The notes under the pieces: generated by a model
Database searches by the model: none
Told to the model about the DNA's origin: nothing
The model's input: the letters and a program-made list of their open reading frames with translations, nothing else
Source of the DNA: Magnetovibrio blakemorei
GTDB lineage: Bacteria > Pseudomonadota > Alphaproteobacteria > Rhodospirillales > Magnetovibrionaceae
Direction of reading: 5' to 3'
NCBI RefSeq assembly: GCF_001746755.1
Contig: NZ_MCGG01000014.1
Coordinates: 1-59,658, forward strand
DNA length: 59,658 nt
Shown: positions 1 to 59,658 of the stretch, piece by piece
How positions within the stretch are numbered: position 1 is the stretch's first letter
Layout of the letters: every line of letters begins with the position of its first letter
Program-made: the position numbers and the translations under genes

Positions 1-331
1 CACCGTAACGCCCAAGGTGGTCGTCGCCGACGCCGTATCCGAAGGCAGACCCGTGGCCGTGTCCGTCACGGTGGTGGTCACTTGCAGATCAAACGAACCG
101 TTGTAGTTGGCGTCCGGCGTGATCGAAAGACCGGACAGATCGTCCGCCCCCAGCGTCCACGTGCCGTTGCCGTTGTCGGTACCAGCCGACAGTTTGGCCC
201 CCGAAGGAACCCCCGAGATCACCACTGACGTGATGGTTTCCGAGCCGTCCGTATCCGACACTCCGGTGGCAATGTTCAAGGCAATCGCCGTGTCTTCCGC
301 ACCCGTTGCCGCCGTCGCCGTCAGGTCGGGG
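1..331 (-). pseudogene. Continuation of the retention-module adhesin in the shifted frame (partial, runs off the window)
   Basis: On the minus strand the sequence beyond the stop at 321-323 stays fully open to the window edge in the -1 frame. It encodes a typical extracellular repeat: alternating Thr, Ser, Asp and Gly, with an AGTDNGNGTWT motif and an NYNGSFDLQVTTT motif. The same motifs (AGTDNGNGTWT, YSGTFDLSVSAT) occur in the last module of the upstream frame, so this is the next repeat of the same protein. The two frames join if the run of four C on the coding strand (328-331) were five, giving A-D-A-P-D-L-T across the junction. This is either a real frameshift, a phase-variable tract, or a consensus error. 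The end of the gene is outside the window. Confidence 0.75.
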
Positions 332-1943
332 CATCCGCAACGGGATTCACGTTCACAGATGCCGTCGTCGATGAACTCGCCGTATCAGTGTTGTCAGAGG
401 ACGTGGCGGTGGCGCTGACCGAAAGATCAAAGGTGCCGGAATAATCGCCCTTGGGGATAATTTGCAAGCCATTCAACTGGTCTTGCGTCACCGTCCAGGT
501 GCCATTGCCGTTGTCGGTACCCGCCGACAGCGTCCCGCCGTGCAGATCGCCAGAGATGATGATGTCTGAAATGGTATCATTTGGATCACCCGCCGCAACG
601 GTGATGTTGAGATCAAAGGAACCGTCTTCATTACCCGTCGCGCCCGCAAAGGTGATGACCGGTTCGGCGGCAGAATCGGGGGGCGGGCTGGTGGGATCGT
701 CGTGACCTTTGGGATCACTGGAGGGTTTCGGATCCTTGGAAACCTTGGGTTCTGATGGCGGGCCGTCAGTTCCACCCAACTTGGTCAAAATGGCTGACGC
801 TATATGATCGACATCCATGGCAGAGTGACTGTCGTTGGAACCCGTCTGACCGGTATCGCCACTGGCCACGTTCCAGTTGGCAAGGTCAGTATCCAGCACA
901 TCGGTGACAGAGGTGGTGTCGATCTCGGCCAAAGCATCGCCGCCAACTTGAGCACCGCCTGCGGCGGTATCATATTCATTGTAGTTGATGCCAGAGGCCT
1001 GAAGGCCAAAATCGTTTGCGTTCGGCTGCGTTAACGGCAAATGACGCAATGCGCTGGAAAACTGGGAGATCATTTGATCGGACGAGATGGTTGACGTGGC
1101 CGACGGCGAGGTCGAGAAGCTGTGCACGACCGTAAATTCATTGGCACCGTTCAAAACCGACACGCCCGCACCGTTCATGACCACGACTTCACCAATGAAA
1201 CCGTCAGATTCTTCCATCAGGGCAATATCGAGGGTTTGACCGTCTTTGATGTCCAGGCCCACCTGGGTGCCGCGAATACCAATGGTCGCCACCGGGGTGT
1301 GCAGACTCATGGCGTCGGGATCGGTTTTGGCCACTTGGCCCGAAACGAAGGTAAACACGCCTTGCATCACAGACAAAGACACCGAACCTTCTTGGGTGCC
1401 CGGATCGTAAACCATTTCATCCAGCACCATGCGGCCGTCTTCGGCCATGGAGAAGGTGGTTTCGTCTGCCAAAATAACACCGATTGAACCGTCGGCACCG
1501 GTTTCGAGAATGTCGCCCTGATAAACGGGGTCGCCGACTTTCAGCTCAACGCGCGTACCGTCCGCGCGGATGGCCGTCACCGTGCCTTGAAGATTTTCAA
1601 CCTGACCGATGGGTTGTTCCGCGACGCCTTCAGCACCAGCCTGGGCTACCATACCAGGGGCGACAGAGCCCGCCAAACGACCGGCCAAATCGCCGGCAAC
1701 TTGCGCGCCTTGAGCAGAGGAGAGATCGGGCAACGGATCCATCGTGAAGTAATCCGTCACAACGACTTCGCTGCCGTCAGGCCACGTCATCACCAAATCA
1801 GGTCCCTCATGGGCGAAATCCGCCGTCGCAGGATTAAGCCCATCGGGCAACGTCAGCATATCGCTTGTCGTTGCTTCAATCGTCGTGCTGGCATTTGCAC
1901 CAGTCGCGTCGAGGGGGGTATTGCCTAGATCATTGGTAGCCAT
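321..1943 (-). CDS. Large FecR/retention-module surface adhesin, N-terminal part
   Basis: This is the N-terminal 540 residues of a protein that looks like a large secreted or surface-retained adhesin. There is no classical signal peptide. After an acidic, low-complexity N-terminus comes a FecR-like domain at about residues 115-235, with the motifs VGDPVYQGD, GSIGVILADETTF and ATIGIRGTQV. This is the domain usual at the start of giant type I-secreted adhesins. A Pro/Ser/Asp-rich linker near residues 400-430 leads into repeats containing AGTDNGNGTWT. The reading frame stops at 321-323, but the repeat continues without interruption in the next frame. The start is supported by GGAAGG about 10 nt upstream. 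The family is expected to be anchored in a type I secretion channel and to mediate biofilm attachment; I infer that role from architecture only. Confidence 0.72.
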   Translation of the reverse strand: MATNDLGNTPLDATGANASTTIEATTSDMLTLPDGLNPATADFAHEGPDLVMTWPDGSEVVVTDYFTMDPLPDLSSAQGAQVAGDLAGRLAGSVAPGMVAQAGAEGVAEQPIGQVENLQGTVTAIRADGTRVELKVGDPVYQGDILETGADGSIGVILADETTFSMAEDGRMVLDEMVYDPGTQEGSVSLSVMQGVFTFVSGQVAKTDPDAMSLHTPVATIGIRGTQVGLDIKDGQTLDIALMEESDGFIGEVVVMNGAGVSVLNGANEFTVVHSFSTSPSATSTISSDQMISQFSSALRHLPLTQPNANDFGLQASGINYNEYDTAAGGAQVGGDALAEIDTTSVTDVLDTDLANWNVASGDTGQTGSNDSHSAMDVDHIASAILTKLGGTDGPPSEPKVSKDPKPSSDPKGHDDPTSPPPDSAAEPVITFAGATGNEDGSFDLNITVAAGDPNDTISDIIISGDLHGGTLSAGTDNGNGTWTVTQDQLNGLQIIPKGDYSGTFDLSVSATATSSDNTDTASSSTTASVNVNPVADAPT

Positions 1944-2281
1944 GATTCGAAACCTTCCGATGTCATAAAACTGCAGGGGTCCATAGCAAACCGGTCATTT
2001 GATCCGGCCCCTAGAACGCAAAAAACCAACCAAAAACTAGAACCCGATTCATGGGGTTTCCGCCTGGTCAGCCTTCAAAAGAGCGTAAATGTGTTGGTGT
2101 TGCTTTCAAAAGCATATATCGGCGCTGATTCTCCCGTCAACAGACGCCCCCCAATGTGATGATATAAGGAAAGCTGTTGATCTTGGCGGCACATAAAAGC
2201 GCACGCCATGGACAAAACGTTTACCTTAGCGTGACGTTTTAGCCCGCTTGAGAGCGCAAAAACGGGGGATTGAGGGAACCG
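1944..2281. other. Intergenic region between ctpA end and adhesin start
   Basis: This 338-bp gap separates the protease stop from the adhesin start; both genes are on the minus strand. It must hold the adhesin promoter, but I see no convincing -35/-10 pair. The only clear structure is a spaced inverted repeat, AAACGT...ACGTTT, at 2217-2241, close to the protease stop, plus a short CGCT/AGCG hairpin beside it. Neither has a clean U-tract, so I do not call a terminator. Confidence 0.4.
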
Positions 2282-3808
2282 CTACAAAGCCGGCTTGGCA
2301 GTGACTTCCTGGGCGATGTTTGCAAGAAATGCCGTCGTTGAACCCGCGTGCAAATACGCCAACGCGCAGCCCAGTTCGCGGTCGTCATTTTTAGGCCCTG
2401 CCATCGGACATGCGCTTTGATCCAAAGTGGCGCTGGCCGGTTTTTCTTCCAGAGAATCTCCGTCCAGTGCGTGGGGCAAGTCCGCTTCGCGTGGGAAAAC
2501 GGGCAGATCTTTTTGCTCTTGTGTTTGCTCGCTTTGCGGGCGCTTCAGCACAATATCCGGGCCAACGCCACGGGCCTGAATGGTATGGCCGGACGGCGAG
2601 TAATAGCGCGCCGTCGTCAACCGCAGCCCCCCTTCCAGTGGCAACGGCTGAATGGTCTGCACGGAGCCCTTGCCAAAGGAGCGACGTCCCATAATCAAGG
2701 CACGGTGATGATCTTTCAGGGCACCCGCAACGATTTCGGACGCCGAGGCAGAACCTTCGTTGATCAGCACAACGATGGGCACACCGTGGCTCAAATCACC
2801 GGGTTTAGCCAAAAACTCGCGGTTACGCTTGGCATCGCGTTCGCGCACCGAAACGATCTTACCCTTGTCCAAAAAGCTGTCCGACACAAACAAGGATTGA
2901 TTCAAAAGCCCACCCGGATTGTTGCGCAAATCCAAAACGACGCCCTTCAGATTTGATCCGGCTTGAGCATCCAATTCGGCAAAAGCCTGTTCGAGTTTAT
3001 CTTCAACCTTTTCCGTAAAGCTGACGATACGCACATAGGCCACATCGCCTTCCATCCGCCAGCGTACGGAGCGTATTTGCACGATGGCTCGCACAACCTC
3101 CACATCAAACGCACTTTGACCTTCGCGCACAATGGTCAACACAATAGATTCACCTGGCCGCCCGCGCATCCGTTTAACGGCTTGGCTTAGATTCATGTCG
3201 CCAATGGACTCACCATCGAGGTGGGAAATGTGGTCTCCGGCCAGAATTCCGGCGCGAAACGCAGGCGTGTCTTCGATGGGCGAAACCACCTTGATCAAGC
3301 CTTTCTCCTTATCCATCATCACTTCAAGACCAAAACCGCCAAATTCGCCCTGCGTAATAACGTGGGTTTCACGCAGTTCTTCGGGGTTTAAGTAGCTGGA
3401 ATGCGGATCCAAGGTCGCGATCATGGCGTCTAGCGCCGCTTCCACAACCACGCGCGGATCGCCGGAACCGGGAGCCAGTTTTAAGTCTTCCACCCCTTTT
3501 ATAGCGGCGTCGACCAGCATTGCGCTGTCGGTTGTGGTGACGTAATTGGACTGAACAACCCGAAAGGCATCGCGGAAATGATCGCGCTGGCGCAAGTTTG
3601 CGGGGTTGTTGACGGTGAGCTTATAGGTATCGTCAAACCGCTCCAGATCTTTTTCGCTGTCCGGATCGATGGTTGTCACGGAGCCGAACACCCGCAGCAC
3701 CTGATCGATGGCAACATTTCCATCCGAACAGGCGCTGAGCGTCTGCAGAAGCCCAAAGGCCATGGCTCCGCCCAAAGCGAAAACCATTATCTGCGTAAAG
3801 CGGTTCAT
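2282..3808 (-). CDS. ctpA: Carboxyl-terminal processing protease (S41 family, CtpA/Prc type), probable lipoprotein
   Basis: A 508-residue periplasmic serine protease. The N-terminus is hydrophobic and ends in a good lipobox, LSAC with Cys27, so it is probably a lipoprotein. A PDZ domain spans about residues 155-235 (GGFGLEV, SPIEDTPAFRAGI). The S41 catalytic core follows, with EGSASASE at about 352-358 supplying the Ser nucleophile and FGKGSVQ supplying the catalytic Lys380. The C-terminal ~80 residues are hydrophilic and end in a Cys-containing segment. The ATG overlaps the stop of the upstream DHH phosphoesterase gene by 4 bp, so the two are translationally coupled. In other bacteria such proteases trim cell-wall hydrolases or other envelope proteins; the substrate here is unknown. 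Confidence 0.93.
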   Translation of the reverse strand: MNRFTQIMVFALGGAMAFGLLQTLSACSDGNVAIDQVLRVFGSVTTIDPDSEKDLERFDDTYKLTVNNPANLRQRDHFRDAFRVVQSNYVTTTDSAMLVDAAIKGVEDLKLAPGSGDPRVVVEAALDAMIATLDPHSSYLNPEELRETHVITQGEFGGFGLEVMMDKEKGLIKVVSPIEDTPAFRAGILAGDHISHLDGESIGDMNLSQAVKRMRGRPGESIVLTIVREGQSAFDVEVVRAIVQIRSVRWRMEGDVAYVRIVSFTEKVEDKLEQAFAELDAQAGSNLKGVVLDLRNNPGGLLNQSLFVSDSFLDKGKIVSVRERDAKRNREFLAKPGDLSHGVPIVVLINEGSASASEIVAGALKDHHRALIMGRRSFGKGSVQTIQPLPLEGGLRLTTARYYSPSGHTIQARGVGPDIVLKRPQSEQTQEQKDLPVFPREADLPHALDGDSLEEKPASATLDQSACPMAGPKNDDRELGCALAYLHAGSTTAFLANIAQEVTAKPAL

Positions 3809-4740
3809 CCGTCGGCTGTAATCCGGCTAATCAATTCGGCTTGAACGCGGGCCGCGTCATCATTGTCGATCTGGCAGGTCCCGGCGTTCATGTGCCCGCC
3901 CCCGCCATATTCGAGCATCAATGTGCCGATGTCCGTCTTGGAAGATCGGTTGATAATCGACTTACCCACTGCAAACACGGTATTCAGCTTGTTCAAGCCC
4001 CAAATCGCGTGAATGGAAATGTTGGTATCCGGATACATCGCATAAATCATAAAGCGATTGGTGGCAAAGATGGTGTCTTCTTGGCGCAAGTCCAAAACCA
4101 CCAAATTACCATGCACGGTGGAGCACCGCTCCACTTGTTCACGCGCTTTAATGGCGTGGTCTTTGTACAGTTCGACCCGTTCAATCACGTCGGGAAGCTG
4201 CAAAATTTCTTCGATCGAGTGATCGCGGCAATAATCGATCAGTTCCATCATCAATTGATAATTGGAGATGCGAAAATCTTTAAAACGACCCAGTCCGGTA
4301 CGCGAATCCATGATGAAGTTGAGCAAAACCCATCCGTCAGGGTTGAGAATTTCGTCTTCACTGAACTGTGCACTATCGGCTTTGTCGACCGCATCCATCA
4401 TCTCGGTCGAGACGTTTTTGAACTCCAACCGACCGCCGTAGTAATCGTAAACCACCCGCGCCGCAGATGGGGCTTCGGGGTCGATGACATGATCGGGGGG
4501 GATATCGTCAAGGCGGATCATCTCACTGGCGTGGTGATCAAACGCAATATGAACGCCCGGCACGTAGGGCAAGTTGGTGGTGATGTCATCTTCCGAGATC
4601 AGAATGGTGCCATCTTGCATGTCTTTGGGGTGAACGAACTTAATGTCTTCGATCAAATCCATTTCTTTGAGCAGCACAGCGCAGACCAAGCCATCAAAGT
4701 CACTTCGAGTCACCAAACGGAATTTTCTGTGATCGCTCAT
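3805..4740 (-). CDS. DHH-family phosphoesterase
   Basis: A 311-residue cytoplasmic enzyme of the DHH/DHHA1 superfamily. An N-terminal acidic motif (SDFDG, Asp14/Asp16) and the DHH triad itself (FDHHAS, about 68-72) are the metal-binding signature. The C-terminal GGGGHMNAG (about 286-294) is the DHHA1 substrate-binding motif. Family members hydrolyse short oligonucleotides (nanoRNA), cyclic dinucleotide products or polyphosphate. Sequence alone does not choose between these, although this length and layout is often labelled exopolyphosphatase-like. The start ATG has AAGGGA about 9 nt upstream. It is the first gene of a two-gene minus-strand operon with ctpA, overlapping it by 4 bp. Confidence 0.88.
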   Translation of the reverse strand: MSDHRKFRLVTRSDFDGLVCAVLLKEMDLIEDIKFVHPKDMQDGTILISEDDITTNLPYVPGVHIAFDHHASEMIRLDDIPPDHVIDPEAPSAARVVYDYYGGRLEFKNVSTEMMDAVDKADSAQFSEDEILNPDGWVLLNFIMDSRTGLGRFKDFRISNYQLMMELIDYCRDHSIEEILQLPDVIERVELYKDHAIKAREQVERCSTVHGNLVVLDLRQEDTIFATNRFMIYAMYPDTNISIHAIWGLNKLNTVFAVGKSIINRSSKTDIGTLMLEYGGGGHMNAGTCQIDNDDAARVQAELISRITADG

Positions 4741-5278
4741 CCAAGTCTATCCCTTAATCGACAGTTACTACCTTAATGAAGAACCTGCTCCATAATCGAT
4801 CCCAAAGCCAGCGTTTTGCTCAACGTCTTATATAAAGAGATTCTAGCGTTCATTCACAAGTCCAAAGGCATTCTATCGGAAATCAACCAACACTCACAAG
4901 GCGTTATTGCCGCGTTGAAGCTGTAAATCGGATTTTTTCGCTCCAGAGCCGCTCGCAACCTCCAACATTGGCGCAAACGCGCTCTGTTCACGTCTCATCA
5001 ATTGATCAAGAAACAAACGGCCCTTTGCGCCATCTCACAACCACCCGAAAGCCGATTATGGTTGATTATAAGAATTAAAACCTCGTCTAAACACCATTAA
5101 CGCTTCTGATTTTCTAAGGAAAAACACACAATTGTGAACAGTCTATGCATGATATCAAATGTTTTTCTCCCCCCCTGACTTGACCTTAATCAAATACCTA
5201 GCTTATATCCCGTGCCATCTATACTGCCTAAAAACCTCTTTTTTAGGGTTAAGCACTTTACCGCCAGGAGTTAAGGCT
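4741..5278. other. Divergent intergenic region upstream of the chemoreceptor
   Basis: 538 bp between the divergent phosphoesterase and chemoreceptor genes. The base composition is clearly more AT-rich than its neighbours. I see no tRNA and no coding frame with a plausible ribosome site. The only feature I can support is the chemoreceptor promoter near 5180-5208. The minus-strand promoter for the phosphoesterase operon must also lie here, but I could not pick one with confidence. Confidence 0.5.
5180..5208 (+). promoter_or_regulatory. Probable sigma-70 promoter of the chemoreceptor gene
   Basis: TTGACC at 5180-5185 and TTATAT at 5203-5208 are separated by 17 bp. Transcription would start near 5215, giving a leader of about 64 nt to the ATG at 5279. 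Its position inside a longer open frame that begins at 5159 argues against that upstream start. Confidence 0.5.
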
Positions 5279-7327
5279 ATGTTTTCAAACATGAAAATTG
5301 GGGCTCGAATTGTTTTAGCCTTAACACTTCCGATCTTAGGATTACTGTTCTTTTCCGCTTACTCGATTTATGCAAAGCATCAAGTCTCGTCTGAGATGGA
5401 TTCGCTTCAGCAATTGGCTGAAGTCGCTCCGCAGATCAGTGGCGTTGTCCATGAATTGCAAAAGGAACGTGGAACTTCAGCCGTTTACATCGGTTCAAAG
5501 GCTGCCAAATTTGCCAAGGAGCTTCCTGTACAACACGCTGACACCAATGCGGCTATGGATGCCTTAAACGCCGCCCTGAAATCCTTTGATGCTCAAAGTT
5601 TTGGCAAAACCCTCAACACCAAGCTCACCGCCGCACTCAGTGCGCTGTCCGAATTGGATGCCAAGCGTAACGGCGTCTCAGGTCTGACAATGAGCGTGCC
5701 GGATATGGCTTCGTATTACACCGGCACCATCGCAAAACTGCTCAGCATCGTTGAAGAAATGGCCGTCATCAGCACCAACGCCAAGGTCACCAAGACCATC
5801 ACGGCCTACACCAGTTTTCTCCAAGCGAAAGAACGCGCGGGCCAAGAACGCGCCATGGGTGGCGCTGGTTTTGGGGCCGGCAAGTTTGCACCGCCGATCT
5901 ACCGTCGTCTGGTTGAGCTGATCGCTGAACAAAACGTGTTGCTGTTCACCTTCAATGTCTACGCCACAGACACGCAAAGAACCGCCTTAAAAGACATCGT
6001 CAAGGGTGACGACGTCGATGAAGTCACCCGCATGCGCAAAATTGCCGTGGACAGCCTTTACACCGGCACCACCGAAAACATCGAAGGGCCTTATTGGTTC
6101 AAGACCATCACGTCAAAGATCAATAAACTGAAAGAGGTGGAAGACGTCATTTCCACCGATTTGAAAGCGCAAGCCAGCTCCATCAAAAGTGCTGCTTCCA
6201 CATCGTTTTATCTGTTCTTGATTGCCACCACAGTGCTGATTGTGATCACCACAGGACTGGTTTATGTCATCGTATCTGGAATCACCCGCCCGATCACCAG
6301 TCTGACCTCAACCATGCGCACCCTGGCTGACGGCGACACGTCCGTGCATGTGTCCGGCACCCATCGCGGCGATGAAATTGGTCCCATGAGCATGGCTGTT
6401 GAAGTGTTTAAGGAGAATATGATCCGCAACCTTGAAATGGCCGCCCAGCAAGAAGTCGAAACGCGCGCAAAAGAACAAAAAACTTTGGCCATGGAAAAAT
6501 TGGCTTCCTCGTTTGAAGTCGATGTTACGGGCGTTTTGAATGAGGTCTCTCAGGCCTCAAACTCCATGCAAAAAACCGCGGAAAGCATGGCCGCAACGGC
6601 CGAAGAAACCTCGACCCAATCCACCATCGTTGCGGCGGCGGCCGAAGAAGCCTCGACCAACGTGCAAACCGTTGCCAGCGCAGCCGAAGAACTGTCCAGT
6701 TCCATTTCAGAAATCTCGCGCCAAGTGGCCCAGTCGACGCAAATTTCGTCGACCGCCGTGGCGGAAGTCAAAGGGGCCAATGACAAGGTCCAGGGCTTGG
6801 CCGACGCCGCGCATAAAATCGGCGAAGTGGTGGCGTTGATCACCGACATTGCCGATCAAACCAATTTGCTGGCGTTGAACGCAACCATCGAGGCGGCGCG
6901 GGCGGGTGACGCGGGTAAAGGCTTCGCCGTTGTGGCATCCGAAGTCAAAAACCTCGCCAATCAAACGGCCAAGGCAACGGAAGAGATTTCCAACCAAATC
7001 GGAGGCATTCAAACCGCCACCCAAGATGCCGTGCAGGCCATCGGCTCCATCGGTGGAACCATTGGGAAAATGAGCGAAATTGCCTCCGCCATCGCCGCTG
7101 CCGTCGAAGAACAAGGCGCTGCAACCCAAGAAATCGCCCGCAACGTCGAACAAGCCTCTGCGGGAACCGGGGAAGTAACCTCCAACATTGCGGGCGTCAG
7201 CCAAGCCGCTGGGGATACCGGACAGGCCGCCGAAATGGTCCTGGCTGCGGTCAACACCTTGACGTCTCAGTCCGATAAACTGAGCCACCAAGTGCAAGAC
7301 TTCCTTCAAGGCCTGAAGAAGATCTAA
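5279..7327 (+). CDS. Methyl-accepting chemotaxis protein with periplasmic NIT (nitrate/nitrite sensing) domain
   Basis: A 682-residue transmembrane chemoreceptor. TM1 is at about residues 8-30. The periplasmic part begins with the LQKERGTSAVYIGSK signature of NIT domains and is all-helical to about 305. TM2 (about 310-335) is followed by a HAMP domain (ITRPITSLTSTMRTLADGD) and a long signalling hairpin. The hairpin tip is DIADQTNLLALNATIEAARAG, which binds CheA/CheW. I chose the ATG at 5279 because CAGGAG lies 8 nt upstream and a promoter lies inside the 40-codon upstream extension. The product should signal nitrate/nitrite or a related ligand to the flagellar motor. The ligand is family inference; NIT domains also sense other compounds. 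No che genes are adjacent. Confidence 0.9.
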   Translation: MFSNMKIGARIVLALTLPILGLLFFSAYSIYAKHQVSSEMDSLQQLAEVAPQISGVVHELQKERGTSAVYIGSKAAKFAKELPVQHADTNAAMDALNAALKSFDAQSFGKTLNTKLTAALSALSELDAKRNGVSGLTMSVPDMASYYTGTIAKLLSIVEEMAVISTNAKVTKTITAYTSFLQAKERAGQERAMGGAGFGAGKFAPPIYRRLVELIAEQNVLLFTFNVYATDTQRTALKDIVKGDDVDEVTRMRKIAVDSLYTGTTENIEGPYWFKTITSKINKLKEVEDVISTDLKAQASSIKSAASTSFYLFLIATTVLIVITTGLVYVIVSGITRPITSLTSTMRTLADGDTSVHVSGTHRGDEIGPMSMAVEVFKENMIRNLEMAAQQEVETRAKEQKTLAMEKLASSFEVDVTGVLNEVSQASNSMQKTAESMAATAEETSTQSTIVAAAAEEASTNVQTVASAAEELSSSISEISRQVAQSTQISSTAVAEVKGANDKVQGLADAAHKIGEVVALITDIADQTNLLALNATIEAARAGDAGKGFAVVASEVKNLANQTAKATEEISNQIGGIQTATQDAVQAIGSIGGTIGKMSEIASAIAAAVEEQGAATQEIARNVEQASAGTGEVTSNIAGVSQAAGDTGQAAEMVLAAVNTLTSQSDKLSHQVQDFLQGLKKI

Positions 7328-7358
7328 GGCGAAGAAGATCTAAGGCGAAGAAGATCTA
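7315..7358 (+). repeat. 16-bp tandem triplication at the chemoreceptor stop codon
   Basis: The unit GAAGAAGATCTAAGGC occurs at 7315-7330 and 7331-7346, and its first 12 bases again at 7347-7358. Each copy contains the same Lys-Lys-Ile-stop codons, so the extra copies lie after the true stop and do not change the protein. Confidence 0.9.
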
Positions 7359-7360
7359 AC

Positions 7361-7450
7361 GCTTCGTTCTGGGCACTGAGTTCTGGGCGCTCTTGGCGCT
7401 TAGTCTAGGGCGCTTAGTTCTAGGGTTTGGTCTCGGCGCTTAGTTCTGGC
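7361..7450. repeat. Degenerate short repeats of GCGCTTAGTTCTGG
   Basis: Imperfect copies of a motif like GCGCTTAGTTCTGGG follow directly on the chemoreceptor tail repeats, and the last copy forms the 3' end of the convergent heme A synthase gene. It looks like local slippage or duplication. No transposase or other gene is present. Confidence 0.6.
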
Positions 7451-8516
7451 GGGGTGCGCGCAGTTCATGTGCGCACCACAGCGCCAGAGAAAACAACACC
7501 ACAGCGCCCATTTGATGCAGGCTGGCAACAGCCACCGGTACCACCAACACCAGTGTGGTGATGCCCAGGCCAACTTGAACCAAGGCCATCATCCCCAACA
7601 GGGAAATCGCTTTGCGGGTGCGCGGTGCCAGGTGCTTGTCCACCGAACTGATCCAAAACAGCACCACCAATACGCCCGTCAACTCCGCCAAGGTGCGGTG
7701 GTTGAACTGTATGGTGGTGATGTCTTCAAACGGCGCCGCCCATACAGGGACATAATCGTACAGACCGCCGGGTATGAGCGAACCGTCCATGAGCGGGAAG
7801 GTGTTGTAGGCAAAGCCAGCGTCCGTGCCCGCGACGAAGCCACCCGACAGCGCCGTCAACGCGATCAGGGCGAACAACCACTTCACCCGTCGGCTCAAGT
7901 TTTGCGGATCTTGATGATAAACGTCATAAGGTTCACGTTTCAGCAAGCCCATCGCCACCCACAACAAGGCGGCAATGATCAACAGCGCCAAGCCAAAATG
8001 AGCGGTCAGACGGTACTGACTGACGTCTGGATGGTCCACCAAGCCGCTCATGACCATAAACCAGCCCATCACGCCCTGAGACCCGCCCAGCACAAACAGG
8101 CCCAGAAACTTCCAAAACAAAGCCTCCGACACCCGCACCCACCGCATAATGAAGAAGGCTGCAAAGGGCAAGAAAAACGCAAAGCCCAGCAACCGCCCCC
8201 ACACCCGATGAATAAACTCCAGCCAAAAAATGCCTTTAAAGCCGTCCAAGTCCATGCCGGCATTGATCCGGCTGTATTCCGGGAATTGCTGATATTTGGC
8301 GAACAAATCGGCCCATTCGGCATCATTAAGTGGCGGAATCCAGCCCATCAGGAGGTTCCATTCCACCATCGACAGCCCCGAATGCGTAAGCCGCGTCAAG
8401 CCCCCCAGCAAGACCATCACCATCACCATGCCCGCAACGGACAAGAGCCACCCCGCCATCCAATTGGCGCGACGCTGAATCAATCTGGCACTGAGTGGAA
8501 TATGCGTGTTGGTCAA
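7440..8516 (-). CDS. ctaA: Heme A synthase (CtaA/Cox15 family)
   Basis: A 358-residue polytopic membrane protein of about eight TM helices that oxidises the C8 methyl of heme O to make heme A for aa3-type cytochrome oxidase. Conserved heme-ligand histidines are visible in EFIHRVWGR, TAHFGLAL, FNHRTLAE and ASLHQMGAV, in the family order. The start appears to be TTG at 8516, since a strong GGGGAGG lies about 6 nt upstream on the minus strand; there is no nearby ATG. Length is normal for the alphaproteobacterial type. It stands alone here, away from cytochrome oxidase genes, and converges on the chemoreceptor. It implies aerobic respiration with a heme-A oxidase. Confidence 0.94.
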   Translation of the reverse strand: MTNTHIPLSARLIQRRANWMAGWLLSVAGMVMVMVLLGGLTRLTHSGLSMVEWNLLMGWIPPLNDAEWADLFAKYQQFPEYSRINAGMDLDGFKGIFWLEFIHRVWGRLLGFAFFLPFAAFFIMRWVRVSEALFWKFLGLFVLGGSQGVMGWFMVMSGLVDHPDVSQYRLTAHFGLALLIIAALLWVAMGLLKREPYDVYHQDPQNLSRRVKWLFALIALTALSGGFVAGTDAGFAYNTFPLMDGSLIPGGLYDYVPVWAAPFEDITTIQFNHRTLAELTGVLVVLFWISSVDKHLAPRTRKAISLLGMMALVQVGLGITTLVLVVPVAVASLHQMGAVVLFSLALWCAHELRAPRQN

Positions 8517-8629
8517 AATGGCCTCCCCATGAGCATTTTTTGTCTTTAGCTTCTATACATAAAGTTTATACGCCCCCCACCGGGGTGTGACAATTGACCA
8601 CGGTTAACCGGAATGGCGAAACAACGCCG

Positions 8630-8851
8630 TCACGCAGCTGGCGGATTGGCCTTCACCCACGCGCCCATCAGCTCGATGAGGTGCTGCGCGGTGTCTGAAT
8701 CGAGTTCCAAGTCGGTGAACCGTTTGCCCTCTTTGACGCGCATGCGCAGCATTTTAAAGCCGCCTTCGTACTCAACGTCGGAAAAGGTGAGTTCTTTGTT
8801 CCACGGCGCGTTGACAATCTCGATTTCAGTGATGGATTTGTGATCGCTCAT
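8630..8851 (-). CDS. Small conserved-looking protein of unknown function (73 aa)
   Basis: A small acidic protein, soluble and without Cys or a signal peptide. I do not recognise a named domain. It starts at ATG 8851 with AGGAAA upstream and lies 19 bp after the stop of the dioxygenase gene in the same orientation, so the two are probably co-transcribed. The regular alternation of charged and hydrophobic residues suggests a small alpha/beta fold. Its coding quality (GC-rich third positions, native codon use) is consistent with a real gene. Confidence 0.75.
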   Translation of the reverse strand: MSDHKSITEIEIVNAPWNKELTFSDVEYEGGFKMLRMRVKEGKRFTDLELDSDTAQHLIELMGAWVKANPPAA

Positions 8852-8870
8852 GGGCGGTTTCCTTTTTGTC

Positions 8871-9878
8871 TTAAATGAGAGAGGCAGTCCCTTCTATACG
8901 CTCAATATAGCGCGCGCGCAGCATCATGCGATTCAGGTCATCTTGAGCACCGTCTTCAAACCCGGTGCGGGTGTGCAGAACATTGTTGCAGATTAAGCCT
9001 TCGCCCGGTTTCATCGTGTGACGGAAAATATAAGGCTCGCCGGGGCCGCCATCCGTCAAAATCTCTTCCATAAACGCCACCGCCTTTTGGCTGGCAGCGT
9101 CCTTGGCCCACACAATATTGCGTTTGCGCGCGGTGTAACGCATGTACAAGCTGCCGTCTTTACGGTTGAGCGAGAATACCGGCCCTGTCACATCGCCACG
9201 ATTGACGTCTGTGTCCACATCGTTGCCGGGAATGGTCATGGCCTCATCGGCACACAGAGCCGCGACCATTTCGGGATCGCGTTCGCGCATCAATAAATAG
9301 ACCATTTCCGGATCAAACAGGGCATTTTGCCCCCCCGCCGTCCCAGCCGGGCGCACACAGTGCAAAATCATCGCCCGGATTCGCCGGGCCGGCGTGTTGT
9401 AATATCCATCGGTGTGCCAATTGATTGGTCGGCTGGTGTAAGGAATGTACATTTTACGCCCCGCTTCCAGGCGCTGCGCACCTGCCGCAACGTGCAGCGG
9501 CGTGATGGCATCTTCGTCGGCGTACGGGTTTTTGTCCAAGTGGTGCAAGCCAAAACACCGTCCCAAGGCACACACCTGATCCTTGCTGTCTTCCACATCC
9601 GCCAAGACTGGAACCGCGTAAACGGCCATGTTGCAACGACGCACCCGGTCGCGAATCGCATCTAATTCAAAGGCACTAGGCGCCGAAGAATCTTTCACCT
9701 CGACCACCAGGTCCGCAGCCGTTTTTGGGAAGCCTGCCAGCTTGACATCGCGCCAGCGCGCGTAAGCCTCTTCATTATCGAGAGAAAACGGGCCTTTTGC
9801 GCCTCCACCGGGCGCCAACGAGACGGCTTCACACTGAAACTGCTGTTTTTGCCCCGGCTCAAAAAATGTGTTGGTCAT
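8871..9878 (-). CDS. TauD/TfdA-family Fe(II)/2-oxoglutarate dioxygenase
   Basis: A 335-residue non-heme iron oxygenase. The facial triad is visible as the HxD motif in NWHTDGYY (about residues 153-160) and the distal His in CNNVLHTRTGFED near the C-terminus. The Arg of LRARYIERI would bind 2-oxoglutarate. Family members release sulfite from taurine or alkylsulfonates, but many act on carnitine, betaines or other substrates, so the substrate is open. It is divergent from the dsr operon, and its start lies about 170 bp from the dsr promoter. A link to sulfur metabolism is tempting but only inferred from position. It heads an operon with the 73-aa protein. Confidence 0.85.
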   Translation of the reverse strand: MTNTFFEPGQKQQFQCEAVSLAPGGGAKGPFSLDNEEAYARWRDVKLAGFPKTAADLVVEVKDSSAPSAFELDAIRDRVRRCNMAVYAVPVLADVEDSKDQVCALGRCFGLHHLDKNPYADEDAITPLHVAAGAQRLEAGRKMYIPYTSRPINWHTDGYYNTPARRIRAMILHCVRPAGTAGGQNALFDPEMVYLLMRERDPEMVAALCADEAMTIPGNDVDTDVNRGDVTGPVFSLNRKDGSLYMRYTARKRNIVWAKDAASQKAVAFMEEILTDGGPGEPYIFRHTMKPGEGLICNNVLHTRTGFEDGAQDDLNRMMLRARYIERIEGTASLI

Positions 9879-10044
9879 TTTATTTTTTTTATCCTTCTCG
9901 CCGATTTTAGCAATTTTAGGTATTTTTCAACATCACCAAATTGTTACTCGATTTTTTAGTCTGATTTTAGTGTTTATATACGGATGATTAAGACACTGAA
10001 TTGTAACAAAATTTCAGAATTGGTGCGTTGCAGCACATTTCCTG

Positions 10045-10073
10045 TTGGACATATTAGATTGCCGTAATATAAA
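10045..10073 (+). promoter_or_regulatory. Strong sigma-70 type promoter of the dsr operon
   Basis: TTGGAC at 10045-10050 and TATAAA at 10068-10073 are separated by exactly 17 bp. Transcription would begin near 10080, leaving about 285 nt of untranslated leader before dsrA. This is the best promoter match in the window. Confidence 0.6.
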
Positions 10074-10079
10074 ATCCAT

Positions 10080-10364
10080 CGAAATAACGAACAAATGCGT
10101 GGAGACACGCACACGAACTTACAAAAAATATAATTGTGAGACGTGCAAAAAAAGAACAGGCGTTGGCTGTACCGGGGGTTCGCCCTCACAGGCAAAACCG
10201 CTAACAGACGCGTCCTGGTGTGTCCCGATGGGACATACTGTTTTTTGGCTGGATTTCCAGCTTGGAAACGGGGGGACCTCTTTAAGCTCCTGAAGGTTCA
10301 GGAGTGGGGACCCTTTTTGTGTCCTTTTTGGGATCGAACGAACTCTGCGGAGGAATGAAAAAAA
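10080..10364 (+). ncRNA. Candidate structured 5' leader RNA of the dsr operon
   Basis: The predicted leader is unusually rich in perfect hairpins. They are TGCGTG-GAGA-CACGCA (10096-10111, a GNRA loop), GGG-TTCG-CCC (10176-10185, a UUCG loop), TGTCCC-GAT-GGGACA (10221-10235), GCTGG-ATTT-CCAGC (10248-10261) and CTCCTGA-AGGT-TCAGGAG (10287-10304). Longer-range pairs also exist: TGTGAG (10135-10140) with CTCACA (10185-10190), and AACAG (10203-10207) with CTGTT (10238-10242). A weak hairpin plus T5 (10308-10329) could terminate. GGACCT (10274-10279) can pair with AGGTTC (10294-10299), excluding the CTCCTGA stem. I know no riboswitch class it matches. The same DNA contains a 71-codon frame, so it could instead be coding. 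Confidence 0.4.
10143..10358 (+). CDS. Possible 71-aa leader-encoded protein (doubtful)
   Basis: An open frame begins at GTG 10143 and ends with TGA at 10356-10358, overlapping the dsrA ribosome site. The product would be basic and aromatic-rich, with CPDGTYC and LCPFWDR cysteine motifs that resemble a small metal-binding protein. Against it: no clear ribosome site precedes the GTG, the codons (many GGG, AGG, CGG, AGA, CGA) are unlike the neighbouring dsr genes, and the same stretch forms several perfect hairpins. I record it as the alternative to a structured RNA leader. Confidence 0.25.
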   Translation: MQKKNRRWLYRGFALTGKTANRRVLVCPDGTYCFLAGFPAWKRGDLFKLLKVQEWGPFLCPFWDRTNSAEE

Positions 10365-10368
10365 ATAG

Positions 10369-11619
10369 GCGACGAATAAACCAAATACTCCCAATCTCGA
10401 TCAGCTCGAAGCTGGCCCGTGGCCGAGCTTTGTTACGGGCCTTAAGCGCCTGGCTGACGATGAGGGTAAATCTTATGCTCCGATCATGAAGAGCCTGCTC
10501 GGTCAGCTTGAGCACTCCTATGAAACCCGTAAGGGTTATTGGAAAGGCGGCACCGTTGGTGTGCGTGGTTATGGCGCTGGCGTTATCCCTCGCTTCTCGG
10601 AAGTTGCCGATAAGTACAAGGAAAGCGCTGAGTTCCACACACTGCGCATCATGCCGCCGGCTGGCATGCACTACGACACTGGCACGCTGCGCAAAATGTG
10701 CGACGTGTGGGAAAAGTATGGCTCTGGCCTGATTGCTTTCCACGGCCAGTCTGGCGACATCATGTTCCAGGGCTGCTCCACCGAAAACGTCCAACCGGCT
10801 TTTGATGAGCTGAACGAAATGGGCTTCGATTTGGGTGGTGCCGGTGCAGGCGTGCGGACCTCGATGAGCTGCGTCGGCGCTTCGCGTTGCGAACACTCTT
10901 GCTACGACGAAGGCAAGGCCATGCGCATGGTCATCAACAACATGCTTGATGACATGCACCGTCCGAGCTTGCCGTACAAGTTCAAGGCAAAGTTCTCGGG
11001 CTGCGCCAACGATTGCGTCAACGCTTCGCACCGTTCAGATTTCGCCGTTTTGGGCACCTGGGCCGACGACATCAAAGTCGACCAAGCCAAGATCCAGGAA
11101 AAAGTTGCGGAAATGGGCCGCAAGGCGTTCAACGACCAAGTCGTGAACATGTGCCCGACCCGCGCGTTGTCCCTCAACGACGACGACACCTTGGACATCG
11201 ATAACGAAAGCTGCGTTCGTTGCATGCATTGCATCAACGTTTGCACCAAAGCGATGTCTCCGGGCGACGAAAAGGGTGTGACCATCCTGATGGGTGGCAA
11301 GCGCACGCTGAAGATCGGTGATCTGATGGGCACCGTGGTCGTTCCGTTCCACAAAATGGAAGATGAAGACGATTACGAGTGGTTGGTTGAACTGTCTGAA
11401 AACGTTCTCGACTTCTTCGCCGAAAACGCACTCGAACATGAGCGCACCGGTGAAATGATCGAGCGTATCGGCCTGGTCAACTTCCTGGAAGGTATCGACA
11501 TCGAAGTTGATCCCAACATGGTCAGCCATCCGCGCACCAGCTCTTATGTCCGTATGGACGGCTGGGACGAAGAAGTTGAAAAGTGGAACGCCCGCAAAGG
11601 CGCTGCAGCGGCCGAATAA
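10369..11619 (+). CDS. dsrA: Reverse-type dissimilatory sulfite reductase alpha subunit; start codon apparently disrupted
   Basis: The alpha subunit of DsrAB, which in sulfur oxidisers converts the reduced sulfur carried by DsrC to sulfite at a siroheme-[4Fe-4S] centre. Visible cofactor motifs are SCVGASRC and SGCANDC (siroheme/cluster cysteines) and a ferredoxin domain with CVRCMHCINVC. Homology clearly extends upstream of the first in-frame ATG (10486): TPNLDQLEAGPWPSFVTGL is the conserved DsrA N-terminus and runs back to 10369. There it meets TAG (10366-10368), and no ATG, GTG or TTG lies between. Removing A10367 would give ATG GCG ACG, with GGAGG upstream at 10349-10353. If ATG 10486 were used, about 39 conserved residues would be lost. 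First gene of the dsr operon. Confidence 0.93.
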   Translation, partial: ATNKPNTPNLDQLEAGPWPSFVTGLKRLADDEGKSYAPIMKSLLGQLEHSYETRKGYWKGGTVGVRGYGAGVIPRFSEVADKYKESAEFHTLRIMPPAGMHYDTGTLRKMCDVWEKYGSGLIAFHGQSGDIMFQGCSTENVQPAFDELNEMGFDLGGAGAGVRTSMSCVGASRCEHSCYDEGKAMRMVINNMLDDMHRPSLPYKFKAKFSGCANDCVNASHRSDFAVLGTWADDIKVDQAKIQEKVAEMGRKAFNDQVVNMCPTRALSLNDDDTLDIDNESCVRCMHCINVCTKAMSPGDEKGVTILMGGKRTLKIGDLMGTVVVPFHKMEDEDDYEWLVELSENVLDFFAENALEHERTGEMIERIGLVNFLEGIDIEVDPNMVSHPRTSSYVRMDGWDEEVEKWNARKGAAAAE

Positions 11620-11653
11620 GCTTGGCTCAACCCACTAATTTGTAAACAAACAC

Positions 11654-11684
11654 CCGCCGGGATTTCATCCTGGAATTCCGGCGG
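11654..11684 (+). other. Long intercistronic hairpin between dsrA and dsrB
   Basis: CCGCCGG (11654-11660) pairs perfectly with CCGGCGG (11678-11684). The stem continues inward through G-U and A-U pairs to about 13 bp around an ATCCT loop. There is no U-tract, so it looks like an mRNA processing or stability element, not a terminator. Confidence 0.6.
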
Positions 11685-11718
11685 ATGTTGACTGACACGA
11701 GAATTTTGGAGGACTACC

Positions 11719-12801
11719 ATGAGTGAAGCGCAAGAAGCTCCACGTATGCCGGATGAATGCGGCGTCCCGGACGGCATGGCTTTCATGCATCCGGCTCTGA
11801 AGAAGAACTACGGCAACTGGGACTATCACGACCGTCCCCAAGTCGGCGTTCTTCATCACGTTGCAAAAGACGGCAGCGAAGTCTGGACTGTCAAGGCGGG
11901 TACGCAGCGTCAGATGGACGTTTATACCATCCGCAAGCTGTGCGATATCGCTGACGAATTGGCTGGTGGCCACGTTCGTTTCACCACCCGCTCGAACATC
12001 GAGTATATGGTTGAAAGCGCAGCCGAAGTTGAACCGTTGATCGCACGTCTGGAAAGCGAAGGCTTCCCCGTTGGCGGCACCGGCAACTCGGTTTCGATGA
12101 TCTCTCACACCCAGGGCTGGCTGCACTGCGACATTCCGGGCACCGATGCCTCGGGCGTTGTGAAGTCTCTCATGGATGCCATGTACCATGAGTTCAAGCA
12201 TGAAGAGATGCCGAACCGCGTCAAAATCACCACCTCTTGCTGCCAGATCAACTGTGGCGGTCAAGGTGACATCGCGATCAACATTCAGCACACCAAGCCG
12301 CCGATCATCAACCACGATCTGGTGTCCAACATGTGCGAACGTCCGGCCGTTGTGGCCCGTTGCCCGGTGGCGGCTATTCGTCCCGCGCTGGTGAACGGCA
12401 AAGCAACCCTGGAAGTCGATGAGAAAAAATGCATTTGCTGCGGTGCGTGTTTCCCGCCCTGCCCGCCGATGCAGATCAACGACCCGGTTAATTCCAAGAT
12501 CGCCATCTGGGTTGGTGGTAAGCACTCTTCGACCCGTTCCAAGCCGTCTTTCCACAAGCTGGTTGCCGCTGGCATCCCGAACAACGCTCCGCGTTGGCCG
12601 GAAGCTACGGAAATCGTGCTGAAGATCCTTGCCGCATACAAAGAAGGTGGCAAGCCTTGGGAACGCATGAACGAATGGATCGACCGTATCGGTTGGCCGC
12701 GCTTCTTCGAAGTCACCGGTCTGCCCTTCACCAAGTTCCACATCGAAGATTGGCGCGGTGGCCGCAGCACGTTGAACGCGTCCTCTCACGTTCATCTGTA
12801 G
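11719..12801 (+). CDS. dsrB: Reverse-type dissimilatory sulfite reductase beta subunit
   Basis: The 360-residue beta subunit of the cytoplasmic DsrA2B2 enzyme. It carries TTSCCQINCGG, the family cluster/siroheme cysteine region, and a ferredoxin domain with KKCICCGACFPPCPPM. The C-terminus matches the DsrB pattern (NEWIDRIGWPRFFE ... EDWRGG). ATG at 11719 has GGAGG 6 nt upstream. It sits 99 bp after dsrA with a strong hairpin between them. The oxidative direction of the pair is inferred from the dsrEFH and dsrL genes downstream, which mark sulfur oxidisers and are not typical of sulfate reducers. Confidence 0.97.
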   Translation: MSEAQEAPRMPDECGVPDGMAFMHPALKKNYGNWDYHDRPQVGVLHHVAKDGSEVWTVKAGTQRQMDVYTIRKLCDIADELAGGHVRFTTRSNIEYMVESAAEVEPLIARLESEGFPVGGTGNSVSMISHTQGWLHCDIPGTDASGVVKSLMDAMYHEFKHEEMPNRVKITTSCCQINCGGQGDIAINIQHTKPPIINHDLVSNMCERPAVVARCPVAAIRPALVNGKATLEVDEKKCICCGACFPPCPPMQINDPVNSKIAIWVGGKHSSTRSKPSFHKLVAAGIPNNAPRWPEATEIVLKILAAYKEGGKPWERMNEWIDRIGWPRFFEVTGLPFTKFHIEDWRGGRSTLNASSHVHL

Positions 12802-12841
12802 GCATCTTTAGACCAACTCTGAAGTCGACAGCATTTCTTGC

Positions 12842-12865
12842 GGGGGGCGATTATTTTCGCCCCCC
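12842..12865 (+). other. GC-rich hairpin between dsrB and dsrE
   Basis: GGGGGGCGA (12842-12850) pairs perfectly with TCGCCCCCC (12857-12865) around a TTATTT loop. No U-run follows, which again suggests segment-specific processing or stabilisation of the dsr transcript. Confidence 0.6.
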
Positions 12866-12906
12866 CAAAGAAAACAAGACAAAGATATGAAACAAGGGAT
12901 TGTTTT

Positions 12907-13266
12907 ATGAAGTTCGGTATTTTGATCAATGAAGGACCGTTCACACATCAAGCGTCCGACACGGCTTATCATTTCACCAAAGCCGCGTTGGAAAAGGGCC
13001 ATGATGTCCCCCGCGTGTTCTTCTATTACGACGGCGTGAACAACGCCAACAAGCTTTCCGAGCCACAAGCCGATGACCGCAATTTGGTCAAGTTGTGGGG
13101 CCAATTGGCCGCTGAAAAGAACGTTGACCTGGTGGTGTGTGTCGCCGCCGGTATGCGTCGCGGCATTAAGGACGAGAACTTGGCCGACGGGTTCCGCATT
13201 TCTGGCCTCGGCCAGTTGGTGGAAGCCGGTATGGGCTGCGACCGTCTCATGATGTTTGGAGACTGA
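12907..13266 (+). CDS. dsrE: Sulfur-relay protein DsrE
   Basis: A 119-residue subunit of the DsrE2F2H2 hexamer, which accepts sulfane sulfur and passes it to DsrC. The conserved sulfur-carrying cysteine is present at residue 78 (DLVVCVAAGMRRG), the position known for the family. An in-frame frame extends upstream, but ATG at 12907 begins the conserved MKFGILINEGP and follows an AAGGG ribosome site, so I chose it. dsrF starts 4 bp after its stop. Cytoplasmic. dsrE, dsrF and dsrH together are the standard genetic sign that Dsr runs in the oxidative direction. Confidence 0.96.
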   Translation: MKFGILINEGPFTHQASDTAYHFTKAALEKGHDVPRVFFYYDGVNNANKLSEPQADDRNLVKLWGQLAAEKNVDLVVCVAAGMRRGIKDENLADGFRISGLGQLVEAGMGCDRLMMFGD

Positions 13267-13270
13267 TCCC

Positions 13271-13693
13271 ATGGCTGAATACGAATTTGAAACAGAAGGC
13301 GTCAAAAAGACCTTCACCTTCATGAACCGCAAAGCGCCTTATGGCACGGTCTACGCTCTCGAAGTGTTGGAAACGGTTTTGATCTCGGCAGCGTTTGAAC
13401 AGCACGCCAACATCGTGTTTGCTGATGATGGCGTCTACCAGCTGAAAGCCGGCCACGACACCACCGGGATCGGCATGAAAAACTTCTCGCCCACGTTCGG
13501 CATTATCGAAATGGAAAAAGAAGACGCCGATGAAGACGAAGACATTGATATGGTCTGGCGCATCATCGTCGAAAAAGAATCCATGGAAGCCCGTGGCTTG
13601 ACTGCGGATGACTTCAAGGTTGAAGTCGAAGTGCTCAGCGCGGCTGAACTTGCTGACATCGTTGACGCCTCCGACTGCGTCATCAGCGGCTAG
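13271..13693 (+). CDS. dsrF: Sulfur-relay protein DsrF
   Basis: A 140-residue paralogue of DsrE that forms the DsrEFH heterohexamer. It has the family fold and an internal acidic loop (EDADEDEDID). It lacks an active cysteine at the DsrE position, as is usual; its only Cys is near the C-terminus. A TTG at 13256 is possible, but ATG 13271 has GGAG at the right distance and gives the normal length. dsrH follows after 17 bp. Confidence 0.94.
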   Translation: MAEYEFETEGVKKTFTFMNRKAPYGTVYALEVLETVLISAAFEQHANIVFADDGVYQLKAGHDTTGIGMKNFSPTFGIIEMEKEDADEDEDIDMVWRIIVEKESMEARGLTADDFKVEVEVLSAAELADIVDASDCVISG

Positions 13694-13710
13694 AGAAGGA
13701 GAGACATATT

Positions 13711-14013
13711 ATGCTTCACACCGTGAACAAGTCGCCCTTCGAACGCAACTCGCTTGACACATGCTTGCGTCTGGCGAAAAAAGGCTCTGCCATTTTGCTC
13801 ATTGAAGACGGCGTTATCGGTGCCGTTAAGGGCACGGTGCAGTCTGCAAAAATTGAAGGTGCCGTAAAAGACCACCCCGTTTTTGTTTTGGGTCCGGACT
13901 TAAAAGCCCGTGGCCTTGCCGAAGATCAAGTGATTGATGGCGTAAAAGTCGTAGATTACGCGGGCTTCGTAGACTTAGCTGAGGAACACGGCACGCACAG
14001 CGCGTGGCTTTAA
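13711..14013 (+). CDS. dsrH: Sulfur-relay protein DsrH
   Basis: The 100-residue third subunit of DsrEFH, homologous to TusB. Conserved Cys18 lies in SLDTCLRLAKKG, and the AILLIEDGVIGAVKG core is typical. AAGGAGA precedes the ATG by about 10 nt. It completes the sulfurtransferase hexamer that interacts with DsrC, encoded next. The 119-bp gap to dsrC contains overlapping hairpins. Confidence 0.95.
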   Translation: MLHTVNKSPFERNSLDTCLRLAKKGSAILLIEDGVIGAVKGTVQSAKIEGAVKDHPVFVLGPDLKARGLAEDQVIDGVKVVDYAGFVDLAEEHGTHSAWL

Positions 14014-14028
14014 AGTAACTTGAGTTCT

Positions 14029-14066
14029 GCCCCAAGCCGGGGCTGATTATTCGCCCCCGTTTGGGC
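14029..14066 (+). other. Mutually exclusive hairpins between dsrH and dsrC
   Basis: GCCCC (14029-14033), GGGGC (14039-14043), GCCCC (14053-14057) and GGGC (14063-14066) can pair in alternative neighbouring combinations. The TGATTATTC loop of the middle pairing resembles the loop of the dsrB-dsrE hairpin. It lies about 67 nt before the dsrC start. Confidence 0.5.
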
Positions 14067-14132
14067 ATTGGATTCCGATCTCTCCCCCCGCAAGGGACCA
14101 CCCCAGGGGATCGGACAAAAGGAGACAACACT

Positions 14133-14468
14133 ATGGCTGCATATACCGTAAACGGTGTAGATTACGAACACGACGAAGAAGGCTACATTCTTGACGTTAC
14201 CAACTGGAACGAAGACTTGGCAAAAGTCATCGCCGTTGAAGAAGGCCTGGATATGACCGACGAGCATTGGCTGGTCGTCAACTTCCTGCGCGAATACTAC
14301 AACGAATATCAGATCGCTCCTGCTGTTCGCGTGCTGGTCAAAGCCGTGAAAAAGCAGTTCGGCGCTGAAAAAGGCTCCAACAAGTACTTGTATGAGCTGT
14401 TCCCCTACGGTCCTGCTAAACAGGCTTGTAAGGTTGCCGGTTTGCCGAAGCCCACGGGCTGCGTCTAA
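14133..14468 (+). CDS. dsrC: Sulfur carrier protein DsrC
   Basis: A 111-residue carrier with both redox-active cysteines on the flexible C-terminal arm: Cys99 (KQACKVAG) and the penultimate Cys110 (PTGCV). It receives persulfide from DsrEFH, is the substrate of DsrAB, and its trisulfide is processed by the DsrMKJOP complex. ATG at 14133 follows AGGAG by about 9 nt. The in-frame extension to 14061 lacks conservation and crosses the hairpins. The gene is insulated on both sides by hairpins, which may allow higher expression than its neighbours; that is inference. Confidence 0.97.
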   Translation: MAAYTVNGVDYEHDEEGYILDVTNWNEDLAKVIAVEEGLDMTDEHWLVVNFLREYYNEYQIAPAVRVLVKAVKKQFGAEKGSNKYLYELFPYGPAKQACKVAGLPKPTGCV

Positions 14469-14481
14469 GGCGTCTTGATTT

Positions 14482-14517
14482 CCTGGGGCGAGCGGATCTC
14501 CGGCCAGCTCGCCCCGG
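14482..14517 (+). other. Strong hairpin between dsrC and dsrM
   Basis: GGGGCGAGC (14485-14493) pairs perfectly with GCTCGCCCC (14507-14515), extended by TCC/GGA with one bulged base. There is no U-tract. Together with the upstream hairpins it brackets dsrC. Confidence 0.6.
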
Positions 14518-14700
14518 ACTTCACCACCGTTATTGGCACAACGTTTTACACGATACTCTGCACGACCCCGTGATGGCTTTTGGGCCTGAACGCTTTTTGA
14601 TTACCTAAAGACATTGTTTTTGTTCATTTGTTTTGCCTTTTTTGACCACCCAATTTGTTTTGCAGTGTTGCAAGCGACTAAGAGTTTTGAGGACTGATAC

Positions 14701-15444
14701 GTGATGTCGACCTTGTCAGTGATCTACGCGATACTTTTTTACGCGGCGACAGCAGTGCTGGTCGTTGGTTTGGCATTGCGGATTAAGCTGTACGCCGCCA
14801 CGCCAACACCGTTGAAGATTCCCACCATGCCTGCCCCACTGACAAAGTCCGGTGCAGCATTTCGGGTCTTTCGCGAAGTTGCGTTCTTCGAAAGCTTGTT
14901 CAAATCCAATCGCTGGATTTGGATTTTTGCCGTGTTGTTCCACGCCGGCCTGGCTTTGGTATTGATGCGTCATGTGCGTTACTTCCAGGCCGACATTTGG
15001 TTGGTTGTGAAACTGATCCAACCGTTTGGCATTTATGGCGGTATGGCTATGGTTGCGGGTCTGTTGGGCCTGTGGGCGCGGCGCTTGGTTCAAGAACGTA
15101 TTCGGTACATCACCGGCCCATCTGATCATTTGATGTTGGCGTTGTTGGTGCTGATTGGCCTTTCGGGCTTGAACATGAAGTTCCTCAGCCACACCGACAT
15201 TATCCAGGTGAAGACATTCTTCTTAGGCTTACTGCGCTTTAACATTCAAGATTTACCGACCGATGGCCCGCTTTTGATTCACTTGGGCGCTGTTGCAGCT
15301 TTGATGATTGTGTTTCCGTTCAGCAAACTTTTGCATGCACCGGGCGTGTTCTTCAGCCCATCGCGCAATCAGGTTGACGATGCACGTGACAAACGCCACC
15401 TGGCGCCGTGGGCGGCTCACATGGACGCAGATCGCGACGCCTAA
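14701..15444 (+). CDS. dsrM: DsrM, membrane cytochrome b subunit of the DsrMKJOP complex
   Basis: A 247-residue polytopic protein of the NarI-like heme b family, with about five TM helices and histidines in VLFHAGLALVLMRHVRY, GPSDHLM and LIHLGAV that can bind two hemes b. It exchanges electrons between the quinone pool and DsrK. The start is GTG 14701, or ATG 14704 directly after it; GAGGA lies 9 nt before the GTG. The 232-bp gap after dsrC holds a strong hairpin and a stretch of AT-rich sequence that could carry an internal promoter. dsrK follows after 38 bp. Confidence 0.94.
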   Translation: MMSTLSVIYAILFYAATAVLVVGLALRIKLYAATPTPLKIPTMPAPLTKSGAAFRVFREVAFFESLFKSNRWIWIFAVLFHAGLALVLMRHVRYFQADIWLVVKLIQPFGIYGGMAMVAGLLGLWARRLVQERIRYITGPSDHLMLALLVLIGLSGLNMKFLSHTDIIQVKTFFLGLLRFNIQDLPTDGPLLIHLGAVAALMIVFPFSKLLHAPGVFFSPSRNQVDDARDKRHLAPWAAHMDADRDA

Positions 15445-15482
15445 ACGGCTCGTGGCATAGACTTCGATCGAGGAATTTCATC

Positions 15483-16979
15483 GTGGCAGACCAAAAATTT
15501 GAAACCCCGGCGTTCCGCGAATTCAGGGACAATCCCGCCATCAAAGACGGCGCGATGTCGCATTCGCAACCCTTCGTCGCCAAGCCCGAACATAATACTC
15601 CGCTCGGCTTTCCGGGCGAATTGGTAGACAACTGGGAAGTCAAAGCCGTTGAAAAGCTGGGCGACCTGCTGAACAAAAACCGGGCTCTGCGCGTCTATCT
15701 GGACAGCTGCGTCAAATGCGGTGCATGCACCGACAAATGTCACTATTTCCTCGGCACCGGCGATCCCAAGAACATGCCGGTTGCACGCCAAGATTTGCTG
15801 CGCTCTTTGTACCGTCGTCACTTCACCCTGGCGGGCAAACTTGTCCCCGGTCTGGTCGGCGCCAAAGACATGGACAAGGAAATGCTGGACGACTGGTACA
15901 AGTACTTCCACCAGTGTTCACAGTGTCGTCGTTGCTCGGTGTTCTGCCCTTACGGCATTGACACCGCTGAAATTTCCATGGCGGCACGCGACATCATGGA
16001 TCACATCGGCGTCGGTTCGAAATACTCAAACGAAATTCTCGCCAAGGTCCACGTCATTGGCAACAACTTGGGCCTGCCGCAACCGGCCTTGGCCGATACC
16101 CTTGAAGGTCTGGAAGAAGACGTCCTCGACGACGACGGTGTGGACGTGAAATTCCCCCTCGACGTTCACGGTGCCGACGTGTTGCTGGTGACCCCGTCTG
16201 CCGACTTCTTTGCCGAACCCCATGTGGACGGTTTGATCGGTTACGCCAAGGTCTTCCACCAAGCGGGCATCAGCTGGACCTTGTCGTCCTACGCTTCGGA
16301 AGCGGCCAACTTCGCGATGTTCATCGGTTCGTACGAACAGATGCACAAGGTCGCCAACCGCATCCGCAAAGCGGCTCTCGATTTGGGTGTGAAGCGCATT
16401 ATCTTTGGTGAATGCGGCCACGCTTGGCGGGTTGCGTACTCGTTCCTCAACACCTTGGCCGGCCCGTGGGATTTCTTGGACCCGAAATACCCGGTGCCGC
16501 AGCACATTTTGGAAGTCACCAACGGCTTGATCCAATCGGGCGGCATCGTCCTGGACGCCGAAGCCAATGATGACAAAGTGCTCACGTTCCATGACAGTTG
16601 TAACGTCGCGCGCGGTTCGCGTATGGGCGACGTCGAAGGCGGTCAGTTCATCATCCCGCGCAACGTCATCAAGGCGAGTGTGAATCGCTTCGTTGAAATG
16701 GACCCGCAAACCACAATGGAAAAAACCTTCTGTTGCGGTGGTGGTGGCGGTCTCTTGACCGATGACTTGATGGAATTACGCGTTAAAGGCGCGCTGCCGC
16801 GTATGGAAGCGCTCCATGACGTGGTTAACAACCACGGCGTCACGCACATGGCCGCAATCTGCGCCATTTGTAAGAGCCAATTCACCAAGGTGATGCCGTA
16901 CTACGGTTTCTCCATGGATATGATTGTAAGTGTGCATCAACTGGTCGGCAATGCCATCCAGCTTGGGGCAAAAGAATAG
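15483..16979 (+). CDS. dsrK: DsrK, HdrD-like iron-sulfur subunit
   Basis: A 498-residue cytoplasmic-side subunit related to heterodisulfide reductase HdrD. Two [4Fe-4S] motifs are visible (CVKCGACTDKCHYF and CSQCRRCSVFCPYG). The C-terminal catalytic region has ECGHAW, FHDSCN, FCCGGGGG and ICAICK, the CCG-type cysteines expected to hold a special cluster acting on DsrC trisulfide. I chose GTG 15483, with GAGGA 9 nt upstream; the extra upstream codons of the frame are not conserved. Partner of DsrM. Confidence 0.96.
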   Translation: MADQKFETPAFREFRDNPAIKDGAMSHSQPFVAKPEHNTPLGFPGELVDNWEVKAVEKLGDLLNKNRALRVYLDSCVKCGACTDKCHYFLGTGDPKNMPVARQDLLRSLYRRHFTLAGKLVPGLVGAKDMDKEMLDDWYKYFHQCSQCRRCSVFCPYGIDTAEISMAARDIMDHIGVGSKYSNEILAKVHVIGNNLGLPQPALADTLEGLEEDVLDDDGVDVKFPLDVHGADVLLVTPSADFFAEPHVDGLIGYAKVFHQAGISWTLSSYASEAANFAMFIGSYEQMHKVANRIRKAALDLGVKRIIFGECGHAWRVAYSFLNTLAGPWDFLDPKYPVPQHILEVTNGLIQSGGIVLDAEANDDKVLTFHDSCNVARGSRMGDVEGGQFIIPRNVIKASVNRFVEMDPQTTMEKTFCCGGGGGLLTDDLMELRVKGALPRMEALHDVVNNHGVTHMAAICAICKSQFTKVMPYYGFSMDMIVSVHQLVGNAIQLGAKE

Positions 16980-17053
16980 ACGAACAACGAACAGGCAACG
17001 CGAGGGATTGTCTCGCCGCCCCCTGACACAAAAAAACAGGGCATCATCACAGA

Positions 17054-17067
17054 GGGGCTGAAGCCCC
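17054..17067 (+). other. Short hairpin before dsrL
   Basis: GGGGC-TGAA-GCCCC lies in the dsrK-dsrL gap, just before the dsrL ribosome site (GAGGAAGGA at 17073-17081). It is a small, stable stem without a U-tract. Confidence 0.45.
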
Positions 17068-17089
17068 CTTGCGAGGAAGGAAGAAAAAA

Positions 17090-19030
17090 ATGACTGCGGA
17101 ACAGGCTTTAAATTGGCGCCGATATACGGACGGTGAGTCCAAATGGGACGACCTTCAAGACGACATCTTCAAGGCAGGCTGGTCACACAAGTGCCCCACC
17201 TATGTGCACCGCGCACCGCCGTGTCAGGGTTCTTGCCCGTCCGGCCACGATATCCGTGGTTGGTTGGCGATTGCCCGTGGTATGGACAAGCCTACGGTCG
17301 AAGGCATGGAATGGCAGGAATATGCGTTTGAACGCATGGTCGAAGCCAACCCCTTCCCGTCGGTCATGGGCCGCGTTTGCCCCGCCCCTTGCGAAGATGG
17401 CTGCAACCGTAACGAAGTTGACGATCAAGTCGGCATCAACGGCGTTGAACAGCATGTCGGCGACTGGGCCATTGCCCACAAGATCGCGCTGCCGAAACCG
17501 GAAAAAGAAACCGGCAAGAAAATCGCCGTTATCGGCGGTGGTCCTGGCGGACTGTCATGTGCATGGCAGATGCGCCGCAAAGGCCACAGCGTCACGGTTT
17601 TTGAAAAGCAAGAAAAGCTCGGCGGCATGATGGCCTACGGCATTCCCGGCTACCGCGTTCCGCGCGATATCCTGGACGCTGAAATGCAGCGCATCCTGGA
17701 CACCGGTGTGGTCGCCAAAACCGGCGTTACCATCGGCAAAGACATCACCATCGAACAGCTGGAAAATGATTTCGACGCGATCTTCTGGGCCGTTGGCGCA
17801 CAGAAGGGTCGTGGCTTGTTCCTGGACTCCTGGGAAGGCACCGAAAACTGCATCACCGGCGTTGCGTTCTTGGAAGCGTTTAACCAAGGTCGTTTGCACT
17901 ACACCACCCAGAAAGTGGTTGTGGTTGGCGGTGGTGACACCTCCATTGACGTTGCATCGGTTGCCCGTCGCTTGGGTCACATCTCCACCATGGCGGAAAA
18001 AGATCGTCCGGAAGCTGTTGTTCTGGGCCACACCGCGCACGACGTGGCGTCCGCCGCACAGCGCGAAGGTGTGCAGTCCGTACTGACGTCCTTGTTCCCG
18101 CTGGAAGGCATGACGGCTTCCGAACGCGAACGCAACGACGCAACCCGCGAAGGTGTGGAAATCAAAGGCGGCGTGATGCCTGTTGACATCATCAAAGATG
18201 CCAACGGTCGCGCCACCGCATTGCGCATGTGCGAATGCACCATGAACGGCATGACCCCGGTTCCGGTCGAAGGCACCGAGTTCGATATCGAATGCGACTT
18301 GATCGTATCCGCGATCGGTCAGATGGGTGACTTGGCCAACGGTCTGGAAAGCCTGGACAACGGTCGTGGCTTCATGGACATCACCCCGGTCTATCAAGTT
18401 AAAGGCAAAGAAAAGCATTTTGCCGGTGGCGACGTTGTTCGTCCTCACCTGCTGACCACGGCCATCGGCCATGGTTCGATCGCAGCCGAAAGCATCGATC
18501 ACATGCTGGCTGGCCACCCGGACGAACGTCGTCCGAAGGTCGACGTGCACCACTTCAACTTGTTGAACGAACTGCATCAACGCGGTAAAGACCCCGAGCC
18601 TTACAACAAGGAATATGTGCGCGGCACCGATCGTGAGAAGTTTGCAGTTCACAACTTCGAAGATCGTTCCTCTTCACAGATCATCCCGCATGAAGACCTG
18701 TTCTTGGGCCACTTCACGTATGATGGCGTACAAAAGCGCGATGAAAAGCACATCAGCGCCGATGAAGTTCTGGGTAACTTTGAAGAACGTCTGGTTGGCT
18801 TTACCGCCGAACAGGCTCAACACGAAGGCGAACGCTGCATGAGCTGCGGCATGTGCTTCGAATGCGACAACTGCGTGATTTTCTGCCCGCAAGATGCCGT
18901 GTTCCGCGTCAAGAAGGACATGACCACCGTTGGTCGTTATGTCGACACCGACTACAAAAAATGCATCGGCTGTCACATCTGCCGCGATGTTTGCCCAACC
19001 GGCTACATCCAGATGGGTCTCGGCGAATAA
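17090..19030 (+). CDS. dsrL: DsrL, NAD(P)H:acceptor oxidoreductase of sulfur oxidation
   Basis: A 646-residue flavoprotein related to the small subunit of glutamate synthase. An N-terminal cysteine cluster region (PPCQGSCPSGHD, CPAPCEDGC) precedes two dinucleotide-binding folds: GGGPGGLSC for FAD and VVGGGDTSIDVA for NAD(P)H. The C-terminus has two [4Fe-4S] motifs (CMSCGMCFECDNC..CP and CIGCHICRDVC). DsrL takes electrons released by DsrAB during sulfite formation and gives them to NAD(P)+; it marks oxidative Dsr systems. I chose ATG 17090 because GAGGAAGGA precedes it by about 8 nt. The earlier TTG at 17069 would place that ribosome site inside the gene. Confidence 0.96.
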   Translation: MTAEQALNWRRYTDGESKWDDLQDDIFKAGWSHKCPTYVHRAPPCQGSCPSGHDIRGWLAIARGMDKPTVEGMEWQEYAFERMVEANPFPSVMGRVCPAPCEDGCNRNEVDDQVGINGVEQHVGDWAIAHKIALPKPEKETGKKIAVIGGGPGGLSCAWQMRRKGHSVTVFEKQEKLGGMMAYGIPGYRVPRDILDAEMQRILDTGVVAKTGVTIGKDITIEQLENDFDAIFWAVGAQKGRGLFLDSWEGTENCITGVAFLEAFNQGRLHYTTQKVVVVGGGDTSIDVASVARRLGHISTMAEKDRPEAVVLGHTAHDVASAAQREGVQSVLTSLFPLEGMTASERERNDATREGVEIKGGVMPVDIIKDANGRATALRMCECTMNGMTPVPVEGTEFDIECDLIVSAIGQMGDLANGLESLDNGRGFMDITPVYQVKGKEKHFAGGDVVRPHLLTTAIGHGSIAAESIDHMLAGHPDERRPKVDVHHFNLLNELHQRGKDPEPYNKEYVRGTDREKFAVHNFEDRSSSQIIPHEDLFLGHFTYDGVQKRDEKHISADEVLGNFEERLVGFTAEQAQHEGERCMSCGMCFECDNCVIFCPQDAVFRVKKDMTTVGRYVDTDYKKCIGCHICRDVCPTGYIQMGLGE

Positions 19031-19068
19031 CCGAACCGATTGGACTAAGACTTAAGGAGGAACGTCGA

Positions 19069-19563
19069 ATGCGTTCGACTTCTCGAATACTGAGCCTCAC
19101 GATTTTAGGCTTTGCCATTTTAGCCTTTACGATTGGGAGCAGCATTTTTGCTGCTCCCGCTCAGGCTGGCGAAGTGCCTATGCCTTCACCGGCAAAGGCC
19201 TTCAAGGGTGAACAATGCCTAGAACCGACAGACGTGATGCGCCGCGATCATATGGATTTTCTCAAACATCAGCGTGATGAAACGTTGCGTGAGGGAATTC
19301 GCGGCCAGAAGTATAGCCTGAACTCCTGCATTGATTGCCACGCGGTCACGTCACCCGACGTTGCGGGCGGTCAAGTGCGTACACTCAAGCCCTTCTGTGC
19401 TCAGTGCCACGCCTATGCCGCCGTTTCGATTGACTGCTTCCAGTGCCACAACGGTGCCTATCAGCCCGGCATTGGCGATCAATCTGCTTTACCCGCCGAT
19501 CATCAAGCACAAGCCATGATCGCAGCCCTTGAGAAGCAACTTGCGAAGGGGGCGGACAAATGA
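19069..19563 (+). CDS. dsrJ: DsrJ, periplasmic triheme cytochrome c
   Basis: A 164-residue protein with a Sec signal peptide or N-terminal anchor (cleavage possible after the AQA at residue 33) and three CxxCH heme sites: CIDCH (87-91), CAQCH (110-114) and CFQCH (123-127). Cys50, in GEQCLEP before the first heme, sits where the unusual His/Cys-ligated heme of DsrJ takes its cysteine in studied homologues. AGGAGG precedes the ATG. Its last codons overlap the dsrO start by 4 bp. It is a periplasmic part of DsrMKJOP. Confidence 0.96.
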   Translation: MRSTSRILSLTILGFAILAFTIGSSIFAAPAQAGEVPMPSPAKAFKGEQCLEPTDVMRRDHMDFLKHQRDETLREGIRGQKYSLNSCIDCHAVTSPDVAGGQVRTLKPFCAQCHAYAAVSIDCFQCHNGAYQPGIGDQSALPADHQAQAMIAALEKQLAKGADK

Positions 19564-20312
19564 CGGATAAATCCATGACCAAAGTTGACACGTCGCGTCG
19601 CAATATCTTGAAGGGTGGCGCAGCAGCTGCCGTGATCACCCTTGCGCCGGGCGTAACGCTCCGCACCGTTGAAGCCGCCGTCACAGGCCCCGCAACCAAC
19701 GCCAAACGTTGGGGCATGTTGATTGATGCCAATGCGCCTTCCGACGTGTGGGACATCGCGGTAGAAGCTTGCAAGGCCGAACAGGGCTGGGGCAAAGACG
19801 AAGCCCATGCCAACCCGACCACCGACCCGCAATGGATCCGCAAAGTAAACGTCAAAGATCCCAAGACCGGCGCCAAAGCGTCCCTGCCCGTCATGTGTCA
19901 GCACTGCGCTAACCCGCCGTGCGTTGACGTGTGCCCAACCGGTGCATCCATGAAGCGCGCGGATGGGATTGTCTTGGTTGACAAGCACATTTGCATCGGC
20001 TGCCGCTATTGCATGATGGCGTGTCCTTATTCCTGTCGGTCCTTTGTCCATGAAGACGTGCACGGCCAGCGCCCGCACATGCCGCGCGGCAAGGGCACCG
20101 TTGAAGCCTGCACTCTGTGTGTGCACCGCGTGGATAAGGGCCAACAACCCGCCTGTGTCGAAGCCATCAGCAATATGGGCTCCGACGCCATGATTTTCGG
20201 TGATTTGAATGATCCGACTTCTGAAATCGCGCGCGCCGTTTCCAAATACGTCACGCAACGCATCCGCTCTGACTTAGGTGTCGAGCCAGGCATCCATTAT
20301 CGGGGGATTTAA
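19560..20312 (+). CDS. dsrO: DsrO, periplasmic iron-sulfur subunit with Tat signal
   Basis: A 250-residue ferredoxin-like subunit exported by the Tat system; SRRNILK at residues 12-18 is the twin-arginine motif. Cysteine groups for several [4Fe-4S] clusters are visible: CQHCANPPCVDVC, CIGCRYCMMACPYSC and CTLCVH. It bridges cytochrome DsrJ and the membrane subunit DsrP. It is coupled to dsrJ by a 4-bp overlap, and dsrP starts 4 bp after its stop. Confidence 0.96.
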   Translation: MTDKSMTKVDTSRRNILKGGAAAAVITLAPGVTLRTVEAAVTGPATNAKRWGMLIDANAPSDVWDIAVEACKAEQGWGKDEAHANPTTDPQWIRKVNVKDPKTGAKASLPVMCQHCANPPCVDVCPTGASMKRADGIVLVDKHICIGCRYCMMACPYSCRSFVHEDVHGQRPHMPRGKGTVEACTLCVHRVDKGQQPACVEAISNMGSDAMIFGDLNDPTSEIARAVSKYVTQRIRSDLGVEPGIHYRGI

Positions 20313-20316
20313 GATT

Positions 20317-21537
20317 ATGGCTGCAGATACGACCGTTTATAAAGAAATCGACGGCAAGGGCGGAGATTACTTTTCCCTGGTTGGTTGGCTGGGCCTGATG
20401 ATCGCTGCCGGATTGGCATCGGTTTATTACATGGAACATCACGGCCACATCGTGACCGGCATGACCAATGCCGTTGTCTGGGGCACGCCCCACGTCTTTG
20501 CGGTGTTTTTGATCGTTGCCGCATCCGGGGCACTGAACATTGCCTCCATTTCGTCTGTGTTTGGCAAGTACCACTACAAGCCCTTGGCGCGTCTGTCCGC
20601 GGTGACGGCAATCGCTTTGCTGGCTGGTGGATTGATGGTTCTGGTGTTGGATTTGGGTCGCCCCGATCGTTTGATCGTGGCGATGACCAAGTATAACTTC
20701 AAATCCATCTTTGCCTGGAACATCTACCTCTATACGGGCTTCTTTGTCATCGTCTTGGCCTACTTGTGGATGATGATGGAACGGCGCATGGTGCCTCATT
20801 CCAAAAAAGCAGGCTTGCTGGCTTTCGTGTGGCGCTTGGCGCTGACCACGGGTACCGGCTCGATCTTCGGCTTTTTGGTGGCGCGTCCCGGTTATGACGC
20901 GGCAATTATGGCGCCGATGTTCATCGCCATGTCGTTTTCCTTTGGCTTGGCGTTCTTCATCATTTTGGTGTCCGTCACCTATCGGGCATCAGGACGTCCT
21001 CTGGGCGATCTGATCTTGTTCAAGATGCGCAACCTTCTGGGTATCTTCATTGCGGCCGCCTTGTACTTCACCGTGGCGCAGCACCTGACCAACCTTTATG
21101 CCGCCGAACATGCGGGTATCGAAGCCTTTATCTTGATGGATGGTGGCATTTACACCTTCTTGTTCTGGGTTGTGCAAATTGGCCTGGGCAGCTTGTTCCC
21201 GTTGGCGTTGCTGTTTAATCCGGCTACCGGACGGCGCTGTCAGGGCATCATCGTGGCATCGCTGTTGGTGATCATCGGTGGCTTGGCGCAAATTTATGTG
21301 ATCATCATCGGCGGCCAAGCCTTCCCGATGCCCATTTTCCCGGGTATGGAAGTGAGTTCCAGCTTCTTTGACGGCGTGGTGCATTCTTATGCGCCCAGCT
21401 TGCCGGAAGTGGTTCTGGGCCTCAGCGGTGTGGCAACCACGCTGTTGATCATTGCTGTTGCGATCAAATACCTGCCATTGCTGCCGACCAGCTTGTCGGA
21501 CGCTAAGGTTGATCCGCACCACGCACCTAAAGACTAA
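20317..21537 (+). CDS. dsrP: DsrP, NrfD-like membrane subunit
   Basis: A 406-residue integral membrane protein of about ten TM helices, of the NrfD/PsrC type, that handles quinol in the DsrMKJOP complex. It starts at ATG 20317, immediately after dsrO. An internal motif, LDLGRPDRLIVAM, is characteristic of the family. It is the last gene before two tandem terminators, so it ends the main dsr transcript. Confidence 0.95.
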   Translation: MAADTTVYKEIDGKGGDYFSLVGWLGLMIAAGLASVYYMEHHGHIVTGMTNAVVWGTPHVFAVFLIVAASGALNIASISSVFGKYHYKPLARLSAVTAIALLAGGLMVLVLDLGRPDRLIVAMTKYNFKSIFAWNIYLYTGFFVIVLAYLWMMMERRMVPHSKKAGLLAFVWRLALTTGTGSIFGFLVARPGYDAAIMAPMFIAMSFSFGLAFFIILVSVTYRASGRPLGDLILFKMRNLLGIFIAAALYFTVAQHLTNLYAAEHAGIEAFILMDGGIYTFLFWVVQIGLGSLFPLALLFNPATGRRCQGIIVASLLVIIGGLAQIYVIIIGGQAFPMPIFPGMEVSSSFFDGVVHSYAPSLPEVVLGLSGVATTLLIIAVAIKYLPLLPTSLSDAKVDPHHAPKD

Positions 21538-21551
21538 AGTTGGCACAAAAT

Positions 21552-21590
21552 CAGTCGTACCATTTGCGGGGAGGCAAATGACTGGTTTTT
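21552..21590 (+). terminator. Rho-independent terminator after dsrP
   Basis: CATTTGC (21561-21567) pairs with GCAAATG (21574-21580), extended by CAGT/ACTG around a 5-nt bulge. T5 (21586-21590) follows directly. It lies 14 bp after the dsrP stop. Confidence 0.75.
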
Positions 21591-21595
21591 CGGGG

Positions 21596-21634
21596 GGGGT
21601 CCAGGTCATAGTGCCTGGATCCCCTTTGCTTTTC
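21596..21634 (+). terminator. Second, tandem terminator hairpin
   Basis: GGGG-TCCAGG (21596-21605) pairs with CCTGGA-T-CCCC (21614-21624) with a single bulged T. TTTGCTTTT follows. This backs up the first terminator and suggests that the next gene block has its own promoter or depends on read-through. Confidence 0.65.
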
Positions 21635-21683
21635 AAATCCCCTGGTTTATTCTCAGCTCACTCATTTTTTGGATAGAGACACC

Positions 21684-22688
21684 ATGATCACCGAACATCC
21701 CTTTGCCCAATTCATCCGCATCATTGGCCGCGGCCCCAATCTGTCGCGCCCGCTGGATGAAGAAGAAATGTATGAAGCCGCGAAAATGATCGTGGCGGGC
21801 AACGTCGAATCTCTGCAACTGGGTGCATTCTTGTGCATCTTGCGCATGCGCACCGAAGTCCCCGGCGAAGCCGCGGGCTTTGTCAGGGCCGTGCGCGACA
21901 CCTTGACCATGCCCCAGAACGCCCCCACCGTCGATGTGGATTGGGCGTCCTATTCGGGCAAGAAACGTCAATTGCCGTGGTATTTGCTGTCCGCGCTTTT
22001 GCTGGCACAAAATGGCATTACCATTTGCATGCAGGGCACCGAAGGCCACACCGAAGGGCGACTGTTTTCCAGCGAAGCGTTGACACAGCTGGGCATTCCC
22101 CATGCCGGGTCGTTGGCGGAGGCTGCCGATCAGATCCGCGCCACCAACTTTGCCTATCTGCCGCTGCGCAACTTTGTGCCGCGCTTGCAAGATATTATCG
22201 AGCTCAAACCGATCTTGGGCGTGCGCTCGCCCATCAACACCTTTGCCCGCATGATCAACCCGTTTAACGCGGCCCATGAAATGCAAACCGTATTTCATCC
22301 CAACTATCGCGATGTGCACAGAGAAAGTGCGCAGCTGCTGGGACAAAAGCACATGGCCGTATTTAAGGGTGAAGGCGGCGAAGCCGAACGCCGTCCGCAC
22401 AAGCCGGTGGTGGTGCAATACCTCCACGATGGTGTGCAAAGCGAAGAAGTCTGGCCCGAGTTGGTCGCTGAAAACTCTTTTTACAAAGACGAAGCTCTGG
22501 ACATCACGCGCTTGCCCAAAATCTGGAACGGTGATGAAAACGATGAATACGGTGAAGCCGCCATCATCGGCACGGCGGCCTATGTGCTGCGCTTGATGAA
22601 CCGTGCCGCCAGCCCCACGGAAGCCGTCGAACAAGCCCGCAACATGTGGACCACGCGCAATCGCGCACACATGTTCCAGGCAGCCTGA
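21684..22688 (+). CDS. TrpD2/YbiB-like protein (anthranilate phosphoribosyltransferase fold)
   Basis: A 334-residue soluble protein with the fold of anthranilate phosphoribosyltransferases and nucleoside phosphorylases. The N-terminal helical part (AAKMIVAGNVESLQLGAFLCILRMRTEV) is typical, but the usual phosphoribosyl-binding motifs (the D-GTGGD type loop) are not visible. It therefore belongs with the non-canonical TrpD2/YbiB group, of which E. coli YbiB binds nucleic acid. ATG at 21684; the upstream TTG is less likely. It lies between dsrP and dsrN in a place where the dsrN order is otherwise canonical. Its role in sulfur oxidation is unknown. Confidence 0.75.
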   Translation: MITEHPFAQFIRIIGRGPNLSRPLDEEEMYEAAKMIVAGNVESLQLGAFLCILRMRTEVPGEAAGFVRAVRDTLTMPQNAPTVDVDWASYSGKKRQLPWYLLSALLLAQNGITICMQGTEGHTEGRLFSSEALTQLGIPHAGSLAEAADQIRATNFAYLPLRNFVPRLQDIIELKPILGVRSPINTFARMINPFNAAHEMQTVFHPNYRDVHRESAQLLGQKHMAVFKGEGGEAERRPHKPVVVQYLHDGVQSEEVWPELVAENSFYKDEALDITRLPKIWNGDENDEYGEAAIIGTAAYVLRLMNRAASPTEAVEQARNMWTTRNRAHMFQAA

Positions 22689-22700
22689 TCCAGAGTACCC

Positions 22701-24140
22701 ATGGGCCACATCCTCATCTCCGCAGCACATAAATCATCGGGCAAGACCATGGTCACCACCGGTCTTGTCCGGGCTTTGACGTTGCGTGGGCGGCGCGTGG
22801 CGACGTTTAAAAAAGGCCCTGATTACATTGATCCCAAATGGCTGGCGGCGGCGGCAGGTCTCACATCGGGTGGATCGTGTTATAACCTCGACTTCCACAC
22901 CCAAACCGATGATGAAATCAAAGACATGTTTGCCCGCCACAGCGCAAACGCCGACATTTCCATCATCGAAGGCAACAAAGGCCTTCATGACGGCGTCGAT
23001 GTGGAAGGGTCCAACTCCAATGCCGCGCTGGCCAAAATGTTGGGCGCGCCGGTGATTTTGGTGATCGACGCGTCGGGCATTACACGCGGTATTGCACCGT
23101 TGCTCAAAGGCTATGAAGTCTTTGATACAGATGTGAACATCGCAGGTGTCATCCTCAACAAAGTGATGGGGCCTCGGCACGAAGAAAAACTCATTGCAGC
23201 GGTTGAGCGCTACACCAACATTCCGGTACTGGGCTCCATTCGGCGCAATGCCAAGCTCAATGTGGATGAGCGCCACATCGGTCTCATTCCCAACAACGAA
23301 TACCCTGCCGCGCGCACCCGCATTGAAACGCTGGGTGAACAAATCGCCGCACAGGTTGATCTGGACCGCATCGAAGCCATCGCCGCCAGCGCGGCGAAAA
23401 TGGCCCCTGCCCAAGCCAGCGACATCGCATCACAAACCGTGCGCCCAGACGTACGCATCGCCATCGCCAAAGATCCCGCGTTCGGGTTTTATTATGCCGA
23501 CGATCTGGACGCGCTCAAGGCAGCCGGGGCGCAGTTGGTGTACTTCAACACCTTGAACGACGTGTACCTGCCCACCTGCGACGGCTTATTTTTAGGCGGC
23601 GGTTTTCCCGAAACCCAGATGAAAAGACTGGAAGCCAATAAGACCCTGCGCACCCGCATCAAGGCCGCCATCGAAGCCGGTCTGCCGACCTATGCGGAAT
23701 GCGGAGGATTGATGTATTTGTCGCGCTCCATTTCCTGGCACGAGGACAAGCATGAGATGGTTGGCGTCATTCCTGGCGACACCACCATGCACATCCGACC
23801 ACAAGGTCGCGGCTACGTGCAATTGCACCCGCCCCCAAAACACCCGTGGAACATTTCCGAAGAGGCGTGCGCATTTGACGGCGAATACATCCCGGCACAC
23901 GAATTTCACCATTCCCGCCTTGAAAATATCGATACAGACCTCACATTCGCATTTGAGGTCTTGCGTGGCCAAGGTGTAAACGGAACCCACGATGGCATTG
24001 TCATGCACAACATGGTGGCCGGATATACGCACCTGCGCAGCACTAGCCGATGTCGCTGGGCGGAAGCCTTCACCGCATTTGTCCGCCAGAAGAAACAAGA
24101 ACGACGTGGCAACCCCTCTCCGGCGCAAATCGCCGGTTAA
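22701..24140 (+). CDS. dsrN: DsrN, cobyrinate a,c-diamide synthase-like siroheme amidase
   Basis: A 479-residue ATP- and glutamine-dependent amidotransferase of the CbiA/CobB family. The N-terminal ATPase has AAHKSSGKT, and GPDYIDPKWL follows as in the family. The C-terminal GATase domain has its nucleophile Cys in AECGGLMYL, and the catalytic His region HEFHHSRL. In dsr clusters this protein is thought to amidate siroheme to the form used by DsrAB. It starts 12 bp after the TrpD2-like gene, and the SUMT gene follows after 21 bp. A role in cobalamin synthesis is the alternative, but the location argues for siroheme. Confidence 0.9.
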   Translation: MGHILISAAHKSSGKTMVTTGLVRALTLRGRRVATFKKGPDYIDPKWLAAAAGLTSGGSCYNLDFHTQTDDEIKDMFARHSANADISIIEGNKGLHDGVDVEGSNSNAALAKMLGAPVILVIDASGITRGIAPLLKGYEVFDTDVNIAGVILNKVMGPRHEEKLIAAVERYTNIPVLGSIRRNAKLNVDERHIGLIPNNEYPAARTRIETLGEQIAAQVDLDRIEAIAASAAKMAPAQASDIASQTVRPDVRIAIAKDPAFGFYYADDLDALKAAGAQLVYFNTLNDVYLPTCDGLFLGGGFPETQMKRLEANKTLRTRIKAAIEAGLPTYAECGGLMYLSRSISWHEDKHEMVGVIPGDTTMHIRPQGRGYVQLHPPPKHPWNISEEACAFDGEYIPAHEFHHSRLENIDTDLTFAFEVLRGQGVNGTHDGIVMHNMVAGYTHLRSTSRCRWAEAFTAFVRQKKQERRGNPSPAQIAG

Positions 24141-24161
24141 ACTGCCCCTAATTTTAAGGAA

Positions 24162-24965
24162 ATGACTTTGAGTAAAGTTAAAGACAAATCTGATGGTGTC
24201 AGCGTGTTCATCGTAGGCGCTGGTCCGGGCGACCCCGGCCTGTTGACGTTGAAAGCTGCCGAATGCTTGAAAAAGGCCGACGTGGTGGTTTATGACCGAC
24301 TGGTATCGGATGATATTTTGGACATGGTGCCCGCCAGCGCCGAAAAGATTTTTGCAGGCAAAGCCGCGCGCGATCATTTTATGCCCCAAGACGAAATCAA
24401 TCAGACCTTGGTCGACTTGGCGCGCCTCGACAAAACCGTGGTGCGCCTTAAAGGCGGCGATCCGTTTATTTTTGGCCGCGGCAGCGAAGAAGCCATGTTC
24501 CTGGCCGAACACAACGTCAACTTTGAAATCGTTCCCGGCATTACAGCGAGTGCCGGATGTGGTGCCTACGCTGGCATCCCGCTCACCCATCGAGGCTACG
24601 TGACGGGCGTGCGCTTCGTCACCGGACATTGCCGCGAAGGTCAGCACTTGGACCTCAACTGGAAAAGCATGGCCGATCCCAACACCACGCTGGTGATCTA
24701 TATGGGGTTGATCAACGTACAGAAAATTTCCGACGAATTGATCAAGGCCGGACTGCCCGGCGACATGCCCGCCGCCGGGATCGAGCGCGGCACAACCCCG
24801 GACCAACGCACCATCCTCACCACCTTAAAAGATCTGCCCGCGTGCATTGATCGTGCAGACCTCAAAGCCCCTTCTTTGTTGATCATCGGTAAAGTGGTTG
24901 ACCTTGCCAGCACCATTGCCTGGCATACGCCCGCGCATGAGTGCCTGTTGGAGGAGGATGTCTAA
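24162..24965 (+). CDS. cobA: Uroporphyrinogen-III C-methyltransferase (SUMT)
   Basis: A 267-residue SAM-dependent enzyme making precorrin-2, the first step to siroheme. Family motifs are clear: VGAGPGDPGLLTLKA, VVYDRLVS, LKGGDPFIFGRGSEE, VPGITA and the LTHRGY segment. It is single-domain, without the CysG dehydrogenase/chelatase half, so oxidation of precorrin-2 must be done by another protein not seen here. The start is ambiguous: AAGGA ends 1 nt before ATG 24162 but sits 7 nt before TTG 24168. It overlaps the following chelatase gene by 8 bp. Confidence 0.93.
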   Translation: MTLSKVKDKSDGVSVFIVGAGPGDPGLLTLKAAECLKKADVVVYDRLVSDDILDMVPASAEKIFAGKAARDHFMPQDEINQTLVDLARLDKTVVRLKGGDPFIFGRGSEEAMFLAEHNVNFEIVPGITASAGCGAYAGIPLTHRGYVTGVRFVTGHCREGQHLDLNWKSMADPNTTLVIYMGLINVQKISDELIKAGLPGDMPAAGIERGTTPDQRTILTTLKDLPACIDRADLKAPSLLIIGKVVDLASTIAWHTPAHECLLEEDV

Positions 24966-25791
24966 GCCCCCTTCCCCAATCCTGGATTTGAGCCACACCG
25001 GGCTTTTGATCGCAGCGCACGGTTCTCCCAGCACCAAGGGAGGGCGTACTTCGTCGCGCAAACACGCCGAAACCATTCGCAATTTAGGGCTATTCGCCGA
25101 CGTGCGCGCGGGCTTTTTGACCGAAAAACCGTTCATCAAAGACGTTCTGGATGGCATCCATTTGCCAGAAGTTTATGTCGTGCCGAATTTGGCCTATCGA
25201 GGCTTCGTTTCAACCACCAAATTGCCCCAAGCCCTGAACCTTACGGGTGAGGTGACGGAACGCATAACGCCGAACGGCCATCAACGGGTGCACCTGTGCG
25301 ATCCTGTCGGCACCGACCCCAGCACGGCCAAAACCTTTGCCGTGCGCATTCTGTCTACCATGGACAGCTTAAAGGTCCCCGATACCGATACCGCTATCGT
25401 TGTCATCGGCCATGGATCGGGACGTGGTCGGGAATCGTTTGAACACACCAACCGCATCGCCCGCGACCTTTCGCGTTTTGGCATTATACCGCCGGTTTTC
25501 ACGACATTTTTGGAAGAACCGCCCTTCATTAAAAATTGGCGCGACCTGACCCGCGCCAAAAACGTGATCTTCGCGCCGTATTTGATTTCCGACGGATTTC
25601 ACGGTTCAGAAGAAGTGCCGCGCGACATCGGTTTCAACACCAAGTCCGAAATCTTCATTGAGCGTTTGTCTCATGTCCAGCCCAACGAAATGAACCAAGA
25701 CGGCCAGCGCTTGATCTATCTGCCGCCGCTCGGCGACGCGCCGGAAATGGCGGAACTGATCATCAACCGGGTGCGCGCTTCATTAACCTAA
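24958..25791 (+). CDS. CbiX/SirB-type sirohydrochlorin chelatase
   Basis: A 277-residue protein of the CbiX family that inserts Fe2+ (or Co2+) into sirohydrochlorin. Two half-domains are visible, each with a candidate metal-binding His: IAAHGSPS near the N-terminus and VIGHGSGRGR in the second half. A strong GGAGGAGG, itself inside the end of the SUMT gene, precedes the ATG. In this context iron chelation to give siroheme for DsrAB is most likely. Its 3' end overlaps the convergent EamA gene by 29 bp. Confidence 0.88.
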   Translation: MSKPPSPILDLSHTGLLIAAHGSPSTKGGRTSSRKHAETIRNLGLFADVRAGFLTEKPFIKDVLDGIHLPEVYVVPNLAYRGFVSTTKLPQALNLTGEVTERITPNGHQRVHLCDPVGTDPSTAKTFAVRILSTMDSLKVPDTDTAIVVIGHGSGRGRESFEHTNRIARDLSRFGIIPPVFTTFLEEPPFIKNWRDLTRAKNVIFAPYLISDGFHGSEEVPRDIGFNTKSEIFIERLSHVQPNEMNQDGQRLIYLPPLGDAPEMAELIINRVRASLT

Positions 25792-26689
25792 AGATCCGCC
25801 CGTCGATAACCCCCAGCCCCAAAGCGATCAATGCCATGCCGAGCAGGCTTTGCAGCGCCAGGCTTTCGCCCAAAACTAAGACGCCCAAAACGATGGCGCT
25901 GACCGGCACCAACAACGTCACCAGCAACACGTTGGTTGCCCCGGCGGTGGCGAGGATACGAAAATAAAGCACATAGGCCAGCGCCGTGGACACGACCGCT
26001 AAACCCAGCAAAGCGGCAATGGCGTATCCGCTGGGAACGCTCAGCGTCCACGGCTTGTCCAGCACCAACGCCACCGGCAACAAAAGAATAGCCGAGCCCG
26101 TCACTTGGCCCGTGGCCGTATGCAGGGGCTTCACCCCCATGGCCTTAAAACGACGACCAAAGACGCCCGCACAAGCATAGGAAAGGGCCGCGCCCAAGAT
26201 GGCGGACTGGGCCAAAATGTCTTCGCCAAGACCGCTGAGTAATTGCGGTCCCATCAACACAGCGACCCCGGCAAAGCCCGCCACCACGCCGCCTAAGCGC
26301 GCAGGCGTCAGACGTTCATCTTGGGTCAGCACATGCGCAACCACGACGGTGAATATGGGCGTCGTTGCATTGAGGATGGACGCCAATCCCGATGCAATAT
26401 GCGTCTGCCCCCACACGATCAAAGAAAACGGAATGGCGTTGTTGAGCAAGCCCATGGCGAATAATGCCGCCCACACGCGAATCCCCCCGGATATGGGGGT
26501 GCCCTTGAAGAGCAAATAGAGATGGAGCACCACCGCCGCCAAACCGACCCGCAGCACCACAATGGTCAACGGCGGCAATTCATCAACCAGAACCCCAACA
26601 AAAAAGAACGATCCGCCCCACAAAAGCGAAAGCGTCAACAGCATCAACCACTCAGAAACGGTCATGGAGGCGTGAATTTTTGACGTCAT
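25763..26689 (-). CDS. EamA/DMT-family transporter
   Basis: A 308-residue membrane protein with ten predicted TM helices in two EamA repeats (each with the AxLSYA / GxGLAxI type segments). Family members export metabolites such as amino acids or other small molecules; the substrate is not predictable. AAGGAG lies 8 nt before the ATG. It is convergent with the chelatase gene and overlaps its last 29 bp, so the two could affect each other through antisense transcription. Confidence 0.87.
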   Translation of the reverse strand: MTSKIHASMTVSEWLMLLTLSLLWGGSFFFVGVLVDELPPLTIVVLRVGLAAVVLHLYLLFKGTPISGGIRVWAALFAMGLLNNAIPFSLIVWGQTHIASGLASILNATTPIFTVVVAHVLTQDERLTPARLGGVVAGFAGVAVLMGPQLLSGLGEDILAQSAILGAALSYACAGVFGRRFKAMGVKPLHTATGQVTGSAILLLPVALVLDKPWTLSVPSGYAIAALLGLAVVSTALAYVLYFRILATAGATNVLLVTLLVPVSAIVLGVLVLGESLALQSLLGMALIALGLGVIDGRIFRLMKRAPG

Positions 26690-26888
26690 GGAACGTACTC
26701 CTTAGGTGTGCAAGAGCTACCCTAGCAGGCAAATCGCACCCCGCCATTCCGTTACTTGCGCCCACCTTGCTTTTTCACCTTATATTCCAGGTTGCCGCGC
26801 TGCGGCTAACCAATGGGCGTAGCCATGGGGGAGAATGGTTGTACGCTCTTCCCCTTCTTGTCATAATTGAGGCCAGAGGAACGAGGGG

Positions 26889-27911
26889 GTGAGTGGCGTG
26901 GAAATTGGATTTGATGGGATCGGTTCCGTTTTTTCTGAGGTCACGCACGTTGTTGCCGGCCCGGACACGCGCATTTGGCCGTACTACTTAACAGTGACGA
27001 TCCTCATCGCTTTTTTTGTCTATCTCTATCGCCGAATTGATCAGCCCTTCCTCACATGGCTGTTGCCGAAATCCGTTTATTTTCACCCATCGCACATCGT
27101 TGACCTCAAGGTTTTCTGTATAAACCGCCTGTTTTTGGCGCTGGGCCTGTTTAATATGGTTTTCCTCAGTGCCTATGTGGCCGATAGCCTTGCGGGTGGG
27201 ATCGGCCCCATGCTGCGCTTGGACCCGTTTTCCCCGATCCTGATCTCACTGCTGCTCCTGGCCGCCGGAGATTTTGGGACCTACTGGGTACACCGTATTC
27301 ATCACGAAAATAGTATTCTCTGGCCTTTGCATGCGCTGCACCACTCTGCCGAGGTGATGACCCCGATCACGGTTTATCGCAAGCACCCGCTCTATGACGT
27401 GATCTCGACCTTCGTGAAGGCCCTGCTCATCGGTGCGGTGCAGGGCTTATTTTTAGCCTTCTTCACCCAGGACCCCAGCTTTATGACCGTGGCGGGCGTT
27501 AATGCTGGCTATGTGCTGTTTAACGTGGCCGGGTCAAACCTCCGCCATACCCATATTTGGCTGAGCTTTGGCCCTGTTCTTGAGCATCTTTTCATCTCAC
27601 CCGCGCAACACCAAATTCACCATTCTCTGGCGCCTAAGCATCACAATAAAAATTATGGCGAGGTGCTGGCCATTTGGGACTGGATGTTTGGCACACTCTA
27701 CGTGCCGTGCAGCCATGAAACTTTGGAATTCGGCTTGGCGGACAGCGCGGGCAACCGCCTTCAACAACCCCATGACAGCCTCGCCAATTCCATGTTCATT
27801 CCTCTGCGCGACAGCGGCCTGCAACTTGCCCGTCTTGTCGGCCTGCGACAGCCTGCGCAGCCTGCCAAAGCCGAGGCGACGCGCCCACAAGACACCACCT
27901 TGGCGGAATGA
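26889..27911 (+). CDS. Sterol desaturase / fatty acid hydroxylase family protein
   Basis: A 340-residue membrane di-iron oxygenase. The histidine boxes are visible as HRIHHENS, HALHHSAE and HQIHHSLAPKHHNKN, with about four or five TM helices around them. Such enzymes hydroxylate or desaturate lipids, hopanoids, carotenoids or ornithine lipids. GTG at 26889 is preferred, with AGAGGA 7 nt upstream; a second GTG lies at 26898. Its stop overlaps the start of the acyltransferase gene (ATGA), which suggests that the two act on the same lipid or glycolipid. Confidence 0.87.
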   Translation: MSGVEIGFDGIGSVFSEVTHVVAGPDTRIWPYYLTVTILIAFFVYLYRRIDQPFLTWLLPKSVYFHPSHIVDLKVFCINRLFLALGLFNMVFLSAYVADSLAGGIGPMLRLDPFSPILISLLLLAAGDFGTYWVHRIHHENSILWPLHALHHSAEVMTPITVYRKHPLYDVISTFVKALLIGAVQGLFLAFFTQDPSFMTVAGVNAGYVLFNVAGSNLRHTHIWLSFGPVLEHLFISPAQHQIHHSLAPKHHNKNYGEVLAIWDWMFGTLYVPCSHETLEFGLADSAGNRLQQPHDSLANSMFIPLRDSGLQLARLVGLRQPAQPAKAEATRPQDTTLAE

Positions 27912-28999
27912 TGACGCGAGGCTTTTCCCTTTATCTTGATTTTTTACGCTTTGGCGCAGCGTTCGTCGTGCTCTTGTCGCATATCGCGTATCCGCGTTTC
28001 AGCGACGGACGGTGGCTATGGATTCGTGAGCTCAATTTGGGCAGCGATGCGGTGATCGTGTTTTTTGTACTTTCCGGGCTGGTGATCGCGCACGTCGCAA
28101 AACGCAAACACTGTGGCCTGGGGCCGTTCGCTTTTGATCGGATCACCCGGTTGGTTTCTGTCGCGTTGCCGGCGCTGGTGCTCGGCTATGGACTGGACCG
28201 TCTAGGCGCGCATTTGGCGCCTGCCATTTATGCCGGGTGGTATTACAACCCACTGCCCCTGTGGGAGATGCTGGTACGCGGTTTGAGCTTTTCCAGCGAG
28301 TGGACCGGCATGGCGACGCGGCTTGGGACCAACGGTCCGTTCTGGTCCCTCAGTTATGAGGCGGCCTATTATACGCTCTTCGCCGTTGCCTTCTATCTGC
28401 GGGGGGCTCGACGGGTGGTGTTGCTGCTGGCGGGCATGCTGCTCTTTGGCCTCAACATCTTGCTGTTGATGCCCGCATGGCTGATGGGCGTCGCCCTTCA
28501 CACGTGGATTGTGGGCGGGCGGCGGCCAAGTCGTTTCGTTTCTATGGGGCTAGCGGTGTTGCCCGTGATGGCATATGCCTTGGCGCTTTGGACAGATCTG
28601 CCGAGCATGCTTTCCCACATGACGGCGGGGCTTAACCACGCCCTCACCCTTCGCTTTTCCGATGAGTTTGTGTGGAATGGATGGCTCGGGCTCTTGGTGA
28701 CGCTCCACTTGGCCGGGATTGCGGGTTTGGCTTCAGGTAGCGTTGCACCACGCAGGGCTCAGGTGGGGCGGTGGTTGGCTGGCGGAAGTTTTTCCCTGTA
28801 CCTGGTCCATTATCCCGTCTTGCAATTTCTTGCGGTGCTGCCGCTGAAGTCAGGGCATGGGTGGTTGGAGGATGCCCTGCTGCTGGCTTTGACGCTGCTG
28901 ATTTGCTTCGTCTTTGCTGCGTTGTTCGAACGCCGTCTTCACACATGGCGAGCGATGCTGCGCTGGGGGTGGCAAAAAAAAGGGGGCGGAAACTGGTGA
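27908..28999 (+). CDS. Acyltransferase 3 (OafA/NodX-like) family membrane protein
   Basis: A 363-residue polytopic protein (about ten TM helices) of the acyltransferase-3 family. The N-terminal LDFLRFGAAFVVLLSH motif with its catalytic-type His, VFFVLSGLVI and FWSLSYE are characteristic. These enzymes O-acylate surface sugars, peptidoglycan or lipids. Translationally coupled to the desaturase gene by a 4-bp overlap. Its final codons lie within the terminator of the convergent coiled-coil gene. GGG and GGT codons are more frequent than in neighbouring genes. Confidence 0.88.
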   Translation: MMTRGFSLYLDFLRFGAAFVVLLSHIAYPRFSDGRWLWIRELNLGSDAVIVFFVLSGLVIAHVAKRKHCGLGPFAFDRITRLVSVALPALVLGYGLDRLGAHLAPAIYAGWYYNPLPLWEMLVRGLSFSSEWTGMATRLGTNGPFWSLSYEAAYYTLFAVAFYLRGARRVVLLLAGMLLFGLNILLLMPAWLMGVALHTWIVGGRRPSRFVSMGLAVLPVMAYALALWTDLPSMLSHMTAGLNHALTLRFSDEFVWNGWLGLLVTLHLAGIAGLASGSVAPRRAQVGRWLAGGSFSLYLVHYPVLQFLAVLPLKSGHGWLEDALLLALTLLICFVFAALFERRLHTWRAMLRWGWQKKGGGNW

Positions 29000-29010
29000 G
29001 TTTCCGCCCC
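28974..29010 (-). terminator. Rho-independent terminator of the coiled-coil gene
   Basis: A perfect 12-bp stem (GGGGCGGAAACT at 28983-28994 with AGTTTCCGCCCC at 28999-29010, loop of 4) is followed on the minus strand by eight T (28974-28981). It overlaps the stop codon of the convergent acyltransferase gene. A second stem, GGGTCCC/GGGACCC, lies at 29016-29037. Confidence 0.85.
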
Positions 29011-29079
29011 AAGATGGGTCCCCTAAGTCAGGGACCCTCCCCCGAAATGTACAAACGAATAGATCGTCTAAAGATCGCG

Positions 29080-32000
29080 TTATAAATCGCGACCCAACGC
29101 CCTTGAAAGCACCATATACAATTTGCCCATGTCTGACGACAAGAACGTGTTTTCAAGGACCCCATCATGATCGCGTTCGCGCGCTTTGTCCATCATTGCG
29201 TTAAATTCGCTCACATAACGACCGACATAGTCGCGGAACTCCCCGTCTTCCTGATAAACAGACTTGATGGCCGCCAGGGTGTTTTTCTCTTTGAAACCCA
29301 ACATTTTGCGCACAAAAATGCCTTTTTCACCCTTATTGAAGCGCCGCCAATCGTCTTCGGTGATGGGCACTTCGGCAATGCGCGCCAAATCAACCGCAAG
29401 GGATTGCAGTTTTTCCGTGATGAAGGCCGCACGGCGCATAAAGTCTTCGCTGTGGGCCCGATCCAAAGTCGTATCCAGGGCTTGATTGAGCACTTCAGCC
29501 TGAGCCACGGCGCCCAACAGTCCACGGGTCTCTTGTTCGACCTTGTGACCAACGCTTTCCAACTGCCCTGCCACCGTCGCCGAAGCGCGGCTCAAATCGT
29601 CTACCCCATCGCGCAAGGTTTTGTCCCAAGCGACGATACGCGCCACGGACTGTTCGGTAACCGTGGCGACGTTGTGGCTCTGTTTTTCCAACGCATCGCC
29701 GAGCATGCTGGCACCTTGCTGCGCCCGGCTGTACATCCGGTTCAGCTCGTTCAACTGGCCCCGTGCACGATCGTGGGCCACTTCCATATGGGTAGAAACT
29801 TTTTCCACTTCCTTGACGCTGTCTTTGCTTTGGCGTTCGACTTGGTCCAAGAAGGCCCGGATTTTGGCCAAGCTGTCTTCGGTCAAACGCGCGATGCCTT
29901 CATTTTGCTCGCCCAAGGTATCGCCGACTTGGCTCAATTTCCCCAACGCTTCATCAGATACGGACGCCACTTCACGGCCCTGAGAACGCAGCGTTTCCGC
30001 GACACCTTCTATCTTGGTCGTGGCCTGCGACGAAGCCGTACTCAAATCTCCCAAATGCTGGCGCAAGTTTTCGCCGGCGCTGCCCAAATCCCGCACCGTG
30101 TGTTCCGAGATCCGCGACATTTCCCCGGCCGAGCGCTGAATGATGTCGCTGACGCGTTCCAATTCACCTGCAGCACGTTCCGATGCCGCCCCCAAATCGG
30201 ACGTTTGGTGGTGGAAAGCGTTGGTCACCAAGTCAATCAGCTTGGCGGCTTTATCGACCGATTGGTTGACGCCATGCACTTCTTCATTCAAGCGCGTTCC
30301 CACTTCACCCAGCTTTCCAGCCGCCCGGTCCGAGGCTTCCATCAAGCCGCTGGCTTGACGGTGCATGTCTTCGGAAAAGGTGCGGATGTGGCTGGACGCA
30401 CGGGTATACGACTGGGTCAAGTCTTCCGTGCGCCGCGACAGCAAGCTGCCTAAGTCCTCCAGGCGATCTCCGGCATGATCCAAGGCGTGATCCAAGTCGC
30501 TGGTGTGACGGCGGAAGGTATCGGAAATACCTTCCAAGCGATCCCCGGCCTGGGCCGTTGAACGGGTGGCTTCTTCGGCGCGTTCAACCAACCGCTTGCC
30601 GATGCTTTCCAAGTTGCGTTCCGCACTTTCAACGCGCTGAGAAACCGTTCTTTCACCATCGACCAGCGCACTGGTCACTTGACGCACTCGACTGACGGAT
30701 TCATCGGAAATGGATTGCAGGCTAAAGGCACTTTCTTTGAGCTTTTCGCCCGTGTCCAACAAACGATCTGTCGCCCGGGTGCCCAAGTCATCGAGTTCGC
30801 GGGCATGTTCTTTGATGGTGTCACCCATCACGTCGATGCGTTCGGCAGCCTGTTTTGACGCATCGGTCAGACCCGCGGTCTGGCGGTGCAAGGCATCGGA
30901 GACCAACGAAATCAAACGCGCAGCCCGATCCGATGCCGAGCCCACTTCACGCGAACGTTCCAGCAAGGCCGCCGTGGCTTTGTCCACGTCTTCAACCGCC
31001 GAAGAGGTCACCCGCGACACACTTTCGGTCTGGCCTTCCAAGGTGTTGCTGACATTTTCCAAACGCTGAGTGGCTTCGTCCGAACTTTCCATCAGATCGC
31101 TGAGGCTTTGGCGCACGGCTTCGCCCAGTTCGCGCAAATGTCCCTCGGCCCGCTCTGATGCGGTTTCCATCATATCGGTGCGCTGCTCAAGGTGTTCAGA
31201 CGCGGTCGTGACCAACTTGCCGGTGCGCGCCGCAACATAAACCATATGCTCGGTGCGCTTTTGCAATTCTTCGCTCACGCCGACCAACTTGTCGGAAGCC
31301 CTATCTGTGACGTTTTCCAACTGCCGCGCCCGCTCATGAACCGTTTCGCCCAGATTGACGATGGAACTGACCGCACCTTCGGAAACCCCCTTAAAGTCGA
31401 TCAGGTGGGTGCGGAACGCTTCGGTCACTTCTCCGGTGCGCTGTGACGACGCGTTGATGCCGTCCAATCCATCTTTCAACGCCCGCGTGGCGGTGGCGAT
31501 GGAGTTGACCCCGGAGAACGCACTGGACGAGATGCGCTGCGCCCCTTCTTCCATGATGCGGGTCGCTTCCGACAAGGCCAATTGCGCCTTTTCAGAGGTG
31601 CTGCCCAAATCCCCGGCGCCATCGTACAAGCGATTGGCAACACCATCGATACGCAGCAGGCTTTGCTCCGTCGCGTCTTTGATGTTTTGCGTTTGCAGTT
31701 TTAAGCTGTCCGCCGCATCCGACAGCCGCGCTTGAGAGTCATCGCCCGTTTTGCCCAGTTCATCCGCCCGCGCCTGCAACGACTTACCCACCGTTTCCAC
31801 TTGATCCAAGGCTTTGGCGGAAATCAGGCTTAAGTCGAGCGAGGTTTTGCGCAACAATTCACGCACTTGACCGGAATGCTCCGTCGCCGTTTGTGCAGAG
31901 CTTGCCAAGGCCCGCGCTTCCGTCTGGAAGGCTTCGCCCGCCGCTTTCATCCGCAACGCCACCAAGTCCGATGCCGCGACCAGTTCGTGCGCATTTTCGC

Positions 32001-33258
32001 CCATGGTCTCGGTCATGGATTTGACCCGTGCAGACACGATTTCGGCGGTGTCATTCAAAGCCTGGGTCTGGCGCATCAAGTGGCCTTCAACCTCATGCGC
32101 TTGGGACGCGGCATCCAGAACCGCACGTTCCATATCCGACTGTTGACGACGCAGGGCTTCACCGACCCGCTGGGTTTGTGCTTCCATGCGGTCTGCGCGC
32201 GCGCCCACTTCGGCACTGGTTCCCGCCATCAATTCGGAGCCCGTTTCCAGGCGTTGCACGGCCTCTTGGGTTGCGGTGTTCATCGCCATGATGCGCGTCG
32301 ACAAAATTTCGCCAACCGTTTCCGCCCGCCCCGCCGTTTCCGCCGAAATGCGCGCCATATCTTCGCTGCGTTGACCAAAGGTCTCGGCGACTTCAAGGGC
32401 GTGACGTGATCCCACTTCGGAAACGTCCGCCAAGTCTTGAATGCGCCGTTCCAAGATTTCGACCAAGTCTTCGGCGCGGGTGCTGGCGCGGTCTGTTGCC
32501 GTGGCGATGTCGTGGCCACGACGATGCAAAACGTCACCCACGTCCCGGGCGCGGCTCTCGGCCTTTTCCGAAACCACCCGCAATTCTTCGGTTTCGCGCG
32601 ACAAAGCATCGGCCACCGCACGGGCGCGCAAGTCGGCATCTTGGGACACCCGCGCCAATTCCAAGGCGCGTTCGCGGACCTGGTTGGTGATGGCTTCGCC
32701 ACGTTGGTAGGCTTCATCAGATGCTTTGCTTAAGTCTTGGGCTTGGCGACGCAGGCTATCGCTGATTTCCTTGACCCGGCTTTCGGATCGATCCGTGGGA
32801 TAGGTCAGCTGGCGGATTTGCCAACGCAAATGCCCCGTCTCGGCGCGCAGGGAATGACCGCGCTCAAACAGCGCAATCACCATCCACAACAAGGCGATCG
32901 GGGTAAAGATACCCGCTGCCAAACCTCCCAGTTCATGGGGCAGAAGCTCAAACAGCACATCCCAACCGACATATTGGCCGATATAGCTGTTGGTCAACCA
33001 CAGCCATCCGCCCGTAGCGAAGATGCCCACCGCGGTGGCCAACTTGTAACGCAGATAAAACGGCTGATTCCAGGTGTCATACTCAATTTGCGACGGGGTG
33101 TTTTCAGCCCCTTCCGGCCCAATTTCGCCAAAGGCATCGTCAAGTTCCCGCTCAAGCGCGTCTGCAGGCGCGCCTTCACCGTTTTGCTGATGGGTTGGTG
33201 TTTTGACCATATCTGTGCGAACCGCCAATCTGTACGAACCGGGGAGGGTTATGGACAC
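29080..33258 (-). CDS. Giant two-TM coiled-coil protein with 43 units of a 25-residue repeat (polar-organiser-like architecture)
   Basis: A 1392-residue protein from GTG 33258. ATG 33210 (residue 17) is an equally or more likely start because a promoter at 33272-33299 would leave almost no leader before the GTG. Two TM helices (about 73-91 and 111-131) are followed by a helical rod at residues 170-1240. I could divide this by eye into 43 consecutive units, 42 of exactly 25 residues and one of 21. The consensus is roughly xRxxxDLxxASxxAxxRLxxVGxxL. A non-repetitive 152-residue C-terminal domain follows (DDWRRFNKGEKGIFVRKML ... SDMGKLYMVLSRAL). The layout resembles alphaproteobacterial pole or growth-zone organisers such as TipN and GPR; I have not established homology. 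It is a single-gene unit. Confidence 0.85.
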   Translation of the reverse strand: MSITLPGSYRLAVRTDMVKTPTHQQNGEGAPADALERELDDAFGEIGPEGAENTPSQIEYDTWNQPFYLRYKLATAVGIFATGGWLWLTNSYIGQYVGWDVLFELLPHELGGLAAGIFTPIALLWMVIALFERGHSLRAETGHLRWQIRQLTYPTDRSESRVKEISDSLRRQAQDLSKASDEAYQRGEAITNQVRERALELARVSQDADLRARAVADALSRETEELRVVSEKAESRARDVGDVLHRRGHDIATATDRASTRAEDLVEILERRIQDLADVSEVGSRHALEVAETFGQRSEDMARISAETAGRAETVGEILSTRIMAMNTATQEAVQRLETGSELMAGTSAEVGARADRMEAQTQRVGEALRRQQSDMERAVLDAASQAHEVEGHLMRQTQALNDTAEIVSARVKSMTETMGENAHELVAASDLVALRMKAAGEAFQTEARALASSAQTATEHSGQVRELLRKTSLDLSLISAKALDQVETVGKSLQARADELGKTGDDSQARLSDAADSLKLQTQNIKDATEQSLLRIDGVANRLYDGAGDLGSTSEKAQLALSEATRIMEEGAQRISSSAFSGVNSIATATRALKDGLDGINASSQRTGEVTEAFRTHLIDFKGVSEGAVSSIVNLGETVHERARQLENVTDRASDKLVGVSEELQKRTEHMVYVAARTGKLVTTASEHLEQRTDMMETASERAEGHLRELGEAVRQSLSDLMESSDEATQRLENVSNTLEGQTESVSRVTSSAVEDVDKATAALLERSREVGSASDRAARLISLVSDALHRQTAGLTDASKQAAERIDVMGDTIKEHARELDDLGTRATDRLLDTGEKLKESAFSLQSISDESVSRVRQVTSALVDGERTVSQRVESAERNLESIGKRLVERAEEATRSTAQAGDRLEGISDTFRRHTSDLDHALDHAGDRLEDLGSLLSRRTEDLTQSYTRASSHIRTFSEDMHRQASGLMEASDRAAGKLGEVGTRLNEEVHGVNQSVDKAAKLIDLVTNAFHHQTSDLGAASERAAGELERVSDIIQRSAGEMSRISEHTVRDLGSAGENLRQHLGDLSTASSQATTKIEGVAETLRSQGREVASVSDEALGKLSQVGDTLGEQNEGIARLTEDSLAKIRAFLDQVERQSKDSVKEVEKVSTHMEVAHDRARGQLNELNRMYSRAQQGASMLGDALEKQSHNVATVTEQSVARIVAWDKTLRDGVDDLSRASATVAGQLESVGHKVEQETRGLLGAVAQAEVLNQALDTTLDRAHSEDFMRRAAFITEKLQSLAVDLARIAEVPITEDDWRRFNKGEKGIFVRKMLGFKEKNTLAAIKSVYQEDGEFRDYVGRYVSEFNAMMDKARERDHDGVLENTFLSSDMGKLYMVLSRALGRDL
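29539..32751 (-). repeat. Coding array of 75-bp units (25-residue coiled-coil repeat)
   Basis: The 43 protein units described for the coiled-coil gene occupy this stretch with 75-bp spacing and one 63-bp unit (the 19th). The DNA copies are strongly diverged, so the periodicity is conserved at the protein level only. Confidence 0.8.
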
Positions 33259-33271
33259 AGATCATACACCC

Positions 33272-33299
33272 TCTATATAGGGCGGTAAATAGATGTCAG
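33272..33299 (-). promoter_or_regulatory. Possible promoter of the coiled-coil gene
   Basis: On the minus strand CTGACA (33299-33294) and TATAGA (33277-33272) are 16 bp apart. Transcription would begin near 33264, 6 nt before the GTG and about 54 nt before the ATG at 33210. Confidence 0.35.
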
Positions 33300-33404
33300 G
33301 CGCTATATATGGTGCGGAGAAGGCCTTTATAGCCTAGAAAAAGAGCCAAATGTGCACAACCGGGACAAAAGCTTGTGGATAACCTTGAGCCGCGCACTTT
33401 CGCC

Positions 33405-34475
33405 CTAGGCGTCCGCACTTGCCGCCTCTTTGGCTTTGCGGTCCTCATGGATGCCTTTGAACAAGGCCAGCAAAATGGCCCCCGCCCCCGCCAACAGCGC
33501 AAGCCCCAGGGTGGAAAAGCTGAGGGTCGACAGCACCGTCAAAGTGCCTTCGGGAATGGTCGGAATCAGGTCCAAGTTCGACAGGTACACCGGAACCTTA
33601 AAGAAGCGGCTGACCAAGACAATCAGCATAATCATCGCCATGATCATCTTCACCACCCATTCCTTAACATAGGTGGTACCAATGGCCCCGATTTGCACAC
33701 CAAACAAAGAGCCTGCGAGGATGATCATCGCCAGCCGAATATCAACGAAACCATCCCAGGCGTACAGCATGGTGCCGCCGGCACCCATCACAAACGCCAC
33801 CACCAGTTCGGTGGCTGTGGCCATAATCGCCGGCACCCCCAACACATAGATCATCGCCGGGACACCGATAAATCCCCCCACCGCGATAGACGCCGCCAAC
33901 ATCCCGGTGGCAAAGCCCAGGGGCAAAATAAACAACACGGAAATTTCTTTATTGCCGATGCTTTTGAAGCGCATCATCGTACCGGGGATGCGCACGGACT
34001 GCACCCACAGGGCAATTTTGGGAGTCACATGGGGCGTGCCGACACCTTCCTCACGACGACTGCGCAACGCATCGCGCATGACAAATCCACCGACCACCGC
34101 CAATACAACGACAAACACAGCGGATACATAGAGATCCGTTCCCGCATCCCCAAATTGATTGCGAATGTCGGTCATCACGCTCTTGCCATAAAACACCCCG
34201 GCCTCGGCGAATATCCCCATCATTACACCCAACTTGACGTCCACCTGGCCATATTTGGCGCGTTTAATGGAACCAACCAAGGCTTTCGGGAATTTGTGCG
34301 CCATATTGCTGGCCACCGCGACAATCGCCGGTGCCCCCAAGCTCATCATGGCCGGGGTGAGAACAAACGCTCCGCCAGAACCGATAAAGCCACTGACCAT
34401 ACCGCCGATAAAGCCCACCACAAACAGCAGCACAACGATGGTCGGGGTTAAATCAAGAAAGGTAATGGCTTCCAT
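33405..34475 (-). CDS. TauE/SafE-family sulfite/sulfonate exporter
   Basis: A 356-residue membrane protein with eight to nine TM helices. The family motifs are GFIGGMVSGFIGSGGAFVLTPAMM in the first repeat and ASIAVGGFIGVPAMIYVLG in the second. Members export sulfite, sulfoacetate or other small anions. ATG at 34475 has AAGGAG 7 nt upstream; the longer frame has no ribosome site. DsrAB makes sulfite, so a sulfite exporter would be useful to this cell, but the gene is 12 kb from the dsr cluster and the link is inference. It lies in a minus-strand group with a universal stress protein and a small membrane protein. Confidence 0.88.
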   Translation of the reverse strand: MEAITFLDLTPTIVVLLFVVGFIGGMVSGFIGSGGAFVLTPAMMSLGAPAIVAVASNMAHKFPKALVGSIKRAKYGQVDVKLGVMMGIFAEAGVFYGKSVMTDIRNQFGDAGTDLYVSAVFVVVLAVVGGFVMRDALRSRREEGVGTPHVTPKIALWVQSVRIPGTMMRFKSIGNKEISVLFILPLGFATGMLAASIAVGGFIGVPAMIYVLGVPAIMATATELVVAFVMGAGGTMLYAWDGFVDIRLAMIILAGSLFGVQIGAIGTTYVKEWVVKMIMAMIMLIVLVSRFFKVPVYLSNLDLIPTIPEGTLTVLSTLSFSTLGLALLAGAGAILLALFKGIHEDRKAKEAASADA

Positions 34476-34576
34476 AAGGAGACTCCTTGAGGGCCGCCCA
34501 TACATCGGCCTCTTTTGTGTTTTAGAACTGAGGGGGGAGGAGCCTCAAAAACAAAATTACTGAATCTGATGCAGTC

Positions 34577-35452
34577 TCAACCGCCGCGCGCGATCAAAAC
34601 GGGCATTGACGTCTGGTTGATGACGCGTTCGGCTTTCGAACCAAATAACATCCGACCAATCCCGGTGCGACCAAAGTTGCCCAACACGATCAAGCCCGCT
34701 TGGCGTTCCTTGGCGACATCCACAATGGTATCATCAGCCGGACCTTCTTCGACGAGACCGCGTGCTTGGATACCTTTGTCCTTGAGAAACTCAAGCACCC
34801 TGTCGACAATCGGCTGAGCCTCGGCTTGACGTCGATCGCTGTGGACGGGCACTTTGACGGACAAAACGGTCAAAGGAACACCGCTCACGCGGGCCAGCTC
34901 CGTGGCGGAAACCACGGCCATGTCGCTAAAACGCGAACCATCCGTAGCAACCAAGATAGACGACCACATATTGGCATCTTCGGGAACCGCCATCACGGAA
35001 CACGGTGCATAGCCAATGACCTTGGCGGTGGCATCGCCCAACATCAAACGCGCCAATCCGCGCCGACCTTTGCGCCCCATCACAATGATGTCTGATTGCA
35101 AGTCCTTTGAGGCCTCGACGATCACTTCGTAAGGATCGCTTCCTGAACGAATGTGTCCAGAGGCCTCTACACCCGCGTCTTCAGCCACTTTCTTGAGGCG
35201 TTCGATCGTTTCATTGGTTTGGCGCTCCGCCTCTACATCGTTCGGCTTCCCCATCCAGCCCGCTTCGCCGGGTGAAGAAATGGCCGATAAAATATTCAGA
35301 TGCGCAGCATGCTCTGCACACAGCGCCATGGCGATACGTTCCGCCCCGGCGCTCCACTCCGAACCGTCCGTCGCCAGCAAGACGTTTTTAAAACGCCCAA
35401 TAGGTGAAAGTTGAGATGTTGTCACGTCCACATTCCCCACATTGTCGAACAC
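34577..35452 (-). CDS. Tandem universal stress protein (two UspA domains)
   Basis: A 291-residue cytoplasmic protein with two UspA domains. The first starts at NVLLATDGSEWS and the second at SILVATDGSRFS. Each ends with an ATP-binding loop: MGRKGRRGLARLMLGDAT, and GNFGRTGIGRMLFGS in the second domain. The start is uncertain: GTG 35452 lacks a good ribosome site and other GTG codons follow within 40 bp. It sits between the TauE/SafE gene and a small membrane protein gene, all on the minus strand. USP-transporter pairs are common and the USP may tune the transporter. Confidence 0.88.
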   Translation of the reverse strand: MFDNVGNVDVTTSQLSPIGRFKNVLLATDGSEWSAGAERIAMALCAEHAAHLNILSAISSPGEAGWMGKPNDVEAERQTNETIERLKKVAEDAGVEASGHIRSGSDPYEVIVEASKDLQSDIIVMGRKGRRGLARLMLGDATAKVIGYAPCSVMAVPEDANMWSSILVATDGSRFSDMAVVSATELARVSGVPLTVLSVKVPVHSDRRQAEAQPIVDRVLEFLKDKGIQARGLVEEGPADDTIVDVAKERQAGLIVLGNFGRTGIGRMLFGSKAERVINQTSMPVLIARGG

Positions 35453-35489
35453 ATGCCAATCGATGAGCGCTTCGCTTTAGGCAAATTGA

Positions 35490-35807
35490 TTAGCGCTTCG
35501 CTCTCAGGCCCAGGGCTTCCCAGAACTTATCTGTGAAAATACCATGAACGACGGAAAACAGAAAGGCAATGGCGATGGGCAACAGGAAATACGTCTTGTC
35601 GCCCTGGTTGGTCATTTCCGCGATATGACGAATGTCGGCATTGAATGTGTACAGGCCATAATACAAGATCATGCTTAACAAACCCATGCCCAGGGTTGCC
35701 TTCGTATGGGTGCGTAATTTGAACAGGTTGCGCAGGCTGCGGCGACGTTTTTGGGGGAGATCGTGGCCATGGTGCGCAATAGCGCTACCCTCCATATGCG
35801 TAAGCAT
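35490..35807 (-). CDS. Small membrane protein, two TM helices (105 aa)
   Basis: A 105-residue protein with a basic N-terminal region (QKRRRSLRN) and two TM helices (about 43-60 and 75-95). I do not recognise a family. The ATG at 35807 is chosen because AAGGAAG lies 8 nt upstream; a 28-codon extension to 35891 lacks one. It is probably the first gene of the group with the stress protein and the TauE/SafE exporter. Opposite to it lies a LysR-type regulator. Confidence 0.7.
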   Translation of the reverse strand: MLTHMEGSAIAHHGHDLPQKRRRSLRNLFKLRTHTKATLGMGLLSMILYYGLYTFNADIRHIAEMTNQGDKTYFLLPIAIAFLFSVVHGIFTDKFWEALGLRAKR

Positions 35808-36044
35808 TGTGTTGGTCTTCCTTTGTTTCGAATTCAATGTGTGCATGTGAATAATTTGGGGCCAATCCGGCATTCCAAACTGGAATGTCACATAAGGGTC
35901 AAAAACCTTATCACGCCCTAAAATTCAATCTCTCTATTTCTCTAAGCTATGGACAATGAACGAAATTCATTCATTTAAGATGCCTACAGTATCCACACTC
36001 GCGACTGGGTTTCCAAATCACTATTTTTTTGCTAATATTCCTTT

Positions 36045-36974
36045 ATGGAATACAAAAAACTTCCCGATATCCGCGGCTGGGCGGCTTTACGCGCCATTGT
36101 TGAAAAAGGCGGCGTTTCTGCCGCCGCGCAAGCCTTGAACGTTGGCCAACCCGCCATAACCAAGCGTCTGCACACCCTGGAAGAAAGCTATGGCGTAGTC
36201 TTGCTGGAACGTTCAGGGGGGCGCTTGCGCCTGACCAAGGCGGGAGAAAAAGTTTACCTGTTGGCGGTCCAGACCTTGGATCGGCAAATGTCGCTGCGCC
36301 GTGAGTTGGACGAACTGATGCTCGGCAAGACCACCGTGCATCTGGATGTCACGATTGCCATCGGCGAACATTTCCTGCCCCGGTTTTTGCTCAAATTCGC
36401 CGAGCTTTACCCGCATTACCGCATCGAAAGTCGCTTGGTTTACGGCCGTCAAAGTGAAAGCAGTCTGGTCACGGGCATGACCGACGTAGCGCTTTTGGAA
36501 CGCACCCCCGAACACCCCGATCTGATGGTGCAAAAATGGATGGACGACGAATTGTTGCTGGTGTGCGCTCCGGACCATCCATTGGCCGAGGAAGAGATGA
36601 TCCCCATCACCATGCTCCTGGATCTCAGCTACGTGCTGCGTGAAGTGGGTTCTGCAGCGCGCCTTGATCTGCATGAAGCTCTAGAGGCGATTGGCTTTGA
36701 CAAGCTCAACATCGCGATGGAAGTCGGCGGCACCGAAGCCATTGTCGATGTGCTGATCCCCGGACAACACGTCAGTTTTTTGCCCCGTTTTGCCGTGATC
36801 AAACACATTCAGGCTGGTCGCCTGCACCACATCAAGGTCTGTGGCTTTCGCATCATGCGGACCCTGTGGATTGCGCGCCACAAGACAAACATTGATCTGC
36901 CCATCGCCGACGCCCTGATCGCCATCATCCGTCAAGAACAAATCGCAAAACCACGCCCCAAAGCGCGTCCCTGA
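36045..36974 (+). CDS. LysR-family transcriptional regulator
   Basis: A 309-residue regulator. The winged helix-turn-helix is at the N-terminus (GGVSAAAQALNVGQPAITKRLHTLEE, about 22-47), followed by the linker helix and a periplasmic-binding-like effector domain (from about 95). It is transcribed away from the small membrane protein / stress protein / TauE group, with about 237 bp between the starts. By the usual LysR arrangement it may control that group and itself. I saw no unambiguous T-N11-A box in the gap. The 3' end is only 3 bp from the convergent SDR gene. Confidence 0.9.
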   Translation: MEYKKLPDIRGWAALRAIVEKGGVSAAAQALNVGQPAITKRLHTLEESYGVVLLERSGGRLRLTKAGEKVYLLAVQTLDRQMSLRRELDELMLGKTTVHLDVTIAIGEHFLPRFLLKFAELYPHYRIESRLVYGRQSESSLVTGMTDVALLERTPEHPDLMVQKWMDDELLLVCAPDHPLAEEEMIPITMLLDLSYVLREVGSAARLDLHEALEAIGFDKLNIAMEVGGTEAIVDVLIPGQHVSFLPRFAVIKHIQAGRLHHIKVCGFRIMRTLWIARHKTNIDLPIADALIAIIRQEQIAKPRPKARP

Positions 36975-36977
36975 GCC

Positions 36978-37718
36978 TCAATACATATGCTGGCCGCCGG
37001 TGACCCAAATTTCGGTTCCGGTGACGTAGGTGCTGTCTTCGCTGCACAGGTAATAGACGGTGCTGGCCACATCGCGTGGCGAGCCCATGCGGTCCAGCGG
37101 AATGCGCGGGATCAGGGCTTCGTATTCGGGTTGGATCATGGAGGTTTCAATTTCACCGGGCGCAACCGCATTGACGCGCACGTTCAGCGCCGCGAACTCC
37201 CCCGCCATTTCACGGGTCATGGCGCTCAACGCGGCCTTGGAAATGGAATAGGCCGATCCGGCGAAGGGATGGATGTAATGCCCCGCAATGGAGGTGATGT
37301 TGACGATGGCCCCTTGGCCCTTGTGCAGGGCTGAAGCAAACCCCCGCGAAAGCCTGAGGGCGGCAAAAAAATTGATCTCAAACACTTCACGCCACGCCTC
37401 CAAATCCCCGTTGAGACAACCCAAACGTTCCTTAAAGGGCGTTTTCGGCGACAACCCCGCGTTGTTGACCAGGGCATGCAATTGACCGCCTTCCAGCAGC
37501 TTACCCGCCTCGGCAATGAACGCTTTAACGCTGTCGGAATCTGACAAATCGGTGGGAATATGCGCCAACCAATTGGCTTCGGTTGCGCATTCTTCAGGGG
37601 CCGGACCGCGGGCGCAGGTGATGATCCGCCAACCGCGTTCCAAAAACAAAAGCGCCGTCGCATGGCCAATGCCCCGCGACGCCCCCGTGATGATGACTGT
37701 TTTCATTTTTTCGTCCAT
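36978..37718 (-). CDS. Short-chain dehydrogenase/reductase
   Basis: A 246-residue NAD(P)-dependent oxidoreductase. Cofactor motif TGASRGIG, NNAG motif (VNNAGLSPKT), catalytic Ser-Tyr-Lys in ITSIAGHY and SAYSISKAA, and the C-terminal GTEIWVTGGQ are all present. The substrate is unknown. ATG 37718 or ATG 37706 (four codons later) may be the start. It is convergent with the LysR gene. Confidence 0.9.
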   Translation of the reverse strand: MDEKMKTVIITGASRGIGHATALLFLERGWRIITCARGPAPEECATEANWLAHIPTDLSDSDSVKAFIAEAGKLLEGGQLHALVNNAGLSPKTPFKERLGCLNGDLEAWREVFEINFFAALRLSRGFASALHKGQGAIVNITSIAGHYIHPFAGSAYSISKAALSAMTREMAGEFAALNVRVNAVAPGEIETSMIQPEYEALIPRIPLDRMGSPRDVASTVYYLCSEDSTYVTGTEIWVTGGQHMY

Positions 37719-37916
37719 GAGAAGACGTTAGGACAAACCGAGCGTGCTTTCCAGTGGATAGAGTATGGATCATTGAATTGATGTCAAAGAACGTCGCGAC
37801 AAAATCCATTTTGCTGTACTGTTGCAACGAGAAGACTCCACCGCCATATACTTGAAATCGAACGGTGTCATGCTCCGGCCTGATGCTGACCGGATACAAC
37901 TTTGCAGGGGGACCTT

Positions 37917-38657
37917 ATGAAACGGACATTATTCGCCACCGCTTTGGCTTTGGCTGTCGTCAGCGCCACGTTGACCAGTGCCACTCTGGCGCACAGCGCC
38001 GAATACGGCCAGCAATATGCTCAAAATTACGAACGAAACTACGGCCAAGGCTACATGACGCAAAACGCGCCCCAACAGGTCCAGCGCGCCCAACCTCAAC
38101 AAGCCCCCCAATACGCCCCGTTACGCGCCGCCCCGCAAGCCAACGACCCGGCACGCAAAGTATCAATCCAGCTTGAAAGCTTACGGACGTTTTTGACCCA
38201 AGCCCAGGCACAAGCGCAAAACGGCACCATTGATGCCGATGCGGCGCTCAGCTACATCGAAAAGCAAATCGCACCCGACATCGACTTTGTGACCATGGCC
38301 CGCATGTCGTTGGGACGTCTGGCGCAACGGATGGAACCGCCGCAACGCGCCCAAGCGCTGAACGCGCTGAGACGCAACTTCACCACCAAGTTGGTTGAGG
38401 CCATGGGCGATATGCGCGCCACCCGCTTTACGGTCGGCACCACCCGCCCCGGTTCCAGCCGCGGCGAATTGGTGGTTCCAGTGCGTTTGGACCGCTGGCG
38501 CGGCGAACCGCTCACCATCAACTTCCGTTTTTACAACGCTCAAGGTTCATGGAAAGTCTTTGACGCTGAAGCCAACGGGCAAAGCGCCATCTTGTTTTAT
38601 CGCGGCTACTTCGCCCGCCAATGGCGCGACGGCTGGCCCCAAAACATGATCAACTAA
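37917..38657 (+). CDS. MlaC/Ttg2D-like periplasmic phospholipid-binding protein
   Basis: A 246-residue exported protein. A Sec signal peptide (about 1-27, ending AHSA) is followed by a Gln/Pro/Tyr-rich low-complexity stretch (30-80). The MlaC fold (about 90-240) then begins, with MARMSLGRLAQRM and RFYNAQGSWKVFDAEANGQSA segments. MlaC proteins shuttle phospholipids between the membranes. No mlaFED genes are adjacent, so this is an orphan copy. A hairpin (AGAACCT/AGGTTCT) follows its stop. Confidence 0.82.
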   Translation: MKRTLFATALALAVVSATLTSATLAHSAEYGQQYAQNYERNYGQGYMTQNAPQQVQRAQPQQAPQYAPLRAAPQANDPARKVSIQLESLRTFLTQAQAQAQNGTIDADAALSYIEKQIAPDIDFVTMARMSLGRLAQRMEPPQRAQALNALRRNFTTKLVEAMGDMRATRFTVGTTRPGSSRGELVVPVRLDRWRGEPLTINFRFYNAQGSWKVFDAEANGQSAILFYRGYFARQWRDGWPQNMIN

Positions 38658-38666
38658 GACCGGGTC

Positions 38667-38691
38667 AGAACCTCTTAATCTAACAGGTTCT
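38667..38691. terminator. Shared hairpin between convergent genes
   Basis: AGAACCT (38667-38673) pairs with AGGTTCT (38685-38691). It lies between the MlaC-like gene and the convergent stress protein gene, touching the latter's stop codon. No U-tract, so it is a weak terminator at best. Confidence 0.4.
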
Positions 38692-39562
38692 AGTGACCAA
38701 ACAGGACCGGTATTGTGGCGGTGTCCATCAACGCACTGGTGACACCGCCCAGCACCGTTTGCACGAAGCGCGAATGGGAATACGCGCCACACACAAACAA
38801 GTCTGCGTGGACGTTACCCGCATGTTCCAACAGCGTTTCGCCAACGCTATGCGGTCCCTGCGCAAAGCGGGTGACCTGGGCGCTCACGCCCCATCGTTTC
38901 AAATACACGGCCAGTTCTTCCCCGGGGCTTAGTCCGTCGACGATGGTGCTATCACACGTCATCACATGAACTTCAGCCGCCCGCGTTATAAACGCCATAG
39001 CGCCTTGCACCGCCCGCGCGGCTTGCGCCGTGCCGTTCCAGGCAATGGCGACGACGCGTCCGATGTCTTGAGCATGGGGAGGATTGGGCAGCAGCAACAC
39101 CGGGCGCGCACTTTCAAACAACGCGGCATTCAACGTCAAGGCGCGCATCGGCGAACTGTCTGCCACGGGGCGTGCACACACAACCAAATCGGACAGCCGC
39201 CCCTGCCAGGAAAGCACATCATCTTCGCGACCAACGTGTTCACACCATCTTGCGCTCACACCCTCTGCACCATTGCCATTTTGAACTTGGGGCACATTTT
39301 GCTGTGCGCAGACCTCTTCAAATAATGTCTTCAAGGCGGTGGCTTTTTCGGTGGCATCGCGTTCGGCGTTGGTGATCATTTCTTCAACCATGTCGCCGGA
39401 CATGCCCTCGCCAAACAGGGGAATTGAATCGCGTGCATCAGCGCGCACATGCAGGGCCTCAACAAGGGCACCAAACGGGCGCGCCATCTTCAAAGCGTTT
39501 TCCAAAATAGATCGATTGTCGGATGCGCCGTCGAGAGGAACGAGAATGGATCGAATGGACAT
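38690..39562 (-). CDS. Universal stress protein
   Basis: A 290-residue protein of two UspA-like domains. The first domain begins SILVPLDGASDNRS but its nucleotide-binding loop is poorly conserved. The second begins VVAIAWNGTAQAARA and ends in GAYSHSRFVQTVLGGVTSALM, a G-x9-G-type loop common in alphaproteobacterial USPs. AAGGAGG lies 5 nt before the ATG. The gene follows the kinase/P-loop fusion gene, 63 bp downstream of its stop on the same strand. Function: probably general stress survival under low oxygen or starvation, by family only. Confidence 0.85.
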   Translation of the reverse strand: MSIRSILVPLDGASDNRSILENALKMARPFGALVEALHVRADARDSIPLFGEGMSGDMVEEMITNAERDATEKATALKTLFEEVCAQQNVPQVQNGNGAEGVSARWCEHVGREDDVLSWQGRLSDLVVCARPVADSSPMRALTLNAALFESARPVLLLPNPPHAQDIGRVVAIAWNGTAQAARAVQGAMAFITRAAEVHVMTCDSTIVDGLSPGEELAVYLKRWGVSAQVTRFAQGPHSVGETLLEHAGNVHADLFVCGAYSHSRFVQTVLGGVTSALMDTATIPVLFGH

Positions 39563-39625
39563 AATAGCCTCCTTACCTACCCTCTCTTTATGATGGACCT
39601 AACGGCGGCAAAGATAAAGCTGACA

Positions 39626-41179
39626 TTAGCCTTTTGTGCTTAATATGCCTAATATTTTCAAGGCTTGGGCATCCGTCTGGGAACACGACCCAGATGAATC
39701 GATGGCGTGCCAATCGATAACGCCCAACTCATAATCAAGCTGCTGACGCACCACGTGCGCATCAGCGTCAGAGGCATTGTTTTTGCGTTTGGTGACCCGC
39801 GCTTGCATGACGTCCGGCGGTGCGCTCAACCAAAATCCATAGAACGGCACGCCCATCTCAGCGGCTACGTCTGCGATGGCTTGACGTTCTGCCGGTTTGG
39901 AAAAAACGCAATCGGCAATCACCGAATGTCCGGTCGCAAGCACCGTGCGCACTTCGTCATAAACGGCTTGGTAGGTCTGTTCCGACATTTTGGGCGTGTA
40001 CCCTTCTGCACCCAGTTTATCGAGCGGATGCAGACCCGCCATGCGTTTGCGTAACACATCACTGCGCACCAGTCGGGCACCTGGGGCCGCACCGATGTGT
40101 TGGGCCAAGTCACGGGCAAAGCGCGACTTGCCGCTGCCCGACAGCCCCCCCACCGCAATCAACTGCGGCTCAGGAACGTCTAAATAGTTCAGCGCCATAT
40201 CCAAATAGATTTGCGCTTGGCTCACCTGCTCGGCTTTAAAGGCAGCTTCATCGACACTTTTTGCCGCCGCACAGGCAACGAAGGAGCGCACCCCGGCGCG
40301 CACGCTCAAGAACAGAGGCAGTGCCGCCAGGCCCCACGCCGACCCGGTGATGTCCATGTACCGGTTCATGGTCACCGTCGCCAATGTACGCAGACCACGA
40401 TAGTCAAGATCCATCAACAAAAACGCCAAGTCGTACAGCACGTCGATGGTGGAAAAGGCCTCGTTGAATTCGATGCAATCGAACAGCACCGGTTCGCCGT
40501 TTTCAAGAAAGATATTGCGCAAATGCATATCCCCGTGACAGTGGCGCACACAGCCGTGCAGGCGCCGACTTTCCAACAAATCGACAACCTCATCAACCAT
40601 CTGCAAGCTGTGCTCGGTGAGTTGGGAGACCTGGGCCATGTCCAGAAATCCAGGCGCATTTTCCACGAAAGCCTTGGCATTGCTTTCAATGGTCATGATC
40701 ATGCCGAAACGCCCACCACCGTCTTGACGGGCCTCGGAAGCGGCGTGGAACATGGCGATTTTGTCGGCAAGATGTTCCATTAGGTGACGGTTCAGCTTGC
40801 CCTTCGTCGCTAAGCGATCAAACAGTGTGTCTTCATCAAAGCGCGCCATGTCGACAACCCAGTCCACCACTTCGCCGGGCTGGTTCAAGTGCAACTTCCC
40901 GTCAGCGCCGCGCGTGATGGGAATGACACCACGGTATAAATTGGGCGCGGTGCGGCGGTTCAACGCCACCTCCGCCTCACAGTTTTTCAGCCGCTTGTCT
41001 TTGTCGGAATAATCCAAAAACGGATACGCCACCGCGCGTTTGAGTTTAAGCACACGGGTCTCGCCGATGAACACTTCGGACGCATGGGTGCTGGCCCGGC
41101 CCACGGTTTGGGTCGCGTCGCCAAACACAGCCGGGTCGCTCAACAACGCCACTTGGGCAGATTGATCTTCTTTAATCAT
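39626..41179 (-). CDS. Bifunctional aminoglycoside phosphotransferase-like / P-loop kinase fusion
   Basis: A 517-residue two-domain protein. The N-terminal domain (about 1-330) is of the aminoglycoside/choline kinase fold, with the catalytic loop HCHGDMHLRNIF and the metal site LFDCIEFN. The C-terminal domain (about 340-510) is a zeta-toxin/gluconate-kinase-like P-loop NTPase with GGLSGSGKSRFARDL. The fusion is recurrent in proteobacteria, but its substrate is not known to me; the name reflects fold, not antibiotic resistance. It is upstream of a universal stress protein on the same strand. Confidence 0.87.
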   Translation of the reverse strand: MIKEDQSAQVALLSDPAVFGDATQTVGRASTHASEVFIGETRVLKLKRAVAYPFLDYSDKDKRLKNCEAEVALNRRTAPNLYRGVIPITRGADGKLHLNQPGEVVDWVVDMARFDEDTLFDRLATKGKLNRHLMEHLADKIAMFHAASEARQDGGGRFGMIMTIESNAKAFVENAPGFLDMAQVSQLTEHSLQMVDEVVDLLESRRLHGCVRHCHGDMHLRNIFLENGEPVLFDCIEFNEAFSTIDVLYDLAFLLMDLDYRGLRTLATVTMNRYMDITGSAWGLAALPLFLSVRAGVRSFVACAAAKSVDEAAFKAEQVSQAQIYLDMALNYLDVPEPQLIAVGGLSGSGKSRFARDLAQHIGAAPGARLVRSDVLRKRMAGLHPLDKLGAEGYTPKMSEQTYQAVYDEVRTVLATGHSVIADCVFSKPAERQAIADVAAEMGVPFYGFWLSAPPDVMQARVTKRKNNASDADAHVVRQQLDYELGVIDWHAIDSSGSCSQTDAQALKILGILSTKG

Positions 41180-41213
41180 CGCTACAAGATAGCTGAGTTA
41201 TATAAAAAGACTA

Positions 41214-41237
41214 GCCCTCTCATTGGCCCTCTCATTG
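41214..41237. repeat. 12-bp tandem duplication
   Basis: GCCCTCTCATTG is repeated twice head-to-tail (41214-41225 and 41226-41237) in the gap between the kinase fusion and the MFS gene. Confidence 0.85.
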
Positions 41238-41252
41238 GCCCCGACAACGCCC

Positions 41253-42503
41253 CTAAGCCGTCGCAAGTTGTTGATAAGGCGCTTCGCGCACGGGTAGATT
41301 GATCAACGCGGAAAAAGCCCCGACGCCGACGCCGACCCACCACACAACTTCGTAAGAGCCATACATGTCGTACATGGCTCCACCCAGCCAAACGCCCAAA
41401 AATGATCCCAACTGGTGAGAAAAAAAGACAATGCCGTAGAGCGTACCCATATAGCGAATGCCGTAAATGTGCGCGATCAGACCGGATGTCAGCGGCACAC
41501 TGGCCAACCACAACACCCCCATGGACAAGGAAAACACCACCACTGTGGTGGGCGTCATGGGCAGCAAGATGAACCCCGCGGCAATGAGGGTGCGGCCCAT
41601 GTAAATTGAGGCCAACAGATATTTTTTCGGCCACACGTTGCCCAACGCGCCCGCGATGATGGTGCCGACAATGTTGGCGGCCCCAATCATGGCGATGGAA
41701 AACGCCCCCAAGGCTGAGGTGGTGTTGATGCCCAGCCCGCGTATCAGACTGCCGTCGGGGATCGCTGCGCACATTTCGGTGACGAAGGCGGGAAAGTGCG
41801 CGGTCACAAACGCCAGCTGAAACCCGCACGAAAAAAAGCCCAAAAAGATCATTGTATAAGACGGATCGCGCAGCGCCTTGGCCAAAACGCTGCCCAGACT
41901 TTCTTCCAAAGAGCTGCGCGGCGCCATGTCGGTTTTGCCCATCAACGGCAACACCATCAACACCCCCAATATAGCCACCGCAAACAAAACGAACACGGAG
42001 GACCACGTCATGGATTGCAACAACGCATTGGCGACGGGCGGGCCGATGATTTGACCGGCTGAGCCCGCCGCCGTCGCGATGCCCAGCGCCAAGGAACGAT
42101 TAGCATCGGACGTTGAGCGCCCCACCACCGCCAAAATCACGCCAAAGCCCGTTCCGGCAACGCCAAAACCAACCAAGACTTCATACATCTGGTGTTCCAA
42201 AGGGGTCACAGCGGTACTGCTCAACACCAGCCCCAGGGCATAGATAATTGCACCCAGCACAATGGTCTTTTTGTCGCCGAACTTTTCCGCCAACGCGCCA
42301 AAGATCGGCTGACCAATCCCCCACGCCAGGTTCTGGATGGCGATGGCCATGGAAAATTCAGCACGCAACCAACCGAACTGATCGGCGATGGGAATTTGAA
42401 ACACGCCAAAGCTGGCGCGGATGGCAAAACCAACCATCAAGACGATGCTGCCGGCAATCAAGACAGGCGTAAACACAGATGAAGAGGACTGCGCACGGAC
42501 CAT
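41253..42503 (-). CDS. Major facilitator superfamily transporter
   Basis: A 416-residue transporter with about twelve TM helices. The motif GALAEKFGDKKTIVLG, between TM2 and TM3, is the MFS signature, and a similar less-conserved loop occurs in the second half. ATG 42503 follows GGGGTGAG; the longer frame to 42584 has no ribosome site. Closest in style to OFA/monocarboxylate-type MFS proteins, but the substrate is unknown. Confidence 0.88.
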   Translation of the reverse strand: MVRAQSSSSVFTPVLIAGSIVLMVGFAIRASFGVFQIPIADQFGWLRAEFSMAIAIQNLAWGIGQPIFGALAEKFGDKKTIVLGAIIYALGLVLSSTAVTPLEHQMYEVLVGFGVAGTGFGVILAVVGRSTSDANRSLALGIATAAGSAGQIIGPPVANALLQSMTWSSVFVLFAVAILGVLMVLPLMGKTDMAPRSSLEESLGSVLAKALRDPSYTMIFLGFFSCGFQLAFVTAHFPAFVTEMCAAIPDGSLIRGLGINTTSALGAFSIAMIGAANIVGTIIAGALGNVWPKKYLLASIYMGRTLIAAGFILLPMTPTTVVVFSLSMGVLWLASVPLTSGLIAHIYGIRYMGTLYGIVFFSHQLGSFLGVWLGGAMYDMYGSYEVVWWVGVGVGAFSALINLPVREAPYQQLATA

Positions 42504-42663
42504 AATCTCACCCCAGAACGTTGTTCGTTCAAAACTATGGGAATTGCTCCGGGCGAGGTCAATGCCAACATTGTGTCCATACAAACGGCGCTAAAACTCA
42601 TGCTGGTTTCAAACTTGCGCAATTGTGCTCAAGATAGCGGCCACGACACGATCATCGACGGCA

Positions 42664-45600
42664 TCATTTACCGTCCTTGATGTCGCGTCCATCATCGCGC
42701 AGCACCACATAGATGGCCGGGATCACCAACAACGTCAACGCGGTTGAGCTGGCCAAACCGAACACCATGGAAATGGCCAAGCCTTGGAAAATCGGGTCGG
42801 CCAAAATAAACGCCGAGCCGATCATCGCCGCCACGGCGGTCAAGAAAATCGGTTTAAAGCGGATGGTCCCCGCTTCGATCAACACGTCACGCAACGGCTT
42901 GCCCGATACCTGACGCTGCTTGATGAAGTCCACCAGCAAGATCGAGTTGCGCACGATGATCCCCGCCAAGGCGATAAAGCCGATCATCGACGTCGCCGAA
43001 AACGGTGCGCCAAAAATCCAATGACCGAACATAATGCCGATCAGCGTCAGCGGTACCGGGGTGAGGATCACCAGCGGCAACTTGAAGCTGCCAAACTGCC
43101 CCACCACCAGCAGATAGATGCCGAGCAGGGCAAACACAAACGCCAGCCCCATATCACGGAAGGTGATATAGGTGACTTCCCATTCGCCATCCCACAACAG
43201 CGTGACCTTGCTTTCGTCTTTGGGCTGGCCGTGATAGGCGATGGTGGGTGCACCGTCCGGGCCCCAGTCCATGGCGTCGAGCTTGTCTTTCACCGCGAAC
43301 ATGCCGTAAATCGGCGCTTCGAACTGGCCCGCCATTTCGCCTGTGACCAGTTCCGCAAAGTGACCGTCGCGGCGATACATCGGGTAAGACGCCTGTTCGC
43401 GCACCAAGCTCACCACGTCGCCCAATTCCACCACCCGGCCACTGTCGCCCGCAGGTCCCGGTGCCGATACCGGCGTAGACAAGATGCGTTCGCCCATGGC
43501 CAAGCCTTCCTTGGGCAAACGGATGGCGATTTCGATGGGGTTCACGCCTTCGCCGCGCTGCGAATAGCCGACCGTCTTGCCGCCGATGATGGCTTGAATG
43601 GTGTCAAATAAATCGCCTTCTTTAACGCCGTGAAATTCCAGATTTTCCTGATCGATTTCCAAACGTACGCGGGTTTCCGGCTGACCATAGCTGTCGTCCA
43701 CATCGGCCACGAATTCAACGGATTCAAAAGCTTTGCGCACTTTTGCCGCAGCGGCGCGACGGGTCTCGGGATCGGGGCCATAGATTTCCGCCATCAACGT
43801 CGCCATAACCGGCGGTCCCGGCGGCACTTCAACCACTTTGACAGACGTTCCGGGCGGCACGTCCAAGCCATCCAACAACGTGCGCACATTCAGGGCCACG
43901 TCATGGCTTTGACGGTCGCGGTCTTGTTTGGCGGCCAAGTTGATTTGCAGTTCACCCTGCCACGGTTCCGAACGCAGGTAATAATGGCGCACCAGGCCGT
44001 TAAAGTTGAACGGCATGGCGGTGCCCACATAGGCTTGCATGCTGACCAATTCAGGCAGCGCCTTAATGCGGTTGGCAACATCCAGAACCACCCGTTCGGT
44101 GCTTTCCAGGGTGGAGCCTTCTGGCAGATCGACGACCACCTGCAATTCGGATTTATTATCGAACGGCAACAGCTTCACGGTCACGTCTTTGGTGGCAAAC
44201 AGCACCAACGACGCCAAGGTCGCAATACCCGTCACCACCAGCAATCGGATCGAGTTTTTACGCCCGGTCAAAAGCTTGGTGGCGATGCGCTTGTAAAAAT
44301 TGCCCAAGACACCGGGGCCGTGATCCGCATGGTTGCCCATATCGACGGGATCGGTAAAGTCCGCGTCGTCGTCCATCAAAACATCTTCTGGCATTTTTTT
44401 ACGCCAACACGTGATCTTGCACAGCAGCCACGGCGTGATGATCATCGCGACGAAGAACGAAAACACCATCGCGGCAGAAGCGTTGGCGGGGATGGGACTC
44501 ATATACGGCCCCATCAAACCGGACACAAACATCATCGGCAGCAAAGCAGCAACGATGGTGAGCGTCGCGATAATGGTTGGATTGCCGACTTCGGCGACGG
44601 CCTCAACGGTGGCCCGCATGGGGCTGCGGCCGTCTTTCATAGACCAATGGCGGACGATGTTTTCCACCACCACAATGGCGTCATCGACCAAAATACCGAT
44701 GGAGAAAATCAACGCGAACAAACTCACCCGGTTGATGGTGAAGTCCATCATATAGGCCGCAAACAAGGTCATCAAAATGGTCGTCGGCACCACCACCATG
44801 ACCACGATGCCTTCGCGCCAGCCCAACGCCCAGCCCACCAAAACGACGATAGAAATGGTCGCAAGACCTAAGTGGAACAACAGCTCGTCGGATTTTTCCA
44901 GCGCAGTTTCCCCGTAGTTGCGGGTGATGGTCGCTTCCACGTCTGCAGGCAGCAAGCTGCCTTTAACCAACTCCAAACGGTGGGTGATTTCGTCAGCCAC
45001 CAACACCGCGTTGGCACCCTTGCGCTTGGCAATGGCCAAGGTCACGGCGGGCTTGGCGTCCAGGGTTGCGCCGTCAACATCTGATTTGGTCATGTGCCAC
45101 ACACGGTGTTCTTCGGGCTTGGCCCCAACCACCACGTTGGCCACATCTTTCACATAAACCGGACGACCGTCGCGCGCGGTGATCATCAGCAAGCCGACAT
45201 CGGGCATGCCAATCAGGGTTTGCCCGGCCATCACGCTCACGGCTTTGCCGCCATCGCGCACCCGGCCCACGCGAAACGAACGGTTGGCGCTTTCGACCTT
45301 GCCGATCAATTGTTCCAGCGTCACGCCATAAAGCGACAGCAATTCGGGATCGGGTTCAACACGGATTTGATCGGCGCGACCACCGACAAAAAAGGTCAAG
45401 CCGACGTTTTCGACCTTGGCCAATTCATGCATCAGTTCTTCGGCGATGTTATAAAGCGCGTTGTCGTTCCAGCGCCCCGCATCAATGCCTCTGGGGGCCA
45501 AAGTGATGGTGACGATGGGCACATCATTGATGCCGCGACCGATGATCAAGGGATCGGGAATGCCGACCGGAATATGACCAATGTTGGCGCGAATGGCATC

Positions 45601-45945
45601 GTGCACGCGCAAAATGGCGACGTCTTCATCGGTGCCGACGTCAAAGCGCGCGGTGACCATCACTTGGTCGTCCTGGGACATGGAATAAACGTGCTCGACG
45701 TTGTTCACGCCCTTGACGATATCTTCCAAAGGTTTGGTCACCAGCTCCACCACGTCGGGGGCTTTGAGGCCGTTGGCATCCACCAAAATGTCCACCAGCG
45801 GGACCGAGATTTGCGGTTCTTCTTCGCGCGGCAAGGCCATCAAGGCAACCACACCCAGCGCTACAGACGCCAGCAAAAACAGCGGCGTCAAGGGCGAACG
45901 CAAAAACGCTTTGGTTAAGTGTCCAGAAATACCAAGGTTCTTCAT
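42664..45945 (-). CDS. RND-family efflux permease
   Basis: A 1093-residue inner-membrane pump of the AcrB/MdtB superfamily, with about twelve TM helices and two large periplasmic loops. Motifs include PREEEPQISVP after TM1, DDAIVVVENIVRHW in the TM4 proton-relay region (Asp-Asp), and GIIVRNSILLVDFI in the second half. It exports toxic compounds across the envelope with the adaptor encoded just upstream. Substrate range cannot be read from sequence. It starts 35 bp after the adaptor gene. Confidence 0.92.
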   Translation of the reverse strand: MKNLGISGHLTKAFLRSPLTPLFLLASVALGVVALMALPREEEPQISVPLVDILVDANGLKAPDVVELVTKPLEDIVKGVNNVEHVYSMSQDDQVMVTARFDVGTDEDVAILRVHDAIRANIGHIPVGIPDPLIIGRGINDVPIVTITLAPRGIDAGRWNDNALYNIAEELMHELAKVENVGLTFFVGGRADQIRVEPDPELLSLYGVTLEQLIGKVESANRSFRVGRVRDGGKAVSVMAGQTLIGMPDVGLLMITARDGRPVYVKDVANVVVGAKPEEHRVWHMTKSDVDGATLDAKPAVTLAIAKRKGANAVLVADEITHRLELVKGSLLPADVEATITRNYGETALEKSDELLFHLGLATISIVVLVGWALGWREGIVVMVVVPTTILMTLFAAYMMDFTINRVSLFALIFSIGILVDDAIVVVENIVRHWSMKDGRSPMRATVEAVAEVGNPTIIATLTIVAALLPMMFVSGLMGPYMSPIPANASAAMVFSFFVAMIITPWLLCKITCWRKKMPEDVLMDDDADFTDPVDMGNHADHGPGVLGNFYKRIATKLLTGRKNSIRLLVVTGIATLASLVLFATKDVTVKLLPFDNKSELQVVVDLPEGSTLESTERVVLDVANRIKALPELVSMQAYVGTAMPFNFNGLVRHYYLRSEPWQGELQINLAAKQDRDRQSHDVALNVRTLLDGLDVPPGTSVKVVEVPPGPPVMATLMAEIYGPDPETRRAAAAKVRKAFESVEFVADVDDSYGQPETRVRLEIDQENLEFHGVKEGDLFDTIQAIIGGKTVGYSQRGEGVNPIEIAIRLPKEGLAMGERILSTPVSAPGPAGDSGRVVELGDVVSLVREQASYPMYRRDGHFAELVTGEMAGQFEAPIYGMFAVKDKLDAMDWGPDGAPTIAYHGQPKDESKVTLLWDGEWEVTYITFRDMGLAFVFALLGIYLLVVGQFGSFKLPLVILTPVPLTLIGIMFGHWIFGAPFSATSMIGFIALAGIIVRNSILLVDFIKQRQVSGKPLRDVLIEAGTIRFKPIFLTAVAAMIGSAFILADPIFQGLAISMVFGLASSTALTLLVIPAIYVVLRDDGRDIKDGK

Positions 45946-45980
45946 CGGATCAATTTCCCTAAGGATTTACGGACAAAACG

Positions 45981-46997
45981 TTATGGATGCGCCAAGACAT
46001 CGCCGGGAACCAGCCCCGACAAAACTTCAACACCACCACTTTGCGGCAAGCCCGGCTGCACCACCACTTCCCGACCGTCGCTGAGCTTGGCAAACGTGAG
46101 GTTATAGCGGCTGTACAAAAAATCCGTCGGAACGACGATGGCCGGACGGGCCCCGGTACCAATCCACACACGAATGCGTTCCCCAACAAAGAAGTCCCCC
46201 AAACCCGCCACTTCCACATCCGCCGACACCCGGCCTTGTTTGATTTCGGGATACACTTGACGGATCAGACCGCTGCGCAACTTGTCGCCGCTGTCGGATG
46301 TCAACGCGCCAAGACCGCGTTGCGCGACTTGAACTTCGTCGCCTTCACTGATGAACATGGCATGACGTTCGGGCAGTTGCAGACGCAAGATGTAGGCTTC
46401 CGCCGCCAAAGAAGCGATGGGCTCGCCCGGCAAAATGACCGAACCTTTGCGCACCTGAACCTTGAGAATGCGACCACTGGCGGGCGACAACACATCGCCT
46501 TCGACACTGGTTTGAATGAGCACTTGGCGTTCTGCTTGGGCCGATGCCAAAGAGCGATCCGCGACTTCGCGATTGGTGCGTGCTTCGTCCAGACGCGCCT
46601 TGGGGATTGTGCCAGAGGCGTAAAGTTGTTCCGCCCGCGCCAGCGCGGTGGTGGTGAGGTCTTTTTGCGAACGATAAGATTCAATTTGCGCATCGATGGA
46701 TTTCAGCTGAAGGGCTAACTTTTCATCAACCACGCGGGCGATTTTCTGATTGGCCTGGACCGAAGAGCCTTCGTCCACTAACAGTTCCGTCACCGTGCCG
46801 CCGATGCGCGCGCGCGCGGCAACCACGTCGACGCTTTCCACCGTCGCAAACACAGACTTGCGGTCTTCAACTTGACCTTGGCTGACCTGAAAGGTCGCGT
46901 CTTGGGCAGAGGCCGAAACGCTGCCCACAACACCACCCACCCAGGCCACCTGGGTCACGGCCAAAACCAAAAATGCGCTTCTGAGTGTCGTCTGCAT
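45981..46997 (-). CDS. RND efflux periplasmic adaptor (membrane fusion protein)
   Basis: A 338-residue adaptor with a signal peptide (about 1-31), lipoyl/barrel-sandwich halves (ARIGGTVTELLVDEGSSV and GDVLSPASGRILKVQVRKGS), an alpha-hairpin with ALARAEQLYASGTIPKARLDEA, and a beta-barrel domain. It links the RND permease to an outer-membrane channel, which is not encoded nearby. ATG 46997 is chosen because GAGG lies about 7 nt upstream; ATG 47009 and TTG 47015 are alternatives. It is the first gene of a two-gene operon. Confidence 0.9.
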   Translation of the reverse strand: MQTTLRSAFLVLAVTQVAWVGGVVGSVSASAQDATFQVSQGQVEDRKSVFATVESVDVVAARARIGGTVTELLVDEGSSVQANQKIARVVDEKLALQLKSIDAQIESYRSQKDLTTTALARAEQLYASGTIPKARLDEARTNREVADRSLASAQAERQVLIQTSVEGDVLSPASGRILKVQVRKGSVILPGEPIASLAAEAYILRLQLPERHAMFISEGDEVQVAQRGLGALTSDSGDKLRSGLIRQVYPEIKQGRVSADVEVAGLGDFFVGERIRVWIGTGARPAIVVPTDFLYSRYNLTFAKLSDGREVVVQPGLPQSGGVEVLSGLVPGDVLAHP

Positions 46998-47084
46998 CTC
47001 AAACCTCATCGCCAAAAAAGCTTCTATAGTTTTGATATATCATAGTTTTACTGCGAGTGCGAACATATCGCTTGCTTTTATATA

Positions 47085-47098
47085 TTAGTTTTTACTAA
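47085..47098. promoter_or_regulatory. Small palindrome upstream of the RND operon
   Basis: TTAGT-TTTT-ACTAA lies in a very AT-rich stretch between the divergent efflux operon and the DUF2892-like gene. Two ATAGTTTT direct repeats lie nearby (about 47026 and 47043). It may be a regulator site; no regulator gene is adjacent. Confidence 0.3.
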
Positions 47099-47282
47099 AT
47101 TAGCAACATCTTAAGGGTAAAAACCCGCTACACTCTATCCTTTAGCCCACGGAACATATACATTCTGTCCTTGAGGTAAGGTATTCAGTGTTGGTCGATC
47201 ACGCCCCGTTCTGGGTGAGCGATCCAACCTAAAAAGCAACGAGAAACAAACAAGCCAAAACCAACAAACAAGGAATTCACTT

Positions 47283-47489
47283 ATGAGCATCGACCGCATC
47301 GTTATGGCCTTTGCCGGCGTCGTCATCTGGGCCGGTCTGGGCGTGTTTTACGTCACAGGCGAAGTTCTCTGGCTGATCGTTCCGGCATTCGTCGGCCTGA
47401 ACCTTTTCCAAGCCGCCTTCACCAAGTTCTGCCCGCTGGCCATCATCTTGAAGAAACTCGGCGTAAAACCCGGACAAGCCTTCAACTAA
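47283..47489 (+). CDS. DUF2892 (YgaP TM-like) small membrane protein
   Basis: A 68-residue protein of two TM hairpin segments, starting [16 protein letters not shown] and containing [22 protein letters not shown], the recognisable DUF2892/YgaP membrane domain. In other proteins this domain is fused to a rhodanese that handles sulfur; here it stands alone. AAGGAATTC precedes the ATG. A strong terminator follows 37 bp after its stop. Confidence 0.88.
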
Positions 47490-47526
47490 ACACCTAGCCC
47501 CCGCCTACAAGATAGCGCTCAAAGAA

Positions 47527-47570
47527 CAAACGGCCTCACTATTGTGAGGCCGTTTGGATATTTTGCGTTT
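47527..47570. terminator. Bidirectional rho-independent terminator
   Basis: A 13-bp stem, CAAACGGCCTCAC (47527-47539) with GTGAGGCCGTTTG (47544-47556), has a TATT loop and is followed by GATATTTT. On the minus strand it lies just after the CheB/CheR gene, so it can serve both convergent genes. Confidence 0.8.
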
Positions 47571-47584
47571 AAGGCAAAATCAGT

Positions 47585-50500
47585 TTAGCAGATTTTTGAT
47601 GCCGGGAACAAAACGGTCACCACCGTTCCCTTGTTTAACTGACTATGGATGTTGATCGTACCACCGTTCAATTCCACCAAAGACTTGGTGATGGAAAGTC
47701 CCAATCCGGTACCCCCTCCCTTGTCCGATGACATGGGGCCAAGAACCTGTTCAAAGGGCCGCATAATGCGGTCAATATCCCCCGGCGGAATGCCAATACC
47801 GGTGTCGGAAACGACGACATCAAAACCGAGTTCGCTTGCGCTTGCGAAAACCGTCACAGTTCCACCGCGCGGGGTAAACTTCACAGCATTATCCAGCAAA
47901 TTGATGGCAATACGCTTAAGACTCGTCTCATCAACCCAGAGCATGGGAAGTATCTCAGGGCATTCACATATCACATTGACCCCCGCACTTTCCGCCCGCT
48001 CTGCAACCAGTTTTATGGCCTTTTCCGCTACGTCTTTTACATTGACTTCCTCTTCATGCAGTTCAATTTTGCGCGCTTCAATTTTGGCCAAGTCCAAAAT
48101 TTCATTGATCAAGCTGAGCAGATGTGTACCGCTGTCATGAATGTCCTTTGCGTATTCCGTGTATTTTTGGATTTCAATCTGACCAAAGTGTTGATGGTGA
48201 ATGATTTCGCTAAAGGCCATAATGGCGTTCAGAGGTGTTCTCAGTTCATGACTCATATTGGCCAGAAAATCCGTCTTGGCCCGTGAAGCCTCTTCCGCCT
48301 TTTCCTTCGCCTGCCACAAGTCTGCTTCGACCGTTTTTAAATCGGTAATGTCACTGTGAATAGCGAAAAATCCGATGACGTTTCCTTGCTCATCGATCTG
48401 CGGTTCAAAACGTTGACTCATGTATGTTTTGTCACCGTTCACATCAACCACTTCCCGTTCAAAGGTCTGACTTTCCCCCTTTAACACCATGTCTTTGTGG
48501 GGCTTAATCACCTTGTAGTTGGTATTGCCGACAATTTCCTTGATCGAACTGCCGATAACCTTCTCTACGGTTTTGCCGTAAAAGTCTGCATAGGGTCGAT
48601 TGGCAAACCAATATTTTTCATTGGCATCGGCATGAAAGATCAGTGCGGGTACGGAATCGGTGACGTTGCGTATCCACTCCTCATTGGCCTGAAGCTTTCT
48701 TTGCGCCGCACGCACCTCCGTCTCATCGATAAAGGTCAGTATTGCGCCATCGGTTTTACCTTCGTGGTTGTGATAAGGCGCAATGCGCATGCGATAAATC
48801 AGATTGTCTGCCGTGACCTCGCTAAAATATGACTTATTGCTGAGGATGACCTCTTGAAGGCTGCTTCTCAGATTTTTAATATCCGTATGGCTGGGTACGG
48901 AAGTGATAACCTGTCCCAGGTCGGTAGACATCAAACCAAACAGACGTACCGATTGCGGCGTAAAGCGGGTCACCCGCAGCTCTCTGTCGACCACAATCAA
49001 CGCAAAACCAATATTGTCTTGAATGTTTTCCAAATCGGTATTGGCTTCGCCAAGCTCCAAGGTGCGCACTTGAAGTTCTTCGTTGACGGTGGTCAGTTCT
49101 TCGTTGGTGGACTGAAGCTCTTCGTTAGACGTTTCCAATTCTTCGTTAGACGACTGCAGTTCCTCGTTTGCGGCCTGCATTTCTTCATTGAGCGCCTGCA
49201 ACTCTTCATTGGAGGTTTCCAATTCCTCGACAACCGTCTGCAGGTTTTCTTTCGTCGCAATCAATTCTTGCTCAAGCTCGGCGATCCGCATCTCAGCATC
49301 TTGATCCAGAGAACCGGATTCCTGGACTTCAATGCCAGCAATGGCCTTTTCCGTTTCGCACGAAACTAAAAACAGAAAATCATCATCTTGGTCGATAAAC
49401 AGCGGACGAACGACCAGACGGGCGTTCACGTTTCCATCCTTTTGCATAATCAACTTTTTGGTGCCATAAACAGGCATGCGGTCCTTACGCGCGCGATGCA
49501 GCAGCACGCGAAGATCGGTGCGGAATTCGTCGATGATCAGCTTTGAAAGATTGAGATTCGGCTTACCCCTGGGTAAATTCATAAACGTTTCCACGTTTTC
49601 GTGGAAATGCAGGATGTCCATGTCGCCATTGACGACGACGCTGTCAGGCGCATAAGCCTTCACGAACGTTTCGTTCATTAAGTTTGTTACAGAAACTTCT
49701 TTTTTTTCTTCTTCCTTCTCGGCAGATATCGGAATTTTTGACCGAAAGTGAGAGAACATGGGAAGCAGTTGTTTTTCTTGCCCAACACGTTTTTTGAACA
49801 GCTTCGAGGTGCTGCGAATGGGTCTGAAAAAATCAACGTGATGGCCGACAGACTCAGACTTGCCGAGGAACAGATGGCCATCTGTATTCAGCGCATAATG
49901 GAAAACGCTAAAAATTTTATTTTGCAAATCGGTGTTGAAATAAATCATGACATTACGACAGCTGATCATATCAACCCGTACAAACGGCGGATCTTTAGCC
50001 AAATCTTGGCGCGCAAACACGACCAATTCACGGATCGGCTTTTTCACCTGATAAGATTGCGCCATCTGATCAAAATATTTATCAATAGACGCATTATCGA
50101 GGTTCTTGACGGTCTCTGCTGAATAAAGCCCCTTGCGTGCATGGGCCATCGCATCCAAGTCAACGTCCGTCGCGAAAATCTGCACCGTGTATTCGTTTAT
50201 CGAATTACCTAAATGATCCGTCAGCAGCATCGCGATGGAATAGGCTTCCTCACCCGTTGCACACCCGGCGACCCAAATGCGAATGCTATCACCCGGTCTT
50301 TTGCCTTTTAAGATTTGTGGCAAAGCCAAACTCAAATCCTTAAACGCTTTGGTATCGCGGAAAAACGACGTTACGGAGATGAGAATATCCTTGCACAGCA
50401 AGTCAAGTTCCTGCGGCTGGCGGCGAACGTATTCCAGATAAACTTCCAACGTTTCAATGCGGTTAGCCGCAAGCCTGCGCTCAAGACGACGGCGCAAGGT

Positions 50501-51358
50501 ATTGGGCTTGTATTGGGAAAAGTCGATGTCGGTGCGATTGCGCACCATACGAAAAATCTCGTCAATCGTTCCGCTTCCTGCGGCAGCGGCTGATTTTTGC
50601 ACCACAAGCCTTGGAAACCGGGCGAGAGAAGCCAACTCTTGGCCGATCTTATCGGGTGACGAAAGTTGATCTACGCACCCCGTTGCAATTGCGGCTCTCG
50701 GCATACCATCGTACTTGGCGGTTTCCGGGTCCTGCACGATGGTAAAGCCAGAGTTGGCCTTAAGGGCGCGAATACCATGTGCACCATCCGTACCGGTACC
50801 GGACAGAATAATGCCGATGGCGTATTCGCCCTTGTCTTCGGCCAATGAAACAAAAAAGGCATTTACAGATGGTTTGGGACCGACAGGCGCTGAAGGTTTA
50901 CGCAGCCACAAGGTTGAGTTTCTGATCAACACATCCTTGTTGGGGGGCGTGATGTAAATTGTGTTCTTTTCCACCACCGTCCCATCGACGATTTCTTCGA
51001 TTTTTATTTCCGTCTCGCGCCCCAGCAGTTGCGTCAACATACTGCGATAGTCCGGCGATAAATGCTGTGCGACCACATAGGTCATATTTGAGAGGGCTGG
51101 CAGATTTGTGACGAGAGGGCGCAAGGCTTCAAGCCCGCCAGCGGAAGCCCCGATACCGACCACAAACAATTCATCTTTGGGAGCTTTGCTCGCACCCGCC
51201 TTTTGGGAAGTTGTCGTTTTTTTACGAGCCGCAGGCTTTTTACCTGTTGTTGTTAAATCGGCCCCATTGTTTTCAGGAGCACTTTCAACGGAACTGAATT
51301 CTACAGGCGTATTCTTGCGCGGTGACACTCTTTTAACCTGAGTGGGTTGTTTTGACAA
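47585..51358 (-). CDS. CheB-CheR-PAS-PAS-histidine kinase fusion protein
   Basis: A 1257-residue signalling protein. CheB methylesterase domain (about 65-250) with GIGASAGG, AQHLSP and GTGTDGAHG, which hold the Ser, His and Asp of the active site. CheR methyltransferase domain (about 265-520) with WVAGCATGEEAYS for SAM. A central coiled coil (about 700-800) of heptads like TSNEELQ. Two PAS domains, then HisKA with SHELRTPLNA and a HATPase with DNAVKFTPRGG and DTGIGIPPGD. The start is TTG 51358 without a clear ribosome site, so it could be a little further in. It is not in a chemotaxis operon; it may methylate and sense through its own set of receptors or act in stress signalling. Confidence 0.93.
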   Translation of the reverse strand: MSKQPTQVKRVSPRKNTPVEFSSVESAPENNGADLTTTGKKPAARKKTTTSQKAGASKAPKDELFVVGIGASAGGLEALRPLVTNLPALSNMTYVVAQHLSPDYRSMLTQLLGRETEIKIEEIVDGTVVEKNTIYITPPNKDVLIRNSTLWLRKPSAPVGPKPSVNAFFVSLAEDKGEYAIGIILSGTGTDGAHGIRALKANSGFTIVQDPETAKYDGMPRAAIATGCVDQLSSPDKIGQELASLARFPRLVVQKSAAAAGSGTIDEIFRMVRNRTDIDFSQYKPNTLRRRLERRLAANRIETLEVYLEYVRRQPQELDLLCKDILISVTSFFRDTKAFKDLSLALPQILKGKRPGDSIRIWVAGCATGEEAYSIAMLLTDHLGNSINEYTVQIFATDVDLDAMAHARKGLYSAETVKNLDNASIDKYFDQMAQSYQVKKPIRELVVFARQDLAKDPPFVRVDMISCRNVMIYFNTDLQNKIFSVFHYALNTDGHLFLGKSESVGHHVDFFRPIRSTSKLFKKRVGQEKQLLPMFSHFRSKIPISAEKEEEKKEVSVTNLMNETFVKAYAPDSVVVNGDMDILHFHENVETFMNLPRGKPNLNLSKLIIDEFRTDLRVLLHRARKDRMPVYGTKKLIMQKDGNVNARLVVRPLFIDQDDDFLFLVSCETEKAIAGIEVQESGSLDQDAEMRIAELEQELIATKENLQTVVEELETSNEELQALNEEMQAANEELQSSNEELETSNEELQSTNEELTTVNEELQVRTLELGEANTDLENIQDNIGFALIVVDRELRVTRFTPQSVRLFGLMSTDLGQVITSVPSHTDIKNLRSSLQEVILSNKSYFSEVTADNLIYRMRIAPYHNHEGKTDGAILTFIDETEVRAAQRKLQANEEWIRNVTDSVPALIFHADANEKYWFANRPYADFYGKTVEKVIGSSIKEIVGNTNYKVIKPHKDMVLKGESQTFEREVVDVNGDKTYMSQRFEPQIDEQGNVIGFFAIHSDITDLKTVEADLWQAKEKAEEASRAKTDFLANMSHELRTPLNAIMAFSEIIHHQHFGQIEIQKYTEYAKDIHDSGTHLLSLINEILDLAKIEARKIELHEEEVNVKDVAEKAIKLVAERAESAGVNVICECPEILPMLWVDETSLKRIAINLLDNAVKFTPRGGTVTVFASASELGFDVVVSDTGIGIPPGDIDRIMRPFEQVLGPMSSDKGGGTGLGLSITKSLVELNGGTINIHSQLNKGTVVTVLFPASKIC

Positions 51359-51660
51359 TTACCGCGCCCCCCTAATCTATATAAACCGAGTTCCTAATTG
51401 TATTTTCACGCGCACAAAATGACCATCACACTCAAAACAATATATTCTAACATCTCACGAAACCTTATGGTTTATCAAGTTTATTAAATGCGATGCATAC
51501 TCATTAAAAACTATTGATCATCTCCAAGTCTTCAAACCAATCGCCTCCTGACCTAATCGTACAATGCAGTTAGGGCAACAGATTCAAGATACGATATAGG
51601 CTAAATAATACAATGGCCTCCACGAACGTGGAGGCATTTCTGCTTGTGCCATGCCCAGGC
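51359..51660. other. Intergenic region between the CheB/CheR fusion and the CDF gene
   Basis: 302 bp, AT-rich. It should carry the minus-strand promoter of the CheB/CheR gene; a TTTATATAGATT stretch just before the start could be its -10 but I see no matching -35. The right end holds the hairpin at 51616-51635. No coding frame or RNA gene is apparent. Confidence 0.4.
51616..51635 (-). terminator. Probable terminator of the CDF gene
   Basis: GCCTCCAC (51616-51623) pairs with GTGGAGGC (51628-51635) around a 4-nt loop, 25 bp beyond the CDF stop. The minus-strand sequence after it is CATTGTATTATTT, only weakly U-rich. Confidence 0.5.
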
Positions 51661-52596
51661 TTAATCCTCAAACACCCGTTCTTCTTCGATGCCGCTGGGG
51701 TCTTGGTGGATCAGCACTTCGGCGCGGGGATAGGCTTTTTTGACTTTGAACATCACCGCATCCGCCACGTCATGCGCTTGAAACAGCGATAACTTTCCGG
51801 ACATTTCCAGGTGCATTTGAATGAACAAATCGGGACCCGATTGGCGGGTGCGCATGTCGTGCACACTGATCACTTGGGGGTGATCCGAGGCCAAGGCGTG
51901 AATTCTTTCGCGGTCATCTTGGGGCAATTCCCGGTCCATCAAGATGTGATAGGCCTCAATCCCGATTTCATAGGCACCGTGTAATATGTAAAACGAGATG
52001 GCGATGGCGAACAGGGGATCGGCGATTTGCCAGCCCAACTCTGACGCCAAAAACAACGAAACGATGACGCTGATGTTGACCAGAACATCCATCGAATAAT
52101 GGGTGCTGTCGGCGACGATGGCCAGCGACTGGGTGCGCTTGGCGACGTACTTTTGAAACACCACCAGCGCAATGGTGGCAATGATGGAAAACACCATCAC
52201 AGCGTAACCGATGGGGGTATTCGTGATGATTGATGGATTGTAGAGACGTTCCCCCGCCTGCAACAACAAGAACATCGCCGATCCTGAAATAAACGCCGAT
52301 TGCGCCAACCCGGCCAAGCTTTCCGCCTTACCGTGGCCGAAGCGATGCTCATGATCCGCCGGTTCCAAAGCATGACGCACAGCCAACAAATTCACCGTTG
52401 AAGCCGCCACGTCGAGAAACGAATCAATCAATGTCGACAGCAAACTGACGCTGTCGGTCATCAGCCAAGCGCCAAACTTCACCACGATCAAGGTGCTGGC
52501 CGTGCCCACGGCAGCATACGTCGCCATACGCATCAGGCGTCCAGCGGCCTTGCGATCAAGTGATTTTTTGGTGGCAGGTGGTGCGATCTCGCTCAT
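51661..52596 (-). CDS. Cation diffusion facilitator metal exporter (FieF/ZitB type)
   Basis: A 311-residue CDF transporter with about six TM helices in the N-terminal 200 residues and a cytoplasmic metal-binding tail. Metal-site motifs are SLIDSFLDVAAS in TM2, with HEHRFGHGKAE before TM3, and ADSTHYSMDVLVN in TM5. These place an Asp/Asp/His/Asp-type site. It exports Zn2+, Fe2+, Mn2+ or Co2+; a D-D-H-D site favours Zn or Fe. It stands alone, 27 bp after the pdxH stop on the same strand. Confidence 0.91.
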   Translation of the reverse strand: MSEIAPPATKKSLDRKAAGRLMRMATYAAVGTASTLIVVKFGAWLMTDSVSLLSTLIDSFLDVAASTVNLLAVRHALEPADHEHRFGHGKAESLAGLAQSAFISGSAMFLLLQAGERLYNPSIITNTPIGYAVMVFSIIATIALVVFQKYVAKRTQSLAIVADSTHYSMDVLVNISVIVSLFLASELGWQIADPLFAIAISFYILHGAYEIGIEAYHILMDRELPQDDRERIHALASDHPQVISVHDMRTRQSGPDLFIQMHLEMSGKLSLFQAHDVADAVMFKVKKAYPRAEVLIHQDPSGIEEERVFED

Positions 52597-52623
52597 ACGT
52601 TCATTCGCCGTTTCATATTAAAA

Positions 52624-53217
52624 TTAAGGATAAAGGCGTTCTTTTTCCCAACCCTTCAGTCCGTGAATATAGATCACCCGCTCATGCAAGCGAAAGGGTC
52701 GGTCATGCCAAAATTCCAGTCTTGAGGCCTTTATGCGAAAACCCGACCAGAATTCAGGCCGCGGAATTTCGCCAAGGGCAAACTTTGCCGCAAACTTGGC
52801 AACCCGCGCTTCCAGTTCAAACATACCATCCAACGGCTGAGATTGCTTGGACGCCCAGGCACCGATGCGAGAATCCCTGGGACGGGATGCATAATAAGCG
52901 TCAGCCTCAGCGTCCGACACCGCCTCCACCTCACCCGAAATGCGGATTTGACGGCGCAAGCTTTTCCAGTGAAACAGCAAAGACGCCTTGGGATTGGCGA
53001 TCAATTCGCGCGCCTTTTGGCTGCCCAAATTGGTGTAAAACACAAAACCACGCTCATCATAGCCTTTCAACAACACCATGCGCACCGACGGCATGCCCGA
53101 CTCACCCACCGTGGCGAGCGCCATGGCGTTGGGATCGTTTACTTCTTTTTCTTCGGCTTCACTCATCCAGCTTTGAAACAAATCAAAAGGGTCGGCGTCG
53201 GTGGGGACGAAAGTCAT
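52624..53217 (-). CDS. pdxH: Pyridoxamine 5'-phosphate oxidase
   Basis: A 197-residue FMN enzyme that makes pyridoxal 5'-phosphate from pyridoxine or pyridoxamine phosphate. Motifs: [52 protein letters not shown] and the C-terminal [12 protein letters not shown] ... RLYP, all as in PdxH. Length is slightly short but complete, with the conserved C-terminal RLYP. A perfect 19-bp palindrome lies 31 bp upstream of the start. Confidence 0.95.
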
Positions 53218-53247
53218 ATCAAAACCTGCTTTAAATGAGATTCTTCA

Positions 53248-53266
53248 GCGATTCGCAGCGAATCGC
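53248..53266. promoter_or_regulatory. Perfect 19-bp palindrome with two GANTC sites
   Basis: GCGATTCGC-A-GCGAATCGC is a 9-bp inverted repeat with a single central base, between the divergent pdxH and DnaJ-like genes. The two arms include GATTC and GAATC, both GANTC targets of the CcrM methyltransferase of alphaproteobacteria. It may be a repressor operator of pdxH or a cell-cycle control site. Confidence 0.5.
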
Positions 53267-53505
53267 ACACAAATGTTAAGAAGTTGTTTACCACACATGC
53301 GTTGTAATCAAAGTTCGCGTGCGGTGCCACGTCCAGTACACGGCGACACACGATAACAAAGTTCAACGGGCAACACACCCAAAAGGAATACCTTGCAAAA
53401 AATGCGCTCTTTCTTCGCCCCCTCTTTTCGCATTTTGGCCTGCCGCGCATTCGCGCAGCACTTAGGCGCGTGGAAAACCATCGTCGCCCCGGAGGTCACC
53501 ACCTG

Positions 53506-54483
53506 ATGTCTACGACAACTCGCGATCCATACTCCACCTTGGGCGTGCACAGCAAAGCCAGCCTGGAAGACATCAAAAAGTCCTACCGCACCTTGGCGCG
53601 GGCCCATCACCCGGACTTAAAACCGGGCGACAAGATTTCGGAAGAACGCTTCAAAGACATTTCCAGCGCCTATGACCTGCTGTCCGATCCCGCCAAGCGG
53701 CGCATGTTCGACAATGGTGAAATCGACGCCATGGGCAACAAGCGCGCCGGCTTTGGGACATCGCGCGGCTATGACAGCTACAAACGCAACGCCAATACGG
53801 GCACCGGGGGGACAGGTCCAGGTGCATCCGGTCCGGGCGCGACAGGTCCACACGGCGGCGCACGCAAAAGCCCGTTCAGCAATTTTTTCAAAGACCGCCA
53901 AAGCAACGCCCACCAATCCATCAAGGCCAAAGGTGCGGATGTCAGCTACACCTTAAAAGTTTCGTTTTTGGATGCGGCCTGCGGCGTGGAAAAGAACGTC
54001 CGCATGACGTCGGGCAAAACCTTAAAAGTGCGCATTCCCGCCGGCACGCAAACAGCCGACGTTCTGCGCCTTAAGGGCCAAGGCATGAACGGGTTGGGCG
54101 GCGGCGTTGCCGGTGATGCGTTGGTGGAAATCATCGTCGAGGCGGATCAAAAGTATCGCGCCGAAGGCCTTGATGTTTACAGCGAAGAAGCCGTCACCTT
54201 GGCGGAAGCGTTGTTGGGTGGGCGCATCGAAGTGCAAACCATCCACGGTCCGGTGTTGGTGACCGTGCCCGAAGGTTCAAATTCCGGCACCAAATTGCGT
54301 CTCAAAGCCAAGGGCATTCATCACACCACCACCCCCGTGCAACTGGGCGACCATTATGTCTCGCTGAAAGTGGTGCTGCCGGAAAATGAAGATTCGGATC
54401 TCAAAAAGTTCGTCAAAAAGTGGATCGGCAAACGGCCCTACAGCGTGCGCAAAGAAACCCTCAACCGCACTGCAGCAGAATAG
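53506..54483 (+). CDS. DnaJ/CbpA-like co-chaperone
   Basis: A 325-residue Hsp40 protein. J-domain (about 5-70) with the HPD motif (ARAHHPDLKPGD), a Gly/Ser/Thr-rich linker (about 90-125), then the C-terminal substrate-binding beta domains (LKVSFLDAACGVEKNV ... VEIIVEADQKYRAEGLDVY). There is no zinc-finger region, so it is of the CbpA class, not canonical DnaJ. GGAGG lies about 11 nt before the ATG at 53506. It stands alone, away from dnaK. Confidence 0.9.
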   Translation: MSTTTRDPYSTLGVHSKASLEDIKKSYRTLARAHHPDLKPGDKISEERFKDISSAYDLLSDPAKRRMFDNGEIDAMGNKRAGFGTSRGYDSYKRNANTGTGGTGPGASGPGATGPHGGARKSPFSNFFKDRQSNAHQSIKAKGADVSYTLKVSFLDAACGVEKNVRMTSGKTLKVRIPAGTQTADVLRLKGQGMNGLGGGVAGDALVEIIVEADQKYRAEGLDVYSEEAVTLAEALLGGRIEVQTIHGPVLVTVPEGSNSGTKLRLKAKGIHHTTTPVQLGDHYVSLKVVLPENEDSDLKKFVKKWIGKRPYSVRKETLNRTAAE

Positions 54484-54504
54484 GCGGCAGAATAGACAGA
54501 ACGC

Positions 54505-55761
54505 TTAAGCGGGTTCACTTTCAAACAATTCCCTCAGCGTGCGGCCATAGCCGCTGCCTTTGAGCCCGCCTAGGCTGTCTTTCAATTGGCCACGCCACGG
54601 CGGACCACCTGCGGGCAGGTCGTCGGGGTTGGGGGCAAGACCTAGGCCATGGGCGACGTCCGCGATGCTCAGCACATCGGGGTCGCGACACAACAACCAC
54701 TCATCCCTGTCGCTGAGCGCCACGAAGCCTTTCTCGCGGAGCACTTCCAAGGCTTGGGCCAAGATATCTTCGCGCAACAGATTCAATTTGGGACCCGTCT
54801 CCGCTTCACCACGGGTTTTTCGCCACAGCTTTTCCATGGCCGCCAGCGCCGCGTCCAGTTTGCGCGCAGGCGCCATATCGTCAAAACCTTGGGCGATGCG
54901 TGCGCGTCCCCATTCCGGCATCAACGCCGTGACTTGGGCCCCGATCAACACCACCGCCCACGACAAATACATCCAAATGAAAAAAATCGGAACCGTCGCC
55001 AAGGCACCATAAATGGTCTGGTAGGACGGGAAAGTCGAAATGTAAAAGGCAAAGGCACGCCGTAACACACCGAACAACAGCCCCGCCGTAATGCCACCAA
55101 TCAACGCGTGCCCCATCTTCACCGGACGATACGGCACGATGGCGTAAAACACCGTAAACGCAAAAATCGCCAAAACGGACGGCAACAATCGCGCCATGAC
55201 GCCAGCCAATCCCGGAATGGCCCCCACTCCGGCCCATTCCGACAGCGCATACAGATAGGTCGCCAGTGACAAGCTACCGCCCAACAGCAACGGCCCCAAC
55301 GTGATCACCGCCCAAAACATCATCAACCGCGGAACGAACGGGCGGGTCGCTTTAACATGAAAGATAGAATTGAGCGCGGCCTCGATGGTCGACAGCATCA
55401 TGATCGCGGTGATCGCCAAACCGACGATGCCAATCGCCGTCATTTCCCCCGCTTTGCCAACGAATTGATCGAAATAGACTTGAACCTCGTTGACGGATTC
55501 GGGCAAAAAGTTTTCAAACAACACACCCTTCATCTGCACTTGAATGTCGTCGAAAATGGGAAAGGCGCGGAGAATCGCAAACGCAATGGCAATCAAAGGG
55601 ACCAACGCCAGCAACGTTGTATAGCTCAACGCGGCCGCAATGCGCATACACTGATCACGGCGAAACTGAGCCATGACCAAACGCATAAAAGCCCTTAATT
55701 CAAGGCCTAAAGAGGGCTTAGGCAGCGTTTGGGTCTGGACAGCGGGTTCAGGATCGTTCAT
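54505..55761 (-). CDS. YihY/BrkB-family membrane protein
   Basis: A 418-residue protein with six TM helices in the N-terminal 300 residues and a cytoplasmic C-terminal domain of winged-helix type. Family motifs: RIAAALSYTTLLALVPLIA near TM1 and LRRAFAFYISTFPSYQTIYGALATVP. The name 'ribonuclease BN' sometimes given to this family is wrong in origin; its function is unknown. It is convergent with the DnaJ-like gene and divergent from fabI. Confidence 0.89.
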   Translation of the reverse strand: MNDPEPAVQTQTLPKPSLGLELRAFMRLVMAQFRRDQCMRIAAALSYTTLLALVPLIAIAFAILRAFPIFDDIQVQMKGVLFENFLPESVNEVQVYFDQFVGKAGEMTAIGIVGLAITAIMMLSTIEAALNSIFHVKATRPFVPRLMMFWAVITLGPLLLGGSLSLATYLYALSEWAGVGAIPGLAGVMARLLPSVLAIFAFTVFYAIVPYRPVKMGHALIGGITAGLLFGVLRRAFAFYISTFPSYQTIYGALATVPIFFIWMYLSWAVVLIGAQVTALMPEWGRARIAQGFDDMAPARKLDAALAAMEKLWRKTRGEAETGPKLNLLREDILAQALEVLREKGFVALSDRDEWLLCRDPDVLSIADVAHGLGLAPNPDDLPAGGPPWRGQLKDSLGGLKGSGYGRTLRELFESEPA

Positions 55762-55916
55762 TGAGCAGCAACAACAATCTATTAACGAGTTTCACCCATG
55801 ATATACATAAATTCTCGTGTTTTGCGACGACTAAGCTGAACCGCTGCTTTTCAGGCTGGGTGTGTATCGTGTAGGATGCGCGCTCTCCGCATATTAAAAC
55901 AAGGATACCAAGGACT

Positions 55917-56729
55917 ATGACCGCTGCCGCTCTGTTGATGGCTGGAAAAAAAGGCATCGTTATGGGTGTGGCCAACAATCGCTCCATTGCCTGGGGTATT
56001 GTTCAACATCTGCATGCCCATGGTGCTGAAATTGCCTTCACCTACCAAGGCGAAGCACTGAAAAAGCGGGTTGGACCGCTGGCCGGGGAAGTCGGCTCCG
56101 ACTTCCTCATCGAATGTGATGTCACCGACATGGACAGCGTTGACCGGGTCTTTGAGACCGTCAAAGAGCGCTGGGGCAAAATTGACTTTGTCGTACACGC
56201 CATAGCGTACTCCGACAAGGACGAACTGAAGGGCCGCTACATCGACACCACCCGCGAAAACTTCCAGCGCACTATGGACATTTCGGTCTTTTCCTTCACC
56301 GCCGTATGCCAACGCGCCGCCCCGATGATGAACCCCGGCGGTTCGCTGCTGACGCTCAGCTACTACGGCGCAGAAAAAGTCGTGCCCCATTACAACGTCA
56401 TGGGCGTCGCCAAGGCAGCCCTTGAAGCCAGCGTGCGCTACTTGGCCGAAGACATTGGCAAGGACGGTCTGCGCGTTAATGCCATGTCGGCGGGTCCCAT
56501 GAAGACCTTGGCCGCCAGCGGCATCGGCGATTTCCGCTATATCTTGAAGTGGAACGAGCTCAATTCCCCGCTCCGGCGCAATGTCACCTTGGATGACGTC
56601 GGCGGTGCCGGGCTGTATCTGCTGTCGCCGTTGGCCGGCGGTGTGACGGGTGAAGTTCACTATGTCGATTGCGGCTACAACAACGTCGGCATGAAAGCCG
56701 TCGACGCTCCCGATATCTCCACCGTGTGA
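55917..56729 (+). CDS. fabI: Enoyl-[acyl-carrier-protein] reductase (NADH), FabI type
   Basis: A 270-residue NADH-dependent enzyme completing each fatty acid elongation cycle. The cofactor loop GVANNRSIAWGI and the catalytic Tyr-x6-Lys, within YNVMGVAK, fit FabI rather than FabL or FabV. It is the enzyme inhibited by triclosan. AAGGA is 5 nt upstream of the ATG. aroC follows after 26 bp on the same strand; that pairing is common in alphaproteobacteria. Confidence 0.95.
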   Translation: MTAAALLMAGKKGIVMGVANNRSIAWGIVQHLHAHGAEIAFTYQGEALKKRVGPLAGEVGSDFLIECDVTDMDSVDRVFETVKERWGKIDFVVHAIAYSDKDELKGRYIDTTRENFQRTMDISVFSFTAVCQRAAPMMNPGGSLLTLSYYGAEKVVPHYNVMGVAKAALEASVRYLAEDIGKDGLRVNAMSAGPMKTLAASGIGDFRYILKWNELNSPLRRNVTLDDVGGAGLYLLSPLAGGVTGEVHYVDCGYNNVGMKAVDAPDISTV

Positions 56730-56755
56730 TATCTCTTTGGTGATTGGATTTTAAA

Positions 56756-57841
56756 ATGGCCGGCAACACCTTTGGCGAACTTTTCCGTCTCACCACGTTT
56801 GGTGAATCTCACGGCCCCGCCATTGGCGGCGTCGTTGACGGTTGCCCGCCGGGCATCAAATTGTCCGAGGCCGACATCCAGCCGTTCTTGGACAAACGCC
56901 GTCCCGGTCAAAGCAAGTTCACCACCCAGCGTCAAGAAGCCGACCAGGTGAAAATTCTCTCTGGCGTGTTTGAAGGTAAAACCACCGGAACGCCCATTGG
57001 CTTGCTGATCGAAAACACCGACCAGCGCTCCAAAGACTACGGCGACATCAAAGACAAATTCCGCCCCGGCCATGCGGACTACAGTTACTTCGCCAAATAC
57101 GGCCAGCGCGATTACCGCGGCGGTGGCCGTTCCAGCGCGCGGGAAACCGCGGTGCGCGTGGCGGGCGGCGCGGTGGCGCAAAAGGTTCTCACCCACATTT
57201 TGGGCAAAGCCGCCAAGGTGCGCGGCGCTTTGGTGCAGATGGGGCCCATTGATATCGATTACCGCAACTGGTCGTGGGCGCAGATTGGCAAAAACCCGTT
57301 TTTCTGCCCCGACGCCAAAGCCGTCCAGCAGTGGGAAGCGTATTTGGCCGACATTCGCAAAACCGGCTCGTCCACAGGCGCGGTCGTCGAAATTCAGGCC
57401 AGCGGCATCCCCGCCGGGTTGGGCGAACCGGTGTTTGACCGCATCGACGCCGACATCGCCAAGGCGCTCATGTCCATTCCCGCCGTCAAGGGCGTGGAAA
57501 TCGGCGAGGGCTTTGCGGCAGCAAGCCTCACGGGGGAAGAAAACGCCGATGAAATCCGCCGCGGCACCGACGGCCAGCCTGAATTCCTCGCCAACCACGC
57601 GGGCGGCACATTGGGCGGCATTTCGTCCGGCCAAGACATCATTGCGCGGTTTGCGGTGAAGCCCACCAGCTCCATCCTCACCCCGCGCAAAACCGTGACG
57701 ACCAAAATCCAAAACACCGACATCATCACCAAAGGCCGCCACGACCCCTGCGTCGGCATCCGCGCCGTCCCCGTCGGCGAAGCCATGATGGCTTTGGTCC
57801 TCACTGATCACCTGCTGAGACACCGAGCGCAAAACGGCTAA
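56756..57841 (+). CDS. aroC: Chorismate synthase
   Basis: A 361-residue FMN-dependent lyase that converts EPSP to chorismate, the last common step to aromatic amino acids. Signature motifs: [18 protein letters not shown] at the N-terminus, RPGHADYSY in the middle with [11 protein letters not shown], and a C-terminal [15 protein letters not shown]. Start ATG 56756, four codons into a longer frame without a ribosome site. A REP-like element follows 24 bp after the stop. Confidence 0.96.
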
Positions 57842-57865
57842 AACTATTTAGCTGTCACAAGCCCC

Positions 57866-57949
57866 TGGATTGCCACGCGCCAAACGGCGCTCGCAATGAC
57901 GGAACAGTGCTGCGTCATGGCGAGAAGCGCAGCGACGACGCCATCCAGA
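57866..57949. repeat. REP-like inverted repeat element
   Basis: Starts CTGGATTGCCACGCGCCA, ends GACGACGCCATCCAG, with the two arms roughly complementary (CTGGAT..TGACG and CGTCATGG..ATCCAG). It resembles the short palindromic intergenic repeats found scattered in many proteobacteria. A second, half copy lies at 59542-59574. Confidence 0.8.
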
Positions 57950-57976
57950 GCGCGGGGGCCTGACTTGAGTGGAACG

Positions 57977-58005
57977 TTTACATTACGAACACTCTATGGT
58001 TACAT
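57977..58005 (+). promoter_or_regulatory. Weak candidate promoter of the AT-rich gene
   Basis: TTTACA (57977-57982) and TTACAT (58000-58005) are 17 bp apart. It would give a leader of more than 100 nt. Confidence 0.25.
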
Positions 58006-58119
58006 TTAGACGCCATACTGAATGATGTTTGGTGAGTTTAGCAAACTCTCACGCCCCCCCCCTCAAGTTTGCAGCATTACTGACCACACAATTTTCCAAG
58101 GCAACTTGACATTATCACA

Positions 58120-58779
58120 ATGATTATGGAGACAAAAATTTTGAAAGAAATAATGTATCGAGATGATGAAGGATTAGAAAATCTCATCGCACAAATTGAA
58201 GATTATTCAATAACAAGTAAGAGCATTGCTAAAGAAAAAGGTAATGAAGGGGAAGGCACGATCAAGCTTGGAGTTGGGCTTGGAGGGCTATTATCTGCAT
58301 TTGGAATTGCTAAGGCAGGTGTAGATGCAGAAGCAACTCGTAAAATACACTCGAATCGTATTGAAAAGTCTAACTTAAGACCTTTACCGGAGACACAATA
58401 TCGATCAATTATCAATTATTTAAGTGGAGAAGGCAGGATATATAAAGATCCATACAAGGCTTGGTGTGCGACCAAATCTAGTTCTGGTCACGTATTTTGC
58501 GATTTTGAAGGTCTATTTATTCCATCTGGTTGGGATGCAAACTCTGAAAAATGGATAAAGACTGCTAACAAACAAAAAACACTTGTTTTGTTCAACTATG
58601 AAGATCGAAGTCTAATTATTGGCATGTCGCTTTCTAAGATGTTTGGGATTTCTAATGATCAAATTACACCTACCAGTCATCTTGCCATGCGAGCAAGAAC
58701 TGGTAAAATGTATATTCGAGTATTTGGAAATATGGACAAGACTAAATATATAAAGCCATTTTTTGCAGTATTTTCTTAG
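58120..58779 (+). CDS. AT-rich orphan protein of unknown function (up to 219 aa)
   Basis: I do not recognise this gene firmly. It is far richer in A+T and in Lys/Ile/Asn codons than its neighbours, which suggests horizontal transfer. The product is soluble apart from a Gly-rich hydrophobic stretch (about 48-68, IKLGVGLGGLLSAFGIAKAG). The N-terminal pattern, YRDDEGLENLIAQIEDYSI followed by a Lys/Glu/Ser-rich segment, reminds me of DUF6414-type proteins; this is a weak resemblance. The start is uncertain: ATG 58120 has no ribosome site, TTG 58141 has GGAG 9 nt upstream, and ATG 58153 is also possible. It lies between REP-like repeats next to a toxin-antitoxin pair. Confidence 0.6.
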   Translation: MIMETKILKEIMYRDDEGLENLIAQIEDYSITSKSIAKEKGNEGEGTIKLGVGLGGLLSAFGIAKAGVDAEATRKIHSNRIEKSNLRPLPETQYRSIINYLSGEGRIYKDPYKAWCATKSSSGHVFCDFEGLFIPSGWDANSEKWIKTANKQKTLVLFNYEDRSLIIGMSLSKMFGISNDQITPTSHLAMRARTGKMYIRVFGNMDKTKYIKPFFAVFS

Positions 58780-58912
58780 GGTCAGAATTCATCAACTTCT
58801 AGGTTGTTCAATAAAGGTTACGGTGATGGTTTACTAAACTCACCTAAAGCCCTCCGCCGCCAAGGTTGCTACGTACAAATCAGCACTCACAATGACCATT
58901 GATAACGGTGAA

Positions 58913-59200
58913 CTAAAATGCTTTTTCGAGGTTCTGTTGGCCTAAGATGCGCACGATGACAACGCCGCCCTCTTCTATGCCGTAATAGATCGCATGCGAA
59001 CCGTATGAGCTACGTCTATAGCCTTTGCGGAGATGTTCAACGGCGGGAAAAAGTTCTGGTTGTTCGCTTAATTCATCAAAACGCTGTTTCAGTCCGTTTT
59101 GATACGCCAAGGCTTGTTCAAGACCGAATGTATCGATGCCAAAATCAAATATATGTTCGAAATCTGCTGCGGCGGCCTGGGTTAACTTATAGGTCCCCAT
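58913..59200 (-). CDS. parE: ParE/RelE-superfamily toxin
   Basis: A 95-residue protein of the RelE/ParE fold. The motif AAADFEHIFDFGIDTFG in the first helices and YRRSSYGSHAIYYGIEEGGVVIVRILG in the sheet are typical of ParE toxins, which poison DNA gyrase. The start overlaps the end of the antitoxin gene by 14 bp, so it is translated after ParD. Length is normal and all usual segments are present, so the toxin is probably active. Confidence 0.9.
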   Translation of the reverse strand: MGTYKLTQAAAADFEHIFDFGIDTFGLEQALAYQNGLKQRFDELSEQPELFPAVEHLRKGYRRSSYGSHAIYYGIEEGGVVIVRILGQQNLEKAF

Positions 59201-59444
59201 TGCCGTGCTTTCGCTCCAGGACGGCCTTTATAATCTGATCGGGCGTCTTGTCGCTCATGCCGCTTTGTTCGCCTTCGATGAGGGCCGCACGAACCGCCGC
59301 GATTTCGGCTTTTTCCTTGGCGCGTTCCTTGCGGATCAACTCATTAACAACTTCGCTGTTGCTTTTGTATTCCCCCTCAACGTCGACCTTCAATCTGAGC
59401 CATTCACTGTTGGGGTCCGTAAAGGAAATGCTCTGCCGGGTCAT
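59187..59444 (-). CDS. parD: ParD-family antitoxin
   Basis: An 85-residue antitoxin with an N-terminal ribbon-helix-helix (SISFTDPNSEWLRLKV ... GEYKSNSEVVNELIRKE) that binds DNA and dimerises, and a charged C-terminal tail that neutralises ParE. ATG 59444 follows AGGAGG by 8 nt; the TTG start 6 bp upstream is less likely. The operon is autoregulated by the ParD/ParDE complex at the operator just upstream. Confidence 0.9.
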   Translation of the reverse strand: MTRQSISFTDPNSEWLRLKVDVEGEYKSNSEVVNELIRKERAKEKAEIAAVRAALIEGEQSGMSDKTPDQIIKAVLERKHGNGDL

Positions 59445-59472
59445 TAACAAGTCCTCCTAGGCTGGATGAATG

Positions 59473-59509
59473 TGGTGTAATAATACACCATTTTTACACC
59501 ATGCCTCAA
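59473..59509 (-). promoter_or_regulatory. parDE promoter with overlapping operator palindrome
   Basis: TGGTGTA-ATAA-TACACCA (59473-59490) is a perfect 7-bp inverted repeat, and a third half-site, TACACC, lies at 59495-59500. On the minus strand TTGAGG (59509-59504) and TATTAT (59485-59480) are 18 bp apart, so the -10 lies inside the palindrome. This is the arrangement expected for repression by the antitoxin. Confidence 0.6.
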
Positions 59510-59541
59510 TCTCAATTTAAGGATTACGATGACCGGCACAC

Positions 59542-59574
59542 CCTGGATTGCCACGCGCCAAGCGGCGCTCGCAA
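59542..59574. repeat. Second, half copy of the REP-like element
   Basis: 33 bp identical at 32 positions to 57865-57897, in the same orientation. It lies beyond the toxin-antitoxin pair, so the AT-rich gene and parDE are flanked by direct repeats. Confidence 0.85.
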
Positions 59575-59658
59575 GGATATTTTGGAGTGGTCTATTGTAC
59601 ACAAGCGTTGTCGAAGCAGGCCCAAACGAGGCTCATTTCGTTTAAAATAATTTGTTCG

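Follow-up and report, generated by a model that had tools for sequence, protein, structure and literature searches.

A conserved, structured candidate leader RNA ahead of the dsr operon of Magnetovibrio blakemorei and its possible role in transcription attenuation

The dsr operon of Magnetovibrio blakemorei MV-1 (3,638,804 bases in 91 contigs) appears to open with a new, conserved and structured cis-acting leader RNA, as supported by covariation within the leader, by its fixed position before the same gene, dsrA, and by the promoter that accompanies it. The window analyzed here is a stretch of 59,658 nucleotides (contig NZ_MCGG01000014.1), and all positions refer to it. In the window, dsrA is the first gene of a long operon, which we take from frame reading to be dsrABEFHCMKLJOPN with two siroheme-type genes at its end. 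Seven aligned leaders share a conserved structure, terminator-like hairpins that are likewise conserved and an overlap of three helices, and we see roughly even chances that the leader works as a transcription attenuator of the operon. The features are as follows.

10045 to 10074, + strand: promoter TTGGAC-17-TATAAA, kept in relatives, with a predicted start at about 10080
10051 to 10070, + strand: dyad ATATTA-N8-TAATAT between the −35 and −10 elements, a candidate operator
10097 to 10110, + strand: H1, a 5-bp hairpin with a GNRA loop (GAGA here), with double changes in 4 of 5 pairs
10112 to 10145, + strand: H2, a bulged hairpin, with 6 double-change pairs in its lower and upper parts together
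10156 to 10217, + strand: H3 domain, the candidate sensor, with many invariant bases; its covariance model, R1, picks up 3 relatives that had been held out
10207 to 10224, + strand: antiterminator candidate GACGCG-UCCUGG-UGUGUC, mutually exclusive with both H3 and H4
10217 to 10246, + strand: H4, a hairpin plus T6 resembling an intrinsic terminator, by its terminator score, with two double-change pairs
10240 to 10269, + strand: H5, GUUUUUU/GGAAAC with an inner GCUGG/CCAGC that has one double-change pair
10272 to 10318, + strand: H6, a second terminator-like hairpin with T5, in which the upper stem alone covaries
10316 to 10342, + strand: H7, a U-rich hairpin immediately 5' of the ribosome site, conserved and with one-sided changes
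10343 to 10354, + strand: H8, a candidate hairpin CUC-UGCG-GAG holding the Shine-Dalgarno sequence GGAGGA, invariant in 8 leaders
10366 to 11619, + strand: dsrA, with TAG at 10366-10368 in the position taken by ATG in 24 of 29 other dsrA loci

The 285-nt leader folds at −105 kcal/mol (z = −5.4); 200 dinucleotide shuffles gave −79.4 ± 4.8 kcal/mol and never reached so low a value. Seven close relatives (L003 to L009) align with the window from the promoter through the ribosome site, and their base changes preserve the stems. In a consensus-fold test on seven leaders (the window and six relatives), aligned by MAFFT without guidance, the consensus energy was −77.6 versus −25.2 ± 4.4 in 100 column shuffles (z = −11.9); control folds gave z = −2.2 for the initial 300 nt of dsrA and z = −5.8 for the antisense strand. 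The leader of G003 (L004) was excluded from this alignment and test because its 5' part has a tandem insertion, and L010 to L014, which align poorly, were for that reason not used in the covariation counts. RNAalifold returned 75 pairs, 19 of them with compensated changes, and a hand-chosen structure of 76 pairs was paired in 93.9% of cells, with double changes in 16 pairs (26 cells); slid partners gave at most 6 pairs and 7 cells, and none of 500 shuffles reached either count. One of the five measures, the number of further pair types, was not above the shuffles (42 versus 40.0; 118 of 500 shuffles were at least as high). When leaders were aligned by hand, 3 to 8 for each helix, each helix's own strands paired in 376 cells, compared with a mean of 350 and a maximum of 365 in 20,000 trials with permuted strands, a test that leans toward the author's choice of strands; lower H2 was represented by 5, upper H2 by 3 and inner H5 by 7 of the 8 leaders, as the remaining rows could not be lined up and were dropped. 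The helices of the hand test and the 76-pair structure were picked by hand from folds of these sequences, whereas the column-shuffle test was not subject to such a choice.

By their energies and 16 double-change pairs, these folds bear out an earlier note, made from the sequence alone, which had described a long structured leader before the dsr operon, and the perfect hairpins named there do exist. That note had also considered conservation following the codons of a 71-codon frame; among the longest frames of the leaders, which this comparison covered, the window has 71 codons and the other seven leaders have 21 to 45, so neither such conservation nor a short conserved reading frame of the kind expected of a peptide-coding leader attenuator was found. 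On the antisense strand, the longest stop-free runs differ among relatives and frames.

The strong promoter that had been placed 285 nt before dsrA was found as TTGGAC (10045-10050), a 17-nt spacer and TATAAA (10068-10073), and it is kept among the aligned relatives. A match to a sigma-70-type scan at 10046-10075 overlaps it (0.8 such matches expected in shuffles), and the block TTGGACATATTAGATT is present in each of the eight aligned relatives, with one base differing in G001. The dyad within the promoter, a candidate operator of some regulator, was searched for as the 22-letter pattern CATATTAGATT-N4-TAATATA; with up to 3 mismatches, it occurs in 27 of 97 dsrA upstream regions including the window, a count that is not one of independent cases because the regions are related sequences, and in none of 291 shuffles. 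A slightly shorter pattern with at most 1 mismatch was matched in 55 of 317 genomes of the order, and half of the fetched loci (15 of 30) hold dsrA. The dyad is conserved before dsrA across several Rhodospirillales families and, with 3 mismatches, is also seen in two loci outside the order (L083 and L096). A dyad regulon in the MV-1 genome itself was considered and rejected: two near matches (L113 and L114) adjoin frames unlike sulfur genes, and one of them, on contig C15, matches a 21-letter pattern with zero mismatches, and the dyad is therefore not confined to dsrA.

Downstream of the leader, the true frame of dsrA runs from 10369, with its first in-frame ATG at 10486. When the 29 other dsrA loci were lined up, the start codon stood at the place of the TAG in the 24 already mentioned and one codon later in 2, and none was found there in 3 (L022, L024 and L026). 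The TAG of MV-1 comes with an extra A adjoining an A run, and errors of this kind are typical of 454 reads. As the MV-1 draft was obtained mainly from such reads (PMC5122692), the in-frame TAG is probably a sequencing error rather than the mark of a lost gene.

Along the leader, the loop of H1 is GNRA in 8 of 8 leaders while its stem varies. Of the two stable tetraloops pointed out earlier, the GAGA loop is thus upheld by conservation, and the UUCG loop belongs to this sequence only, other loops taking its place elsewhere. H2 is peripheral; its upper part is paired in 81.6% of cells, and by reading, the 5' part of the G003 leader carries tandem copies of an H2-like hairpin. H3 comprises a CAGG..CCUG closing helix, a CUGU/ACAG helix, a GGGG/CCUC hairpin and a less certain GGC/GCU hairpin, and it is weakly backed by covariation, with zero double changes in the tool count and four positions in the hand alignment. 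The hairpin of H4 occupies 10217-10240, and in the leaders a run of 5 to 7 T starts one or two bases after it. H5 pairs this T tract with GGAAAC and could explain a conserved T tract without termination. H6 has a base GGG-GA-CC/GG-GA-CCC and a covarying 7-bp upper stem, followed by 4 to 6 T across the leaders. H7 and H8 are free of double changes, and an H8-like sequence occurs in 15 of 93 distinct dsrA upstream regions, being more widely conserved than the rest of the leader.

Terminators were scored by the formula of d'Aubenton Carafa. As predicted from sequence, H4 scores positive in 6 of 8 leaders (13.9 in the window) and H6 in 2 of 8 (2.8 in the window), so that one or the other is positive in 7 of 8 leaders versus none of 60 mononucleotide shuffles; the H4 score is negative in G001 (−3.4) and G002 (−8.8). 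No positive terminator was found in five leaders from more distant family members or in 15 from the dyad loci, three of which are again family members. On the + strand between 9991 and 34600, H4, H6 and 21595-21624 alone have positive scores, and the last of these lies inside the operon, between a frame ending at 21537 and one starting at 21669. The minus strand also has a terminator-like hairpin of very high score (42.8), with T8, at 28982-29010, just beyond the minus-strand frame 29080-33258.

Attenuators and terminator riboswitches are built in the order of sensor strand, antiterminator and terminator. In the leader, GACRCG is part of the 3' side of H3 and UGUGUC lies in the 5' arm of H4, and the same order is therefore present, with GACRCG/UGUGUC as the candidate alternative pairing. 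This pairing holds in 40 of 41 cells in seven leaders with zero double changes, a result that the shuffle control cannot separate from invariance. In G003, outside the seven-leader alignment, a change keeps H4 and breaks the antiterminator, leaving 4 of 6 pairs by hand reading. The sensing domain plus expression platform proposed earlier thus survives as a structured leader and not in its named platform, for which H4 and GACRCG/UGUGUC are the likelier candidates; H4 with its T6, the main terminator-like hairpin, was not among the hairpins named at the time. Of the two mutually exclusive helices then put forward, CTCCTGA/TCAGGAG holds, with three double-change pairs, and GGACCT/AGGTTC is not supported as a switch because it is paired in 75.6% of cells without a double change and, by reading, is lost in G008.

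We infer from this arrangement a transcript, a termination step, a direction of switching and a signal, which would fit together as follows. RNA polymerase would start near 10080, and the H3 domain would fold first and could hold the strand GACRCG. With GACRCG so held, UGUGUC would be free, H4 would build, and H4 with T6, followed by H6 with T5, would stop transcription before dsrA. When H3 does not hold it, GACRCG would pair with UGUGUC as an antiterminator, H4 would be blocked and the operon would be read. Some signal, whether a metabolite, a protein or another factor, would stabilize or open H3.

In a search of 60 genomes including that of MV-1, a dsrA-level match (E of 5e-199 or lower) was found in 35; one match search was limited to the best 80 of its 574 matches. 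The model R1, built from 5 leaders, was run against 90 of 118 loci (leaving out L002, the repeats L032 to L040, L101 to L111, and L112 to L118). It recovered the three close relatives that had been held out, with E values of 1e-13, 3e-10 and 4e-8, as well as four more distant family members (L011 to L014), whose matches (E values of 4e-4 to 0.9) lie at the corresponding position before dsrA. Outside the family, R1 matched no dsrA leader among the 90 loci, and its matches in L093 (E = 0.0044), L077, L063 and L046 were set aside because they fall elsewhere than in the leader. Chance can give a value of 0.004, as seen in L093, and the leader matches of L012, L013 and L014 (0.028, 0.17 and 0.86) are therefore carried by their position. 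In 18 family genomes including that of MV-1, with 150 candidates scored in most genomes, R1 gave 8 matches below 1e-6 and a further one, at 0.002, in G009, and every one of them lies before dsrA; G013 and G011 matched weakly before dsrA, G006, G010 and G014 weakly and only elsewhere, and G012, G015, G016 and G017 gave no match. Since G006, G010, G012 and G015 carry dsrA, not every dsrA-bearing member of the family has the fold. Further possible copies away from dsrA in family genomes (E of 0.17 to 0.92) were taken as chance.

In other families of the order, the leaders behind the dyad are about 250 to 400 nt long and differ from that of the window. Fold tests gave z = −2.5 for five leaders of one family and z = −4.3 for three leaders of other families; a single fold shared across families was rejected, the joint alignment of eight leaders giving z = −0.7. 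A different dsr leader, found in L135 to L139 and L143 from two other families, has at its start a covarying pseudoknot in which a hairpin loop pairs downstream. All 36 cells of its second helix are paired, compared with 0.85 when swapped (6 hand-picked leaders from the two families).

Several other explanations bear on these features. That the leader is an ordinary intergenic or coding stretch folded by chance is extremely improbable, as the single 71-codon frame is all that was found in its favor, that frame is not conserved, and the compensatory changes contradict chance folding. A structured 5' untranslated region that stabilizes an abundant transcript or gates ribosome access through H8, without attenuation, would account for the GNRA-capped 5' hairpin, for H7 and H8 set against the ribosome site, and for the conservation of the H8 sequence (15 of 93) beyond the rest of the leader; as it leaves both the conserved hairpins with T tracts in the 8 close leaders and the invariant H3 bases unexplained, we consider it unlikely. 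Quite unlikely, in our judgment, is a leader read by a protein, in which an RNA-binding or processive antitermination factor lets RNA polymerase pass terminators and the long operon. The two terminator-like hairpins in the leader and the one at 21595-21624 would suit such a factor, as would a second NusG-type protein in the genome, but the frame of that protein is on another contig, with no dsr gene within the 3.3 kb read around it, and no RNA family was matched in Rfam. The second NusG-type protein is located at G000:C30:4562-4849 (L160), besides one on C51.

A strict small-molecule riboswitch, in which an H3 aptamer binds a sulfur or siroheme metabolite and sets the attenuator, seems doubtful to us. 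Many H3 bases are invariant in a way that covariation does not explain, the overlap of sensor strand, antiterminator and terminator resembles that of known switches, and frames read as a siroheme-type methyltransferase and a CbiX-like protein close the operon (24162-25791). Against this, strong matches occur before dsrA alone and in part of one family, whereas known riboswitch classes are usually wider in distribution. A ligand related to siroheme, sulfide or persulfide would fit, the neighboring genes being the sole basis for this idea. Returning to the attenuator, we tentatively suggest, as a possibility below even chances, that it may represent a new class of RNA switch gating reverse dissimilatory sulfite reductase, and that it may be part of a wider set of folded, fast-evolving leaders of dsr operons in Rhodospirillales, with a promoter dyad in common but different folds, one of them a covarying pseudoknot.

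The earlier note had recognized no known RNA class, and a search of 4,227 Rfam families agrees, with no match above the gathering threshold in the window and 20 related loci; at E values up to 10, there were only three matches, all far below the gathering scores. A literature search turned up no dsr leader RNA in titles or abstract openings among the matches listed, in which subscription papers are thinly covered. Intrinsic-terminator riboswitches and leader attenuators consist of a promoter, a folded domain, an overlapping antiterminator and terminator, and then the operon. The leader has the same layout from promoter to operon, but it matches no Rfam family, and strong matches to it come from a single gene's upstream region in part of one family. 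The put and EAR elements are leader RNAs of processive antitermination and, like the dsr leader, are folded RNAs that open a long operon with terminator-like signals; the dsr leader differs in having no Rfam match and no dedicated factor gene recognized among the dsr frames read. If true, an RNA gate that is conserved and belongs to a cultivated magnetotactic strain would open an RNA-level sensor of sulfur state to direct tests, and the other long dsr leaders in the order could be studied in the same way. In Allochromatium vinosum, the same dsr genes are regulated (Grimm et al. 2010, as cited in PMC3397948), and no leader RNA appears among the literature matches listed. Sensing for the Dsr pathway is described, in the sources considered, for DNA-binding repressors of other sulfur genes. 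The sulfane-sulfur repressors SoxR and sHdrR provide alphaproteobacterial control of sulfur oxidation genes at the DNA level, and the dyad at 10051-10070 could be an operator of the SoxR/sHdrR type; SoxR and sHdrR act as proteins on DNA, whereas the dsr leader would act as RNA (PMC10451225, PMC12423496).
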